Shown: piece after piece, positions 1 through 64,000 of the stretch
Layout of the letters: the number at the start of each line of letters is the position of its first letter
Position numbering within the stretch: position 1 is the stretch's first letter
Source of the DNA: Clostridia bacterium
GTDB lineage: Bacteria; Bacillota; Clostridia; Oscillospirales; Acutalibacteraceae
Reading direction: 5' to 3'
Length of the DNA stretch: 64,000 bases
NCBI GenBank assembly: GCA_024692685.1
Contig: JAILMJ010000044.1
Span: 1 to 64,000, forward strand
Translations under genes and position numbers: made by a program
Notes under the pieces: generated by a model
Told to the model about the DNA's origin: nothing
Databases searched by the model: none
The model's input: only the letters and a program-made list of their open reading frames with translations

Positions 1-554
1 TCGCACATTTTGTAATATTTCACAAGACTGAAATCATGACCCTGACCGAAATCCGGATATTGTACGCAATACATAAATTCTCTTGACTGAGTTGATTTAT
101 AGAAATAATTGTTGTCGGGATCTTTCATGTTCAGATAGCAGAGAACTGTTCTGAATTCCTGTCTTATCGACCATTTGCCGGGTTCATATTCATCAAGAAG
201 TTTATTGACGGTATCCATAAACGATTCAATCTTATTCTGTCTTTTTGAAAGATCGCCGCCGTCATCGTCAAACAACTCAATGAATGCGTTTCTTATAGTT
301 TCGACCAGTTCAGGTCTTTGAGCAAGAGCAACGATTCCGCTTGTAGGATGCATAGTGCTGCCGTCAATCAGAGTGCTTGATTCTTTTATTGCGTCTTTGA
401 ACATTTGAACAAAGTCGGCAGCATCGGGGTTCCAGTTCTTTTGAAAACACTGAACAGCCTGTAGCTTAAAATATTCGTCTCTGCCGCCGTTGTTTATATA
501 TTCGTAGTTTTCATAGTAGTTATCGAGTAATTGATTCAAATTAACAGTATTCAT
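1..554 (-). CDS. N-terminal part of a McrB-like AAA ATPase / restriction-associated protein (runs off the window start)
   Basis: Open reverse frame from ATG at 554: MNTVNLNQLLDNYYENYEYINNGGRDEYFKLQAVQCFQKNWNPDAADFVQMFKDAIKESSTLIDGSTMHPTSG... The EYFK.xAVQ.FQ.NW...A.DF..MF layout resembles the N-terminal region of Clostridial McrB-like proteins, recalled from memory. The ATPase core lies outside the window. Confidence 0.45.
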   Translation of the reverse strand, partial: MNTVNLNQLLDNYYENYEYINNGGRDEYFKLQAVQCFQKNWNPDAADFVQMFKDAIKESSTLIDGSTMHPTSGIVALAQRPELVETIRNAFIELFDDDGGDLSKRQNKIESFMDTVNKLLDEYEPGKWSIRQEFRTVLCYLNMKDPDNNYFYKSTQSREFMYCVQYPDFGQGHDFSLVKYYKMC

Positions 555-569
555 TATAAAACTCCTTAT

Positions 570-1721
570 TTAAAATTCATTTTCATGTTCTTTGAAAAAA
601 TCCGCGTAAACTCTTACATTTTCAAGTTCCGTCCATTTACAGACCGAGGCGTCTTCATCATCGAGATTGTATATTTTCGCTCCCTTCATCGCAAGCAGGA
701 GCGGTGAATGGGTCGCTATTATGAACTGACAGCCGAAAAATCGCGCCGATTCTTCTATAAACTGTTTAAGTTCAAGCTGCAATTTCGGAGCCAGACTGTT
801 TTCCGGCTCATCCAGTAAATACAGTGCGTTTTTGTCTATCTCCTCGGTGAGATATTTCATTGCCGTCTCGCCGTTTGAGCCGGCGGCAATATTCTTTTCA
901 ACACGCTTTGTTATGTATTCCGAGGTCGCCTGTGTTGCGGCGTCAAAATACTCGCTCCAGTTATCATAAAATTCCATACCCTTAAATCTGAGATTTTCGG
1001 GGTCTTCCGTGATTTCTCTTTGTAAATCACGGCGTTTATCTCTTACCGATGTGCGGTGAGCGTTTATGCCGAGATTTGCGCTTCTTACCGCGTTCATCTT
1101 TTTGAAAATATCATCGCTTGTTATAATCTTGCTTTCACCCGGAATCTCTCTGATTTCCATTTCGCAAAGATTGCAGTAATCATTAAAGAAATCGGTTTTG
1201 TTATACGGAGCGTTTCTGGTAAGTTCAAACTTCTCTGCTATAACATTTAACAAGGTAGATTTACCGCTGCCGTTGCTGCCGTAAAAAACAGTTATCGGCT
1301 CAAACTCAAAGACCGGACATTCGTAAAAACGAGTAAAGAAACTGAAGGGATAGTGCGAAGAATAGACCTTTGTTTGGCTTGCTTTTCTTTCGGGGTCACC
1401 GTCTTCGGCATAAAGCCAAAAACGCTCTTCTGCTTGACTCGGTATTTTCATTGAGTAAAGATAACTCCTCAAATTCCCGTCTCCTTTCCGTTTCTTTATT
1501 TTGTTCCCGGATTCTTCTTTTTCCAAATACCTGTTGTAATATGGAATAATAAATTCATATACCGTCTGTTTGTCTCTTATATCATTTTTCTCTATGAATC
1601 CGGCGATATATTTAACTGACTCGGTTTTTTCGGCAACGGCTGTCACAGACAATACAAACCGTTCATCTCTTTCGATTGCGGCAAGCAGTTCTATCAGATG
1701 CCTCAAATCTTTATCAACCAT
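570..1721 (-). CDS. AAA family ATPase, ABC/SMC/RecF-like (AAA_15/AAA_21 type)
   Basis: Walker A VFYGSNGSGKSTLLN, Walker B LYLLDEPENSLAP, H-loop IIATHSPLLL; start overlaps the stop of the upstream ORF (TAATG). Confidence 0.85.
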   Translation of the reverse strand: MVDKDLRHLIELLAAIERDERFVLSVTAVAEKTESVKYIAGFIEKNDIRDKQTVYEFIIPYYNRYLEKEESGNKIKKRKGDGNLRSYLYSMKIPSQAEERFWLYAEDGDPERKASQTKVYSSHYPFSFFTRFYECPVFEFEPITVFYGSNGSGKSTLLNVIAEKFELTRNAPYNKTDFFNDYCNLCEMEIREIPGESKIITSDDIFKKMNAVRSANLGINAHRTSVRDKRRDLQREITEDPENLRFKGMEFYDNWSEYFDAATQATSEYITKRVEKNIAAGSNGETAMKYLTEEIDKNALYLLDEPENSLAPKLQLELKQFIEESARFFGCQFIIATHSPLLLAMKGAKIYNLDDEDASVCKWTELENVRVYADFFKEHENEF

Positions 1722-2410
1722 TAAAAGACTCCGTACTTTTCATTCAAAAGTTTAATATGTTCAACAACATCATTTCTGACGCTTTCGGGTTCGAGCACCT
1801 CGACAACACCGCAATGCTGCACAAACCAGGAAGTAATACCCCAGCCGTCATTGACCGTTACACCGGCTGTTACTTTACCGTTTTCAACTTTTTCAATATG
1901 AAACGCTGTTCCGAAAGTGTCCACAAGTAAATCAATTCTGTCTTCATCGCAGGTAAGGCAGATAAATGTTGTTTCACCGCTGAAGTTATAGATATTCCTT
2001 TCAACAAAATCTGCGATTCGTGTTTTCGCACCGTTTCCGAGCAGTTTTTCCGGAGGGATGGCTTTTTCTTCAAGTATTTCGGGCTCGCTGATTCTTTCAA
2101 GGCGAAAATACGAAAGAGTATCGTATTTATCATAGTTGCCGATAAGATAATACCTGTCTTGCCTTCGGACAATAGTGTATGGGCTTACCGAATATTCCAT
2201 GCCGTCATATCTCAGATGCTTTTTTAAATCTGTGCCGGTATATGTGTATTTGAATTCGATTTTGGATTGTTTCGATATTGCTTTCAAAATTATATCAATA
2301 TTGTTTTTTGTGACCGGGTCACCCGTATGCCCGGAAGATAGCAATGGAGTAACTGATTTCAGAACCTTTTGAGAATCAATACTCGCCAGAGCGCTGATTT
2401 TATTAATCAT
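1721..2410 (-). CDS. WYL-domain regulator, C-terminal part (downstream of an in-frame stop)
   Basis: Contains IEFKYTY...KHLRYDGMEYSVSPYTIVRRQDRYYLIGNY, typical of WYL domains; same reading frame as 2426..2713. Confidence 0.75.
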   Translation of the reverse strand: MINKISALASIDSQKVLKSVTPLLSSGHTGDPVTKNNIDIILKAISKQSKIEFKYTYTGTDLKKHLRYDGMEYSVSPYTIVRRQDRYYLIGNYDKYDTLSYFRLERISEPEILEEKAIPPEKLLGNGAKTRIADFVERNIYNFSGETTFICLTCDEDRIDLLVDTFGTAFHIEKVENGKVTAGVTVNDGWGITSWFVQHCGVVEVLEPESVRNDVVEHIKLLNEKYGVF

Positions 2411-2425
2411 TTCTTTTCTGTTCTT

Positions 2426-2713
2426 TTACGTTAAGAATTCCGAACTGGCAACTGCATCCATAAGAACCTTTAATTCCCAGTCTTCAAATTCACGGCTTGC
2501 CATAAAAAAACCGCGTTTGTTATCGCTGTGAAGCATAATATCATTGCCGCAGTCACGCAGGGCATATAGATCTCGCAGAACGGATTTTCTTTCAGTTTCA
2601 ATGCCATACAGTTTCAGCTTTTTGATTATCTGATTAACGGGTACAGGGTGGTCCTCGTCGGTTTGTTTCATTATTTCCAGAACCCTGAGCAGTTTAATTT
2701 TTGATATTTCCAT
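2426..2713 (-). CDS. HTH N-terminal part of the same WYL-type regulator
   Basis: KIKLLRVLEIMKQTDEDHPVPVNQIIKKL..ERKSVLRDLYALRDCGNDI is the usual wHTH of DeoR/WYL regulators; ends at TAA 15 codons before the next ATG in the same frame. Confidence 0.7.
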   Translation of the reverse strand: MEISKIKLLRVLEIMKQTDEDHPVPVNQIIKKLKLYGIETERKSVLRDLYALRDCGNDIMLHSDNKRGFFMASREFEDWELKVLMDAVASSEFLT

Positions 2714-2860
2714 TAAGTATCTCCCGCCTTTGCAAGTTTATTCTAACACACATACTATACCATATTCGGGACAGGTGAGCAAGCGTTTTCAAAAAATAAG
2801 ACGACAGTTCAAAAACTGCCGTCCGAATGTCAACAAGTACCCTCACCCTCCGGGTATTCC

Positions 2861-2933
2861 CCCTTCGGGCTCATAACCTGAGCCATAAAGTTAAATTTCG
2901 GCTCACAGTAAAAGGAACAGGCACCGCAAATGC
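2861..2933. repeat. Direct repeat copy A (73 bp)
   Basis: cccttcgggctcataacctgagccat...cggctcacagtaaaaggaacaggcaccgcaaatgc; 5 mismatches to copy B at 3101..3173 by eye. Confidence 0.9.
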
Positions 2934-3100
2934 GTGATAGGTTTTCCTGTTGCTTTTTGAAATACAGTTTGCGTGGCCCCTCAGAAACATGGTCGTCTCA
3001 CTCGCTGTTTCGCTTCGTGATACTCCCTGTTTCTTCACCTCAGCGTAACGCCTTCATCTGCCACAGGCAGCGGCGTCACGCTTCGCCCCCGTGTTATTCG

Positions 3101-3173
3101 CCCTTCGGGCTCATAACCTGAGCCATTAATTTAATTCCCGGCTCACAGTAAAAGGAACAGGCACCGCAAATGC
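3101..3173. repeat. Direct repeat copy B (73 bp), overlapping the tRNA-fMet terminator
   Basis: Same sequence as 2861..2933 offset by exactly 240 bp. Confidence 0.9.
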
Positions 3174-3187
3174 AGTGCCTGTTCCTT
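3150..3187 (-). terminator. Terminator-like hairpin immediately 3' of tRNA-fMet
   Basis: Minus strand AAAGGAACAGGCAC-TGCATTTGCG-GTGCCTGTTCCTTTTACTG; 14-bp perfect arms starting right after the tRNA CCA. Confidence 0.75.
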
Positions 3188-3263
<76 letters not shown>

Positions 3264-3674
3264 ATATTCGTTGTGCCTTATATTATACACAAATAAAGCG
3301 GAATGTCAAGAGCTTTTTTACCTGTTCCTCTTTTGCGCATAAATCAAATCAAACAAAAAATATGCGGTTTCCGGTTTCCGCAAAAACTGTAATGCTTTCA
3401 TAACTGTCGGAGCTTGTCCGGATGACACGGTTTTAATACGGTTATGCCGCAAATACTTTGTTGACAGCTTGCAGGCTTTCTTATACGAGCAGAAACGAAC
3501 AAATTATTTCGTTGCCGAATTACATAGTGCTCATCCCGGACCGGCAAGAGCAACGGCAGCACAGAAAATACAGCTGTAAAAAGCATTACGGCTTAAATCT
3601 ATGCGTTTTTTAACGCTTTTTCGGGAGTTAAATACTGCCTTAAAAAGCGAATTAAAATAAATTTTAAAAAATTC

Positions 3675-3703
3675 TTGCAATCGGCTTGAAATTGTGTTAA
3701 TAT
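3675..3703 (+). promoter_or_regulatory. Sigma-A type promoter for rpsT
   Basis: TTGCAA-N17-TAATAT upstream of rpsT. Confidence 0.6.
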
Positions 3704-3732
3704 ACTGCGGTAAGCAAGAAGGAGGTGTAGAT

Positions 3733-3984
3733 ATGCCCAATATTAAATCAGCAAAGAAGAGAGTCAAAGTTAACAAAACAAGAGCAGCACGCAACAAATC
3801 CCGCAACACCGCTCTTAAGACTGCCATCAAAAAGGCAAACCTCGCAGTAGAGGCAGGCTCTCCCGATGCACAGGCTCTCATCACAGAGGCCGTCAAGAAA
3901 GTAGATCAGGCTGCTGCGAAAGGCCTTATACATAAGAATAATGCCGCTCACAAGAAAGCAGCTCTCGCTAAACTGGCAAAATAA
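3733..3984 (+). CDS. rpsT: 30S ribosomal protein S20
   Basis: MPNIKSAKKRVKVNKTRAARNKSRNTALKTAIKKA...; strong RBS AAGGAGGT; the ORF-track start at 3694 is too far upstream. Confidence 0.95.
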   Translation: MPNIKSAKKRVKVNKTRAARNKSRNTALKTAIKKANLAVEAGSPDAQALITEAVKKVDQAAAKGLIHKNNAAHKKAALAKLAK

Positions 3985-4000
3985 TTAAATTTAAAATTTA

Positions 4001-4045
4001 ACGGCTGCGGTTGTAAACTTTTTATGACCGCAGTCGTATTGTTAT
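4001..4045 (+). terminator. Terminator hairpin after rpsT
   Basis: GGCTGCGGT ... ACCGCAGTC hairpin. Confidence 0.55.
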
Positions 4046-4117
4046 TGACATTCTCATACGCGTTTGATATAATTTTTATGTACAGTTAACTGTAACATTT
4101 TTACGGAGGATATTTCA

Positions 4118-4291
4118 ATGGAAGCTTTCAAAAAGATTTGCAAAATCGTTGCCATAGCAGCGGCAATAGCGGCTTTTGTTGCCGGTATCGTCATTTGTGT
4201 TAAAAAACTTAAAGAGAAAAAAGCAGCTCAGGGCGAGAGCGAAGAAAACTATGTTTCCTGCTCATGCTGTGAAGTTCCCGAAAATAACTAA
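4118..4291 (+). CDS. 57-aa single-pass membrane small protein, hypothetical
   Basis: RBS ACGGAGGA then ATG: MEAFKKICKIVAIAAAIAAFVAGIVICVKKLKEKKAAQGESEENYVSCSCCEVPENN; missing from the supplied ORF track (shorter than its apparent 60-aa cutoff). Confidence 0.75.
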   Translation: MEAFKKICKIVAIAAAIAAFVAGIVICVKKLKEKKAAQGESEENYVSCSCCEVPENN

Positions 4292-4346
4292 CTTTTCCGA
4301 TTTGAGGGTTTGAATTTTCGGGCCTTCAAAATAACAGGAGGATAAA

Positions 4347-4577
4347 ATGGTACTTGAAAAAATAATCGACATCATCAGTGAGCAACTCGAAATTGAGAAA
4401 TCAGTTATCAAGGAAAATTCAGACCTCGTAGAAGATCTCGGAGCAGGCAGCCTCGACCTTATCGACCTCGCTATGTCCATCGAAGATGAATTCAGCATTG
4501 AGCTTCCCGATACCGACCTTGACAAAATCAGAACAGTCGGCCAGCTTGCGGCTTATGTTGAAAAAAACAAGAAATAA
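4347..4577 (+). CDS. acpP: Acyl carrier protein
   Basis: MVLEKIIDIISEQLEIEKSVIKENSDLVEDLGAGSLDLIDLAMSIEDEFSIELPDTDLDKIRTVGQ; conserved Ser for the phosphopantetheine arm. Confidence 0.93.
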   Translation: MVLEKIIDIISEQLEIEKSVIKENSDLVEDLGAGSLDLIDLAMSIEDEFSIELPDTDLDKIRTVGQLAAYVEKNKK

Positions 4578-4590
4578 TTGAATTTGTTAC

Positions 4591-4620
4591 TCCGCAGCAT
4601 TAACGCTGCGGATTTTTTAA
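4591..4620 (+). terminator. Rho-independent terminator after acpP
   Basis: TCCGCAGC-attaac-GCTGCGGA-TTTTTTAA. Confidence 0.85.
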
Positions 4621-4655
4621 TAACCCGACAAAACGGATAATTCACAGGTGAAACT

Positions 4656-5777
4656 ATGTCAGACAGAAAAGTATTCAAAAATGCCCGCGTTTGTAATTCC
4701 TCATTTGAATTCATCAATACAGATATTACGACAGAAGACGGCAAAATCGTTTCGCTGAACAGTAATAATGAAAGCGGAACCGACTGCACCGGGTTAACGA
4801 TAATTCCGGGCTTTATCGATATTCATACGCACGGCTGCAAAGATGCGGATGTTACCGACGGAAATCCGGAAAGCGCAGCGGAAATGAGCAGATATCTCGC
4901 AGCAAGGGGAATAACCTCATTCTGCCCCACGTCAATGACATTGCCCGCAGAAAAACTTGAAAGGAGCTTCGGGTTTGTAGCAGAAACAATGGGCAACGAA
5001 CCGGGTGCGTATATCCACGGAATAAATATGGAGGGCCCGTTTATTTCGCACGAGAAGAAGGGCGCGCAGGAAGAGAAATACATCATTCCGCCGGATACAG
5101 AATTATTCAAAAAGCTCAATGCAATCTGCCCTGTCAGACTTGTTGACATCGCTCCGGAAATGCCCGGAGCGAATGAGTTCATAAAGGAAATATCAAAAAT
5201 CTGCACAGTATCCGTCGCCCATTCCGCGGCAACATACGAAATCGCAAAAAACGCTTTTGACAAGGGCATAACACACGCTACCCATCTATTCAACGCTATG
5301 ACCGGCCTTGAATCCAGAAAACCGGGTATCGTGGGTGCTGTATTTGACAGCGGGAATGTCACGGCAGAGTTGATATGCGACGGAATACACATTTCGCCCG
5401 CGGTTCTGAGAACGGCATTCAAGGTGCTGGGATATGACAGAACCGTTGTAATAAGCGACAGCGTAATGGGCGCGGGTCTTGCCGAAGGAGAAACCGTTCC
5501 CGGAGGAGAACTTGTAATAAAAGAAGGAGCCGCAAGACTGCCCGACGGTACGCTTGCCGGCAGTATAACAAATTTATATGAAGAATACAAAAATCTCATA
5601 ACGTTCGGAATCCCGGAAGAACAGGTATTACGGTCTCTGACAATAAACCCGGCAAGAGTGATAGGAGCGGATAAAACCACCGGAAGCATCAAAGAAGGAA
5701 AGAATGCCGATTTTATCATTCTGGACAAAAATCGCAACATAAAGAATGTGATTATCAAGGGAAAAATTGCGGTCTGA
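4656..5777 (+). CDS. nagA: N-acetylglucosamine-6-phosphate deacetylase
   Basis: IIPGFIDIHTHGCKDADVTD, MEGPFI, HLFNAMTGLESRKPGIVGA, CDGIHISP motifs. Confidence 0.94.
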   Translation: MSDRKVFKNARVCNSSFEFINTDITTEDGKIVSLNSNNESGTDCTGLTIIPGFIDIHTHGCKDADVTDGNPESAAEMSRYLAARGITSFCPTSMTLPAEKLERSFGFVAETMGNEPGAYIHGINMEGPFISHEKKGAQEEKYIIPPDTELFKKLNAICPVRLVDIAPEMPGANEFIKEISKICTVSVAHSAATYEIAKNAFDKGITHATHLFNAMTGLESRKPGIVGAVFDSGNVTAELICDGIHISPAVLRTAFKVLGYDRTVVISDSVMGAGLAEGETVPGGELVIKEGAARLPDGTLAGSITNLYEEYKNLITFGIPEEQVLRSLTINPARVIGADKTTGSIKEGKNADFIILDKNRNIKNVIIKGKIAV

Positions 5778-5838
5778 CGGCAAACTTGCATATACCTCAA
5801 AAACAAAGATCCGCAGAAAACAGAATATGCATTATTTC

Positions 5839-5875
5839 CGCCTGTAAAGCTTGATGCCTTTACAGGCGTTTATTG
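5839..5875 (+). terminator. Terminator after nagA
   Basis: CGCCTGTAAAG-cttgatgc-CTTTACAGGCG-TTTATT. Confidence 0.75.
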
Positions 5876-6305
5876 TAAAGACGATTAACTTGCGATGTGA
5901 ATAACTTCGTGAAAAAAGTGAAAAAGTCATCTTTTATTTTTCTTATTTGGAATATAAATCGTAAAGTAGTTCACTTTACTAACTCGTTTTTTCACATTTG
6001 GATAATTTTTTATGCCTTTTTGAAGCAAAATATTCATGAATAATTTTTGCAAGAACGACGGTTTTTCTGTCATTAACCCGATAAAAGACGGCAAATAAAA
6101 CCCTGTCTGTTCCGTCATTTTTACCACAATACCTGTGTTTCATTATCATTTTTTCCCCTCTGACAGTTATGAAACAGCCGAAAATCCGCGTTTGCATACA
6201 GAAAAAACAGTCGGTAATCTTTACGGCTTTTAATCCTGCGCAGTTATATTTACATTGGCAGCGAATTATGATAATATTAGGTAAAATATAACCGGGAATG
6301 ATAAT

Positions 6306-7703
6306 ATGATTAATGTCAGAATAATCTGCGGTGACCGCGAATTAAATACAACCGTAATGCCGGGAACACGTCTCTCCGACCTTCCGGTATTCCGCTCACT
6401 GCCGGTGGATTTCTCCTGCGGCGGTTTGGGAAAGTGCGGCAAATGTACTGCATTAATCAACGGCAAAAGTCAGCGTATTTGTCAATACATTATTAACAGC
6501 GATACTTCCGTTGAACTGCCTGACGGAGGAATTATTTCGTTAACAAGCAAATCCGGAGATAACACAGAGGGCGGTGAATATGCACTCGCCCTCGATATCG
6601 GTACCACCACATTGGTTCTGGCCTTATTTTCAAAAAACAACAAAAGAATAATTGAGCAGATTATTGAAGAAAACCCGCAAAGAGTTTACGGTGCAGATGT
6701 TCTTTCCCGTATATCATACTGCACTGAAAACGGCACCGGGGAATTAAACAGAATACTGATTGAAAAAATAAACAGTATGATTAAAAGAATTCTTTCGGAT
6801 AACAGCATTAAGCGCGTCAAAGAAACCTTCATTGCGGGCAACACTACCATGCTTCACATCCTGCGCAGTCTTGATTGCTCATCCCTGGGTGTTTATCCGT
6901 TTAAACCGAAGTCGCTTGACGGCTTGGACACAGACGCATGTAATACAGGAATAGACGGAACTGACAGAACAATTATTCTTCCCTGTATATCCGCTTTTGC
7001 AGGCGCAGACCTCGTTGCGGATATATGCGCAACCGGTCTTCCTGACGGTGATGATTATTATTTGATTGCAGACCTCGGCACAAATGCCGAAACAGCGCTT
7101 TGCTCCCGCAGCAGAATACTGTGCACTTCCGCTGCCGCAGGTCCCTGCTTTGAAGGCGCTCACATCCTTTGCGGAATGGGCGCCAGAAACGGGGCAATCT
7201 GCTCATATTACCACGACGGAAGTTTTGATGTAATCGGGAAAACCCCGCCTGCGGGTATCTGCGGAACAGGTCTTATTGATATAATATGCGTCCTTCTGAA
7301 AAAAGGAATAATTGACAGAACGGGAGTTCTGAAAAACGGAGAATTCAGGATAACCGAAAACATAAAGCTTGTTCAGGAGGACGTGAGACAGTATCAACTT
7401 GCAAAAGCCGCCGTACGCTCGGCAATAGAGAGCCTTGTTTCCGTTGCGGGAATTGATTATTCACGAATAAAAAAGTTTTATGTTTCGGGGGGATTTGCCG
7501 GAAAGATAAATATTAATTCCTGCGCTGCGACAGGACTCATCCCGCGTGAACTTGTGAATGCATTTACTCCGCTCGGAGAAGGATGTATCACCGGGCTTAT
7601 GAATTCCGTAAAAGCCGGATTCTATGCAGAAAAATCCAAGTATATTGAACTGTCAACAAGAAATGATTTTTGCGATTCATTCACGAAAAACATAAATTTT
7701 TAA
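6306..7703 (+). CDS. RACo/AcsV-like protein: N-terminal 2Fe-2S ferredoxin domain plus ASKHA domain (DUF4445-type)
   Basis: FSCGGLGKCGKCTALINGKSQRIC cluster motif; ALDIGTTTLVLALFS; YLIADLGTNAETALCS; FYVSGGFAGKIN. Confidence 0.85.
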   Translation: MINVRIICGDRELNTTVMPGTRLSDLPVFRSLPVDFSCGGLGKCGKCTALINGKSQRICQYIINSDTSVELPDGGIISLTSKSGDNTEGGEYALALDIGTTTLVLALFSKNNKRIIEQIIEENPQRVYGADVLSRISYCTENGTGELNRILIEKINSMIKRILSDNSIKRVKETFIAGNTTMLHILRSLDCSSLGVYPFKPKSLDGLDTDACNTGIDGTDRTIILPCISAFAGADLVADICATGLPDGDDYYLIADLGTNAETALCSRSRILCTSAAAGPCFEGAHILCGMGARNGAICSYYHDGSFDVIGKTPPAGICGTGLIDIICVLLKKGIIDRTGVLKNGEFRITENIKLVQEDVRQYQLAKAAVRSAIESLVSVAGIDYSRIKKFYVSGGFAGKININSCAATGLIPRELVNAFTPLGEGCITGLMNSVKAGFYAEKSKYIELSTRNDFCDSFTKNINF

Positions 7704-7727
7704 TAAAAACCCCTGAACCGGGTTAAC

Positions 7728-7785
7728 AAGTCAGGTTACGTAAACACACCGGAGTATGCGTGACTTGACTTTATTATTATTTTAA
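7728..7785 (+). terminator. Terminator after the RACo-like gene
   Basis: AAGTCAGGTTACG ... CGTGACTTGACTT (13-bp stem with two G-U pairs) followed by a T-rich tract. Confidence 0.65.
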
Positions 7786-7793
7786 TATATAAT
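7765..7793 (+). promoter_or_regulatory. Sigma-A promoter for greA
   Basis: TTGACT-N17-TATAAT just upstream of greA. Confidence 0.75.
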
Positions 7794-7829
7794 GTCCTAA
7801 ACATTATCACTCTGAGAGGAGATACTCAA

Positions 7830-8300
7830 ATGGCAAGACAGATTACCAGGAAGGAATATGACAAACTTCAAAAAGAACTTGCGTATCTGAAAAAAGAAGG
7901 CAGAGATGAGATAAAAGAAAGGCTTCAGGAAGCCCGCGCTCACGGCGACCTTTCCGAAAATGCCGAGTATGATGAAGCAAGAAACGACCAGGCTAAGCTC
8001 GAGGAGAACATCGCGCAGCTCGAAAAAGAACTCGATTCCGTTGAAGTTATCAGTGATGAAGATTTCAAAAAGGGTGTTGTTCACATTGGCTCCCAGGTTG
8101 AGATAGATGACAATGGTTCAATCATAAAATGCCTTATCGGCAGTTCATCCGAGGATCCGGAATTGATTTCGGTCTCCGACGATTCACCTGTCGGCAAAGC
8201 CATTATGGGCAAAAAAGCCGGCCAGAAATTTGAGGTTGAGCTTCCCTCGGGTGAAAAGGTTACAATGAAAGTTCTTTCAACTAAATACAGTCATAACTGA
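7830..8300 (+). CDS. greA: Transcription elongation factor GreA
   Basis: ITRKEYDKLQKELAYLK..REARAHGDLSENAEYDEARNDQ; C-terminal ISDDSPVGKAIMGKKAGQ. Confidence 0.96.
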   Translation: MARQITRKEYDKLQKELAYLKKEGRDEIKERLQEARAHGDLSENAEYDEARNDQAKLEENIAQLEKELDSVEVISDEDFKKGVVHIGSQVEIDDNGSIIKCLIGSSSEDPELISVSDDSPVGKAIMGKKAGQKFEVELPSGEKVTMKVLSTKYSHN

Positions 8301-8370
8301 GAAAGGAAGAGCGGATTTCGGAAGGATTATTGGATTTTTGCCGATTATATTCCGCTCTGTTTGAATTATT

Positions 8371-9876
8371 ATGTCAGAAGAAAACAAGAATGTTCCCAAT
8401 AACGCCGTAGAGGCGCAGGATGTCAACTCCCTGCGACAGGTAAGGGTGGATAAACTCACCGCTCTTCAGCAGGCAGGCAACGACCCGTTTAAAATCACGC
8501 TTGCCGATCAAAGCATCCACACAGATGAAATCAAAGAAAGATTTGACGAGCTTGAAAACAGCGATGTCAGCGTCTGCGGCAGAATGATGAGCCGCAGAAT
8601 CATGGGCAAGGCAAGCTTTATGAACCTGAGCGACAGAAACGGGCTCATCCAGGGCTATGTCAGCCGTGACGACCTCGGTGACGATAACTACGCCGCTTTC
8701 AAGAAAATGGATATCGGCGACATTATCGAAATGAAGGGCTTCGTCTTTAAAACAAGAACGGGAGAAATCAGCATTCACGCAAAATCCATAAGGCTGCTCT
8801 CAAAGTCCCTTCTTCCCCTGCCGGAAAAATTCCACGGACTCACCGATACCGACACAAGATACAGAAAGAGATATCTCGACCTCATAGTAAACCCCGAAGT
8901 TAAAGATACGTTCTACAAGCGCTCAAAGATAATCAAGGAAATCAGGAATTATCTTGACGGGCAGGGATTCATCGAGGTTGAAACTCCTATGCTTGTCCCA
9001 AATGCCGGCGGCGCTGCCGCGCGTCCGTTCGAAACCCATTTCAATGCGCTGAATGAAGATGTCAAACTCCGCATTTCCCTTGAGCTCTATCTTAAACGCC
9101 TTATTGTCGGCGGTATGGAGAGGGTTTATGAAATAGGCAGGGTTTTCAGAAACGAAGGCGTTGATACAAGGCACAACCCCGAGTTCACCCTTATGGAGCT
9201 TTATCAGGCCTATACCGATTATCACGGTATGATGGACCTTACGGAAAACCTTTACAGACACCTTGCCAAAACGGTATTAGGCACCTTAAAAATCACCTAT
9301 AACGGTATTGAGATGGACCTTGAAAAGCCGTTTGAACGCCTGACAATGGTAGAAGCTGTTAAAAAATACTCCGGCGTTGACTGGAATGAAATAAAGGACC
9401 TCGACGCAGCCCGCAAGGCTGCCGATGAACACCATATCGAATATGAACAGCGCCACGGCAAGGGCGATATTCTCAATCTTTTCTTTGAGGAATTTGTTGA
9501 GGAGCATCTTATTCAGCCCGTGTTCATCATGGACCACCCCATTGAAATCTCCCCCCTCACAAAGAAAAAGCCGGACAATCCGGAATATGTTGAGAGATTT
9601 GAGTTCTTCATGAACGGCTGGGAGATGGCAAACGCCTACTCCGAACTCAATGATCCGATAGATCAGAGAGAACGTTTCAAAGCACAGGAGCTCCTGCTTT
9701 CGCAGGGAGACGAGGAAGCGAACACCACTGATGAGGACTTCCTTACTGCGCTTGAATACGGTATGCCTCCTACAGGCGGCATAGGTTTCGGAATTGACAG
9801 AATGTGTATGCTTCTGACTGATTCCCAGGCCATCAGAGACGTGCTTCTCTTCCCGACGATGAAGAGCCTCGAATGA
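8371..9876 (+). CDS. lysS: Lysyl-tRNA synthetase (class II)
   Basis: RYLDLIVNPEVKDTF, FRNEGVDTRHNPEFTLMELYQAY, GIGFGIDRMCMLLTDS. Confidence 0.96.
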   Translation: MSEENKNVPNNAVEAQDVNSLRQVRVDKLTALQQAGNDPFKITLADQSIHTDEIKERFDELENSDVSVCGRMMSRRIMGKASFMNLSDRNGLIQGYVSRDDLGDDNYAAFKKMDIGDIIEMKGFVFKTRTGEISIHAKSIRLLSKSLLPLPEKFHGLTDTDTRYRKRYLDLIVNPEVKDTFYKRSKIIKEIRNYLDGQGFIEVETPMLVPNAGGAAARPFETHFNALNEDVKLRISLELYLKRLIVGGMERVYEIGRVFRNEGVDTRHNPEFTLMELYQAYTDYHGMMDLTENLYRHLAKTVLGTLKITYNGIEMDLEKPFERLTMVEAVKKYSGVDWNEIKDLDAARKAADEHHIEYEQRHGKGDILNLFFEEFVEEHLIQPVFIMDHPIEISPLTKKKPDNPEYVERFEFFMNGWEMANAYSELNDPIDQRERFKAQELLLSQGDEEANTTDEDFLTALEYGMPPTGGIGFGIDRMCMLLTDSQAIRDVLLFPTMKSLE

Positions 9877-9877
9877 T

Positions 9878-10582
9878 ATGAAAGTATCGGTAGCTCTGGC
9901 TGCATATAACGGTGAAAAATACATAGGAGAACAACTCAGCTCCATTCTTTCTCAAATCGGGCAAAACGATGAAATAATAGTATCCGACGACAATCCGTCG
10001 GGCAATACGAAGGCCGCGATTGATTCCCTGGGCGACGGAAGAATCAAGTATTTTGAGGGACCCGCCCGCGGGGTTTGCGCAAACTTTGAATTTGCCCTGA
10101 GCAAATGCGGCGGAGATATCATCTTCCTGTGCGATCAGGACGATGTGTGGCTGCCGGACAAGGTCAAGGATGTTAAGGAAAAAATTAGCCTGGGCTATGA
10201 CCTCGTTTTGCACGATGCAAGCATTACGGATGAAAAGCTGAACATTGAAGCCCCTTCGTTTTTTGCCTTGCATAAATCAAACGCTTCACTTATCGGAAAC
10301 ATTATCAGGAATTCCTTTGTCGGCTGCTGTATGGCATTCACAAAGCAGGTTGCGCAAAGCGTTACTCCATTCCCCGGAGATTTGCCTATGCACGACTGGT
10401 GGATAGCTCTTGCGGCGATGAAAAAAGGCTTCCGGATTGCTCTGATAAACAAACCGCTGATTCTGTGGAGGCGTCATAGTGAAACCTTTACGGGCGGTAA
10501 AACCACACTTAAGCAGAAAATAACCTGGCGAATAAAAATAATCGGCTATCTTATTCCTTTGTGCCATGGAAAGGATCAGTGA
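9878..10582 (+). CDS. Glycosyltransferase family 2
   Basis: VSVALAAYNGEKYIGEQLSSILSQ..EIIVSDD..., FLCDQDDVWLPDK. Confidence 0.88.
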   Translation: MKVSVALAAYNGEKYIGEQLSSILSQIGQNDEIIVSDDNPSGNTKAAIDSLGDGRIKYFEGPARGVCANFEFALSKCGGDIIFLCDQDDVWLPDKVKDVKEKISLGYDLVLHDASITDEKLNIEAPSFFALHKSNASLIGNIIRNSFVGCCMAFTKQVAQSVTPFPGDLPMHDWWIALAAMKKGFRIALINKPLILWRRHSETFTGGKTTLKQKITWRIKIIGYLIPLCHGKDQ

Positions 10583-10585
10583 CAG

Positions 10586-11350
10586 ATGAATAAATCGGTA
10601 TCCGGTTGTATTGTCACATACAACAACATAAGGACCATCGGAAATGCCATAGGTACCCTTCTTGACAATACACCCAGCGACTTCCGACTCTTTGCGGTTG
10701 ACAACGGTTCAACAGACGGAACGGTGGAGTTTATCAGAGAACACTTCCCGGGTGTTACCCTGATTGAATCGAAAAAAAACATCGGCTTCGGCGCCGGACA
10801 TAACAGCATTATAGATAAACTTGATTCAGATTACCATGCTATTATTAATCCGGATATAATTCTGCGCGACGATGTTATCTCAAAAATGGTTGACTATATG
10901 GAGAAAAACAGAGACATAGGCATGCTCTCACCTGAGATCAGATTTCCCGACGGCAGGCCTCAGATTCTCGGAAAAAAGTTTCCCCTTCCCCAATATCTCA
11001 TCGCAAGCAGACTCAGAGGCAAAAAACCAGGCAGACTGCTCAGCGAATACGCTATGCTTGACTGCGACCTGACCGAACCGATGCCCATTCAGAATGCAAC
11101 GGGTTGCTTTATGTTTATACGTACTGAACTGTTCAGGCAGATCGGCGGATTTGACGAGAGATACTTTATGTATTTTGAGGACGTTGACCTCACAAAAAAG
11201 GTTAACCGGGTCAGCAAAGTCATCTATTATCCCGGGGCAACCGTTTATCACGAATGGGGCAGAGAATCCAAGAAAAATATGAAGCTTAAACTCGTTCAAT
11301 TGCAATCGATGATTAAATTTTATTCCAAATGGGGCATCAAAGACAAATGA
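10586..11350 (+). CDS. Glycosyltransferase family 2 (rhamnosyltransferase-like)
   Basis: SGCIVTYNNIRTIGNAIGTLLDN..FAVDNGSTDGTVEFI; IINPDIIL; ATGCFMFIRTELFRQIGGFDERYFMYFEDVDLTKKV. Confidence 0.9.
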   Translation: MNKSVSGCIVTYNNIRTIGNAIGTLLDNTPSDFRLFAVDNGSTDGTVEFIREHFPGVTLIESKKNIGFGAGHNSIIDKLDSDYHAIINPDIILRDDVISKMVDYMEKNRDIGMLSPEIRFPDGRPQILGKKFPLPQYLIASRLRGKKPGRLLSEYAMLDCDLTEPMPIQNATGCFMFIRTELFRQIGGFDERYFMYFEDVDLTKKVNRVSKVIYYPGATVYHEWGRESKKNMKLKLVQLQSMIKFYSKWGIKDK

Positions 11351-11368
11351 TGCCGTTAGGACGGATTT

Positions 11369-12181
11369 ATGATTAAGTACATCAGAAACTTTCATAAGTA
11401 CCGCAATCTTCTGTATGAAATAGTGAGGAAAAACATTAAGCTTCAATACAGGGATTCGGTTCTGGGTATTTTCTGGACTTTTTTGCAGCCGTTGATGACC
11501 ACCATTGTTCTTGTCTTCATCTTCGGCAATGTTTTCGGAAAATCAAACACAGGAGTTGTCAATTACCCGATTTACCTGCTCTGCGGCAGACTGCTCTATG
11601 AATTTTACTCACAGTCCACCAAAAGGGCGATGCGTTCCATCAGAAACAGCGCTTCAGTCATAAAGAAAGTTTATGTTCCGAAGTATGTATACCCCCTTGC
11701 GAACACCATATCAAACTTCGTGACATTTCTGATTTCCCTGACTGTACTGGTCTGTTTCATAATCTTTTTCTTTGTTACGGGCAAAAACCCGCCACACATA
11801 ACCGGTTATATTTTCCTCGCTCCCATTCCGGTGTTTATACTGTTCCTGCTGAGCATAGGAATCGGCTTAATCCTATGCACCCTTGACGTATTTTTTAAAG
11901 ATGTTGACTACCTGTACGAAGTCTTTTGCCTGCTCCTGTTTTATATGACTCCGATAGTATACAGAATGGATTCCCTTCACATTACAAACAAGGTGTTTTT
12001 CCTGATACTGAAGGCAAATCCGCTTTATTCAATTACCGAAATGTTCCGCTGCTGCGTGCTTTACGGGAGAATGATAGACATAAACCATCTTCTGTATTCC
12101 CTCGGTTTCTCTCTTCTGACAATTATCATAGGGCTTGCGGTATTTTACAGAAAACAGGATAAGTTTATTCTTCACATCTGA
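11369..12181 (+). CDS. Polysaccharide/teichoic acid ABC exporter permease (TagG/ABC-2 type)
   Basis: LYEIVRKNIKLQYRDSVLGIFWTFLQPLMTTIVLVFIFGNVFG; multiple hydrophobic segments. Confidence 0.9.
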   Translation: MIKYIRNFHKYRNLLYEIVRKNIKLQYRDSVLGIFWTFLQPLMTTIVLVFIFGNVFGKSNTGVVNYPIYLLCGRLLYEFYSQSTKRAMRSIRNSASVIKKVYVPKYVYPLANTISNFVTFLISLTVLVCFIIFFFVTGKNPPHITGYIFLAPIPVFILFLLSIGIGLILCTLDVFFKDVDYLYEVFCLLLFYMTPIVYRMDSLHITNKVFFLILKANPLYSITEMFRCCVLYGRMIDINHLLYSLGFSLLTIIIGLAVFYRKQDKFILHI

Positions 12182-12212
12182 TTGATACCGCCTAAAGGAA
12201 GGATATATCTTT

Positions 12213-12956
12213 ATGGGTAAACCTGCCATTGTTGTCGAAAACATGAGCATGATGTTCAACCTGAACAAGGAAAAAGTAGACAACCTTAAAGAATATTTCA
12301 TAAAATTTGTCACCAACAAACTCCATTTCACGGAGTTCTGGGCTTTGCAGGATATCAACCTGACCGTTGAAAAGGGTGACAGAGTAGGTATTCTCGGGCT
12401 TAACGGTGCGGGAAAATCAACCCTGCTCAAAGTTATTGCCGGAGTTCTTAAACCGACAAAGGGCACGGTAAAAGTCACCGGTGTAATCGCCCCGATGATT
12501 GAACTCGGTGCAGGCTTTGACCTGAACTACTCCGGAAAAGAGAATATCTATCTCTACGGTGCAACAATGGGATATTCGAGAAAATTCATAGATAAAAAAT
12601 TTGATGAAATCGTTGAGTTTTCAGAACTTAAAGAATTTATAAATGTTCCCGTCAAGAATTATTCATCCGGTATGCGCGCCAGGCTCGGCTTCGCAATTGC
12701 AAGTGCGGTTGAGCCTGAAATACTCATTCTCGATGAAGTTCTTTCGGTCGGTGACGCCAAATTCCGTAAAAAGAGCGAAAACAAAATAATGTCTATGTTT
12801 GACAAGGGCGTAACCGTTCTTTTTGTATCGCATTCCGTTGAACAGGTTCTGAGTATATGCAACAAAGCCATCATTCTCGACCACGGCAAAATCATTGCCC
12901 AAGGCGATGCAGAGACAATATGCGAACAATATAACGAAATGGTAAAGGGGAAATAA
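12213..12956 (+). CDS. Polysaccharide/teichoic acid ABC exporter ATP-binding protein (TagH-like)
   Basis: GILGLNGAGKSTLLKVIAG, YSSGMRARLGFAIA, EILILDEVLSVGD. Confidence 0.92.
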   Translation: MGKPAIVVENMSMMFNLNKEKVDNLKEYFIKFVTNKLHFTEFWALQDINLTVEKGDRVGILGLNGAGKSTLLKVIAGVLKPTKGTVKVTGVIAPMIELGAGFDLNYSGKENIYLYGATMGYSRKFIDKKFDEIVEFSELKEFINVPVKNYSSGMRARLGFAIASAVEPEILILDEVLSVGDAKFRKKSENKIMSMFDKGVTVLFVSHSVEQVLSICNKAIILDHGKIIAQGDAETICEQYNEMVKGK

Positions 12957-12959
12957 TAT

Positions 12960-13676
12960 ATGGTATTTGCTGCTGTTCTTGCCGGCGGTAAAGGAGTCCG
13001 TATGGGCAACACCGACACACCGAAACAGTATTTTGAGCTCGGCGGAAAACCGGTTATAATTCATACAGTTGAAAAGTTTTTTCTGAATGACAGAATAGAT
13101 GAGATAATTGTGCTTTGCCCGAAGCAGTGGGTTGCTCACACAAAGGATCTCATTGACAAATACATTCCCGACGGGAAAAAAGTTTCAGTAATTGAAGGAG
13201 GCGTTTCAAGAAACGGCACTCTTGAAAACGCCATCGAATTCATAGAGAACAACTTTGAAACAGACGAAGATACGGTAATTGTTACTCACGATGCAGTACG
13301 CCCCTTCCTGACTCACAGGATAATAGTCGAAAATGTGGATGCCGCTCTCAAATACGGAGCAGCCGATACCGTCATTCCCGCTACCGACACTATCGTTGAA
13401 AGCGCGGACGGCAGTATTATCTCTTCGATTCCCGAAAGAAAACTTATGTATCAGGGTCAGACTCCGCAGTCTTTCCGCCTGAAAGAACTTGAAAAAACTC
13501 TTGCCTCTCTCACAGAAGAAGAAAAGGGAGTTCTCACCGATGCATGCAAAATTTTCACCATTAAAAATAAGCCGGTCTATATGGTTGACGGCGAAGTCTT
13601 TAATATCAAAATAACTTATCCGTACGATCTCAAGGTCGCAGAGACTCTTCTGAAAGGTAAAGATACAGATGCTTAA
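12960..13676 (+). CDS. tarI: D-ribitol-5-phosphate cytidylyltransferase (TarI; IspD family)
   Basis: FAAVLAGGKGVRMGNTDTPKQYFELGGKPVIIHTVEKF; immediately followed by a TarJ-type gene. Confidence 0.85.
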   Translation: MVFAAVLAGGKGVRMGNTDTPKQYFELGGKPVIIHTVEKFFLNDRIDEIIVLCPKQWVAHTKDLIDKYIPDGKKVSVIEGGVSRNGTLENAIEFIENNFETDEDTVIVTHDAVRPFLTHRIIVENVDAALKYGAADTVIPATDTIVESADGSIISSIPERKLMYQGQTPQSFRLKELEKTLASLTEEEKGVLTDACKIFTIKNKPVYMVDGEVFNIKITYPYDLKVAETLLKGKDTDA

Positions 13677-14691
13677 TCAGGTTTACAGACTGGTCAAACC
13701 GGGTATTATCGATGTAGCCTGTACAGTGCCGGACATAAAAAGAAGCACCATCCTCAGGCCTCTGTATATGTCAATCTGCAAGGCGGATCAGAGATATTAC
13801 CTTGGCAACAGAAGCAAAGAGGCGCTTGAAGCAAAACTGCCTATGGCACTCATCCACGAGTGCGTTGCAAAAGTTATATTTGACCCCACCGGCAAATTCG
13901 ACAAAGGCGAAATAGTTGTACCCGTGCCCAACACACCGACTCAGGATGACGATGTCATAGCTGAGAATTACAGGCGTACAAGTCATTTCTGCTCCAGCGG
14001 ATATGACGGCTTTTTAAGAGACTATATTGATATTGACAGCGGCAGGCTTGTTCGTGTGCCTCAGTCGCTCAATCTGAAAATCGCTTCATTTACAGAACTG
14101 ATCAGCGTTGCCGTTCATGCAATAACAAGATTTGCCAGGTTTTCACATGCAAGAAAAGATGCTGTCGGTATCTGGGGAGACGGAAACGTTGGCTTCATAA
14201 CGGCGCTGATGTTCAAAGCCATGTACCCGGACACTAAGCTCTATATATTCGGCACAGTTTATGAAAAGCTCGGTTATTTCACATTTGCAGACGGGACTTT
14301 CCATGTCGACAGGATTCCCGCGGATCTCTGCATTGACCACGCTTTTGAATGCGTAGGCGGAGAGGCGTCAAGATTTGCTATTGCGCAAATAATAGACCAT
14401 ATAAACCCCGAGGGTTGCATAGGTCTTATGGGCGTCAGCGAGAATTTCATAGGTATCAACACCAGAATGGTACTCGAAAAAGGGCTTTGTGTTTTCGGCT
14501 CAAGCCGAAGCGGAGTTGCCGATTTCGAGAAAACCCTGAAAATTCTCGGCACCAATCCGAAAATACCCGCTTACCTTGAAAACCTGGTGGGCGAGGTTAT
14601 TGACATTCGAACCATCGAAGACATACACAGGGCATTTTCTTCCGACATAAGCCGTAACTTCGGAAAAACAGTATTGAAGTGGGAGAAATAA
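13669..14691 (+). CDS. tarJ: Ribulose-5-phosphate reductase (TarJ-like, MDR alcohol dehydrogenase fold)
   Basis: MLNQVYRLVKPGIIDVACTVPDI..LRPLYMSICKADQRYYLGNR..LPMALIHECVAKVI; overlaps tarI. Confidence 0.85.
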   Translation: MLNQVYRLVKPGIIDVACTVPDIKRSTILRPLYMSICKADQRYYLGNRSKEALEAKLPMALIHECVAKVIFDPTGKFDKGEIVVPVPNTPTQDDDVIAENYRRTSHFCSSGYDGFLRDYIDIDSGRLVRVPQSLNLKIASFTELISVAVHAITRFARFSHARKDAVGIWGDGNVGFITALMFKAMYPDTKLYIFGTVYEKLGYFTFADGTFHVDRIPADLCIDHAFECVGGEASRFAIAQIIDHINPEGCIGLMGVSENFIGINTRMVLEKGLCVFGSSRSGVADFEKTLKILGTNPKIPAYLENLVGEVIDIRTIEDIHRAFSSDISRNFGKTVLKWEK

Positions 14692-14695
14692 TCAG

Positions 14696-15982
14696 ATGGA
14701 ATGCAAGTTTTCCGTTATTGTTCCCGCATATAACAGTGAAACCACTTTAAAAGAAACTCTGGATTGTCTGATAAACCAGACCATCGGTGATGAAATCGAG
14801 ATTGTCGTTGTCAATGACGGCTCAACTGACGCAACGGAGAGAATCATAAACGAATATGCGGGCAGATACCCCGCAATAGTACCTATAAGCCGGGAAAACC
14901 GGGGCGTATCTTCAGCGAGAAATACCGGGCTTGAAATTGCAAAGGGAAAATATTGCATCTTTCTTGACTCAGATGACCTTATAAGTGAAAATGCCTGTGA
15001 AGCACTGTTTTCCGCAATGGAAGAAAGAAAAGCGGATCTTGCAGTTCTCAGACTTGCGCAATTCGGCTTTACGGGCAAAAGTTACAATCCGGTTGCGGAT
15101 GAACTTGCAGCGGAAAAAAATATTGACTGTTTTGACAAACGTCTGTTGTGGAGTTTTCTCCTGTGCAACAAATGCTTCAGAACCTCTTTGCTGAGGGAAA
15201 ACAATATGCGGTTTATGCCCGCCTCTTACGGTGAGGATGCCGCTTTCATAATGTCTTTCATAATGAAGGCAAAGCCTGTAATCACAGGAGTCAGCGAAGC
15301 AAGCGCTTTCTACCGCCGAACCGATCCCTCAGTTTTCCGCTCGGCGACCTTCAACATAAAGCCTGAGAAAATCCGTGATTATTTTGATTCTATGGATACT
15401 GTCTTATCCTGCGTCACTGAAGGATTGAATGACAGCAGTTCTGCGGATAAGGAAAAAGACGGATATCTTGCGGAGCTTTATTACAGAAACACACAGACAA
15501 TTCTGAATGAATTCTACCGTCAGCTATGGCGGCTCGACGATTTCTCCCTGAGTATGCTTGAGAAGAAATACCGGGAGTATAAAGGCCATATACCGCAGGA
15601 CTATAAAGGTTATGTTTCATCCCTTAACGCCGATATCGGAGAACCTGTTTTTTCGCGCCGATACGTAGCCGAACGCCCGTTCATCAGCATTAAAATAAAA
15701 GATAACGCCGATATTCTTTTCCGCTCCCTTTATTGTCAGACTATGCCGAGATTTGAGATATTATGCAAAAATCCCGGCTTCGGGGAAAGCTATGAAAATA
15801 TAAATACCGGTAAAGCAAAATCCGGTTTCAGAGTTTCTTTCAGAAAAAACAAGGCTGTTGATCCGAGACTGCTGAGAATAATGATTCTGCTGAAAAATTC
15901 ACGAAAAACGGCGTTTCTTCCTCCCGTGGTTATAAAGCACTGCGCCTATGCAGTTTTAAAATTAAAGGAATTAAAACAGTGA
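14696..15982 (+). CDS. Glycosyltransferase family 2 with C-terminal extension
   Basis: FSVIVPAYNSETTLKETLDCLINQTIGDEIEIVVVNDGSTDATERI; SARNTGLEIAKGKYCIFLDSDD. Confidence 0.88.
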   Translation: MECKFSVIVPAYNSETTLKETLDCLINQTIGDEIEIVVVNDGSTDATERIINEYAGRYPAIVPISRENRGVSSARNTGLEIAKGKYCIFLDSDDLISENACEALFSAMEERKADLAVLRLAQFGFTGKSYNPVADELAAEKNIDCFDKRLLWSFLLCNKCFRTSLLRENNMRFMPASYGEDAAFIMSFIMKAKPVITGVSEASAFYRRTDPSVFRSATFNIKPEKIRDYFDSMDTVLSCVTEGLNDSSSADKEKDGYLAELYYRNTQTILNEFYRQLWRLDDFSLSMLEKKYREYKGHIPQDYKGYVSSLNADIGEPVFSRRYVAERPFISIKIKDNADILFRSLYCQTMPRFEILCKNPGFGESYENINTGKAKSGFRVSFRKNKAVDPRLLRIMILLKNSRKTAFLPPVVIKHCAYAVLKLKELKQ

Positions 15983-17106
15983 TGAAAAAGCTCTTTTATT
16001 CTTTATTCGGATTCTTTTTCCGAATCTGCCGCAGTTTTCCTGTCAGAAGAAACAGAGTTTCCCTGGTTTCCCCTCACAAGGGCGGGAATCATGACTCTCT
16101 GATGGAGATATGCGATTATCTGAATAGCAAAGGCGGATTTGAGATAATTTTTATTTCCTCATCTCAGCTTGACTTTGACAGCAGGCATATCTTAGCAAGC
16201 ATCGGGCAGATTTTTAATTTTTTCATAATGAAGGCTATGATGCTTGCGACTTCGGAATATGTCTTCCTTAACGACAATTTTATGCCTATGGCAAACCTCA
16301 GATTCTCTGAGCAAACGGTTGTTACCCAGCTCTGGCACGCCGAAGGAGCGTTTAAGAAGTTCGGACTTATGACCGATTTGCCGGAAGATATACGCACACG
16401 CCAGCAGCAATGCAGTGACCGCCTCACCTATGTTATTTGCTCATCAAAAAATGTTGTGCCGGTTTATTCAAAAGCCTTCGGTGTGCTTGAAAAGCAAGTG
16501 CTTCCGCTTGGCTCTGCGAGAGTTGATTATCTCCTCAGGGAGCATAACACTGACGCTCTGCGTCATGAGCTCGAATTCAGGCACCCCGGATGCGTAGGCA
16601 AGAAGCTCATTCTTTACGCTCCGACTTTCAGGGATGATCCCTATGATGACAGGGAAATACTTTCCCATATATCCCCCGGCCTGTTCAGCAAGGAACTCGG
16701 CAATGAATATGCCCTTCTTGTAAAACTTCATCCCCAGGTCCATAACGGCGGCACACCCGAAAGCGCAATAGATGTTACGAACTATGATATAGCTGATTTA
16801 ACGCTTCTCTGCGACCTTCTGATAACTGACTACTCATCAGTATGTATGAACTTTGCCCTACTCAACAAGCCCTGCATTTTTTTTGCATTTGACCTTGACA
16901 AATATGAGCGTGAGCGTTCATTCTGCTTCGGGTATGAGGACTACGTTCCCGGCCCGATAGTCAAAAACTTTGACGAACTGATTGAGGCAATAAAAAATCC
17001 CCAAACCGCAGACAATATGCAACGGTTCAGGGAATTTAACTTTGATTATTTTGACTGTGACAATACAAAGAGAATAGTTGAACGTATCATTTCAGCCAAT
17101 CCATAA
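15979..17106 (+). CDS. CDP-glycerol glycerophosphotransferase family protein
   Basis: VTQLWHAEGAFKKFG, LILYAPTFRDD, KLHPQV, LLITDYSSVCMNFALLNKPCIFF. Confidence 0.87.
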   Translation: MMKKLFYSLFGFFFRICRSFPVRRNRVSLVSPHKGGNHDSLMEICDYLNSKGGFEIIFISSSQLDFDSRHILASIGQIFNFFIMKAMMLATSEYVFLNDNFMPMANLRFSEQTVVTQLWHAEGAFKKFGLMTDLPEDIRTRQQQCSDRLTYVICSSKNVVPVYSKAFGVLEKQVLPLGSARVDYLLREHNTDALRHELEFRHPGCVGKKLILYAPTFRDDPYDDREILSHISPGLFSKELGNEYALLVKLHPQVHNGGTPESAIDVTNYDIADLTLLCDLLITDYSSVCMNFALLNKPCIFFAFDLDKYERERSFCFGYEDYVPGPIVKNFDELIEAIKNPQTADNMQRFREFNFDYFDCDNTKRIVERIISANP

Positions 17107-18205
17107 TGACAGCTTTTATCTTTTCGGTTGAATGACCGTCACATGCGCTTAACTGCTCATTGCGGAATCTTTCGATTCTGTCAACGGGCGGTTCTTTTTC
17201 TGCCCTGCGCATCGCATCGGGAAGCATACAGGCATTGTCAATCATCTCACCGGGAAGGTCATCCGGAAAGTTAAGATAAAAACTGCGCTCATACACTTTA
17301 TAATCCGGGCAATAGAATACTACGGGAACTCCCATGAGAACCGCATCGTGAACGGTTGAAGAATAATCAGTTATGAGCACCGACGCGCCCGCAACAAGCG
17401 AAACGGTTGATTCTTCCGTCATATCGGTTATGTTCTCGTATTCACCCTTTACTAACTCATAATTGATAATCGGATGACGGCTGACAATAAACACTTCGTC
17501 TTCCTCCAGAGAGTCGCTGAGCGCCTGCCAGTCGATACCCGGGTCAAACTCAATTACAGTTCCGTCTTTTTCACGGAAAGTAGGGCAATACAGATAGATC
17601 CTTTTTCCTTCCAGCTCCGGATGACGGGAAAAGAACTCTTTTTTTATTGTTTCACTTTGATTTACTTCTTTATCGGTCTTTGGCAGACCGACCGGGAGAC
17701 AAATCTCTTCACTGACTCCGAAGGCGCCGGCAAAATACCTGCGGCACATCTCTGAAGTAACTGCAACGGCAGAGTAAGCGGAATGGGTCCTGATTTCCTG
17801 CTCACGTGTCAATTTTGAAGGAGCGTCAAGCCCGAAGCGTTTAAAAGCGCCGCATCCATGCCATATCTGGAACATTCTCTGCTTTTTTCTCAGCCGCATA
17901 ATGCGCATATACCTGCAATAATCGTCGGTTACAATAACTCTGCTTGTGCTGAGCATAAAGCAAGCTTTTAATTGAGTCATCAGCGGGTGAGGCAGTTTTT
18001 TCGTGAAAAATATTTTGTCACAGTCCAAAGCATCATAGAGGGTTTTACTGTTATCCAGCAATTTGTCGTCGCTGCGGATTGAGTAAAACAGAACCCTGTT
18101 TTTTAAAGGGAAAAGCGAGAAAAAGAAGATGCATATCTTAAAAAAACAGTTTATCAATGCAAGCCTGAATTTTAAAGGCAGCATCTTCTTAAGCAGTTTT
18201 TTCAT
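17087..18205 (-). CDS. CDP-glycerol glycerophosphotransferase family protein
   Basis: FQIWHGCGAFKRFGLDAPSK, RIYLYCPTFREKDG, VSRHPII, VLITDYSSTVHDAVLMGVPVVFYCPDY. Confidence 0.87.
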   Translation of the reverse strand: MKKLLKKMLPLKFRLALINCFFKICIFFFSLFPLKNRVLFYSIRSDDKLLDNSKTLYDALDCDKIFFTKKLPHPLMTQLKACFMLSTSRVIVTDDYCRYMRIMRLRKKQRMFQIWHGCGAFKRFGLDAPSKLTREQEIRTHSAYSAVAVTSEMCRRYFAGAFGVSEEICLPVGLPKTDKEVNQSETIKKEFFSRHPELEGKRIYLYCPTFREKDGTVIEFDPGIDWQALSDSLEEDEVFIVSRHPIINYELVKGEYENITDMTEESTVSLVAGASVLITDYSSTVHDAVLMGVPVVFYCPDYKVYERSFYLNFPDDLPGEMIDNACMLPDAMRRAEKEPPVDRIERFRNEQLSACDGHSTEKIKAVIMDWLK

Positions 18206-18214
18206 AAACCCGTT

Positions 18215-19888
18215 TTATCTGCTGGAAGCGGAATTTGCAATGTTTCTTCTTATTTTCTTGCAGAATTTCTTGCTGGCTCTGTCAACCCAGAATTCATTGA
18301 CAGTTACTGCGTAATCACCGTCATCGGCAAGAAGCTCGGTTTCAAAGTCGCTGTATGCTTCATTGCCCTTGTTGCCGCGGATAGTATCTTTCCAGTCAAG
18401 GTCATCGGTATTGTTCTTTGAGAAATACATAATATGATAGCCGTATTCGGTTTCAATTATGTCGACATCTCCGGCTTTCCTGGAGGAGTCAAAACTCCAG
18501 TTGATAAACTCGGGAACATAACTGTCGGTAATTCTGATCTTTTCATAAAGACCGCCGTTTTCAACGGAACCGGTATCGTCGGAATTCTCTGTTGCAAGTT
18601 TTGCAAATGAATCCTCGGTTTTGTCGCCCTTCTTCCATTCGGCGAGAAGTTCATCCGCCTTCTTCTTTGCGGCTTCCTTCTCCTTATCGGTCGGCTTTCC
18701 TTCTTCTGCTGCATTGAACTGAACAAGGCAGTGACGTACATCAACGCTGTTACCGGAATATGCGGGAGCAATTACAAGGACAACATAGGCGTTTGCTTCA
18801 TTTTCAAATACTTTCTTGTCCCCTGCTTTACGGGCGGAATCGTAAACCCACTTCGCAACATCTTCGGAGAGTGATGATGTAATACTTGAGTAGGAAGTGT
18901 GATCAAGCTCTTTGGTAAGATCGTCAGCATCCTTCTCTGCCTTCTTATATTCGCGGACTGCCTTTTCAAAAGAATCACCGTCGGTAATCTTACCGAGGAT
19001 ATCTTTTGCGTCCTTGAAAGTTTCTTTGTTTGACTCAGCCTGCCTCTTGGCAAGATCCTTATCGGATTCTCCTTCTTTTGCGGTGAGAGTTGTACCCGCA
19101 ACAGTATAGTAGCGGATATCAACATAGTCATAATCCTTGCTGTTAGCTTTATACTCGGCTTCAATATCCTTTTCGCTGACTTTGTCTACATAGTCCTGCT
19201 TGAGTTTTTCCTGGTAGGATGAAGCTATCGCTGACTTTGTAAGAAGGTTTTTGAATGACTTCTGATTAAAGCCGGGGCCTACGGTTGCTTTCAGAAAACT
19301 GTTGAGTGAAAAACCGTTTTCTTCGGCGCTGGAAATGTATTCTTTCATCTGATCTTCAACCTGAGTCTTTTCTTCTTCGCTGAGTTCAAAGCCGGCTTTT
19401 TCGGCCAAATCACAGAAAGCAATAATCTGTTTTGCGGTCCTGTTTGCATTATCTTTAAAAGACTCGGCATAAGTGATAGTCTTGCCGTTTTCATCAACAG
19501 TGGTATTTGCAGGGTCATCGGGAGCAAGATCCGTATTAAAGCCCGAAGAGGTGCCGTACTGCTGCATCATCTGAGCATATTGAACCGCCTGCTGATAAGC
19601 GTTTGAATAGTAAAAACCATACTCGGCTGACGAAACTTTTTTATCACCGACCTTGATAGCGGTTGACGCTTTATCTACGATACCGGTGGTCTGAACACCC
19701 CAATAACCTATACCTACAATAATTGCGCAAATAAGCACTACGGCAATAATCTTGCCGCCCAAACCGGCAGCCTTTTTGGTCTTTGCTATGCTCTTTGCGT
19801 TTTTCTTGTTGGCTTTTGCTATTCTTGCCTTACGCTCCTCGCGATAAAGCTCGGCCTTGTTTTTTTCTTCTTTAGCCATTATATTCAT
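18215..19888 (-). CDS. Membrane-anchored peptidyl-prolyl isomerase (parvulin/SurA-PrsA-like)
   Basis: N-terminal TM segment; SurA-N-like helical region; VDVRHCLVQFNA...SFAKLATENSDDTGSVENGGLYEKI...ETEYGYHIMYF. Confidence 0.87.
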   Translation of the reverse strand: MNIMAKEEKNKAELYREERKARIAKANKKNAKSIAKTKKAAGLGGKIIAVVLICAIIVGIGYWGVQTTGIVDKASTAIKVGDKKVSSAEYGFYYSNAYQQAVQYAQMMQQYGTSSGFNTDLAPDDPANTTVDENGKTITYAESFKDNANRTAKQIIAFCDLAEKAGFELSEEEKTQVEDQMKEYISSAEENGFSLNSFLKATVGPGFNQKSFKNLLTKSAIASSYQEKLKQDYVDKVSEKDIEAEYKANSKDYDYVDIRYYTVAGTTLTAKEGESDKDLAKRQAESNKETFKDAKDILGKITDGDSFEKAVREYKKAEKDADDLTKELDHTSYSSITSSLSEDVAKWVYDSARKAGDKKVFENEANAYVVLVIAPAYSGNSVDVRHCLVQFNAAEEGKPTDKEKEAAKKKADELLAEWKKGDKTEDSFAKLATENSDDTGSVENGGLYEKIRITDSYVPEFINWSFDSSRKAGDVDIIETEYGYHIMYFSKNNTDDLDWKDTIRGNKGNEAYSDFETELLADDGDYAVTVNEFWVDRASKKFCKKIRRNIANSASSR

Positions 19889-19999
19889 CCTTTACTCAAG
19901 TAATGATGTCGCCCGTAAGCACGACATAATGTATATATTATATCAATTTAAAAAATATTTACAAGTCTTTTGCGGAAATTTTAGGAAATTCGGAAATAA

Positions 20000-21124
20000 T
20001 TACTCTCCCGTCTGAGTCTTGAAGCGCATCGCACATTCCTTCGCTGCGCGGTACAGGTCTTCACGGCATGTTCTGACTATTTTTTCAAAAGATTCAGGAG
20101 CAGGGCAGGAAAAATACATTTCCGAAACTCCGCATTCCTTTATGTTTTCTGCGCCGTCACCCTTACTGCCGCAAATCGCTATGACCTTTTTTCCAAGGGC
20201 GTAAGCTCTCTTCGCAACGCCTGAAATCACTTTTCCGTTTACGGATTGGCCGTCAAGCCGTCCTTCGCCGGTGATAACCAAATCAGCCTGAGCGGCTTTT
20301 TCGTCAAATCCCGCAGCGTCAAGAATAATGTCTATCCCCGGTTTAAGCTCGGCGCCGAAAAACGCGGCGCATCCGGCCCCCATTCCGCCGGCGGCTCCGC
20401 TTCCCTGAATCGAGGAAACATGAACACCGAGGTCTTTTTCAATAACTCGGGCAATGTTTTTCAGACCGTCATCCAGTCTCCTGACCATATCCCCGTCCGC
20501 TCCCTTTTGCGGGGCAAAAACATACGCGGCTCCCGTTTCGCCGTAAAGCGGATTCTTTACATCGCAGGCCGCCGTCAGTGAAAAATCCGGGATGTTTTCA
20601 GGCGGAATGATAAATGCGATTTTGCCGAGGTTTTTTCCGATGGGATCAAGAGTGTTCCCGTCGCTGTCCGTAAACCGGTAACCGAATGCCGACGCCAAAC
20701 CTGTTCCGCAGTCGTTGGTAGCACTGCCTCCGAGTCCGAGAAGTATTTTCTTCGCTCCGCCTGAAACAGCGTCAAGCATAAGTTCTCCCACACCTCTTGT
20801 TGTGGCAAGTTCGGGATTCTTGTTTTCTCCGGCAAGGGGCAGCCCCGCACAGGAAGCTGTTTCAATAACCGCCGTATCTCCTGCCACAAGGTATTCCGCT
20901 GTCATAGGTTCGCCGAACACTCCGGACACAGTCCTGCGCCTGAAACAGCCGGGCAAAAAATTATGAATACAGGCACAAAGCCCCTCGCCGCCGTCGGCAA
21001 CGGGGAGCTTTATAATATCAACGCTGTCAAGGACATCTGAAAAAGCTGAACCTATTATGTCGCAAACCTCTCCGGCAGACAATGTTCCCTTGAATGAATC
21101 GGGAGCAATAAGTATTTTACCCAT
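20000..21124 (-). CDS. Glycerate 2-kinase
   Basis: ILIAPDSFKGTLSAGEV, KLPVADGGEG, LGLGGSATNDCGTG, ITGEGRLDGQSVNGKVISGVAKRA. Confidence 0.94.
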   Translation of the reverse strand: MGKILIAPDSFKGTLSAGEVCDIIGSAFSDVLDSVDIIKLPVADGGEGLCACIHNFLPGCFRRRTVSGVFGEPMTAEYLVAGDTAVIETASCAGLPLAGENKNPELATTRGVGELMLDAVSGGAKKILLGLGGSATNDCGTGLASAFGYRFTDSDGNTLDPIGKNLGKIAFIIPPENIPDFSLTAACDVKNPLYGETGAAYVFAPQKGADGDMVRRLDDGLKNIARVIEKDLGVHVSSIQGSGAAGGMGAGCAAFFGAELKPGIDIILDAAGFDEKAAQADLVITGEGRLDGQSVNGKVISGVAKRAYALGKKVIAICGSKGDGAENIKECGVSEMYFSCPAPESFEKIVRTCREDLYRAAKECAMRFKTQTGE

Positions 21125-21130
21125 ACCGTC

Positions 21131-22612
21131 TTATTCGGCGGAAGCTGCTCTGATATATCTCTTGAAGAAGGCAACGCCCGGACCTATCGCTGAAACGGGG
21201 ATTCTTTCATTAGTCCCGTGGGTTGTGAGAAGCAGCTCAACCGATACTTTGTAAGGAGCGTAACGGTAAATATTCTCACAGATGGGCTCATAGTTGCACG
21301 CGTCGGTTCCGCCCATTACGAGATAAGGAGCAACAATGTTGTTGTTATCCTCACGCATAATTATGTCTCTCATAATATTGAAGGCTCTGGAATCCGTCGG
21401 AGAGAACTTCGAGGCTTCCTTTGCTTTGAGCACTTTAATCTCAATATCCTTGTTTCTGACCACCTTGCGGATATGATCCTCAACATCTTTTACCGAAACG
21501 CCGGGCATAGGTCTGAAGTTAACGGTGATGCTCGCCTTTTGGGGAAGCACATTTGCCGCGGGGCTGCCCTGAGCCATTGTGACACCGGTAGTTGTCCTGA
21601 TAAGGGAGGCGGCAGGAGGAATCTGTTTCATTATTTCTTTGATTAGGGGCTTGAGATAATTGAGGTTACAGGCAACAAGCCTTGCGGGGTATTCACAGCT
21701 TCTGCCGACATTCGTGAACATCTCAATTATGAAAGGCATAAGCTCGGCTTTGAACTGATGAGCTTCCAGGTCCTTGATTACATCGGCAAGAGCTCCGAGA
21801 GCGTTGTGCTTGGGCGCCTGAGACGAATGACCGCCCTTGTCGAAAACACTGATTTCATAATCGCAGTAGCCTTTTTCCGCAATGCCTATACCGACGAGGT
21901 TTTTATCCTTTATGAGGCCGGGAACATTTATCGGAAGAATGGCTCCGCCCTCATCAACTATACAGTCAAGGTGTATCCCTCTCTCCTTGAGCAGGAGCAT
22001 CATTGACTTGGCGCCGCCGCATTCGTTGGCAACAACCTCTTCATCCTGGCCGAACAGCAGATATACATCTCTCTCAGGCTGGAAGCCTTCTTCAAGAAGA
22101 GTTTCGACAGCTTCCATAACTCCCATGAGGTGATTTTTCATATCGAGGGCTCCTCTGCCCCAGATAAACTCGCCGTCATTGAATCCGCTGAAAGCAGGAT
22201 GAGTCCAGTCGTCCTCCGTTCCTTTTGAAACGGGAACTACATCCTGGTGAGCAAGCATGGCGATGGGGTCAAGATCGCTGCGCTTTCCTTTCCAGAGATA
22301 CATAAGGCTCGCTTCCTGAACAATTTCCTTATGAAGAGTCTTGTGAATAAGAGGAAATGCCTCATCAAGAAAATCGTGAAATTTTTCAAACTGAGAAAAG
22401 TCCACCTTCTCCTTCTCAGGATAGCTGATGGTGGGAATGGAAATTGCCTTTGAAAGATTATTCATAGCCCTTTCGAGATTGACGTTTTCCTCGGCTATGG
22501 GTTCATACTCCTTTTTCTCGGGAACAAAACGCGCGGCTTTGATTGCGTTGGCAACCGCAAGAGACCCGACCGCGGCAAGGGGAACTATTTTTTTCAGTTT
22601 CTTTTTATCCAT
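21131..22612 (-). CDS. M20 family metallopeptidase (carboxypeptidase-like)
   Basis: AMLAHQDVVPVSKGTEDDWTHPAFSGFNDGEFIWGRGALDMKNHL; start reset from the track's 22648 to the ATG after RBS GGAGGAG. Confidence 0.9.
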   Translation of the reverse strand: MDKKKLKKIVPLAAVGSLAVANAIKAARFVPEKKEYEPIAEENVNLERAMNNLSKAISIPTISYPEKEKVDFSQFEKFHDFLDEAFPLIHKTLHKEIVQEASLMYLWKGKRSDLDPIAMLAHQDVVPVSKGTEDDWTHPAFSGFNDGEFIWGRGALDMKNHLMGVMEAVETLLEEGFQPERDVYLLFGQDEEVVANECGGAKSMMLLLKERGIHLDCIVDEGGAILPINVPGLIKDKNLVGIGIAEKGYCDYEISVFDKGGHSSQAPKHNALGALADVIKDLEAHQFKAELMPFIIEMFTNVGRSCEYPARLVACNLNYLKPLIKEIMKQIPPAASLIRTTTGVTMAQGSPAANVLPQKASITVNFRPMPGVSVKDVEDHIRKVVRNKDIEIKVLKAKEASKFSPTDSRAFNIMRDIIMREDNNNIVAPYLVMGGTDACNYEPICENIYRYAPYKVSVELLLTTHGTNERIPVSAIGPGVAFFKRYIRAASAE

Positions 22613-22684
22613 TTTCACATCTCCTCCAACGGAAAATTTCAAATGCAATTATACATTATACAATAAAAAAATTCAACTGTTTTA

Positions 22685-22713
22685 TTGAAGGCGCTGCCGC
22701 CTTGTGTTATAAT
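22685..22713 (+). promoter_or_regulatory. Sigma-A promoter for truB
   Basis: TTGAAG-N17-TATAAT upstream of truB. Confidence 0.65.
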
Positions 22714-22743
22714 AGCGCCATAAATAACCCGGAGGAAAACGTT

Positions 22744-23637
22744 ATGACGGGAATACTGGTGCTCAACAAACCGAAGGGATTCACTTCGTTTGACGCGGTT
22801 GCAGCAGTCAGAAAAATCTGCAGCGAAAAAAAATGCGGGCACACCGGAACACTCGATCCCATGGCAACGGGAGTTTTGCCCCTGCTGCTGGGTGGCGCAA
22901 CCAGATTCGGTGAAATCCTGCCGGACCACGACAAGACATATATTGCAAAGCTGAAACTCGGAATAAGAACAGACACCCTTGACATCACCGGCAAAGTGCT
23001 TTCAAAGGAAAATGTGAAGACCGGTCTTTCCGCTTTTCTCGAAACAGCAGAGCAATTCAAGGGAAAAACAGAGCAGATGCCGCCTATGTATTCTGCGGTA
23101 TCGGTAAACGGGCAACGCCTCTATAAACTTGCCAGGCAGGGAATAGAAGTCGAGAGACCGACAAGAGAAGTTACCGTCTACTCCCTGGATGTAATATCTT
23201 CGGATGAAAACAGCGGAGAATATGAAATTCGCGTCAGCTGCTCCTCAGGCACATATATACGTTCATTGATTTCCGATATAGGAGATAAACTCGGTTGCGG
23301 CGCGGTAATGACCGAATTGAATCGTGTAAAGGCAAATAGCTTTACAATTGAAGAATCGGTGACGATCGAAGATCTGAAAGCCGCCAAAGAGCTTAATGAG
23401 ATAAAAAGATTCCTTATACCCGTCGATTCGGCATTAAAAGCCTACAAATCGGTTACGGTTACTCAGGCCCAGGCAACAAGATTTTTAAACGGAGGAGCTC
23501 TTGATACTGCCAGATTGACAGATTGTAAAGATAAATGCCTTTACAGAGTCTATTCTCCTGACGGACATTTTCTCGGTGTCGGCTCCAATACAGACGGCCT
23601 TTCTCTGAATATTAAAAAGATACTTACGGAACGGTGA
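22744..23637 (+). CDS. truB: tRNA pseudouridine(55) synthase
   Basis: GILVLNKPKGFTSFDAV, KCGHTGTLDPMATGVLPLLLGGATR; true start is MTGILV at 22744 after GGAGG. Confidence 0.95.
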   Translation: MTGILVLNKPKGFTSFDAVAAVRKICSEKKCGHTGTLDPMATGVLPLLLGGATRFGEILPDHDKTYIAKLKLGIRTDTLDITGKVLSKENVKTGLSAFLETAEQFKGKTEQMPPMYSAVSVNGQRLYKLARQGIEVERPTREVTVYSLDVISSDENSGEYEIRVSCSSGTYIRSLISDIGDKLGCGAVMTELNRVKANSFTIEESVTIEDLKAAKELNEIKRFLIPVDSALKAYKSVTVTQAQATRFLNGGALDTARLTDCKDKCLYRVYSPDGHFLGVGSNTDGLSLNIKKILTER

Positions 23638-23641
23638 GCAC

Positions 23642-23670
23642 TTGAAATATCGCAATATTTATGATAGTAT
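23642..23670 (+). promoter_or_regulatory. Sigma-A-like promoter upstream of the HEYGH protein gene
   Basis: TTGAAA-N17-TAGTAT. Confidence 0.55.
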
Positions 23671-23690
23671 AGCGGAAAGGTGATGTTATT

Positions 23691-24221
23691 ATGAAATTAA
23701 TAAGAAGCATTTTATTTTATTTCTGGCAGTTTACTTACGCAATCGCTCAGAATATCATAGGTCTCGGCATGTTGCTTGTTTATAAGATTAAGGGCAGTGA
23801 GAGTGAATTCTTTCATAACGCTCTCGTCACCTACATTGACAGGAAGAATTTCGGCGGTGTCTCTCTCGGTATGTTTATCTTCATCAACAAAGACATAACC
23901 GGAGACAAACGTCATGATATTAAAATTCACGAATACGGTCACACCGTTCAGTCACTCATTCTCGGCCCGGTATGGCTCGTGGTTATTGCACTTCCCTCTG
24001 TCATTTGGTGCGGTCTTCCCGCTCTTATAAAATGGAGGAAAAAGAAGAACGTATCATATTATTGGCTTTACTGCGAAGGCTGGTCAAACCTTTGCGGTCT
24101 GTTTGCAACCAAAGACAAATTTCTCACCGAAGATTGCCTGAAAAGAGGCCGTTACGGAAAGCCCATCAACCCCAATTACAACGAGAGAAAGAACATCAAG
24201 GGCAGAAAAAGAAACAAATAA
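23691..24221 (+). CDS. Membrane protein with HEYGH (HExxH-type) motif, hypothetical
   Basis: Two hydrophobic stretches around IKIHEYGHTVQSLILGPVWLVVIALPSVIWCGLPALI. Confidence 0.7.
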   Translation: MKLIRSILFYFWQFTYAIAQNIIGLGMLLVYKIKGSESEFFHNALVTYIDRKNFGGVSLGMFIFINKDITGDKRHDIKIHEYGHTVQSLILGPVWLVVIALPSVIWCGLPALIKWRKKKNVSYYWLYCEGWSNLCGLFATKDKFLTEDCLKRGRYGKPINPNYNERKNIKGRKRNK

Positions 24222-24248
24222 ATTCGGGAATAAACCGGAGAAATAAGA

Positions 24249-24797
24249 ATGAATAATGAGATAAATGCCTTTGACAAGGGCGTTGCAATAGGCGGACTGC
24301 GGAACACAACCCAGATTAAACTGCTCATAGAGTATCTGGTTGAAAACGCGAAAGAACCGCTGACACGGGATGTCGCCGTGGAAGCCCTTGTTACACACGA
24401 ACTTGCCAACTACTTTGAAGCCTCCCAGGCGGTTGACGATCTGATTGCAAATCAGAGCATAGTCAAAGACAGAGACGGCCTGCTTTGCATCACACATAAG
24501 GGCAGCGAGGCGCTTAGAGAACTTATAAAAGATTTGCCCGCTTCTGTACGCGAAACAGCAATGGCAGACGCAACGGCAGTTCAGACAAGGCGCAGAAACG
24601 AAAAAGAAAATACAGCCACGATAGTTACCGTTGACAGCGGATACAACGTGGTCTGCAATATTATGCACAAAGATGAAATCCTTATGTCGGTAACCTTGTA
24701 TGCTGCCGATTTTGAGCAGGCCGAAAGCATCAAAAACCGTTTCATCGACGATCCGTCAGCGCTTTACAGCACTGTTCTTTCAATACTCTGCAAATGA
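24249..24797 (+). CDS. DUF4364 family protein (winged-helix-like)
   Basis: NTTQIKLLIEYLVENAKEPLTRDVAVEAL..ANYFEASQAVDDLIANQSIV; layout recalled for DUF4364. Confidence 0.75.
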   Translation: MNNEINAFDKGVAIGGLRNTTQIKLLIEYLVENAKEPLTRDVAVEALVTHELANYFEASQAVDDLIANQSIVKDRDGLLCITHKGSEALRELIKDLPASVRETAMADATAVQTRRRNEKENTATIVTVDSGYNVVCNIMHKDEILMSVTLYAADFEQAESIKNRFIDDPSALYSTVLSILCK

Positions 24798-24800
24798 GGT

Positions 24801-25508
24801 ATGATTATGCTTGAAGAACTGAAAAAGAAGGTCTGCGAAGCCAACCTGAAACTGGTTGAATATAAGCTGGTGCTTTTCACCTGGGGCAACGTCTCGGCAA
24901 TCGACAGGGAAAGCGGAATGGTGGTCATAAAGCCGTCGGGCGTTGACTATTCCTCAATGACGCCGGATGATATGGTGGTTATGAGCCTCAACGGAGAAAA
25001 AATCGAGGGCAGGCTCAATCCCTCATCGGATACGCCTACCCATCTTGAACTATATCGCTCTTTCCCGAACATAGGCGGCATAGCGCACACACACTCTACG
25101 TTTGCGGTAGCCTTTGCGCAGGCGGCAGAAGACATATTACCTTACGGCACAACCCATGCAGATTTTGCCTACGGCTCTATCCCCTGCACAAGAGATTTGA
25201 CCAAGGCGGAAATTGACAGCGATTATGAGCTGAATACCGGTAAAGTTATAGCAGAGTGCTTCAGAAACCGTGATATAGACTGTGATGCCGTTCCGGCGGT
25301 GCTGGTTCATTCACACGGTCCTTTCACCTGGGGAAAGGACGCAGACGCAGCGGCAAAGAATTCCGCTGTGCTTGAAGAGGTGGCAAAAATGGCTTACCTG
25401 AGCAAAGTCCTCGGGGCAAAGCCTGCAAATAAAAATATTCAAAAAAAGCATTACTTCAGGAAACACGGAGCGAATGCTTATTACGGACAGACAAACGTCA
25501 AAGACTGA
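24801..25508 (+). CDS. araD: L-ribulose-5-phosphate 4-epimerase / class II aldolase family
   Basis: [60 protein letters not shown]; start could be 24807. Confidence 0.9.
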
Positions 25509-25519
25509 AGGAGAATCCA

Positions 25520-26128
25520 ATGAATAAAAAAACTCTTATCCTTACCGAACTGAGCGTTCTCACAGCTCTTATACTTCTTATGGCATTCACACCGCTCGGA
25601 TATATAAAAACAGCCGGGCTTGAAATAACCCTGATAACCGTTCCCGTCATCATCGGAGCGGTAATACTCGGCGAAAAAGCAGGCGCCTTTCTCGGGCTGG
25701 TCTTCGGTATAACAAGCTTTTTGCAGGCTGTTATGGGCACAAGCCCTTTCGGAGTGGCGATGCTCACCATAAACCCGGTGTACTGCTTCATAGTGGCTGT
25801 ACCTACCAGAGTATTGATGGGCTACCTGACGGGGCTCATTTATAAACCGATGAAGAAAAAAATCCGTATCCCGGGCAACTATATAGCGGGCCTGTTCGGA
25901 GCGCTTTGCAACACCGTTTTGTTTATGACGGCTCTCATGATATGCTTCCGCAATGCCGATTTAATCAGGAATCTTGAAACCCAGCTCGGCACCTCCAATG
26001 TATTCACCTTTGTTATTGCTTTTGTCGGGTTCAACGGTCTTGTTGAAGCAATCGGCAGCACAATTCTTTCCGGAACCGTCTGCACTGCGCTTCAGTCCGC
26101 ACATAAAAACATAAAAACCTCCGAGTAA
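25520..26128 (+). CDS. ECF transporter S (substrate-binding) component
   Basis: Six-TM-like pattern, LSVLTALILLMAFTPLGYIKTAGLEITLITVPVIIGAVILGEKAGAFLGLVFGI; family pattern of ECF S proteins. Confidence 0.85.
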   Translation: MNKKTLILTELSVLTALILLMAFTPLGYIKTAGLEITLITVPVIIGAVILGEKAGAFLGLVFGITSFLQAVMGTSPFGVAMLTINPVYCFIVAVPTRVLMGYLTGLIYKPMKKKIRIPGNYIAGLFGALCNTVLFMTALMICFRNADLIRNLETQLGTSNVFTFVIAFVGFNGLVEAIGSTILSGTVCTALQSAHKNIKTSE

Positions 26129-26149
26129 GAATCTTTAAACTTTTATTGA

Positions 26150-26190
26150 TTCCCTTTTGACGGATTATTTCGCCAAAAGGGATTTTTATT
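26150..26190 (+). terminator. Rho-independent terminator after the ECF S-component gene
   Basis: TCCCTTTTG...CAAAAGGGA followed by TTTTTATT. Confidence 0.75.
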
Positions 26191-26224
26191 ATTGCTTTAA
26201 CGAAACAGCAGTCATACCGGACAG

Positions 26225-26257
26225 AGAAAACCCGGAGCGGCAGATTTCCGCTCCGGG
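26225..26257 (-). terminator. Terminator-like hairpin for the converging cysS transcript
   Basis: Minus strand CCCGGAGCGG-aaatctg-CCGCTCCGGG-TTTTCTCT. Confidence 0.65.
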
Positions 26258-26371
26258 CATTTGCGCAATTGCTGTATGAAATACGTAAGGTTAATTGTTT
26301 CTTCCCGAAATTCTCACCTGTAACCTGCCGGGATTATACTTATCCGGCTATGAGCTTTTCTTCAAAAATGA

Positions 26372-27763
26372 TTACTCCCTGTGCCATTTTACTCCCTGAG
26401 GAGTATCCTCAAGAACTATGCCCATTGCTTTGAGTTCGTCCCTGATTCTGTCTGCTTCGGCCCAGTTTTTATCTCTGCGCGCCTGAGACCTCGCCTCTAT
26501 CATAGCGTCTATCTCTTCATCTGCCGTTTCTTCACTGCGATTGTAAACAAGACCGAGGACACCGGTGAGGGTGTCAAATATCTTTGCCGCATACTCTATT
26601 GTCTGACGGCTTGAATTGTTCCCGAGAACCTTCGAATTGATATCCCTGACCAGATCGAAAACGGCAGCGAGGCCGTCGGCGGTGTTAAGATCATCATCCA
26701 TGGCAGTATTGAACTGCTCAACACGTTCATCGAGAACGGCTTTGATTTCTTCGTTTACTTCGCCCTCTGCGGCATTTTTGAGCTCAAAATCTATATTATC
26801 ACGGCAGTTATAAAGCCTCGTGAGTGAAGCCTTGCACTGCTCAATAATCTCAACGCTGTAATTTATCGGGCTTCTGTATGAAGACGAAATCATAAGATAG
26901 CGTATAGGCTCATAGCCGAACTGCTCCGCCACATCCCTGACGGTAAAGAAATTACCGAGCGACTTTGACATCTTTACATTGTCAACATTTATGTAGCCGT
27001 TATGCATCCAGTAATTTGCGAACGGTTTGCCGGTAAAGCACTCACTCTGGGCAATTTCATTCTCGTGATGCGGGAAGATGAGGTCAAGCCCTCCGCAGTG
27101 GATATCAATGCTCTCGCCGAGATATCTGATATTCATCGCCGAACACTCGATATGCCATCCGGGTCTGCCTTTGCCCCACGGAGAATCCCATGACGGCTCA
27201 CCCGGTTTTGCCTTTTTCCAGAGCGCAAAGTCAACGGGATCTTTTTTGACGTCGCCGACCATAATTCTTGCGCCTGCCTCAAGGTCCTCAAGCGGCTGAT
27301 GGGAGAGTTTGCCGTACCCGGGAAAAGTTGAGGCGCTGAAATAAACATCTCCGTCAACTTCATAGGCGTGGCCTTTTTCGATAAGACCGCTGATAATCTC
27401 GATTATTTTATCGATATTTTCGGTAGCTTTGGGGTGAATATCCGCGGGACGGAAATTAAGTCCCTCGGCGTCTTTCCAAAACTCTTTGATATACTTTTCG
27501 GACACGGTCTTATAGTCCGTCTCCTCTTCATTCGCCTTTTTTATTATTTTATCATCAATATCAGTGAAATTCTGGACAAAAGTGACATCATACCCGCGGT
27601 ATTCCAGATACCGTCTCAGGACATCGAATACGCAAAGCGGCCTGGCATTCCCGATATGAATATAATTATAGACAGTGGGACCACAGGCATATATCTTGAC
27701 CTTGCCCTCTTCTATGGGCACAAACTCCTGCTTTTCCCTGGTAAGTGTGTTGAATATTTTCAT
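26372..27763 (-). CDS. cysS: Cysteinyl-tRNA synthetase
   Basis: [43 protein letters not shown]. Confidence 0.96.
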
Positions 27764-28395
27764 TTTTCTTCTCCCTTTGCTATCAGTTTTTTAAGGTCTT
27801 CAATCTCGCTTTCAAGTCTGCTGATTTCCTGGGCAACGGGGTCCGGTATATCTATCTGATCAAGGTCATCAACTCTGACACCCTCTACCTTGACAACTCT
27901 CGCCGGAACACCGACAGCAGTGCAGTTTGCGGGGATGTCGTGAAGCACAACCGCGCCGGCAGCTATCTTACTGTTATCTCCTACGACAACCGGGCCCAAT
28001 ACTTTTGAACCTGAGCCTATCATAACGTTATTTCCGATTGTGGGATGCCTTTTGCCCGTTTCCTTGCCGGTACCGCCGAGCGTTGCCCCCTGGTAAATTG
28101 TAACGTTATCGCCGATAATCGTAGTTTCGCCCACAACAACACCGGTGCCGTGGTCAATAAACAGTTTTTTGCCTATCTGCGCCGCCGGATGAATCTCAAT
28201 TCCGGTCTTTTTTGAGCAATACTGTGAAATCCATCGGGCAATAAAATACATTTTATGGCGATAGAAAAAATTCGCTTTTCTGTGAAGGCGCACTGCCTTG
28301 AGACCGGGATATAGAAACAGTATTTCCAAAAAGCTTCTGGCAGCAGGGTCTCTCTCCTTGACGCATTCTATGTCTTCTCTGAGTCGGTTGAACAT
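27760..28395 (-). CDS. cysE: Serine O-acetyltransferase
   Basis: [47 protein letters not shown] hexapeptide repeats. Confidence 0.94.
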
Positions 28396-28414
28396 TTAAT
28401 CTGCTCCTTAAAAT

Positions 28415-28600
28415 CAAAAATCCTCCGCAGTCATTCTGACTACGGAGGCGTCTGTACGCGGTTCCACTCCTGTTTGTAACTCTGACGACTTTAACGCAGT
28501 CATACGCACGGGAATACTTCAATTTCATCCCGCAGGCCGCCGGGCGCACTTCTTGACCGCTTTTATAAGGGAACTTTCAGCATCTGCTCCCCTCTCTGAT
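28415..28600 (-). promoter_or_regulatory. T-box leader of cysE-cysS, with terminator
   Basis: Minus strand has AGAGAGGGGAGC (stem I-like), AGGAGTGGAACCGCGT (T-box motif) and the terminator stem CCTCCGTAGTCAGAATGACTGCGGAGG-ATTTTT; candidate Cys specifier TGC at 28548-28546. Confidence 0.88.
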
Positions 28601-28652
28601 ATAAACTGCGGAAAATACTCTACCCGACCGTTGCTTTGAATTTATCCTTTAT

Positions 28653-28681
28653 ATTATATGCTGAACCGGCAATAATGTCAA
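28653..28681 (-). promoter_or_regulatory. Consensus sigma-A promoter for the T-box/cysE-cysS transcript
   Basis: TTGACA-N17-TATAAT on the minus strand, perfect consensus. Confidence 0.85.
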
Positions 28682-28683
28682 CA

Positions 28684-30021
28684 TTATAATTCTGCGCTGT
28701 TAACATCCCTGCCTATCAGATCATATTCATTGACACCTATAACCCTGACATCGGCAAAGTCACCGGGCTCATACGAATCTGTTGTGGTAAAACGTATCAC
28801 CCCGTCTATTTCGGGAGCGTCCATATAAGTTCTTCCGGAGTAACTGTCGCTGTAGCCGTCATAATCCTCAACAAGGACACGGTAAGTCTTTCCGACTTTC
28901 TCCTCGTTCTTTAATGTCACTATCTCAAGCTGATCCTGCATTATTATCTCGCCCCTGCGGGTTTTGACGCTTTCTTCAACCTGATCGGGCATCGAAAAGG
29001 CAGGAGTACCCTCCTGAGGCGAAAAGCTGAAACATCCGAGGCGGTCAAATTCACATTCATTTACAAACTCAGCAAGGTGTTCGAAGGCTTCTTCATCCTC
29101 GCCCGGAAATCCGACCATCATTGTAGTTCTGATAACAGCATCGGGCAGGGCGGAACGTATTCTGCCGATAACGCCGCGCAGATACTGATTGTCACCCTTT
29201 CTGTTCATCCGTTTAAGTATCCTGTCATCGGCGTGCTGAAGCGGAAGATCGATATAGTGAAGCACCTTAGGCTGATTCTTCATAACTTCAAGCAACTCAT
29301 CCGTGATTTTATCGGGATAACAGTAAAGCATTCTTATCCACTCAATTCCCTCAATCTCACACAGAGCATTAAGGAGAGCCGGCAAACGCAGTTCGCCGTA
29401 AAGATCAAGACCGTAAGCGGTGGTATCCTGGGCTATGAGTATCAGTTCCTTTGTCCCTGCCAGGGCAAGCTGCCTTGCTTCTTCGATAAGGACATCCATA
29501 TCCACACTTCTGTATTTGCCCCTGATATCGGGTATGGCGCAGAAGGTGCACCTGTTTGAACATCCGTCTGCGATTTTGAGATATGACCAGTATTCCGGAG
29601 TGGTGAGCAGCCTTTCACCTACGAGAGGCAGTTCCTCTTTCGGCGGCATTTCGGTAACATTTTCACCGCTGAGAACTCTGCGGATAACGGAGCAGATATC
29701 TCCCTGCGCTCCTATACCGACCACGGCGTCAACCTCGGGAATTTCAGCGCGTATATCATCAGAGTACCTTTCACAAAGGCAACCTGTGACAATTATTTTT
29801 TTGATTGTACCTTCTTTTTTAAGCTCCGCCATTTCGAGAATATTCTCAATGGCTTCCTCTTTAGCAGCATCAATAAAACCGCAGGTGTTGATTATTACGG
29901 CGTCAACTCCGTCATAACAATCTGCAATTTCAAAAGATTCTTTATCAAGCAACGCGAGCATTCTTTCGGTGTCCACCTGATTTTTCGGGCAGCCGAGAGA
30001 GATTATGCCTACTCTATTCAA
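28684..30021 (-). CDS. rimO: Ribosomal protein S12 methylthiotransferase
   Basis: GIISLGCPKNQVDTERML; radical SAM CSNRCTFCAIPDIRGKYRS; C-terminal TRAM-like domain. Confidence 0.95.
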   Translation of the reverse strand: MNRVGIISLGCPKNQVDTERMLALLDKESFEIADCYDGVDAVIINTCGFIDAAKEEAIENILEMAELKKEGTIKKIIVTGCLCERYSDDIRAEIPEVDAVVGIGAQGDICSVIRRVLSGENVTEMPPKEELPLVGERLLTTPEYWSYLKIADGCSNRCTFCAIPDIRGKYRSVDMDVLIEEARQLALAGTKELILIAQDTTAYGLDLYGELRLPALLNALCEIEGIEWIRMLYCYPDKITDELLEVMKNQPKVLHYIDLPLQHADDRILKRMNRKGDNQYLRGVIGRIRSALPDAVIRTTMMVGFPGEDEEAFEHLAEFVNECEFDRLGCFSFSPQEGTPAFSMPDQVEESVKTRRGEIIMQDQLEIVTLKNEEKVGKTYRVLVEDYDGYSDSYSGRTYMDAPEIDGVIRFTTTDSYEPGDFADVRVIGVNEYDLIGRDVNSAEL

Positions 30022-30631
30022 AGTCTGTTTCCTTCCTTTCGTTCAAGGCGGTTTTAATATCCGACCAACCGTAACCGAGCCTCATCAGAGCATTGACTGT
30101 TCTTCTGAGTCCCTTTTCATCGGAAAACTTTCCGCTGAATTTGGTATCCAGCAATTCCCCGATAGATGAAACAGGATCAAAATCGATCTCTTCAAGCAGA
30201 GCATCGGTCAACTCCCTGTCAATACCCTTACGGATTAGTTCGTTTTTTATGCCGCCCCTGCTCATATGCTTTGCCGTAATAAGACGGTCAATAAGGTTCC
30301 CGGCATAACGTTTGTCGTCAAGGTAGCCGTATTCCTCAAGTTTGTCAAGAGCGGGCTCAACATACTCCGCCTTATGGCCTTTTGAGCGGAGTTTGATCTT
30401 CAGGTCCTTGCGGCTGTTGTCGCCGTAAGACAAAATTCTCAGGCCCGAGATAAATGCACATCTCGAGCCCACATCAAGAAGAAATTTTTCCTGTTCGGAC
30501 GAATCCTCAATATCAGTCACTCTGCAATAAGGGCATGAGTACCAGTATTCCGCATCAACAGTAAAGGTATATTCTCCATCGATGATAACATGTATTTTAT
30601 TTTGCTTTCCCTGTGACGCGGCGATTTTCAT
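30014..30631 (-). CDS. recX: Regulatory protein RecX
   Basis: LKIKLRSKGHKAEYVEPALDKLEEYGYLDDKRYAGNLI; downstream of recA. Confidence 0.9.
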   Translation of the reverse strand: MKIAASQGKQNKIHVIIDGEYTFTVDAEYWYSCPYCRVTDIEDSSEQEKFLLDVGSRCAFISGLRILSYGDNSRKDLKIKLRSKGHKAEYVEPALDKLEEYGYLDDKRYAGNLIDRLITAKHMSRGGIKNELIRKGIDRELTDALLEEIDFDPVSSIGELLDTKFSGKFSDEKGLRRTVNALMRLGYGWSDIKTALNERKETDFE

Positions 30632-30636
30632 TCAAA

Positions 30637-31737
30637 TCACTCATCCTCATCAACAACAATGTCGAGCTTCACTCTGGATTTGCCTTTTACCTCGGCAGCC
30701 TTTTTATCATCTGCGCCCGCTTTCTTGGCGGCTGTTTTTCCGCCGGCGTCATTTCTGAGGGCATCGCGAATTTTTGCCTCTATTTCATCGGCAAGGGCTT
30801 TATCTGATGAAAACAGTTCCTTGACCGTATCGCGTCCCTGACCTATCTTATTGTCATTGTATGAAAACCAGGAGCCGCTCTTTTGAATAATATCGTATTT
30901 CACGCCCAAATCAACAAGTTCACCCTCCTTGGAAATTCCTTTTCCGTAAAGGATATCGAACTCAGCATCTCTGAACGGAGGAGCAACCTTATTTTTAACA
31001 ACCTTACATTTTGTTTTGTTTCCTATTATTTCTCCGCCTGAAACCTTCAGGGCCTCGCCGCGGCGTACATCTATACGGATACTGGCGTAGAACTTGAGCG
31101 CTCTGCCTCCGGTTGTGACTTCGGGATTGCCGTAAACCACGCCGACCTTTTCACGAAGCTGATTTATGAAAATGATGATAGTATTTGACTTCGAAACAGC
31201 GCCTGCTATTTTTCTCATTGCCTGAGACATAAGTCTTGCGTGTGCACCGACGTGACTGTCGCCCATCTCACCCTCTATTTCGGAACGGGGAACAAGGGCA
31301 GCAACCGAGTCAACAACTATAACGTCAATCGCGCTTGAACGGACAAGCGCCTCGGCAATTTCGAGAGCCTGCTCACCGTCATCCGGCTGAGAGACAAGAA
31401 GGGAATCAACATCAACACCGATTTTGCTTGCGTAAACAGGATCAAGCGCGTGCTCAGCATCAATAAAAGCAGCTTCTCCGCCCGCCTTCTGAGCCTGGGC
31501 AACAACAGTCAGCGCAAGGGTGGTTTTACCGGACGACTCCGGACCGTAGATTTCAACTATTCTTCCTTTGGGAAGGCCGCCGATGCCTGTTGCGGCATCA
31601 AGACCTATTGAACCGGTGGAAATCGAGGCAACGTTAAGCAAACCCGTATTCTGACCCAAACGCATTATTGAGCCCTTACCATAGGCTTTTTCTATCTTTT
31701 CAAGAGCGGTTTCAAGGGCTTTTTCTTTGTCTGACAT
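30637..31737 (-). CDS. recA: Recombinase A
   Basis: [73 protein letters not shown]. Confidence 0.98.
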
Positions 31738-31858
31738 ATTTTCATCCTCCGAATATTATTTTGACTATTAAACTTTACTACACACTCGCAAAAAAATCAA
31801 TACTTTTTTCAAAAAAACAGCAGATTCTAAAAAATTTTGTTCCGGACAAAAATAATGC

Positions 31859-31887
31859 TTGCATTTTCAATAAAAATCTGTTAATAT
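31859..31887 (+). promoter_or_regulatory. Sigma-A promoter for rpmB
   Basis: TTGCAT-N17-TAATAT, nearly identical in layout to the rpsT promoter. Confidence 0.6.
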
Positions 31888-31920
31888 ATTCCACGCTAAT
31901 GACTAAAGGAGGTGTGACGT

Positions 31921-32109
31921 ATGGCTAAATGTGAATTCTGCGGCAAGGATGTTTCCTTCGGAATCAAAGTTTCACACTCACACAGAAGATCTAATCGCAC
32001 ATGGAAACCCAACGTTAAAAGAGTCAAGGCCGTTGTAAACGGAACTCCCAAAAGAGTTTATGCCTGCACTCGCTGCCTTCGCTCGGGCAAAGTAACCAGA
32101 GCTGTTTGA
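31921..32109 (+). CDS. rpmB: 50S ribosomal protein L28
   Basis: MAKCEFCGKDVSFGIKVSHSHRRSNRTWKPNVKRVKAVVNG; RBS AAAGGAGGTG. Confidence 0.96.
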   Translation: MAKCEFCGKDVSFGIKVSHSHRRSNRTWKPNVKRVKAVVNGTPKRVYACTRCLRSGKVTRAV

Positions 32110-32127
32110 TTTAAATCAAAATGAATG

Positions 32128-32158
32128 AGAGATTGCTTCGGCAGTCTCTTTTTCTTTC
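32128..32158 (+). terminator. Rho-independent terminator after rpmB
   Basis: AGAGATTGC-TTCG-GCAGTCTCT-TTTTCTTT. Confidence 0.85.
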
Positions 32159-32449
32159 AGCCGCGGACGGGACTGTTTTTGCTGCCGCGTTAACGGAGCA
32201 TACTTGCACTGCAACAAGAACAGATATCCGTATTCGAATCCGGTTAAGGCCTTTGAAAACAGCCCGGTAAATCAGACCGGATAACCGTTAAGTCAAATAA
32301 TCATCCGACAGAGTGCAGAAAAGTCGGCATATCTTTAAACGTGTTGTTTTCACATTGAAATCATCCGATCCCGATACTCATAAAAACGCTGAACCGACAG
32401 CGGGCGCTTTATCATTTTTCACAAACAGATTGTGGTAGGTACACAGGGC

Positions 32450-32480
32450 AAAGCACAACAAGTTGTGCTTTTTTATTTTC
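32450..32480 (+). terminator. Strong rho-independent terminator with no annotated gene upstream
   Basis: AAAGCACAAC-AA-GTTGTGCTTT-TTTATTTTC; the rpmB terminator already lies ~300 bp upstream. Confidence 0.8.
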
Positions 32481-32504
32481 TGTGTAAAACCTTGGCGAAA
32501 CGGT

Positions 32505-32532
32505 TTGAATTTTTCATTTGATGTAATATAAT
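32505..32532 (+). promoter_or_regulatory. Sigma-A-like promoter upstream of the dnaD-like gene
   Basis: TTGAAT-N16-TATAAT. Confidence 0.55.
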
Positions 32533-32646
32533 TATGAAGCCGGATTACATTATATAAGTAATAATCAGCCGTGAAATCCCAATCCGGAATGGCATAACCG
32601 GCGCGAAATAACAATTCATTATTACCTGAGAAGGCAGAGAATATAA

Positions 32647-33669
32647 ATGACATACTCGTTGAATCCCTCATTCCCGGAAAGGGGCTTTTTTGTTCCCTCG
32701 GATATCGTTGACAAGCATATAAGGCTTGCCTCGGGCGAACAGATAAAGGTCCTTCTTCTTATACTGGGAAAAGCACCTAAAAAGCTTGATGAAAACGAAA
32801 TAGCAAAAAAGCTCAAATACAGCGTGGCAGATGTTGAGGATTATCTTCAGTACTGGGTCCTGACAGGCGTTCTGATTGAGAATGAAAGTACGCAAAAACC
32901 GGCCGCAGAAAAGGCTGATGAGCCAAGAAAGTATGTGCCCAAATCTGAAAGAAAAGGCCAGGCACCTAAGGAAGAAACCGATGAAATTGAATATTCCAGG
33001 CCCAGCAGCGCCGAAATCGCCGTAAGAATGAGCGAGTCGAAAGAAATAGCAAATCTATTTAAAGAGCTTCAGGCAAAACTCGGCAAAACAATCGGCTATG
33101 ACGGGCAGTGCACTTTTCTTTTGCTGTATGACAGGTTCGGACTGCCGGCAGACGTCATTTTTATGCTTGTGGATTACTGCATTAAGCTTAACAAAACAGG
33201 ATACAGCTACATCGAAACGGTCGGCAAAACCTGGGCAAACCAGGAAATTGACACTATTGAGAAGGCCGCGGAAAAGATTGCCTCGATTGACACGATAAAC
33301 CTGCTCTGGAACAGATTCAAGGCATACAGCGGAATAAGCAGTCCCCGCCCCACCGCAAAACAGGCTGACTACTTTGAGGACTGGGCGATAAAGAAGGAAT
33401 TGTCTCTTGATCTTATATGCATCGCTTATGATCAGATGGCCGAAAACACCGGAAAGGTAAGCTTTTCCTATATGAACAAGGTGCTGGAAAACTGGTGTAA
33501 TTCCGGCATAAAGACTCCGGAAGATCTTAAAAAGCAGAAAGCGTCTTCTTCCGCCAAGACAAGGACTGCAGCCACCGCCCCATCAGACAGCGAAGCGAGC
33601 TACAACCTTGAGGATTATGTTAATAACACCATAAAGAGAAAGCGTAAATACATCAGAAAGAACACCTGA
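32647..33669 (+). CDS. DnaD domain-containing primosomal/replication protein
   Basis: C-terminal DnaD repeats (ISSPRPTAKQADYFEDWAIKKELSLDLICIAYDQMAENTGKVSFSYMNKVLENW). Confidence 0.88.
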   Translation: MTYSLNPSFPERGFFVPSDIVDKHIRLASGEQIKVLLLILGKAPKKLDENEIAKKLKYSVADVEDYLQYWVLTGVLIENESTQKPAAEKADEPRKYVPKSERKGQAPKEETDEIEYSRPSSAEIAVRMSESKEIANLFKELQAKLGKTIGYDGQCTFLLLYDRFGLPADVIFMLVDYCIKLNKTGYSYIETVGKTWANQEIDTIEKAAEKIASIDTINLLWNRFKAYSGISSPRPTAKQADYFEDWAIKKELSLDLICIAYDQMAENTGKVSFSYMNKVLENWCNSGIKTPEDLKKQKASSSAKTRTAATAPSDSEASYNLEDYVNNTIKRKRKYIRKNT

Positions 33670-33687
33670 AACTGAGAGGATATACAG

Positions 33688-34677
33688 ATGAGTTACACAC
33701 CGGAAATACTGCGCGAGGCAAATCAGATTATTTCCCGGAGAAGAAGCGAGGCGCAGAGCACTTATGATGCGCGTCACCTTGAAATCCTCAGAGAAATCCC
33801 GGAAGTTAAACAATATGAAAATCACATGGCCGAAACAGGGCTTGCCGTCATAAAAGCCCTCGGCATGGGCAGCGATTCCGAAAGATATCTGAATGAGCTT
33901 TCCCGCACGAATCTTCATGTTCAGAGTTGCATCAGAGCCGAGCTGAAAAAGCACGGATACCCCGAAAATTATCTGGAAGTACCCTACACGTGCAAGAAGT
34001 GTGAGGATACCGGATTTGTAGGCGGCTTTGCCTGCTCCTGCAGAAAAGAATTGCTCAGAAAACTGAACATAGATGCGTTGTGCAAAACCTCGCCGGCGGC
34101 ATCGTGCCGGTTTGATAATTTCAATCTTGACTATTACTCCGACAAGATTGATGAAAGATACGGTTTTTCGCCGCGTGAAAAAGCGGAAGAGATATTTGAA
34201 TACTGTAAAGCATACGCCGAAGACTTCGGGAAAAAATCCGGTTCTCTTTATATGTGCGGCGCAACAGGTCTCGGCAAAACCCATCTCTCGCTCGCCATAG
34301 CGAATGTTGTGGCCGAAAACGGGTTTGACGTGCTTTACGGCTCTGCCCAGAACATTTTGTCAAAACTCGAAAGAGAAAAATTTGACCGCGGCAACAGGAA
34401 CGATGAAGAAAAGAGAGTGCTGAGTTGCGAGCTTCTCATCATTGATGATCTCGGCTCCGAATTCTCAACCCAGTTCACTGTATCTGCTTTGTATAATATA
34501 ATAAATACAAGAATCAATCTCTCCCTGCCTGTTATAATAAGCACCAACCTTTCGCCTGCCGAAATGGAAGCCAGATATTCGCAGAGGATAATGTCAAGAA
34601 TCATCGGCAACTATGAATCAATGATGTTCATTGGCAGGGATATACGTCAAATAAAATATTATGAAGATAAGGAATAG
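33688..34677 (+). CDS. ATP-binding helicase loader, DnaC/DnaI-like
   Basis: CKKCEDTGFVGGFACSC zinc motif; GSLYMCGATGLGKTHLSLAIANVVAENGFDVLYGSAQNIL; LLIIDDLGSE. Confidence 0.92.
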   Translation: MSYTPEILREANQIISRRRSEAQSTYDARHLEILREIPEVKQYENHMAETGLAVIKALGMGSDSERYLNELSRTNLHVQSCIRAELKKHGYPENYLEVPYTCKKCEDTGFVGGFACSCRKELLRKLNIDALCKTSPAASCRFDNFNLDYYSDKIDERYGFSPREKAEEIFEYCKAYAEDFGKKSGSLYMCGATGLGKTHLSLAIANVVAENGFDVLYGSAQNILSKLEREKFDRGNRNDEEKRVLSCELLIIDDLGSEFSTQFTVSALYNIINTRINLSLPVIISTNLSPAEMEARYSQRIMSRIIGNYESMMFIGRDIRQIKYYEDKE

Positions 34678-34683
34678 ATTTCT

Positions 34684-36852
34684 ATGGATATAATTTCAGC
34701 TCTCGCCGGGGAATTCAAATTAAAACAGTGGCAGGTTGAAAATACGGTCAAACTGCTTGACGAGGGCAACACAGTCCCGTTTATTGCAAGATACAGAAAA
34801 GAAGCCCACGGCACACTTGACGACCAGATAATACGCGAACTTGCGGAAAGACTCGAGTACCTGCGCAATCTTGACAAGAGGCGCGAAGAAGTAAGGGCTC
34901 TCATCGACGGGCAGGAAAAACTTACCGACGAAATATCACAGGCGCTTGACAAAGCCGTAACGGTAACCGAAATTGACGATATTTACCGTCCGTTCAGGCC
35001 CAAGAGAAAAACGAGGGCATCGGTAGCCAAAGAAAAGGGACTTGAGCCGCTTGCCGATGAGATTTATGCGCAAAAAGAGGATTCACCCGCACCGATTGAG
35101 CTTGCCGAAGCATATATCAATCCGGAAAAGGGCGTTGACGACGCGCAGGCCGCTCTTCAGGGCGCTCTTGACATAATTGCCGAAAACATTTCTGACAATG
35201 CGGAAATCAGAAAAAGACTGCGTGATCTTTTCACCATCTTCGGCGTTGTCAACTCGGTTGCCGCGGATGAAAAGGCGGAAAGTGTTTATACAAATTACTA
35301 CGATTATTCCGAGGCTGTCAAAACCATTGCCGGCCACAGAGTTCTTGCAATTGACAGAGGAGAAAAAGAAAAATTTCTCAAGGTCAGCGTGACTCTTGAC
35401 AGAGCAAAAGCGTCTTTTGTAATTACAGGCACAACATTGAATCCCAAAGGTTCCCCCACCACCGAAGCTGTCAGGGCCGCGGGGGAAGACGCCTATGACA
35501 GGCTTATTTATCCTTCAATTGAACGTGAAATTCGCAATATGCTCACTGAGAAGGCGGCAACGGGCGCAATAAAAGTGTTTGCGCTTAACACGAAAGAACT
35601 GCTGCTTCAGCCCCCGGTAAAGGGAAAAACCGTTATGGGTCTTGACCCGGGATACAGAACGGGCTGCAAGGTTGCCGTTGTTGACAAAACCGGAAAAGTT
35701 CTTGACACGGGAGTGATATATGTCACACATTCGGCCGCACAGAGAGATCAGGCCAAAGAACTTGTCAAAAAACTCATCTCGAAGCACGGCGTCAACTGCA
35801 TTTCAATAGGCAACGGTACTGCGTCAAAGGAAACTGAGATTTTTGCCGCGGAGGTTCTGCATGAAATAAAGGCAGAAGTAAGTTATATGGTTGTCAGTGA
35901 GGCAGGCGCTTCAGTCTACTCAGCATCTAAGCTTGCCGCAAAAGAATTCCCCGATTATGACGTTTCTCTCAGAAGCGCCGTTTCAATCGCAAGAAGGCTT
36001 CAGGATCCGCTCGCCGAGCTTGTAAAAATCGACCCCAAGGCCATAGGCGTGGGACAGTATCAGCATGATATGCCTCCCAAGGAACTTGACAACGCCCTGA
36101 ACGCTGTTATAGAAGATGCTGTTAACTCTGTCGGCGTTGATCTCAATACCGCTTCCGCTCCCTTGCTTTCAAGAGTTGCCGGTATAAATTCGGCAATCGC
36201 CGGTAATATAGTTGTTTACCGTGACGATAACGGAGAATTCACAGGCAGAAACCAGCTTCTCAAAGTACCCAAACTCGGCGCAAAGGCCTTTGAGCAGTGC
36301 GCAGGCTTCCTGAGAATAGCCGAAAGCAAAAATATACTTGATAACACGGGCGTTCACCCCGAAAGCTATGAAGCTGCAAAAAAACTTCTCAAACGATTCT
36401 CATTTACTTCCGCCGATATCGGTACGCCGGAAATTGCGAATCTGGCCGAACTTGTGGCTGCCGAAGGTGAGGAAGAGATTGCAAATCAGCTGGGAATCGG
36501 TATTCCCACTCTCAAGGATATCGTCAAGGAATTGATTGCACCGGGCCGCGACCCGAGAGATGAACTTCCGCCTCCCATGCTGAGAACCGATGTTATGGAT
36601 ATAAAAGACCTTAAACCCGGCATGGAAATGAAGGGTACGGTAAGAAACGTCACAGACTTCGGAGCGTTTGTGGATATAGGAGTTCACGAAGACGGACTCG
36701 TTCACATTTCACAAATTACCGACAGATACATAAAGCACCCATCAGAGGTTCTTAAAGTCGGTAATGTCATAACTGTATGGGTTTTGAATGTAGACGTTGC
36801 CAAAGGAAGAATTTCTCTGACAATGCGCGAAAAGAACATCCCGAAAAACTGA
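34684..36852 (+). CDS. Tex family RNA-binding transcription accessory protein
   Basis: LLDEGNTVPFIARYRKEAHGTLDDQ; GLDPGYRTGCKVAVVD; C-terminal S1 domain GMEMKGTVRNVTDFGAFVDIGVHEDGLVHIS. Confidence 0.95.
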   Translation: MDIISALAGEFKLKQWQVENTVKLLDEGNTVPFIARYRKEAHGTLDDQIIRELAERLEYLRNLDKRREEVRALIDGQEKLTDEISQALDKAVTVTEIDDIYRPFRPKRKTRASVAKEKGLEPLADEIYAQKEDSPAPIELAEAYINPEKGVDDAQAALQGALDIIAENISDNAEIRKRLRDLFTIFGVVNSVAADEKAESVYTNYYDYSEAVKTIAGHRVLAIDRGEKEKFLKVSVTLDRAKASFVITGTTLNPKGSPTTEAVRAAGEDAYDRLIYPSIEREIRNMLTEKAATGAIKVFALNTKELLLQPPVKGKTVMGLDPGYRTGCKVAVVDKTGKVLDTGVIYVTHSAAQRDQAKELVKKLISKHGVNCISIGNGTASKETEIFAAEVLHEIKAEVSYMVVSEAGASVYSASKLAAKEFPDYDVSLRSAVSIARRLQDPLAELVKIDPKAIGVGQYQHDMPPKELDNALNAVIEDAVNSVGVDLNTASAPLLSRVAGINSAIAGNIVVYRDDNGEFTGRNQLLKVPKLGAKAFEQCAGFLRIAESKNILDNTGVHPESYEAAKKLLKRFSFTSADIGTPEIANLAELVAAEGEEEIANQLGIGIPTLKDIVKELIAPGRDPRDELPPPMLRTDVMDIKDLKPGMEMKGTVRNVTDFGAFVDIGVHEDGLVHISQITDRYIKHPSEVLKVGNVITVWVLNVDVAKGRISLTMREKNIPKN

Positions 36853-36862
36853 ACACAGTAAG

Positions 36863-36903
36863 ACCCGCCTCAGATGCAAATCCGGGGCGGGCAGTTTTTT
36901 ATA
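36863..36903 (+). terminator. Terminator after tex
   Basis: CCCGCC...GGCGGG followed by CAGTTTTTT. Confidence 0.7.
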
Positions 36904-36915
36904 TTTGTACTTTTT

Positions 36916-37800
36916 TTACATTCCCACGTAATACTCTGCGAGATACTCCACCAATGCTTTATAAACTCCCGAGCTCATATATTTCACATAGTCATCCTTG
37001 CCGGAAACACTTACGGCAACGCCGTTTGAATTCTTGATAGACGGGAAGTTCTTCTGACCCTCTCCGCTCAGTCTGACTATATCCATATCGGAGTAACCGC
37101 TTTGCGTAACCATATTCATTGCCTTTTGCAAATCGCTCAGTTCGCCCCTGGTTTCCCTTATCAGGTAACCGAGCAGATAAACTTTTTCGCCTCCGGGCAG
37201 ACGTGAAGAAAAGTCGGTGAGCCGGCCGCAAAGCATTTCCCAGTTCTGTATTTTCCGCTTTTCCTCGGAAACGGTAAATGAAGTGTTATGGCCTTCTGAA
37301 TCCTTGGTGTAAAGACGGTTGATCTCATTGAAAATATCCATCATCTCAAGGATATCTGCCTGCATACCGTTATACTCATCGTTAAGGCTGCAGATTGTAT
37401 TAAGCTTATTGCTGAGGTTCCTGACTTCCTCCGCGGTCTTTTCTGAAAAATAATCCGTCTCCTGAGTGAGAGAATCGACTTTTTCCTTCCATGAAAAAAT
37501 CTTCTCATTATCATATTCCGCAAGCAATGCGGGATATTCCCTGTCTATTTCAAGCCTTAACTCCACATAGGCTCTGAGAGCCGTTGCCTTGTCGCCCGAA
37601 ACACTTTCAAGTTCCGAATAAGCAGCGCTGAACTCGCTGTTATCCACCTTGGCCTGCGCGGAATTGAACAGAATACTGTCCTTTACGGAAAGCACAACCG
37701 TCAGCAAGGCGACAATAAACACAATAACGACCGCGGCAATTATCAGATATTTGCTGCGAATCCTTGACAATATATTCTGTTTTCCGGTGGTTTTTTTCAT
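36916..37800 (-). CDS. Single-pass membrane protein with extracytoplasmic helical domain, hypothetical
   Basis: N-terminal basic stretch then YLIIAAVVIVFIVALLTVVLSV; E/K/L-rich coiled-coil-like rest. Confidence 0.65.
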   Translation of the reverse strand: MKKTTGKQNILSRIRSKYLIIAAVVIVFIVALLTVVLSVKDSILFNSAQAKVDNSEFSAAYSELESVSGDKATALRAYVELRLEIDREYPALLAEYDNEKIFSWKEKVDSLTQETDYFSEKTAEEVRNLSNKLNTICSLNDEYNGMQADILEMMDIFNEINRLYTKDSEGHNTSFTVSEEKRKIQNWEMLCGRLTDFSSRLPGGEKVYLLGYLIRETRGELSDLQKAMNMVTQSGYSDMDIVRLSGEGQKNFPSIKNSNGVAVSVSGKDDYVKYMSSGVYKALVEYLAEYYVGM

Positions 37801-37956
37801 ATCCGACCGACCGTGATACAGAACCGAGGCCGTTCCTTCCTTTCATATTCTCCGGCTTTTTTAACAGCTGAACTTGAATAACATTTTTGCCGGGCAACAC
37901 TCTCGCATTTTAGAGTATACATATTTATAATAACATAAGATTAAGCAGATTGCAAA

Positions 37957-40900
37957 TTATTTGTCACCCATATAGTCAAGAACACGTTCAATCAGCGCAA
38001 GCTTGTTTTCATCTTTAAGCGCTCTGAGAACAAGATAAGGCTTTCCGCCGCCTGCATTGACGGTAAATCTGCCGCTGTAATGAGGCGCGACACGGTAAAC
38101 GGCTTCCATATCCATATCCTCTGTTTTGAAAATAATCCTGTCCCCTTCAAGTGTAATCTCATAAATATTCTGAGCCGCAGCCTTGCTCCTGACGGTGGAT
38201 ATTTTTATCAGGCCTATAACCGACTCCGGCGGCTCACCGAATCTGTCGGCAAGCTCGTCCATAACGTCGTCTGCATCTTCACCTGTTCTTATATCCGCTA
38301 TCCTGCGATAAATCTGCAGGCGCTGGGGTATGGAGGATATGTAATCTTCCGGAATATGCGCATCGATCGGCAAATCAACCAGGCAATCCCTCTCGGGCTC
38401 TTTTGCCTTTTCTCCCTTTTCTTCGCTTATCGCCTGCTCGAGAAGTTTGATATACATATCGTAGCCGACTGATTCCATCTGACCGTGCTGATTTGCTCCG
38501 AGAACGTTACCCGCTCCCCGAAGCTCCAGGTCTCTCATGGCTATGTGGAAACCCGACCCGAATTCCGTGAATTCCCTTATGGCGTCAAGTCTGCGTTCCG
38601 CTATTTCACTGAGCTGTCTGCCTTTGACAAAAGTAAAATAAGCACTCGCCCTTCTTGCCGAACGGCCTACACGTCCTCTTATCTGATGAAGCTGTGCAAG
38701 GCCCATACGCTCCGCGTTTTCGATAATGAGCGTGTTGACATTCGGAACATCCACACCGGTTTCGATTATGGTAGTACAAACGAGGATATCAATCTCATCG
38801 TCAATCAGTTTGCGCCAGACCTCACTCAGTTCGTCTTCTGTCATTTTGCCGTGGGCAACGGCGACTCTCGCGTCCGGAATGGAGTTCATTATTTCTGAGG
38901 CTTTACGGGCAATATTTTCAATGTTGTTGTAAAGATAGTAAACCTGACCTCCCCGCCTGAGTTCCTGCTCCATTGCTTCAACAAGCAGACCGAAGTCATA
39001 CTCCATAACGTAGGTCTGAACAGGCTGTCTGTCAAGAGGCGCCTCCTCAATAACGGACATATCCCTTATGCCTGACATAGCCATATTCAGCGTTCTGGGA
39101 ATAGGCGTGGCACTGAGTGTAAGAACATCGACAGACGGAAAACTTGTTTTCAGTTTTTCCTTCTGGGCTACACCGAAGCGCTGCTCTTCATCAACTATTA
39201 TGAGACCGAGATCCCTGAACTGCACATCCTTTGAGATAAGCCTGTGAGTGCCGACAACAACATCCACCGACCCTCTTTTGAGACCGAGAAGGGTTTTGTC
39301 TGTTTCCGCCTTGGTGCAAAAGCGAGAAAGCATACCCACCTCAATCGGGAAGCCCTCGAAACGTTTGAGAATGGTCTGATAATGCTGAAGAGCAAGTATG
39401 GTTGTGGGCACTAAAATCGCGGCCTGTTTGCCGTCGGCAACGCACTTGAATACCGCCCTGAGAGCCACCTCTGTTTTGCCGAAGCCCACATCGCCGCAAA
39501 GCAAGCGGTCCATCGGATACGGCTTCTCCATATCTTTCTTTATTTCATCTGTACAGCGGAGCTGATCCTCGGTTTCCTCATATTCAAATCTCCGCTCAAA
39601 ATCGCTCTGCATATCGATATCGGGAGAGAATGCGTGACCCTCAATCTTCATACGCTTTGAGTAAAGCTCTATCAGATCCTTCGCCATATCCTTGACTGAC
39701 TTGCGCACCTTGTTGCGCGCCTTCTGCCAATCGGCTCCGCCGAGTTTGTTCAGCTTAATCTTATTTTCATCACTCGCCGCCCCGATATATCTGGACACCT
39801 GGTCAAGCTGGGTAACGGGAACATAGAGAATATCTCCTCTGTCATAGCGGATTTTGATGTAATCCTTTGTGGTTCCGGAAGCTTCAATGGTATTGATTCC
39901 CTCAAAAATACCGATTCCGTGTACCGAGTGGACAACGTATTCTCCCCTGTGCAGTTCGCTCAGGCTGTTGAAGGCGTTTTTGCTTGTTCTTCTTGCCGGA
40001 GAACTTCTCACCGCGGTCTGCGCTCTGTATGTAAAGACCGCGAGTGAACCGCCGGGATATTCCATGCCGTAACTGATACCGCCGGGTATTACACTGACTG
40101 TTCCGGCAGGAAACTTTTCAGGAAGTTTCGGGAAGAAGGTACAGGCAATTCCCTCGTCTTCGAGGTCATGTGAAAGAGTCCGTGCAGACTTCTCGGTGCC
40201 GGCAAAAACGACGCAGGTACAGTCTCTCCGGGATTTTCTGTTTGATATGTCCTCCGTTATTGCTTCCAGGGAACCGTTCCAGGGAACAAGCTGTCTTGCG
40301 GTGAAATTGACCAGATCCTTGACGGGAGTATCAAAGCTTCCCCTCGGAAGGTTGTCTAGATATATGACACCCATATCCGTATACTGCTTATAAAGCTCAT
40401 ACGGCTCAAGATTGAATTTATCAAGGCCTCTGCACAGAACCTTATCCTCAAACAGACTTTTTACGGTTTCCTGTTGGAGTTTTACCGCCGAATTGAACTG
40501 ATCTCTGAATGAAAAGCTCTCACATACAAACAGGAAGCAATCTTTCGCATACGCAAAAATACCCTTGTTATCAGGGTAAACCAGCGGTATGAACTTATCT
40601 GCGCAGGCAACCTTGACACCGTCGTTAATCATCTGAATCTGGGCGGCAAGCATTTTATATCCGTCGCCTCTGATTCTTTTCTCTTTTATATGCTTCTCAA
40701 TAACGGCAACAAGAGCCTCGTCCGAAATCACGACCTCTTTTGCGGGAGTTACTCTGACGGAGTCGAGCGCTTCGCGGCGCCTTTGCGTATCGGGATCAAA
40801 GGAGACTATGCTTTCAACGCTGTCTCCCCAGAATTCTATCCTGCACGGAAGTTTTGCATCCGGCGGAAAGAAGTCGAGTATTCCTCCGCGAACGGAAAAC

Positions 40901-41412
40901 TGACCCGGGCCGTCCGCCTGGTCGCAGCGTGTATAACCTCCCGAAACGAGTATGCGGGTAAGCTCTCCGATATCATAATCCTCACCTGCAGCGATACTCA
41001 ACGAGTTGTTCATAAGCACCTGCGGAGGTATCGCCGGCTGCATTGCCGCCTCGGCGGAAAGGACAACCGTATCGTAATCACCCGAAAACATCTTGTCGAG
41101 CACTTTAAGGCGGATATGCTCATAGTCCCTTGATACGGTTTCGTCCGTCCTGTAAGAAAAATCTCTTGCGGGATAAAGCAGCGCATTCATACCGAATGAG
41201 GTAAGATCCTCGCACATTTTGACCGCCTGCGCCTCATTGGGAACAAGCACAAGGCCCTTCTTGCCCAAGCCGGTACAAAGAGCCGTGATAACGTGTGCCT
41301 TGTGAACATATGACAGACCCGTTGCTCCCACGGGAAGGCGCCCCTTATGTATGGTGGTGGCGAGAGTCCTGAACTCAGGTATTGACTTTGCAAGATCGGT
41401 AAAGCAGTTCAT
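37957..41412 (-). CDS. mfd: Transcription-repair coupling factor
   Basis: DQLRCTDEIKKDMEKPYPMDRLLCGDVGFGKTEVALRAVFK; LSATPIPRTLNMAMSGIRDMSVI; 1151 aa. Confidence 0.97.
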   Translation of the reverse strand: MNCFTDLAKSIPEFRTLATTIHKGRLPVGATGLSYVHKAHVITALCTGLGKKGLVLVPNEAQAVKMCEDLTSFGMNALLYPARDFSYRTDETVSRDYEHIRLKVLDKMFSGDYDTVVLSAEAAMQPAIPPQVLMNNSLSIAAGEDYDIGELTRILVSGGYTRCDQADGPGQFSVRGGILDFFPPDAKLPCRIEFWGDSVESIVSFDPDTQRRREALDSVRVTPAKEVVISDEALVAVIEKHIKEKRIRGDGYKMLAAQIQMINDGVKVACADKFIPLVYPDNKGIFAYAKDCFLFVCESFSFRDQFNSAVKLQQETVKSLFEDKVLCRGLDKFNLEPYELYKQYTDMGVIYLDNLPRGSFDTPVKDLVNFTARQLVPWNGSLEAITEDISNRKSRRDCTCVVFAGTEKSARTLSHDLEDEGIACTFFPKLPEKFPAGTVSVIPGGISYGMEYPGGSLAVFTYRAQTAVRSSPARRTSKNAFNSLSELHRGEYVVHSVHGIGIFEGINTIEASGTTKDYIKIRYDRGDILYVPVTQLDQVSRYIGAASDENKIKLNKLGGADWQKARNKVRKSVKDMAKDLIELYSKRMKIEGHAFSPDIDMQSDFERRFEYEETEDQLRCTDEIKKDMEKPYPMDRLLCGDVGFGKTEVALRAVFKCVADGKQAAILVPTTILALQHYQTILKRFEGFPIEVGMLSRFCTKAETDKTLLGLKRGSVDVVVGTHRLISKDVQFRDLGLIIVDEEQRFGVAQKEKLKTSFPSVDVLTLSATPIPRTLNMAMSGIRDMSVIEEAPLDRQPVQTYVMEYDFGLLVEAMEQELRRGGQVYYLYNNIENIARKASEIMNSIPDARVAVAHGKMTEDELSEVWRKLIDDEIDILVCTTIIETGVDVPNVNTLIIENAERMGLAQLHQIRGRVGRSARRASAYFTFVKGRQLSEIAERRLDAIREFTEFGSGFHIAMRDLELRGAGNVLGANQHGQMESVGYDMYIKLLEQAISEEKGEKAKEPERDCLVDLPIDAHIPEDYISSIPQRLQIYRRIADIRTGEDADDVMDELADRFGEPPESVIGLIKISTVRSKAAAQNIYEITLEGDRIIFKTEDMDMEAVYRVAPHYSGRFTVNAGGGKPYLVLRALKDENKLALIERVLDYMGDK

Positions 41413-42017
41413 ATGTTTATTCCGTTCTCCCTCAATGCGTTTCTCAGAAGCGCAAAATCCTTATGGTTAAAGCAATACGCTTTCATACCGGCTTTCTCCG
41501 AGCCCTCAACATTTGCCGGCATATCGTCAATAAAAAAACATTCGGACGGATTCAGGTTGAATTTTTCAAAAAACACCGAATATATTTCCGGCTCCGGTTT
41601 AAGAAGCTTATAATCCGCGGAAATAAGATAACCGTCAAAGTATTCCAGAGCGGGTATTCTCCACTTGTTCTCAAAGAAATCATCCGAAGCGTTTGAAAGA
41701 AGAAATATCCCGTATCCGTTACGTTTCAATTCTCTGACAAGCCGGCAAGTCTCCTCAAAAGGTTTCATATACGGATAAAGGTTGTGGGTAATCTCGCTGA
41801 CTTTGTCATAAGCGCGCGGAGGTATTTTATCCCTGACCCTCTCCATAATCTCATCGGGAGTCACGGTACCCCTGTCCTTTTCGTTCCACAACCGATTCCT
41901 GAATATTTCCTTTAAGGCTATGTCTGCAACTTCCTTGTCAAAAATTCCGTATATGGTACCTTCCGGGTCGTAGTTGATCAGCACGCCGCCCATATCAAAA
42001 ACAATATTTTCAATCAC
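41409..42017 (-). CDS. HAD family hydrolase (phosphatase-like)
   Basis: NIVFDMGGVLINYDPEG; LLSNASDDFFE; LLKPEPEIYSVFFEKFNLNPSECFFIDDMPANVEGSEKAGM; overlaps mfd start. Confidence 0.92.
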   Translation of the reverse strand: MIENIVFDMGGVLINYDPEGTIYGIFDKEVADIALKEIFRNRLWNEKDRGTVTPDEIMERVRDKIPPRAYDKVSEITHNLYPYMKPFEETCRLVRELKRNGYGIFLLSNASDDFFENKWRIPALEYFDGYLISADYKLLKPEPEIYSVFFEKFNLNPSECFFIDDMPANVEGSEKAGMKAYCFNHKDFALLRNALRENGINI

Positions 42018-42302
42018 CTGAAAACCTCCGAAAAAGCCCTATGCCCTCTCCATAAAATGGGAGGGCTTTCGGCCTTAATAAACACAGAGATATTACCACA
42101 CTTTCCGGTTTAAGTCAATAAAACATCACGGAAAAAGCCGTCGGTTAACCCGTTTCCGCTTTAATATATAAAATTAATAAATTTTTAATTTTTTTAATTA
42201 ATGTTGTTTTATCAGGGCCGATATGATATACTTTATCGAAAATGGGCGGAGTGCGGCGCCGGAAACCCGGATACCGTTTCCGAAGCATCGGCAGGTGAAA
42301 AC

Positions 42303-43622
42303 ATGTCAGTAACAATATCCGGAGTTGAGAAACACAGTCCGGCAGATAAAAAAGGAATAAAAGCCGGCGACAGTCTGATCAGCATAAACGGAAACGAGAT
42401 TAATGACGTGTTGGATTACCGCTTCTGGCTTAACGATACAAAGCTTGTGCTGTCTGTCAGGACAGCCGCAGGTAAAATCACCTCGCATACAATCAAAAAA
42501 GATGAATTCGACGATATCGGTCTCGAATTTGACACCTACCTGATGGACAAACAGCACTCCTGCAAAAACAAATGCATTTTCTGTTTCATAGATCAGCTTC
42601 CGAAAGGGCTCAGAGACAGCCTGTATTTCAAGGATGACGATTCGAGACTTTCATTTCTTTTCGGAAATTATGTTACGCTCACAAACCTCGACGATAAGGA
42701 AACCGACAGAATAATCAATATGCATATAAGCCCCGTTAATATATCGGTTCATACGATGAACCCGGAGCTTAGAGTCCGGATGATGGCAAACCCGCGCGCA
42801 GGCGAGTGCCTCAAATACATTAAAAAATTTGCCGATGCGGGGATAGCAATAAACTCACAGCTTGTGTTATGCCCGGGAATAAACGACGGCGAAGAACTCA
42901 GATTTTCCCTGAGCGAGCTTTTCAGATATTATCCCGCAATGCAGAGCATAGCCTGCGTACCTGTGGGTCTTACAAAATACAGAGAAGGGCTCTGCCCTCT
43001 CAATACTTACACAAAGGAAACCGCGGCGCAAACCATTGACATAATTGACGGGATGAACAGAGAATTTGAAAGGGAGCACGGCGTCAAAATCGCCTACGCC
43101 TCCGATGAGTTTTATCTTCTTGCGGAAAGAGATATGCCGTCCTACGATTACTATGACGACTTCCCGCAACTTGAAAACGGCGTGGGAATGTGGACTCTTT
43201 TGAAAGATGAATTCAAAGAGGCACTCGGCAAATGCGATGTCAAAGAAAAAAACAGGCACGTCACGGTAGTTACAGGGAGCGCGGCAACTCCGCTCATCCA
43301 AGAGCTTGCGCACACCGCAATGGAAAGAATCAAAGGCCTTGACGTGAGAACGGTCGAAGTAAAAAACAGGTTCTTCGGCGAATCCATAACTGTTTCCGGT
43401 CTCATAACCGGAGGCGATATATTATCAACACTTGAAGGCACCGACTGCGGCGAAGAAATAATAATCCCACCGAATTGTTTGAGAAGTGAGGGAGATATGT
43501 TTCTTGACAATATGACGGTTGACGAGCTGAGCAGTGCCCTGAAAGTAAATGTCAGAAGAAACGGCAACAGCGGCGCAGAGCTGCTTGCGGCAATGATTGG
43601 GGAGGATAGCTATGGCAGGTAA
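42303..43622 (+). CDS. DUF512 family protein (PDZ-like N-terminus, radical-SAM-like CxxxCxxC)
   Basis: PADKKGIKAGDSLISINGNEINDVLDYRFW; CKNKCIFCFIDQLPKGLRDSLYFKDDDSRLSFLFGNYVTLTN; start at 42303 after AGGTG. Confidence 0.9.
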   Translation: MSVTISGVEKHSPADKKGIKAGDSLISINGNEINDVLDYRFWLNDTKLVLSVRTAAGKITSHTIKKDEFDDIGLEFDTYLMDKQHSCKNKCIFCFIDQLPKGLRDSLYFKDDDSRLSFLFGNYVTLTNLDDKETDRIINMHISPVNISVHTMNPELRVRMMANPRAGECLKYIKKFADAGIAINSQLVLCPGINDGEELRFSLSELFRYYPAMQSIACVPVGLTKYREGLCPLNTYTKETAAQTIDIIDGMNREFEREHGVKIAYASDEFYLLAERDMPSYDYYDDFPQLENGVGMWTLLKDEFKEALGKCDVKEKNRHVTVVTGSAATPLIQELAHTAMERIKGLDVRTVEVKNRFFGESITVSGLITGGDILSTLEGTDCGEEIIIPPNCLRSEGDMFLDNMTVDELSSALKVNVRRNGNSGAELLAAMIGEDSYGR

Positions 43623-44943
43623 TGTTGTTGCAATAGTGGGCAGACCGAATGTCGGTAAATCCACCCTTTTTAACAAACTCACCGGCACCCGTATGGCAAT
43701 TGTTGACGACACGCCGGGAGTTACAAGAGACAGAATATACGGAGACTGCGAATGGCTCGGCAGGCACTTCCTTCTCATCGACACCGGCGGTATAGAGCCG
43801 AAAAGCGATGATATTATTCTCAAACAGATGCAGCGCCAGGCTCAGCTTGCCATAGACAGCGCCGATGTTATTATTTTCGTCACCGACATCCGTACGGGCG
43901 TGGTTGCAACAGATACGGAAGTTGCCGCCCTTTTACGCAAAAGCGGCAAACCGGTGATTCTGTGCGTGAATAAGTGCGACAGTATCGGTGAGCTTCCCCC
44001 CGATTTTTACGAGTTTTACAATCTCGGGCTCGGAGATCCGGTGGCGGTCTCCTCGGTTCACGGCCACGGTACGGGAGATATGCTCGACGAGGTGCTTAAA
44101 TACCTGCCGGAGGAAAGCGCTGAAAACAGCGACTACGAAGACGCCATAAAGGTTGCCGTCATAGGCAAGCCGAATGTCGGAAAATCCTCGCTTGTGAATG
44201 CCGTTCTCGGCGAAAACAGAATGATAGTTTCCGATATTGCCGGCACAACAAGAGACGCAACGGACTCTCTGGTTGAAAACAGCCACGGAAAGTTCGTTTT
44301 CATAGACACCGCCGGACTCAGAAGGAAAAGCAAGGTCTATGACCAGATAGAGAAATACTCCGTTATCAGAGCAAGAATGGCAGTTGAGCGTTCACAGGTC
44401 TGCGTGATAATGATTGACGCCACCGAAGGCTTCACCGAGCAGGACTCCAAGGTTGCCGGTATTGCCCACGAAATGGGCAGGGGCTGTATAATCGCGGTCA
44501 ACAAATGGGATGCAGTCGAAAAAGACGGCAAGACGATGGATACAATGAGAAAAGAACTGATGAACGATTTCTCATTTATGTCCTACGCTCCAATCATTTT
44601 CATATCCGCCAAAGAAGGACTCAGACTTGACCGCCTTTTCGAACTTATAAAATTTGTTGACACCCAAAATGCGATGAGAATATCCACAGGCAAGCTCAAC
44701 GAAGTGCTTGCTGAGGCAACTGCCAGAGTTCAGCCGCCCACCGACAAGGGCAGAAGGCTTAAAATATATTATATGACCCAGGCCTCCACCCGTCCGCCGA
44801 CTTTTGTCTGCTTTGTCAACAGAGCCGACCTGTTTCATTACAGTTATCAGCGTTATATCGACAATCAGATAAGAGAAGTATTCGGCCTTGAGGGTACACC
44901 GACAAGAATGGTTATAAGGGAAAGAGAGTCTGACAGAAAATGA
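43612..44943 (+). CDS. der: Ribosome-associated GTPase Der (EngA)
   Basis: Two G domains: GRPNVGKSTLFNKLTGTRMAIVDDTPGVTRDRIYG and GKPNVGKSSLVNAVLGENRMIVSDIAGTTRD. Confidence 0.97.
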   Translation: MAGNVVAIVGRPNVGKSTLFNKLTGTRMAIVDDTPGVTRDRIYGDCEWLGRHFLLIDTGGIEPKSDDIILKQMQRQAQLAIDSADVIIFVTDIRTGVVATDTEVAALLRKSGKPVILCVNKCDSIGELPPDFYEFYNLGLGDPVAVSSVHGHGTGDMLDEVLKYLPEESAENSDYEDAIKVAVIGKPNVGKSSLVNAVLGENRMIVSDIAGTTRDATDSLVENSHGKFVFIDTAGLRRKSKVYDQIEKYSVIRARMAVERSQVCVIMIDATEGFTEQDSKVAGIAHEMGRGCIIAVNKWDAVEKDGKTMDTMRKELMNDFSFMSYAPIIFISAKEGLRLDRLFELIKFVDTQNAMRISTGKLNEVLAEATARVQPPTDKGRRLKIYYMTQASTRPPTFVCFVNRADLFHYSYQRYIDNQIREVFGLEGTPTRMVIRERESDRK

Positions 44944-45440
44944 TTGTTTTGGGAATTGACCCCGGATACGCAATAGTGGGCTGCGGAGTCGTTGAATACA
45001 AGGACAACAAATTCAGGATGCTTGAATACGGAGCGATTCTTACAAAGGCGCACGAGCCATTCAACGAAAGACTTGAAAAAATCTACGACGAGGCGGACAC
45101 CCTTATAAAAAAATACCGCCCCGATGCAGTTTCAATGGAAAAACTCTTTTTCAATACCAACCAGAAAACCGCCATTGATGTTGCCCAGGCAAGAGGCGTT
45201 CTTATTCTCGCGGCTCAGAAAAACGGAATACCCATTTCCGAATACACTCCGCTCCAGGTTAAGCAGAGTGTGGTGGGCTACGGCAGGGCAGAAAAAAAAC
45301 AGGTTCAGGAAATGACAAGGATAATGCTCAACCTTGAAAAAATCCCCAAGCCCGATGACGCGGCGGACGCTCTTGCTTTGGCTATCTGCCACTGTCACAG
45401 CGAAGGATCGCTGCTCGGCGCTTTGAAAATGAAAGGATAG
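44940..45440 (+). CDS. ruvC: Holliday junction resolvase RuvC
   Basis: MIVLGIDPGYAIVGCGVVEY; SMEKLFFNTNQKTAIDVAQARGVLILAA. Confidence 0.97.
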   Translation: MIVLGIDPGYAIVGCGVVEYKDNKFRMLEYGAILTKAHEPFNERLEKIYDEADTLIKKYRPDAVSMEKLFFNTNQKTAIDVAQARGVLILAAQKNGIPISEYTPLQVKQSVVGYGRAEKKQVQEMTRIMLNLEKIPKPDDAADALALAICHCHSEGSLLGALKMKG

Positions 45441-45444
45441 ATTT

Positions 45445-46053
45445 ATGTTTTACAGTCTCACCGGCGAAATAGTCTGTATGGAAGAGAATGCCGTTGCGCT
45501 TGACTGCGGCGGTGTTGCCTTCTATCTCACAACCACCTCAAATACCTTGAGAAACTGCGGAAAAACCGGCGACAGAGTGACTCTTTTCACTTATCTCAGT
45601 GTGCGTGAGGATGCTCTCGACCTTTTCGGCTTTGCGGACAAAAGCGAGCTTGACTGTTTTAAACTGCTCATAGGAATAACAGGTGTCGGCCCTAAGGCAG
45701 CCATAGCAATCCTCTCTGTTCTCACTCCGGATATGCTCGCTGTTGCAGTTGCCGGGGATGACACCAAAGCCATAACCGCAGCTCAGGGAGTCGGCGGAAA
45801 AATCGCAAGCCGCATAGTCCTCGAACTTAAAGGTAAGCTTGATATGTTTGCGGCTTCATCCGGTGCTGCAGACAGTATTTCCGCAATCAAAAAAGCAGGC
45901 TTGAGTTACGCCGGAGAAGACGCGGTTAACGCTCTTGTAATGCTTGGATACAGCCGCAGTGAAGCTGGAATAGCCGTGGGCAGACTTGACGGAAACCTGT
46001 CAACCCAGGAAATGATAAAGAAGGCTCTCGCCTCTCTTTCAAAAAATCTTTAA
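45445..46053 (+). CDS. ruvA: Holliday junction branch migration protein RuvA
   Basis: MFYSLTGEIVCMEENAVALDCGGVAFYL; LLIGITGVGPKAAIAILSVL. Confidence 0.96.
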   Translation: MFYSLTGEIVCMEENAVALDCGGVAFYLTTTSNTLRNCGKTGDRVTLFTYLSVREDALDLFGFADKSELDCFKLLIGITGVGPKAAIAILSVLTPDMLAVAVAGDDTKAITAAQGVGGKIASRIVLELKGKLDMFAASSGAADSISAIKKAGLSYAGEDAVNALVMLGYSRSEAGIAVGRLDGNLSTQEMIKKALASLSKNL

Positions 46054-46065
46054 GGAGGATAACGC

Positions 46066-47097
46066 ATGGAAACCGATTATGAAAGTCGCTTTGTAAATGC
46101 GGAATATTCCGCCTCCGAGGATAATGAAATAGAATTATCTCTGCGCCCGAAAACACTCGGTGACTATATCGGACAAGATAAAGTCAAAGATAACCTTTCG
46201 GTGTATATAGACGCCGCAAGGCAGAGAAACGAGCCCCTTGATCACGTTTTGCTTTACGGGCCTCCGGGTTTGGGAAAAACAACACTTGCCGGTATAATTG
46301 CGAACGAAATGGGAGTTAACTTCCGCGTGACCAGCGGACCGGCAATAGAAAAGCCCGGCGACCTTGCCGCTCTGTTAACCAACCTGAGCGAAGGCGATGT
46401 GCTGTTCATAGATGAAATTCACAGGCTCTCAAGAGCGGTGGAAGAAGTTCTCTATCCCGCAATGGAGGATAACGAGCTTGATATCATCATTGGCAAAGGG
46501 CCTTCGGCAAGATCCATAAGGCTTGACCTCAACCGCTTCACCCTTGTCGGCGCGACAACGAGGGCGGGTCAGCTCTCCGCGCCTCTGAGAGACAGATTCG
46601 GCGTAATTTTCCGCCTGGAACTATACACGCCGGAGCAATTATCCGAAATAGTAAATCGTTCAGCGGGGATACTCAATATAGATATTGACCCCAAAGGCGC
46701 ACTCGAAATTGCCTCAAGATCCAGAGGAACACCGAGAATAGCAAACAGATTTCTCAAGCGTGCCAGGGACTTTGCCCAGATTATGGGCAACGGCTCAATA
46801 ACCGAAGAAATCGCCAATGTTGCCCTGGCAAAAATGGAGGTTGACAACCTCGGCCTTGACAATATTGACAGACTGATTCTCACCACAATGATTAAGAATT
46901 ACAACGGCGGACCTGTCGGCCTTGATACCATAGCGGCAGCCATAGGTGAAGAGGCCGTTACTATAGAGGATGTTTATGAGCCGTTTCTTATTCAGACCGG
47001 CTTTCTTAGCAGAACTCAAAGGGGCAGATGTGTAACTCCCGCGGGCTATGCCCATCTCGGAATACCTATGCCCGGCCAACAGAAATTTGAAGTTTGA
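46066..47097 (+). CDS. ruvB: Holliday junction helicase RuvB
   Basis: [58 protein letters not shown]. Confidence 0.98.
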
Positions 47098-47109
47098 GAA
47101 GGAACTGAA

Positions 47110-47976
47110 ATGAGGACAGCGGAAAATTGGAAAAGTTATGAGCTGATCGACTGTTCAGACGGAAACCGCCTCGAAAAATGGGGCGATATTGTCCTTGTCA
47201 GACCCGATCCTCAAGTCATATGGAAAACGTCTGAGACCGACCCTCTCTGGCGCTCCCCTCACGCTGTCTATAACCGCTCCTCATCTGGCGGAGGCAGTTG
47301 GGATATCCGCAAAAAAATGCCGGATGTCTGGCAGATAAATTACGGACATCTTAAATTCAACATCAAGACAATGGGATTTAAACACACCGGCCTTTTTCCC
47401 GAGCAGGCAGTCAACTGGCAGTTGCTCGACAAAACAATAAGGCAGGCCGAAAGAGAGGTCAAAGTTCTGAACCTCTTTGCCTACACCGGCGGAGCAACGG
47501 TAGCGGCGCTCAATGCCGGAGCAAGCGTTACCCATGTTGACGCCTCAAAAGGTATGGTCGCCTGGGCAAAGGAAAATGCCGCTTCGAGCGGTCTTTCGGA
47601 AAGGCCCGTACGCTGGCTGGTTGATGACTGTATGAAATTTGTTCAGAGAGAAATACGCAGAGGCAATACATATGACATCATCATTATGGATCCTCCGTCA
47701 TACGGCAGAGGGCCGGGAGGCGAGGTGTGGAAACTCGAAAACGAGATTTACACATTCATAAACGAATGCTCGCGGCTTCTGAGCGCCGATGCTCTGATGA
47801 TGCTTGTCAATTCATATACCACAGGCCTTTCACCGAGCGTTATGGAATATATTCTGGCTGAAACAGTCGGAAAGAAAGCAGGCGGCACAACATCGAGCGA
47901 TGAAATCGGTTTGCCCGTTTCATCAAAGCCCGGCAGAGTTCTCCCCTGCGGAGCAACCGCCATCTGGAAAAGATAG
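47110..47976 (+). CDS. Class I SAM-dependent methyltransferase (RlmI/RlmK-like rRNA methyltransferase family)
   Basis: VLNLFAYTGGATVAALNAGASVTHVDASKGMVAWAKENAASSGL; IIMDPPSYGRGPGGEVWKLE. Confidence 0.85.
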   Translation: MRTAENWKSYELIDCSDGNRLEKWGDIVLVRPDPQVIWKTSETDPLWRSPHAVYNRSSSGGGSWDIRKKMPDVWQINYGHLKFNIKTMGFKHTGLFPEQAVNWQLLDKTIRQAEREVKVLNLFAYTGGATVAALNAGASVTHVDASKGMVAWAKENAASSGLSERPVRWLVDDCMKFVQREIRRGNTYDIIIMDPPSYGRGPGGEVWKLENEIYTFINECSRLLSADALMMLVNSYTTGLSPSVMEYILAETVGKKAGGTTSSDEIGLPVSSKPGRVLPCGATAIWKR

Positions 47977-47996
47977 AAAAAGGATTTCATTCTTTT

Positions 47997-48848
47997 ATGA
48001 GAGAAAAACTGATTGAAATAAAAAATGTTTCATACTCATACTACACCGACGGGGAAGAGGAAGCGACTGCCTCTCCCGCCCTCAGTGATATCAATCTGGA
48101 TATATTCAAAGGCGAATTTGTCGCGGTTCTCGGCCATAACGGCTCAGGAAAAAGCACACTTGCGAAACTGTGCAACGCCATTTTTGAGCCTTCAACGGGC
48201 ACCGTAACGGTTGACGGAATAACCTCCGACTCTGAAGAAAACGGTGATGCCATAAGACGCAAGGTCGGAATGGTTTTTCAGAATCCCGATAACCAGATTG
48301 TTGCAACCATTGTTGAGGATGATGTGGCCTTCGGTCCGGAAAATTTAGGTGTGGACCCTGCCGAAATACGCAGGAGAGTTGACAGCGCACTGAAAGACGT
48401 TAATATGTATGATATGCGCGACAGAGAGCCTCACAATCTGTCCGGCGGGCAAAAACAAAGAGTCGCCATTGCCGGCGTAATAGCAATGCAGACCGAATGT
48501 ATCGTTCTTGATGAGCCAACGGCAATGCTCGACCCTATGGGCAGGGCGGAGGTTATGAACACAATCAAACGGATGAATAAAGAAATGGGTATCACGGTAA
48601 TCCTTGTTACCCACTTTATGGAAGAGGCGGTTCAGGCTGACCGTGTTATAGTTATGGACAGCGGCAGAATAATTGCCGATGATACCCCGTCGAACATCTT
48701 TTCGGATATTGAAATGCTTAAAGCGCACAGCCTGAGCGTGCCCGAGCCTACCGAGTTATGCTTACGCCTCGGAATAAAAGAAACCGTTCTTGACACCGAC
48801 AGCTGTGTCAGAGCCATATCATCTTATCTCGGAGGTGATATGACGTGA
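47997..48848 (+). CDS. ecfA1: Energy-coupling factor transporter ATPase EcfA1
   Basis: VLGHNGSGKSTLAKLCNAIFEPSTGTVTVDG; VGMVFQNPDNQIVATIVEDDVAFGPENLG; LSGGQKQRVAIAG. Confidence 0.94.
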   Translation: MREKLIEIKNVSYSYYTDGEEEATASPALSDINLDIFKGEFVAVLGHNGSGKSTLAKLCNAIFEPSTGTVTVDGITSDSEENGDAIRRKVGMVFQNPDNQIVATIVEDDVAFGPENLGVDPAEIRRRVDSALKDVNMYDMRDREPHNLSGGQKQRVAIAGVIAMQTECIVLDEPTAMLDPMGRAEVMNTIKRMNKEMGITVILVTHFMEEAVQADRVIVMDSGRIIADDTPSNIFSDIEMLKAHSLSVPEPTELCLRLGIKETVLDTDSCVRAISSYLGGDMT

Positions 48849-49717
48849 ACCCGTTCCTTGAAATAAAGAACGTTTCTTACAGCTATATGAAAAATACCGC
48901 CCAACAGGTCAATGCGGTCAACAACGTCAGTCTCGGAATTGACAGGGGCGAAATGGTCGGAATAATCGGTCATACCGGCTCGGGAAAGAGCACGCTTGTT
49001 TCTCTGTTCAACGGTCTGCTCAAACCCTCTCTGGGTACAGTATATGTTGACGGCAAAGATATCTGGGAAAACAAAGAAACCCTCAGGGAATCAAGATTCA
49101 ATGTCGGACTTTGTTTTCAGTATCCGGAATATCAGCTTTTTGAAGAAACAGTACGTAAAGATATCGCCTTCGGGCCGAAAAACATGAAACTCGACGACGC
49201 AGAAATAGAAAGGCGGGTCCTGAGAGCCGCTGAACTTGCCGGAGTTAAACCCAAGCATCTTGATGTTTCACCGTTTGACATTTCAGGCGGAGAGAAACGC
49301 CGCGCCGCCATTGCCGGAGTAATGGCGATGGAACCCGATATGCTTGTGCTTGACGAACCGGCTGCCGGCCTTGATCCTCGCGGACGCTCCGATCTGATAG
49401 AAATGATAAAACAGTACCGCGAACGCACCGGTTCCGCGGTTGTCCTCGTTTCTCACAGCATGGAAGATATAGCGCGGGCAACGGAAAGAGTAATTGTTAT
49501 AAACAACGGAGAAATTGCTCTCGACGGTTCGGTGGACTATGTGTTCGCTCATGAAGAAGAACTGAAATCAATGGGCCTTAATATACCTGAAGTCACGAAG
49601 GTTTTTCACCGTCTGAAAGAACTCGGCTTTGATGTTCCTCCCGATGTTTACTCCGTTGACAGGGCGGTTGACATTCTTACCTCCCTTGCCGAAAGGAGGA
49701 AATCCGATGGTAAGTGA
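48845..49717 (+). CDS. ecfA2: Energy-coupling factor transporter ATPase EcfA2
   Basis: IIGHTGSGKSTLVSLFNGLLKPSLGTVYVDG; VGLCFQYPEYQLFEETVRKDIAFGPKNM; ISGGEKRRAAIAGVMAMEPDMLVLDEP. Confidence 0.94.
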   Translation: MNPFLEIKNVSYSYMKNTAQQVNAVNNVSLGIDRGEMVGIIGHTGSGKSTLVSLFNGLLKPSLGTVYVDGKDIWENKETLRESRFNVGLCFQYPEYQLFEETVRKDIAFGPKNMKLDDAEIERRVLRAAELAGVKPKHLDVSPFDISGGEKRRAAIAGVMAMEPDMLVLDEPAAGLDPRGRSDLIEMIKQYRERTGSAVVLVSHSMEDIARATERVIVINNGEIALDGSVDYVFAHEEELKSMGLNIPEVTKVFHRLKELGFDVPPDVYSVDRAVDILTSLAERRKSDGK

Positions 49718-50522
49718 TATCACATTCGGCCAATACTATCACGGGAACTCCGTTTTGCACCGGGCCGACCCGAGAATAAAACTTATTCTGACCTTTGCAA
49801 TGATAATTGTTATCTTTTTGTGTAAGAATTTCTTTTCTCTCGGTCTGCTGGCGGCGTTCATAATTCTTGTTACCCTTTTGTCAAAAGTCCCCGTAAGGAT
49901 GATTCTCAAAAGCATAAAGCCGGTTCTGATTATCCTGGCTTTTACCGCAATACTCAACATCTTTTACACGCACGGAGGCAGGACATACTTCGAATGGTGG
50001 AAAATCGCCGTAACCGAAAAGGGAGTCAACACAGCAGTTTTCACCATAATCAGAATAATAATTCTTGTGGTTATGAGTTCCCTTCTCACCTACACCACAA
50101 CCCCGACGATGCTTACCGACGGGCTTGAAAGAATACTGTCCCCTCTCAAAATTTTTCACATAAAAGTTTCATCTCTTGCCATGATGATGACGCTTGCTTT
50201 AAGATTTATTCCGACCCTTATTGAGGAAATAGAAAGAATAATGAACGCCCAAAAGGCAAGAGGTGCCGACCTTGAGAGCGGAGGCCTCATAACGAGAGCA
50301 AAGGCTCTTGTTCCGATATTTATCCCGCTGATGGTTTCCGCATTCAGAAGGGCATACGAGCTCGCCCTTGCGATGACCTGCCGCTGCTACACAGACGGCA
50401 ACGGCCGCACAAGAATGAAGCAGATGAAGCTGAAAATCACGGACTATGTTATGCTCATCCTCTGTATTGCTATCACGGCCGGCGTTATAGTTCTGAATAT
50501 TTTCTTTGAAAAGGTCATCTGA
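49707..50522 (+). CDS. ecfT: Energy-coupling factor transporter transmembrane protein EcfT
   Basis: FGQYYHGNSVLHRADPRIKLILTFAMIIVIFL; MNAQKARGADLESGGLITRAKALVPIFIPLMVSAFRRAYELALAMTCRCY; start reset from the track's 49629. Confidence 0.94.
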   Translation: MVSDITFGQYYHGNSVLHRADPRIKLILTFAMIIVIFLCKNFFSLGLLAAFIILVTLLSKVPVRMILKSIKPVLIILAFTAILNIFYTHGGRTYFEWWKIAVTEKGVNTAVFTIIRIIILVVMSSLLTYTTTPTMLTDGLERILSPLKIFHIKVSSLAMMMTLALRFIPTLIEEIERIMNAQKARGADLESGGLITRAKALVPIFIPLMVSAFRRAYELALAMTCRCYTDGNGRTRMKQMKLKITDYVMLILCIAITAGVIVLNIFFEKVI

Positions 50523-50566
50523 CATAATTGCACTGAGTTTTAAACGCTGAAAAGGATTATATACCG

Positions 50567-51301
50567 ATGCGCAATCTTTTATTGACAATCTGCTTTGACG
50601 GAAGCGCCTACCACGGATGGCAGGTGCAGGAAAATGCCGTCACGGTACAGCAGACCTTGCAGGACGCCCTGGAACAAATTATCCATAAAAGAGACAACAT
50701 AACCGGCTGCTCCCGCACGGACTCCGGGGTTCACGCGAATATGTACTGCTGCAATATACGTACACAGAGCGGGATTGAATGTTCAAAACTTGTAAGCGCT
50801 CTGAATGCAGTGCTTCCCGACGATATAGCTGTCAGAAACTGCATTGAAGCAAGCCCGGATTTTCATGCGAGATACAACTGCAAATCCAAAGAATATATAT
50901 ATCGGATCTGGAATTCAAAATGCAGGAATCCTTTTGAATACAAGCACACATTTCAGTATAAATATCCGCTTGATGAAGTCTTCCTTGATTCCCAGGCAAA
51001 AGATTTTACCGGAAAACACGATTTTTCCGCTTTCTGCGCCGCCGGAAGCAGCGTTGAAGACACGGTCAGAACCGTGACCTGCGCTCAGGTAAGCAGAGAC
51101 GGAGACTTAGTTACATTCCGCGTATGTGCGGACGGCTTCCTTTACAATATGGTGCGGATTATGGTTGGCACACTGATTGAAATATCCGAGGGCAAAATAG
51201 CCCCCGGCACAATACCGGAAATAATAAAGAGCGGCGATAGGTCAAACTCCGGATTTACCGCACGCCCCGAAGGCCTGTTTCTTAACAGGGTCGAATACTG
51301 A
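50567..51301 (+). CDS. truA: tRNA pseudouridine(38-40) synthase
   Basis: ICFDGSAYHGWQVQENAVTVQQTLQDAL; GCSRTDSGVHANMYCCNI; GFLYNMVRIMVGTLIEI. Confidence 0.96.
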   Translation: MRNLLLTICFDGSAYHGWQVQENAVTVQQTLQDALEQIIHKRDNITGCSRTDSGVHANMYCCNIRTQSGIECSKLVSALNAVLPDDIAVRNCIEASPDFHARYNCKSKEYIYRIWNSKCRNPFEYKHTFQYKYPLDEVFLDSQAKDFTGKHDFSAFCAAGSSVEDTVRTVTCAQVSRDGDLVTFRVCADGFLYNMVRIMVGTLIEISEGKIAPGTIPEIIKSGDRSNSGFTARPEGLFLNRVEY

Positions 51302-51310
51302 GGCGGTGAT

Positions 51311-52513
51311 ATGTTGACAGGAAAAAAGAAAGAGAAAAACCAGAGTAAGCAAAACGACAATACGATAAAAATCAATAAGGCAAGAGCAAAGACCGTCAGA
51401 AGAAATATGCTGCGGAAACTGCGCGTGCCGTTTGGAATTGCAATTCTCATAGCTGCAATTATCATTACATTCGCCGCCGCAGGTGAAATAAGGCGGTCAA
51501 ACATAGTTGACAGCTTCAGAGCCGTTCCGTCAACTCTGGGCGAGAGCCCCGGATATCCTTACGACGAGGACGACCTGACATTAAACAAGGTTATGCTTGT
51601 AGGCGAAAAACCGCTACTGCTGAATAATAACGGTGTTGAAGTCCTTTCCCAGAATGCCGATTTGCTGTTTAACCTTCATCTTGACTGGTCAGACGCAAAG
51701 GCTGTCTCGCACAACGGACGTGCCCTTGTATTCAGCAACACCTCCCAGAAGGCCTACCTGATAAGCCGCACAAAACAGCTCGCAGAATACGAGGAGGATG
51801 GAACGGTTGTTACGGGTACTCTTGCCTCAAACGGCTCGGTTGCCCTGTCATACTCCGGCTCATCGGCGCAGAGCGTGGTTAAAGTTTATGACCCGAACAT
51901 GAACACCGAATTCATGTGGAACTGCTCAAAGGAGTATGTTGCTTCTCTTGCGTTATCCGATAACGGCAAAAAGGTTGCCATATCCGCAATAGGCGCTGAT
52001 AACGCCGAACTGTATTCAAGACTGATTCTGTTCAGAACAGGCAAGACCGAACCTGATTTTGACATCAAAATCAGCGGCACCACCGTCATTAAAATGATAT
52101 TCACCTCCGGCGACAGAATCATTGCCGTGGGCAATAACAAAACGCTTGTGTATAACACCCGGGGAAAGCAGCTCTCATCTAAGGAATATTCCGAGGATTC
52201 ACTGTATTCCGTAAACTCCGATGACAGCGGAAACACCCTGCTCTGTTACAAGGAGTTCGGCGGCTCAAAGCTGAAAGCGGTCAGAATACCTGCATCGGGT
52301 AAGCGACTCAAAGAATTTGAACTTGACTATATTCCGTCGGGCGCGGATATACTCGGCAAAAAAATCGTGTTTTCACTCGACAACAAAGTAATCAGATACA
52401 ACACCTCCGGAGAGGAAAAAGAAACCATAGACTGCAAGAGCAATCCAAGCACATGTCTGATCACCGGGACTGCCGTATACACCCTCGAAAACGGAACCAT
52501 ATGCAAATACTGA
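51311..52513 (+). CDS. Membrane-anchored beta-propeller-like protein, DUF5711-type
   Basis: Basic N-terminus plus one TM (FGIAILIAAIIITFAAA); repeated V/S/K-rich WD-like segments; DUF assignment from recall only. Confidence 0.65.
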   Translation: MLTGKKKEKNQSKQNDNTIKINKARAKTVRRNMLRKLRVPFGIAILIAAIIITFAAAGEIRRSNIVDSFRAVPSTLGESPGYPYDEDDLTLNKVMLVGEKPLLLNNNGVEVLSQNADLLFNLHLDWSDAKAVSHNGRALVFSNTSQKAYLISRTKQLAEYEEDGTVVTGTLASNGSVALSYSGSSAQSVVKVYDPNMNTEFMWNCSKEYVASLALSDNGKKVAISAIGADNAELYSRLILFRTGKTEPDFDIKISGTTVIKMIFTSGDRIIAVGNNKTLVYNTRGKQLSSKEYSEDSLYSVNSDDSGNTLLCYKEFGGSKLKAVRIPASGKRLKEFELDYIPSGADILGKKIVFSLDNKVIRYNTSGEEKETIDCKSNPSTCLITGTAVYTLENGTICKY

Positions 52514-52529
52514 GGAGGGACTGACATTT

Positions 52530-53222
52530 ATGAATAATGCGCCTTATATCGTTGATCTTATCCTGATTGGTATAATGGTTTTATCCATTTTTCTCGGTAA
52601 AAGGAGAGGCTTTGCCTCAATAGTTATCTCGGTTGCCATAACATTAGTCTGCATCGTTGCCGCCGGCAAATTTGCACCTGTTATCGCAAAAACCCTGAAC
52701 GATTCAGTCATCCACGGAATGCTTATGAAATCAATAGAAGGAAAAATAAGCACCGCAGTCTCCCGCGGAACGGCGACTCTTTCGGGCGCGCTGCCCGATT
52801 ATGTAATCGGTTTATGCACCCGCAGCGGTATTAATCCCGGAGCGCTTATCTCGGAGGACACGGTTAAAAATATAAGCGAAAGTGTGTCAAAGGCAGTTGA
52901 AAATACCGCAATAATTCCCTCTCTCAACTGCGTTATCTGCATACTTGCCGTTATTGTTTCGAGAGTAGCGTCATCGCTTCTTTCGGGCACGGCGGATGCT
53001 CTTTTGAAGGTTTCGTTTATTCAGAAGGCAAACGGATTTCTCGGAGCCGTATTCGGTGCAATAAGAGGACTGATTATAGTTCTTCTTGCGGTATTGTTCA
53101 CTTCGGTGATTCTTGGCCTGCTGCCCGATTTGAAGTATGCCGGAGCAATTTCCGAATCTTCAGTATACACATTTTTCAACAATTTCATTCAAACCCTTGT
53201 GAACGGAGGAACACCCCAATGA
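52530..53222 (+). CDS. CvpA family protein
   Basis: YIVDLILIGIMVLSIFLGKRRGFASIVISVAIT; multi-TM with GAVFGAIRGLIIVLLAV. Confidence 0.85.
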   Translation: MNNAPYIVDLILIGIMVLSIFLGKRRGFASIVISVAITLVCIVAAGKFAPVIAKTLNDSVIHGMLMKSIEGKISTAVSRGTATLSGALPDYVIGLCTRSGINPGALISEDTVKNISESVSKAVENTAIIPSLNCVICILAVIVSRVASSLLSGTADALLKVSFIQKANGFLGAVFGAIRGLIIVLLAVLFTSVILGLLPDLKYAGAISESSVYTFFNNFIQTLVNGGTPQ

Positions 53223-53851
53223 AAGAATATCTTAAAGAACTGACAAAAGGCTGCTGGACAGTGCCGAATCTTCTCTCGGTATTAAGAATAATAATGATAC
53301 CGTTTTTTGCCTACTACTTTATGCAGAAAGAGCTTCTCATAGCGGTTATTATTCTTGTCCTTTCCGGCCTTACTGATTTCTTTGACGGAAAAATAGCAAG
53401 AAGATTCAACCAGATAAGCACTTTAGGCAAGATACTTGATCCGCTTGCGGATAAACTTACACAAATTACCATCGCCGTAGTTTTCTTTATCACTTTCTGG
53501 CGTGCGGACGGACTTGTCCACACCTTCAGCGTCATCTTCCTTATTTTCCTTATCAAGGAAGCGGTTATGGTGCTCGGTGCGGTTGCAATGATAATTCTCG
53601 GTCTGAAACCCGGAGCAGCGGAAATGCCCGGTAAGGTCGCAACTTTTGCTTTTTACCTTATAATGATTTCCATTATGTTCTTCGGCCCGGGAATAGGCAT
53701 AACCGGTATCTATTATCCCGATGTTGTGATGATAGTTCTTATCAGCATCAGTGCAATTCTCACTCTGATCGCTTTTTGCAGTTATATCCCCGGCGTCAAA
53801 CAGCAGCTCAGGGAAAAAAAGGAAAAGAAAAGCGCAGAGAATATACAATAA
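53219..53851 (+). CDS. pgsA: CDP-diacylglycerol-glycerol-3-phosphate 3-phosphatidyltransferase
   Basis: TVPNLLSVLRIIMIPFFAYYF; GLTDFFDGKIARRFNQISTLGKILDPLADKLTQI (CDP-alcohol phosphotransferase motif). Confidence 0.94.
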   Translation: MKEYLKELTKGCWTVPNLLSVLRIIMIPFFAYYFMQKELLIAVIILVLSGLTDFFDGKIARRFNQISTLGKILDPLADKLTQITIAVVFFITFWRADGLVHTFSVIFLIFLIKEAVMVLGAVAMIILGLKPGAAEMPGKVATFAFYLIMISIMFFGPGIGITGIYYPDVVMIVLISISAILTLIAFCSYIPGVKQQLREKKEKKSAENIQ

Positions 53852-53875
53852 TTTTCCACATAAGAGGACATCGCT

Positions 53876-56149
53876 ATGAAACAAGTTTTATGCTCCCGTT
53901 GCAAAACCCGGCCTGCCATGTTTTTCATGACAAAGGTTGAGGGTGATAAAACAACACAGGAAGGTCTTTGCCTGAAATGTGCCATGGAGCTCAATATCGG
54001 TCCCATTAAGCAGATTATTGAGTCAATGGGCATCTCGGAGGACGAATTTGACGAAGTCAGCGAACAATTCAGTGAAATGTTCGAAAACGGCAGCTTTGAG
54101 CCCGGCGGCGCAGGAACGATGCCGTTTTTACAGAATTTTGCCAATATGAATTTTAACGCCGATTCCGATTCAAAGACAGATGAAGCAAAAAAGAAAAAAC
54201 AAGCCAAAAAAGAAAAACCTGCCGAAAAACAAAAGAAAAGGAAATATCTCAGCCAGTTCTGTACAGATCTTACCGAAAAGGCAAGGAGCGGCAAAACCGA
54301 CAGGATAATCGGGCGTGAAAACGAAATTTACCGCTCAATCCAGATTCTTTGCAGGCGTACCAAAAACAACCCCTGTCTCATAGGCGAACCGGGCGTCGGT
54401 AAAACGGCGATTGCTGAAGGCCTCGCTATGAAGATAGCCGCGGGCGAAGTGCCCGCTAAGCTCAAAGACAAGGAAATACAGATGCTCGACATCGCAGCCC
54501 TTGTTGCAGGCACGCAGTTCAGAGGTCAGTTTGAAAGCAGAATCAAGGGACTTATTGATGAAGTTAAGGAGGACGGCAACGTCATTCTTTTCATTGACGA
54601 GGTTCATCAGCTTGTCGGCGCAGGAGAATCGGAAGGATCCATGAACGCCGCGAATATCCTGAAGCCGTCGCTTTCAAGGGGAGAAATCCAGATAATAGGC
54701 GCAACAACTTTCACCGAATACCGCAAATACATTGAGAAGGATGCCGCGCTTGAAAGAAGGCTTCAGCCGATCAAGGTTGAAGAGCCGTCTGTCGATCAGA
54801 CGATTGAGATGCTGCTCGGAGTCAAAAAATACTATGAGGACTATCACAAAGTCAGGGTGAATGACAGCCTTGTAAAAAGGACGGTACTCCTCAGTGAAAG
54901 GTATATCAACGACAGGTTTTTACCCGATAAGGCCATAGATTTGCTCGATGAAGCCTGCACCTGTGCGAACCTCAGGAATAAACATATAAGCGAATATGAA
55001 ACAGCACTTGAGGAACTTGACGCACTCGAAAAAGAGGAAACGGAATTATCGGATGAGGGCGGTGAAGCAGATTACGAACTGCTTGCCAAAATAAAATCAG
55101 ACCTGATTCAGAAACGCGAAGAAGTCAAAAAGCTCGAAGAGCTTGCAAGTGACAATCTGGTTACGGAAGACGACCTTGCAAGAGTTATCCAGCTTTGGAC
55201 GGGAATCCCGGCAAGCAAGGTGATAGAAAGCGATCTGCGCCGTCTGCATGACCTTGAAAAAAATCTTAAAGCCCATCTTATAGGGCAGGATGAGGCGGTC
55301 GAGCTCGTCAGCGCCGCTATCCGCAGAGGAAGAATTCAGATAAATCCGAGACGCAGACCCGCATCTTTCATATTTGTCGGACCGACCGGAGTCGGAAAGA
55401 CGGAACTTGTCAAACTTCTCGCAAAAGAATTATTTGAAACACCTGAAACTCTTATCAGGCTTGATATGAGTGAGTTTATGGAAAAGCACTCCGTTTCAAG
55501 GATTATCGGCTCTCCTCCGGGCTATGTCGGCTATGACGAAGCCGGTCAGCTGACCGAGAAGGTGCGCCGTAAGCCATATTCGGTTGTTCTCTTTGATGAA
55601 ATAGAAAAAGCACATCCCGATGTAATGAACATCCTTCTTCAGATTCTTGATGAAGGCAAAATCAACGATGCCCAGGGCAGAACAGTCAGCTTTGAGAACA
55701 CCATAATCATTATGACATCCAACGCCGGCAGTAACAGAAGCGGCGGCGCTCTCGGTTTCGGAAAAACAAAGAACGAGGCGTCAAAGGAAAAAGCGCTCAA
55801 AGCTCTCGGCGAATTCCTCCGCCCCGAATTCATCGGCAGAGTCGATGAGGTTGTGGTATTCAATGACCTTACCGGGGAGGACTACCGCAAGATAGCGGGT
55901 CTGCTGCTTGATGAACTTGTTGAACCTCTTGCAGATAAAGGCATTACATTTAAATGGGATGATGAAGCAACAGCAGCCATAGCCGAACTTTCGGCCGGCG
56001 GAACAAGGGGCGCAAGAGATATCCGCTCCTGCATAAGAAGGAACGTTGAGGATGCCATAACCGAAAAAATGGTCAACAGCATTGACAAACCGATTAAATC
56101 GGTATCCGTCACGGCAAAGGATAACAAAATTATCTGCAATTTCAAATAA
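53876..56149 (+). CDS. ATP-dependent Clp protease ATP-binding subunit, ClpE-like (N-terminal zinc finger)
   Basis: CSRCKTRPAMFFMT...GLCLKCAMEL zinc motif; GEPGVGKTAIAEGLAMKIAAGEVP; GPTGVGKTELVKLLAKELFE; GSPPGYVGYDEAGQLTEKVRRKPYSV. Confidence 0.9.
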   Translation: MKQVLCSRCKTRPAMFFMTKVEGDKTTQEGLCLKCAMELNIGPIKQIIESMGISEDEFDEVSEQFSEMFENGSFEPGGAGTMPFLQNFANMNFNADSDSKTDEAKKKKQAKKEKPAEKQKKRKYLSQFCTDLTEKARSGKTDRIIGRENEIYRSIQILCRRTKNNPCLIGEPGVGKTAIAEGLAMKIAAGEVPAKLKDKEIQMLDIAALVAGTQFRGQFESRIKGLIDEVKEDGNVILFIDEVHQLVGAGESEGSMNAANILKPSLSRGEIQIIGATTFTEYRKYIEKDAALERRLQPIKVEEPSVDQTIEMLLGVKKYYEDYHKVRVNDSLVKRTVLLSERYINDRFLPDKAIDLLDEACTCANLRNKHISEYETALEELDALEKEETELSDEGGEADYELLAKIKSDLIQKREEVKKLEELASDNLVTEDDLARVIQLWTGIPASKVIESDLRRLHDLEKNLKAHLIGQDEAVELVSAAIRRGRIQINPRRRPASFIFVGPTGVGKTELVKLLAKELFETPETLIRLDMSEFMEKHSVSRIIGSPPGYVGYDEAGQLTEKVRRKPYSVVLFDEIEKAHPDVMNILLQILDEGKINDAQGRTVSFENTIIIMTSNAGSNRSGGALGFGKTKNEASKEKALKALGEFLRPEFIGRVDEVVVFNDLTGEDYRKIAGLLLDELVEPLADKGITFKWDDEATAAIAELSAGGTRGARDIRSCIRRNVEDAITEKMVNSIDKPIKSVSVTAKDNKIICNFK

Positions 56150-56164
56150 CAAGGAGAGGTAAAA

Positions 56165-58186
56165 ATGGCACATTTTATTTTATCAGCATTTGCCGATGAG
56201 GCGTCCTCCGATATTTCCGAGCAGATTGCCGCCTGTAAAAAGAACGGCATTCACTGTATCGAACTTCGCATCTGCGACGGCAAAAACATTTCGGATTTCT
56301 CCGTAGATGAAGCGAAAGAGCTGAAAAAAAGACTTGACGACAACGGTATCAAGGTTTCGTCCCTGGGTTCTCACTACGGAAAGATTGAGATAACCGATGA
56401 CTTTGAGCCGCATTTTGAAGCTTTCAAAAATACGGTTGAGGTTGCAAAAGTCCTTGATTGTAAATACATAAGGATTTTCAGCTTCTATTTCACGAAGGGC
56501 GAAAGCTTTGAGGAATATAAAGACGAAGTTTTCCGCAGAGTCGGAGCAATGGCGGAATACGCCTATGACAGAGGCGTTCTCTGCTGCCATGAAAACGAAA
56601 AAGAGATTTACGGCGACATTCCCGAACGCTGCCTTCTTCTGGCGGAAGCATTCGGCGAGAAACTCGGCTGCATTTTTGATCCGGCAAACTACCTTCAGTG
56701 CTCAGCAGAAACCCTCAGCGGTTTCAAGCTCCTCAAAAAATATGTCACTTATATGCACATAAAAGACGTGCAGAGCGACTCGGGAACTATTGTCCCCGCA
56801 GGCGAAGGTGACGGCCATATTGAAGAAATACTCCGCATACTTGACGGAGACGAGAGACCTTATTATCTGAGCGTTGAACCTCATCTCAGAGTCTTTGACG
56901 GGCTTTCACAGTTAGAGATAAACGATGAAGTAGCAAGCAAAATGAACAGCAAATATGTTTACCCCGATAATTTTGCATCCTTCGATGCCGCCTGCGCAGG
57001 CCTGCGTGCCATTCTTGAGAAGGTCCAGCCCGTACGTCTCGGTATTATCGGCGTAGGTAATATGGGTTCATCGCACGTCAACAACCAGATAAACGGCCTT
57101 CATCACGAGGTAAGAATCACCGCGTGCGCAGACCTTATTCCGGAAAGAAATGAAAAAATCAAGGCTCTCCTGCCGGATATAAAAACCTATGACAGTGCGG
57201 AAGCGCTGATCGACAGCGGCGAGGTCAATGCGGTTATCATCGCCACTCCTCACTATTTCCATCCTCCCATAGCGGAATATGCTTTCTCGAAGGGCATTCA
57301 CGTGCTCACGGAAAAACCTGCAGGTGTTTATACAAAACAGGTCAGGGAGATGAACGAGGCAGCCGCAAAGACAAATCTTGTTTTCGGTATTATGTATAAC
57401 CAGCGCACAAACTGTGTTTACAGAAAGATGCGTGAACTTGTCAGAAGCGGAGAACTCGGTGAAATAAGGAGAGTCAGCTGGATAATCACATCCTGGTACC
57501 GGACTCAGGCTTACTATAATTCCGGCGGATGGCGTGCTACCTGGGGCGGAGAAGGCGGCGGCGTGCTGCTCAATCAGTGCCCGCACAATCTCGATCTCTG
57601 GCAGTGGATCTGCGGCATGCCCTCCAAGGTAAAAGCATTCTGCCACGAAGGCAAATGGCATGATATTGAAGTTGAAGATGACGTCACAATTTATGTTGAA
57701 TACCCCAACGGCGCAACCGGAACATTCATCACCTCAACCGGTGACTGCCCGGGAACCAACAGACTTGAAATCACGCTTGACGGCGGCAAACTCATCTGTG
57801 ATGACGGCGAAACCCTTAAACTTTACAGACTTGACGGACTGACTTCAGAGCATTGCAAAAACGCCAAGACAGGCTTCGACAAGCTCGAAGGCAAGTGGGA
57901 AGATGTTCCCACAGACGGTATGAACAAACAGCACTGCGAAGTTGTCAGCAAATTTGCAGCGGCAATAATCAGAGGCGAACCTCTGACCGCAAATGGTGAG
58001 GAAGGCATAAACGGATTGACAATATCCAATGCCGCCCATCTTTCATCCTGGCTCGGCAGGGAAATAACCCTGCCAATTGACGAAGACCTATTCTATTCCG
58101 AACTTCAGAAGAAAGTTTCGGCCGGAAAAGCCGAAAAAGACAATGTCACAGCAGGTGTACAGGAAGATATGTCCTCAACATTCTGA
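56165..58186 (+). CDS. Fused protein: sugar phosphate isomerase/epimerase-like TIM barrel + Gfo/Idh/MocA oxidoreductase
   Basis: N-terminal half CIELRICDGKNI...CHENEKEIYGD...GCIFDPANYLQ...YMHIKDV; C-terminal half VRLGIIGVGNMGSSHVNNQ...VIIATPHYFHPPIAEYAFSKGIHVLTEKPAG. Confidence 0.87.
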   Translation: MAHFILSAFADEASSDISEQIAACKKNGIHCIELRICDGKNISDFSVDEAKELKKRLDDNGIKVSSLGSHYGKIEITDDFEPHFEAFKNTVEVAKVLDCKYIRIFSFYFTKGESFEEYKDEVFRRVGAMAEYAYDRGVLCCHENEKEIYGDIPERCLLLAEAFGEKLGCIFDPANYLQCSAETLSGFKLLKKYVTYMHIKDVQSDSGTIVPAGEGDGHIEEILRILDGDERPYYLSVEPHLRVFDGLSQLEINDEVASKMNSKYVYPDNFASFDAACAGLRAILEKVQPVRLGIIGVGNMGSSHVNNQINGLHHEVRITACADLIPERNEKIKALLPDIKTYDSAEALIDSGEVNAVIIATPHYFHPPIAEYAFSKGIHVLTEKPAGVYTKQVREMNEAAAKTNLVFGIMYNQRTNCVYRKMRELVRSGELGEIRRVSWIITSWYRTQAYYNSGGWRATWGGEGGGVLLNQCPHNLDLWQWICGMPSKVKAFCHEGKWHDIEVEDDVTIYVEYPNGATGTFITSTGDCPGTNRLEITLDGGKLICDDGETLKLYRLDGLTSEHCKNAKTGFDKLEGKWEDVPTDGMNKQHCEVVSKFAAAIIRGEPLTANGEEGINGLTISNAAHLSSWLGREITLPIDEDLFYSELQKKVSAGKAEKDNVTAGVQEDMSSTF

Positions 58187-58232
58187 TTGCGGCAACTCAG
58201 ACGGGAACATAAATCTTAGAACGGAGAGATAA

Positions 58233-59084
58233 ATGATGACGCACGAGAATTTAAAAAACAGAACTGCTGTAATAACGGGCGGCGGCGGTGTGCTTTGCAG
58301 CGGCTTTGCTCAAGACCTTGCCCGCCTCGGTGTGAAAGTTGCAGTACTTGACCTCAGGGAAGATGCGGCACAGACCGTAGTTGACAAAATCAATGCCGAA
58401 GGCGGAACCGCCATTGCAATCGGTTGCAATGTCCTTGACAGTCAAAGCCTTGAAGATGCAAGAAAAACAGTCAATAAAAAGCTCGGCAAATGTGACATTC
58501 TCATAAACGGAGCAGGCGGAAACAACCCCAAGGGAACCACGTCAAAGGACATATTTGAAGACGGCGACCTTGATAGCAGCGTTGAAGGCGTCAAAACCTT
58601 CTTTGACCTTGACCCCGAGGGAATTAAATTCGTATTTAATCTCAATATCCTGGGCACACTTCTTACAACCCAGTGTTTTGCCAAAGATATGGTTGGCAGA
58701 GAAAATGTGAGCATACTCAACATTTCATCAATGAATGCCTTCCGCCCGCTGACGAGAATCCCGGCATACTCAGCCGCAAAGGCAGGTGTTTCCAATTTCA
58801 CACAGTGGCTTGCGGTTCATTTTGCCCAGGCGGGCATACGTGTCAACGCCATAGCGCCCGGTTTCTTTGCCACCAATCAGAATCACGCCCTCCTTTTCAA
58901 TGAGGACGGCTCCCTCACTCCCCGTTCAGAGAAAATAATCGGCCACACTCCGATGCGCAGATTCGGCGTGCCCGAAGATCTGAGCGGCGCACTTGCCTTC
59001 TTCTGCGATGAAACATATTCAGGTTTTATCACCGGAGTTGTGCTTCCGATAGACGGAGGCTTCAGCGCATATTCGGGTGTATAA
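58233..59084 (+). CDS. SDR family oxidoreductase (D-mannonate/fructuronate oxidoreductase-like)
   Basis: TAVITGGGGVLCSGFAQDLARLGVKVAVLD; ILINGAGGNNPKGTT; YSAAKAGVSNFTQWLAVHFAQAGIRVNAIAPGFF. Confidence 0.88.
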   Translation: MMTHENLKNRTAVITGGGGVLCSGFAQDLARLGVKVAVLDLREDAAQTVVDKINAEGGTAIAIGCNVLDSQSLEDARKTVNKKLGKCDILINGAGGNNPKGTTSKDIFEDGDLDSSVEGVKTFFDLDPEGIKFVFNLNILGTLLTTQCFAKDMVGRENVSILNISSMNAFRPLTRIPAYSAAKAGVSNFTQWLAVHFAQAGIRVNAIAPGFFATNQNHALLFNEDGSLTPRSEKIIGHTPMRRFGVPEDLSGALAFFCDETYSGFITGVVLPIDGGFSAYSGV

Positions 59085-59094
59085 ACTGAACATT

Positions 59095-59130
59095 CAAAAA
59101 CGGCTGTCCTTGAGACAGCCGTTTTTCTTT
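59095..59130 (+). terminator. Rho-independent terminator
   Basis: AAAAACGGCTGTC-cttga-GACAGCCGTTTTT-CTTTT. Confidence 0.9.
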
Positions 59131-59208
59131 TGGAGAGATAATCCTCTGAAAATATGAATGCGCCGGGCATATGCCCGGCTGTGCTTTCAGTTATTCTGCC
59201 GTAATAAT

Positions 59209-60357
59209 TCAATGTTCCCATTCAACCGGTTCATAAGGTGAATTTTCAACCGATTCTGTTTTCAGAATCTCAAGCGGTTTATCTATGCTGAAAGTGAATA
59301 CTTTTGAGTAATCCATATTTGCCGCTATTTTCATCGTGCCGGCATTCACATTATAAACCGCGCTCCAAAGAGCAATTACCTGCCACGGATACTGATCCGG
59401 TTTGTAATTCAGGCGTACATGGCTGAGCAGGGTCATTGCGTCCATTTCGGAAAGTGTTTCGTTTTTTTCGCGGAGCACGTCCGTAACCGCTCTTATCCTG
59501 TCCTGCCCGTGTTCAACCGCCTTGAATCCGGCTGTATTTGAGGTTATGCAGAAATTCGAAACGTACTGGCTTTTCAGCCCGTCATTTTCGTATACCGACC
59601 CTTCAACCGGGTATTTTTCGCTCCCTTTTTCATAAATATGAATAGCATTATTGATATATTCAACAACAACACTTCTGCCGCTTCTGTCGATTATCTGATA
59701 GTGATAATTTGTAAAAAGCGAGTCGTGCATATTATATTTTTTTATAAACTCAACAGCTTCACCTACATCTTTGCAGGTATCGAGTACGCCTCTTATCATA
59801 GCGGTTGTGGTGATGTCTTTTTTGCTTTTGTCGGTTTGTTTCGTAGCAGCGGCCCTGATCTGAAGAACGGCTATTGAAAGACCCTGATCGTTAATTCCGT
59901 CAACGCAGCAGTACGGAGCAAGCAAAACTCTGTTAACATTACGCTTGCCGACTTTCAGATATCTCTGACCGTAAAGCATAAAGTTGTTATCCACAACGCC
60001 CATTGAAGAATACCCGTTTTTCGGATGAGTCCAAACTACAAAGCAGGACGCATGCCTGAAATCAAAATTTCTGGCAAGAATATGGTCGCCGTTTTCGGTA
60101 TACGATTCAAAAGTGGTGCACCCCGCGCCCTTTTCGTTGCCGAGAGCGAGAGTTTTTTTGCCGAGATTGAATTTTTTAGCCGTGAACGCCACAAGGCCGG
60201 CAATCGACGAAACTCCGGATTCAAGCAGCTCGTCAAGATAATACTCGTTTTGGTAATCAACAAGATACAAATCCCGGGTTATTCTTTTGACGGAATCCTT
60301 GGTCTTTTTTCTCTCTGCCCGTGCGCCGGCTCTGCTGTTAATCATAAACTCACTCAA
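59209..60357 (-). CDS. Linear amide C-N hydrolase / choloylglycine hydrolase-like Ntn hydrolase (C45/C59-type)
   Basis: KGAGCTTFESYTENGDHILARNFDFRHASC; YCCVDGINDQGLSIAVLQIRAAAT; ANYHYQIIDRSGRSVVVEY-type motif. Confidence 0.85.
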   Translation of the reverse strand: MSEFMINSRAGARAERKKTKDSVKRITRDLYLVDYQNEYYLDELLESGVSSIAGLVAFTAKKFNLGKKTLALGNEKGAGCTTFESYTENGDHILARNFDFRHASCFVVWTHPKNGYSSMGVVDNNFMLYGQRYLKVGKRNVNRVLLAPYCCVDGINDQGLSIAVLQIRAAATKQTDKSKKDITTTAMIRGVLDTCKDVGEAVEFIKKYNMHDSLFTNYHYQIIDRSGRSVVVEYINNAIHIYEKGSEKYPVEGSVYENDGLKSQYVSNFCITSNTAGFKAVEHGQDRIRAVTDVLREKNETLSEMDAMTLLSHVRLNYKPDQYPWQVIALWSAVYNVNAGTMKIAANMDYSKVFTFSIDKPLEILKTESVENSPYEPVEWEH

Positions 60358-60540
60358 CCTTTCATTCTTTGCAATTCTGACGAAATGATTATTTGGATTT
60401 GGTTCCTCTTATCTAATACATTATAACACACATTCATAAAAGTATTCAACATTTGAATTATCATCATAATTGTAATCTTTATGCCGATTCACAACACAAA
60501 TAAAAAGTTTTTCAAATACGCATATTCAGGTGAAAAACAC

Positions 60541-60569
60541 TTGAAGTTGATAAAAACTGCTGTTATAAT
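60541..60569 (+). promoter_or_regulatory. Sigma-A promoter upstream of the 60599-61471 ORF and ileS
   Basis: TTGAAG-N17-TATAAT. Confidence 0.6.
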
Positions 60570-60598
60570 GTTTTTATTATATATTAAGGTGGGAGATT

Positions 60599-61471
60599 AT
60601 GAGTTTTCTTGTAAGACTTGCTTCCCTTATTCTGTCCGTCATAGTGATTCCCCTCTCAGGCGTGACCTACTGCCTTGATCTGTTTTCCGCGAATGACAGG
60701 CAGGATACATCACAGGTCAACATTGTCGGCCTCGGTGCGTATTTCCGGTCTCAGGGAATAACCTGTGACGGAGAAAGCCTGTATTTTTCTTCAAAAACCA
60801 CTCTTGTCAAAACCGAGTCTGACGCGAGAACAATTGAGGCGGAGAACTACTCGGCAATTCCGAAAGAACTCGCCGAAAAATACGGAATAAAACATATCGG
60901 CGGCCTGAGTTATTATAACGGCAGGATTTATGCCGGAATGGAAGACAGCAAGGTTTGGAATTACCCGACAGTCGGTGTTTTCGACGCGAACAGTCTGGAA
61001 CTTGCGGAGTACTACATACTTGATATGAAAACAACTGATGAAAACGGTGAAGAACGCCTTGCCGTTTCAAGGGGACTCCCCTGGGTGGCGGTTGACCCGA
61101 CAAGCGGTTTGCTCTACTGCACGGACCACTCCAAGCAGCCCGAAAAACTGCTGGTTTTTGATACTGCGGACTCAATGAAATATGTTAAGGAAATTCCGCT
61201 TGATTTCAGTATCCCGTCGATTCAGGGCGCAGAATTTCTGGGCGGCGTTCTTTATGCCGCGACAAATGACGATACACAGGCAATTTATCGAATTGATGTT
61301 GATACAGGCAAAACCTGTAAGATAATCGACAGAAATCTTACCCGGGGAAGCGAAGGCGAAGGAATGACCTTTGCCGTTAAAAACGGCGAAACAAAGCTCA
61401 TCGCCATTGACCTCGGCCCGATGTTTATAAACGCTATTGTCCGTCAATATGATATGGAGGATATAGGATAA
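60599..61471 (+). CDS. Exported/membrane-anchored hypothetical protein, beta-propeller-like
   Basis: N-terminal hydrophobic segment LVRLASLILSVIVIPLSGVTY; SGLLYCTDHSKQPEKLLVFDT, GVLYAATNDDTQAIYRIDVDTGKT blade-like repeats. Confidence 0.65.
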   Translation: MSFLVRLASLILSVIVIPLSGVTYCLDLFSANDRQDTSQVNIVGLGAYFRSQGITCDGESLYFSSKTTLVKTESDARTIEAENYSAIPKELAEKYGIKHIGGLSYYNGRIYAGMEDSKVWNYPTVGVFDANSLELAEYYILDMKTTDENGEERLAVSRGLPWVAVDPTSGLLYCTDHSKQPEKLLVFDTADSMKYVKEIPLDFSIPSIQGAEFLGGVLYAATNDDTQAIYRIDVDTGKTCKIIDRNLTRGSEGEGMTFAVKNGETKLIAIDLGPMFINAIVRQYDMEDIG

Positions 61472-64000
61472 TGTACGAAAAAGTTTCATCAAATCTTGAC
61501 TTTGTTGAGAGAGAAAAATCCGTTCTGAATTTCTGGAATGAAAGGAACATCTTTGAAAAGAGCCTGAAACTCAGAGACGGTTGCCCGACTTACACCTTCT
61601 ATGACGGCCCTCCGACCGCAAACGGCAAGCCGCACATAGGTCACGTTCTGACAAGGGTAATCAAGGATATGATACCCAGATACCGCACAATGAAAGGCTA
61701 TTATGTCCCCCGTAAAGCCGGCTGGGATACTCACGGTCTCCCCGTTGAACTCGAGGTCGAGAAGATTCTCGGCATCAACGGCAAAGAGCAGATTGAGAAA
61801 TACGGTCTTGAGCCGTTTATCAAGCTCTGCAAAGAGAGCGTATGGAAATACAAGGGTATGTGGGAAGACTTTTCCGGCACGGTCGGCTTCTGGGCCGATA
61901 TGGAAAATCCCTATGTCACTTATCACAATGACTATATCGAATCCGAATGGTGGTCCCTCAAAGAGATATGGAAAAAAGGCCTGCTCTATAAGGGATTCAA
62001 AATCGTTCCTTACTGCCCCCGTTGCGGCACACCTCTTTCATCTCACGAAGTTGCCCAGGGTTACAAAACTCTCAAAGAACGTACTGCCGTTGTCAGATTC
62101 AAGGCAAAGGATGAGGATGTTTATTTTCTTGTATGGACCACTACACCCTGGACTCTTGCCTCCAACATTGCTCTTTGCGTAAATCCTGATGAAACCTATG
62201 CCAAAGTCAAAGCGGCAGACGGCTTCACCTACATTCTTGCGGTTGCCCTGCTTGATTCAGTTCTCGGAAATATTGAGAGAGAAGAGGGCAAGCCCGCCTA
62301 CGAAATCATTGAAAAATATACAGGCAAACAACTCGAATACAAAGAGTACGAACCTCTTTATCAGTGCGCAAAGGACTCCGCAGACAAGCAGAATAAAAAA
62401 GCTTTCTTCGTTTATTGTGATGACTATGTAACAATGTCCGACGGTACCGGAATAGTTCATATCGCACCCGCCTTCGGTGAAGACGACGCGAGAGTCGGCA
62501 GAAAATATGACGCCCCGTTTGTTCAGATGGTTGACGAGCACGGTGTTATGAAAGCCGAAACCCCATTTGCGGGTATGAGATGCAAGCCGAAGCCCGAAGA
62601 GGTTGAGGCCGGCGCGGTCAGCTGCGATCCCGAAGTTCTCAAAGAACTTGCAGGCAGAAACCTTCTCTTCTCAACCCCAAAAGTTGAGCATGAATACCCC
62701 CATTGCTGGCGTTGCGACACCCCCCTCATCTATTACGCAAGAGAGTCCTGGTTTATCAAGATGACCGCTGTTCGCGACAATCTTGTTAAAAACAACAACA
62801 CAGTCAACTGGATACCCGAAAGCATAGGCAAGGGCAGATTCGGCGATTGGCTTGAAAATATTCAGGACTGGGGCATCAGCCGCAACCGTTACTGGGGCAC
62901 ACCGCTTAATATCTGGGAATGCGAATGCGGTCACAGACACGCAATCGGCTCCGTTGCCGAGCTTAAGGAATTAAGCGACAACTGTCCGGATGACATCGAA
63001 CTGCACAGACCGTTCATAGACGAAGTAACAATCAGATGCGAAAAGTGCGGCAAACAGATGAAGAGGGTACCCGAGGTTATTGACTGCTGGTACGACTCAG
63101 GCTCAATGCCCTTTGCCCAGCACCACTATCCGTTTGAGAATCAGGATCTTTTCAAGGAGCAGTTCCCCGCCCAGTTCATATCGGAAGCGGTTGACCAAAC
63201 AAGAGGATGGTTCTATTCTCTTATGGCAATTTCCACACTGCTGTTTGATAAATCCCCTTATGAAAACGTTATTGTTCTGGGCCTTGTCCAGGATGAGAAC
63301 GGTCAGAAGATGTCCAAATCAAAGGGCAACGCCGTTGACCCGTTTGACGCGCTTAAGAATCTCGGCGCAGACGCAATACGCTGGTATTTTTACACGAATT
63401 CCGCGCCCTGGCTGCCTAACCGTTTCCACGATAAAGCGGTTGTTGAGGGTCAGCGCAAATTTATGGGCACTCTGTGGAACACCTACGCATTTTACATTAT
63501 GTATGCTGAGATTGATAAATTCGATCCGACAAAGCATACTCTCAATATTTCTCAGCTTACCGTTCTTGACAGATGGCTGCTTTCAAGGCTGAACACCCTT
63601 ATTGATACCGTTGACGGCTATCTTAACAGCTATTCCATACCTGAAGCTGCAAGAGCGTTGCAGACATTTGTCGATGAGCTGAGCAACTGGTATGTCCGCT
63701 GCAACAGAGAAAGATTCTGGAAACAGAACAGTGATGATGACAAGATTAACGCATATATGACCCTCTACACCGCTCTGCTTACAGTCATTAAACTTGCCGC
63801 TCCGATGATACCATTTATGACAGATGACATTTACCGCAATCTTGTCTGCTCAGTTGATAAAGACGCTCCCGAAAGCGTCCATCTCTGCGATTACCCGGTT
63901 GCTGACAAGAGCATTGTTGACAGGGAACTTGAGGCATATATGGACGAGGTGCTGAATGTCGTTACACTCGGAAGAGCCGCGAGAAACAGCGCGAACATAA
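61471..64000 (+). CDS. ileS: Isoleucyl-tRNA synthetase, partial (runs off the window end)
   Basis: MYEKVSSNLDFVEREKSVLNFWNERNIFEKS...FYDGPPTANGKPHIGHVLTRVIKDMIPRYRTMKGYYVPRKAGWDTHGLPVE; QKMSKSKGN. Open to the window edge, so absent from the ORF track. Confidence 0.95.
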   Translation, partial: MYEKVSSNLDFVEREKSVLNFWNERNIFEKSLKLRDGCPTYTFYDGPPTANGKPHIGHVLTRVIKDMIPRYRTMKGYYVPRKAGWDTHGLPVELEVEKILGINGKEQIEKYGLEPFIKLCKESVWKYKGMWEDFSGTVGFWADMENPYVTYHNDYIESEWWSLKEIWKKGLLYKGFKIVPYCPRCGTPLSSHEVAQGYKTLKERTAVVRFKAKDEDVYFLVWTTTPWTLASNIALCVNPDETYAKVKAADGFTYILAVALLDSVLGNIEREEGKPAYEIIEKYTGKQLEYKEYEPLYQCAKDSADKQNKKAFFVYCDDYVTMSDGTGIVHIAPAFGEDDARVGRKYDAPFVQMVDEHGVMKAETPFAGMRCKPKPEEVEAGAVSCDPEVLKELAGRNLLFSTPKVEHEYPHCWRCDTPLIYYARESWFIKMTAVRDNLVKNNNTVNWIPESIGKGRFGDWLENIQDWGISRNRYWGTPLNIWECECGHRHAIGSVAELKELSDNCPDDIELHRPFIDEVTIRCEKCGKQMKRVPEVIDCWYDSGSMPFAQHHYPFENQDLFKEQFPAQFISEAVDQTRGWFYSLMAISTLLFDKSPYENVIVLGLVQDENGQKMSKSKGNAVDPFDALKNLGADAIRWYFYTNSAPWLPNRFHDKAVVEGQRKFMGTLWNTYAFYIMYAEIDKFDPTKHTLNISQLTVLDRWLLSRLNTLIDTVDGYLNSYSIPEAARALQTFVDELSNWYVRCNRERFWKQNSDDDKINAYMTLYTALLTVIKLAAPMIPFMTDDIYRNLVCSVDKDAPESVHLCDYPVADKSIVDRELEAYMDEVLNVVTLGRAARNSANI

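Follow-up and report, generated by a model that had tools for sequence, protein, structure and literature searches.

A probable tRNA-fMet island in a Clostridia bacterium and a family of stand-alone McrB-N/Tudor proteins

Organization of the locus

The window analysed is a 64,000-nucleotide stretch of a Clostridia bacterium of the Acutalibacteraceae (contig JAILMJ010000044.1, positions 1 to 64,000). At its left end, the ORF listing shows tightly packed minus-strand frames running from position 2713 to position 1. Both the strand and the packing agree with the original prediction of three genes, but their number does not: four open frames are present, the gene of the WYL regulator being split. 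The predicted sharing of TAATG by two genes was found at 1719-1723, where the stop codon of the WYL gene overlaps the start of the ATPase gene. A gap of 15 bases with a good ribosome site separates the ATPase gene from the following one, hereafter g3.

Position 1 of the window is the end of its contig, C66, and not a gene boundary. Indeed, positions 1-141 are the exact reverse complement of the first 141 bases of another contig, C71, the g3 frame carries on from the window into C71, and its homologues align through the join. Since an exact 141-base overlap is expected in a de Bruijn assembly, C66 and C71 were read as neighbours, which recovered the flank to the left of position 1. On the joined contigs, the WYL regulator, the ATPase and g3 are followed by the ADP-ribosylglycohydrolase, then by an unnamed gene and a SLOG protein, and finally by the copied 3' end of the tRNA (Table 1). 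The motifs FFTDDS and GGDSDT of the ADP-ribosylglycohydrolase, read by eye, are intact, and a short gene start at C71:3139 ends abruptly after about 32 codons. Neither a recognizable nuclease nor McrC was found at the locus (window flank and C71), and the McrC family (PF10117) has no match in the genome, whose assembly is 91% complete.

Table 1. Features of the locus, of its continuation on contig C71 and of the tRNA-fMet hotspot in the genus
Feature	Position	Strand	Basis or remark
Contig-end overlap with C71:1-141	1..141	.	Exact match of contig ends
g3, first half (stand-alone McrB-N/Tudor gene)	1..554	-	Rest on C71 (L003:142-694, +)
ABC-type AAA ATPase, 383 aa, intact	570..1721	-	Pfam AAA_21 1e-14, AAA_15 2e-11
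ATPase extra N-terminal region, 85 residues: four helices and linker	1467..1721	-	Alignment, AlphaFold
WYL and WCX domains of the WYL regulator, 229 aa	1721..2410	-	Pfam, PADLOC
5' part of the WYL regulator: winged-helix region, 95 aa	2426..2713	-	Alignment with six intact relatives
79-base direct repeat, copy 2	2855..2933	.	blastn; 92% identical to copy 1
79-base direct repeat, copy 1	3095..3173	.	Between tRNA and operon; blastn
Initiator tRNA-Met (CAU)	3188..3263	-	ARAGORN; putative attachment site at the 3' end
ADP-ribosylglycohydrolase	C71 (L003) 815-1612		Pfam PF03747 1e-33
Unnamed Cys-rich protein	C71 (L003) 1908-2579
YspA/SLOG protein	C71 (L003) 2757-3119		Profile match 2e-17
Hotspot examples in the genus	G578:C3:238500-250375 (L117); G576:C31 (L119, L120); G583:C6, C10 (L121, L122)

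A copied tRNA end delimits the putative island

As predicted, the operon adjoins an initiator tRNA: the tRNA-Met (CAU) reads as such from its sequence, with a C1 x A72 mismatch and a GGG/CCC anticodon stem. Its 3' end is copied at C71:3610-3639 (29 of 30 bases identical in blastn), and this duplication, as in an island, would bound a cargo of about 6.5 kb. The 136 bases outward from the copy on C71 show 83% identity to the flank of a copy in another genome (G583). On the other hand, no integrase- or recombinase-like gene such as an island would carry was found in window positions 1-3187 or in C71. Because the integrase is absent, the island status rests on the copied tRNA end and on the species distribution: among the 45 species of the genus, a single one has stand-alone g3, and a second carries the g3 N domain only in a long frame, as the McrB-fused form. 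The locus is thus probably a tRNA-fMet island of about 6.5 kb without an integrase. We infer that it was horizontally acquired and, as a further step of this reasoning, that its integrase has since been lost. The 79-base direct repeat is perhaps a residue of successive integrations; this type of sequence is also present 3' of tRNA-fMet in a genome of the same genus (G579, L131).

Elsewhere in the genus, tRNA-end copies bracket other cargo, lying about 6 kb apart in G578 and enclosing 5 kb between two of them in G583. Tyrosine-recombinase-like genes, as read from the sequence, adjoin the tRNA or a copy of its end in G576 and G583. The duplicated ends, the tyrosine-recombinase-like genes and the diversity of the cargo mark tRNA-fMet as a hotspot of integration in this genus (examples in Table 1), and a pair of DUF3990 and HTH genes is recurrent in the cargo.

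The WYL regulator is interrupted and the ATPase is intact

The WYL gene is split by an in-frame TAA at 2426-2428, the two pieces lying in a single reading frame. Since all six intact relatives aligned are uninterrupted at this position, the stop is due either to a nonsense mutation or to an error in the assembly. Translation could restart at an ATG at 2410, 15 bases past the stop. The protein matches WYL (PF13280, 6e-10) and WCX (PF25583, 2e-6) in Pfam and a WYL profile in PADLOC (8e-25). The domain identity of the predicted WYL regulator is therefore upheld, but not a single intact gene, because the winged-helix, WYL and WCX domains are present with the TAA between them rather than in one continuous frame. 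WYL regulators of defence islands, of the BrxR type, likewise combine a winged helix with WYL and WCX and are encoded by the leading gene of the operon (PMC9122601), whereas here the frame is broken and the BREX genes are absent. WYL proteins regulate DNA-damage responses too (PMC10693628).

The assignment of the second gene to the AAA_15/21-type ATPases was confirmed by its Pfam matches and by its intact motifs, namely Walker A GSNGSGKST, signature SNGE, Walker B/D LYLLDEPENSL and H-loop ATHSP in the alignment. After the H-loop region, no nuclease domain was found. The AlphaFold model (pLDDT 79) displays an N-terminal four-helix domain and a disordered linker, and this 85-residue region is missing from the aligned relatives. 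As a known domain the extension was rejected, with zero matches in 295 genomes of the order. The best PADLOC matches of the ATPase are PtuA, AriA and others, through the ATPase motifs only, and AriA and PtuA also come first among the PDB sequence matches (1e-5 to 1e-3). The AAA_15/AAA_21 ABC-type head, with Walker A, Walker B, signature and H-loop, is thus common to the protein and to OLD/Gabija (GajA), PtuA (retron Ec78/Septu) and AriA of PARIS. In contrast to these systems, the locus contains no TOPRIM or HNH nuclease, fused or adjacent to the ATPase, no AriB and no retron.

In 200 genomes of the family, the relatives of the ATPase are about 290 residues long, share 44-51% identity with it and are mostly solitary, amid genes for methyltransferases, transporters, chaperones and tRNA synthetases. 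Type I restriction-like genes lie near one of these relatives (L034). Homologues in metabolic contexts would speak against the original prediction of a defence operon, and such contexts were found for the relatives of the ATPase only.

g3 carries the N domain of McrB without its GTPase core

Completed by the contig join, g3 encodes 368 residues. Homology to the N domain of clostridial McrB covers the first ~235 (E about 1e-13 to 1e-20), and those checked among the McrB proteins with such an N domain possess AAA_5 cores and McrC neighbours. Pfam gave no match to AAA_5 or a GTPase core in the 368 residues. The McrB-like N-terminus had been taken to point to a type IV restriction module, with an McrB core and an McrC or nuclease partner to be sought in the left flank. 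The homology of the N domain holds, but the module does not, since the GTPase core, McrC and a nuclease are all missing; the flank contains no such core, McrC or nuclease, and joining C71 ruled out an McrB GTPase or McrC further left. Clostridial McrBC, in which the N domain is followed by AAA_5, sometimes with EVE between them, and McrC is the partner, thus has the N domain in common with g3, whereas g3 lacks the core and McrC and continues into a C-terminal coiled coil with a Tudor barrel. Furthermore, apart from one long partial sequence, the McrB-fused N domains group in the tree as a single clade (100/100), which excludes the stand-alone N domains, that of the window among them. The position of g3 rules it out as a recently truncated McrB.

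In one McrB protein (L018:1831-4230), the g3-type N domain is followed by an EVE domain and then by AAA_5. Since EVE lies there between the N domain and the AAA core, the N domain is probably not simply the modified-base reader but comes in addition to one.

A homologue of g3 with 48% identity was modelled (pLDDT 92) as a helical N domain followed by a coiled-coil hairpin in which a small barrel is set. Foldseek aligned the barrel with UvrD/PcrA Tudor domains at a probability of 1.0 and a TM of 0.72 on 47 residues, with a weak E-value (0.14), and several UvrD/PcrA entries were near the top of the ranking for this short barrel. The small barrel appears to have the same fold as the C-terminal Tudor domain of UvrD/PcrA, although in g3 it is inserted in a coiled-coil hairpin and the protein is not a helicase. 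The Tudor domains of UvrD/PcrA bind RNA polymerase (PMC5397179, PMC7585439). For the helical N domain no convincing PDB match was found, and searching the PDB sequences with a profile of g3 returned chance matches only. No family fitting g3 was found in Pfam, NCBIfam or PHROGs, and its sole PADLOC match, to LmuB (7e-4), is confined to the coiled-coil half. In those parts of the CoCoNuT paper (PMC11090510) reached by word searches, there was no account of a stand-alone N domain.

Stand-alone relatives of g3 are found near several restriction enzymes

Stand-alone relatives of g3 were identified at 34 named loci of Clostridia and are mostly about 370-390 residues long. A phage origin was rejected, with no relatives in viral contigs and one partial match among phages; plasmids gave one full and one partial match. 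The genes adjacent to these relatives were counted on the same strand within 150 bases, near-duplicate loci being dropped (n=26). As a control served 38 genes of these loci at distances above 4 kb; the sample is small and the figures are raw counts. GmrSD accounts for four of the 26 adjacent genes (L068, L088, L095, L096) and for none of the 38 distant ones. PDDEXK_4/PDC-S26 (L064), McrC (L084), KilA-N (L065) and ADP-ribosylglycohydrolase (L063) are each adjacent in a single case, and at L094 the relative adjoins Nmad3, itself preceded by Nmad2. An unannotated family of ~200 residues also adjoins g3 relatives (L066:6875-7444, L085:5227-5910, L092:3943-4617, L087:10152-10769). It has no Pfam match and bears an invariant D...ExK pattern, and by its sequence it is probably a PD-(D/E)XK nuclease. 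Many relatives have no recognizable defence neighbour. Since the distant control genes include Cas9, HsdR and HsdS (type I restriction), a part of the association with restriction may reflect shared islands. Collectively, the stand-alone McrB-N/Tudor proteins are an uncatalogued bacterial family, often located beside DNA-restriction enzymes.

The pair formed by g3 and the ADP-ribosylglycohydrolase is also present in another genome (G402, L063), where the two genes are 8 bases apart and the proteins, among the closest relatives, show 48% and 52% identity to those of the window and C71. A related hydrolase lies near g3 at L082 and another kind of hydrolase at L072. In the Oscillospiraceae islands L076, L078, L079 and L081-L083, Sel1-repeat-type proteins immediately precede g3, in some cases with McrBC upstream.

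The exact trio of WYL regulator, ATPase and g3 did not recur in the 34 named loci or in the genomes searched of the family, order and class, so that a conserved combination was not borne out. Such a lack of conservation, like a left flank without core or effector, had been named beforehand as speaking against the original prediction. The nearest approximation (L060/L081) consists of WYL, a different ATPase of 238 residues, McrB, McrC, two Sel1-repeat-type proteins and g3. WYL and a different 238-residue ATPase are found upstream of g3 at L076 as well, and in G100 (L015) WYL is followed by an unknown gene of 321 residues and a broken g3. WYL, such ATPases and g3 share a type of island and are not a fixed unit.

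Discussion

The best explanation of the locus, held with moderate confidence, is a horizontally acquired, partly decayed island of the defence type at tRNA-fMet, its function being presumed. As to the defence-like setting originally predicted, the tRNA-bound appearance of the island and the frequent restriction genes beside the g3 family support it, but a conserved system does not emerge. In this operon-like run of genes, the WYL protein would normally act as the repressor, the ATPase could act as a nucleotide-driven switch, and g3 would be an accessory or adaptor protein of defence-type operons. Its helical N domain is the module placed before the GTPase core in clostridial McrB, and once before EVE too, and its Tudor barrel would dock the protein to a partner, for instance a nucleoprotein complex or RNA polymerase. 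Since a DNA-cutting effector is absent here, the locus could be a remnant, or it might depend on the ADP-ribosylglycohydrolase or on partners from outside the locus.

It is possible, if less than probable, that a once complete system is now non-functional, the WYL gene being a pseudogene and the ATPase and g3 being left without an effector. The in-frame stop in WYL points in this direction, as do the missing nuclease and McrC, the broken gene start on C71 and the absence of an integrase. Against such complete inactivation, the ATPase motifs, the g3 frame and the motifs of the ADP-ribosylglycohydrolase are intact, and WYL translation could resume at the downstream ATG. We also consider it unlikely that these are host stress or housekeeping genes unrelated to phages, with the lone ATPase and WYL acting in a nucleotide or DNA-damage response and g3 associated with RNA polymerase: the patchy distribution of g3 and the restriction genes accompanying its relatives speak against this, even though the relatives of the ATPase live mostly in housekeeping surroundings, UvrD-type Tudor domains bind RNA polymerase and WYL proteins also control DNA-damage responses. 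A true type IV McrBC-like module with its GTPase and nuclease further left is extremely improbable despite the common N domain, given the end of g3 without an AAA core and the unrelated genes next to it in the recovered flank, the lack of an McrC match in the genome and the place of g3 in the tree.

To return to the decayed island of the defence type, the window locus itself is probably worn out. The part worth following is the uncatalogued family that it exposes, which carries the N domain of McrB and accompanies several unrelated restriction enzymes. A bolder and quite unlikely proposal is that stand-alone McrB-N/Tudor proteins are defence adaptors plugging into GmrSD, PD-(D/E)XK nucleases, McrBC and ADP-ribosylglycohydrolase, the N domain sensing or docking and the Tudor domain reaching RNA polymerase, so that here and in G402 the ADP-ribosylglycohydrolase would be brought to RNA polymerase. 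If this were true, the hydrolase might, for example, undo phage ADP-ribosylation of the host RNA polymerase. The role of the shared N domain would, in turn, help to explain a domain of clostridial McrB for which neither a Pfam model nor a solved relative was found here.

Two further observations concern the g3 family. A relative broken by internal stop codons (L059:7223-8198) shows that decay is not limited to one locus. The coiled-coil/Tudor half also occurs alone, as frames of ~165-184 residues in one genus (L144-L148, in G821, G781, G631, G940 and G973).
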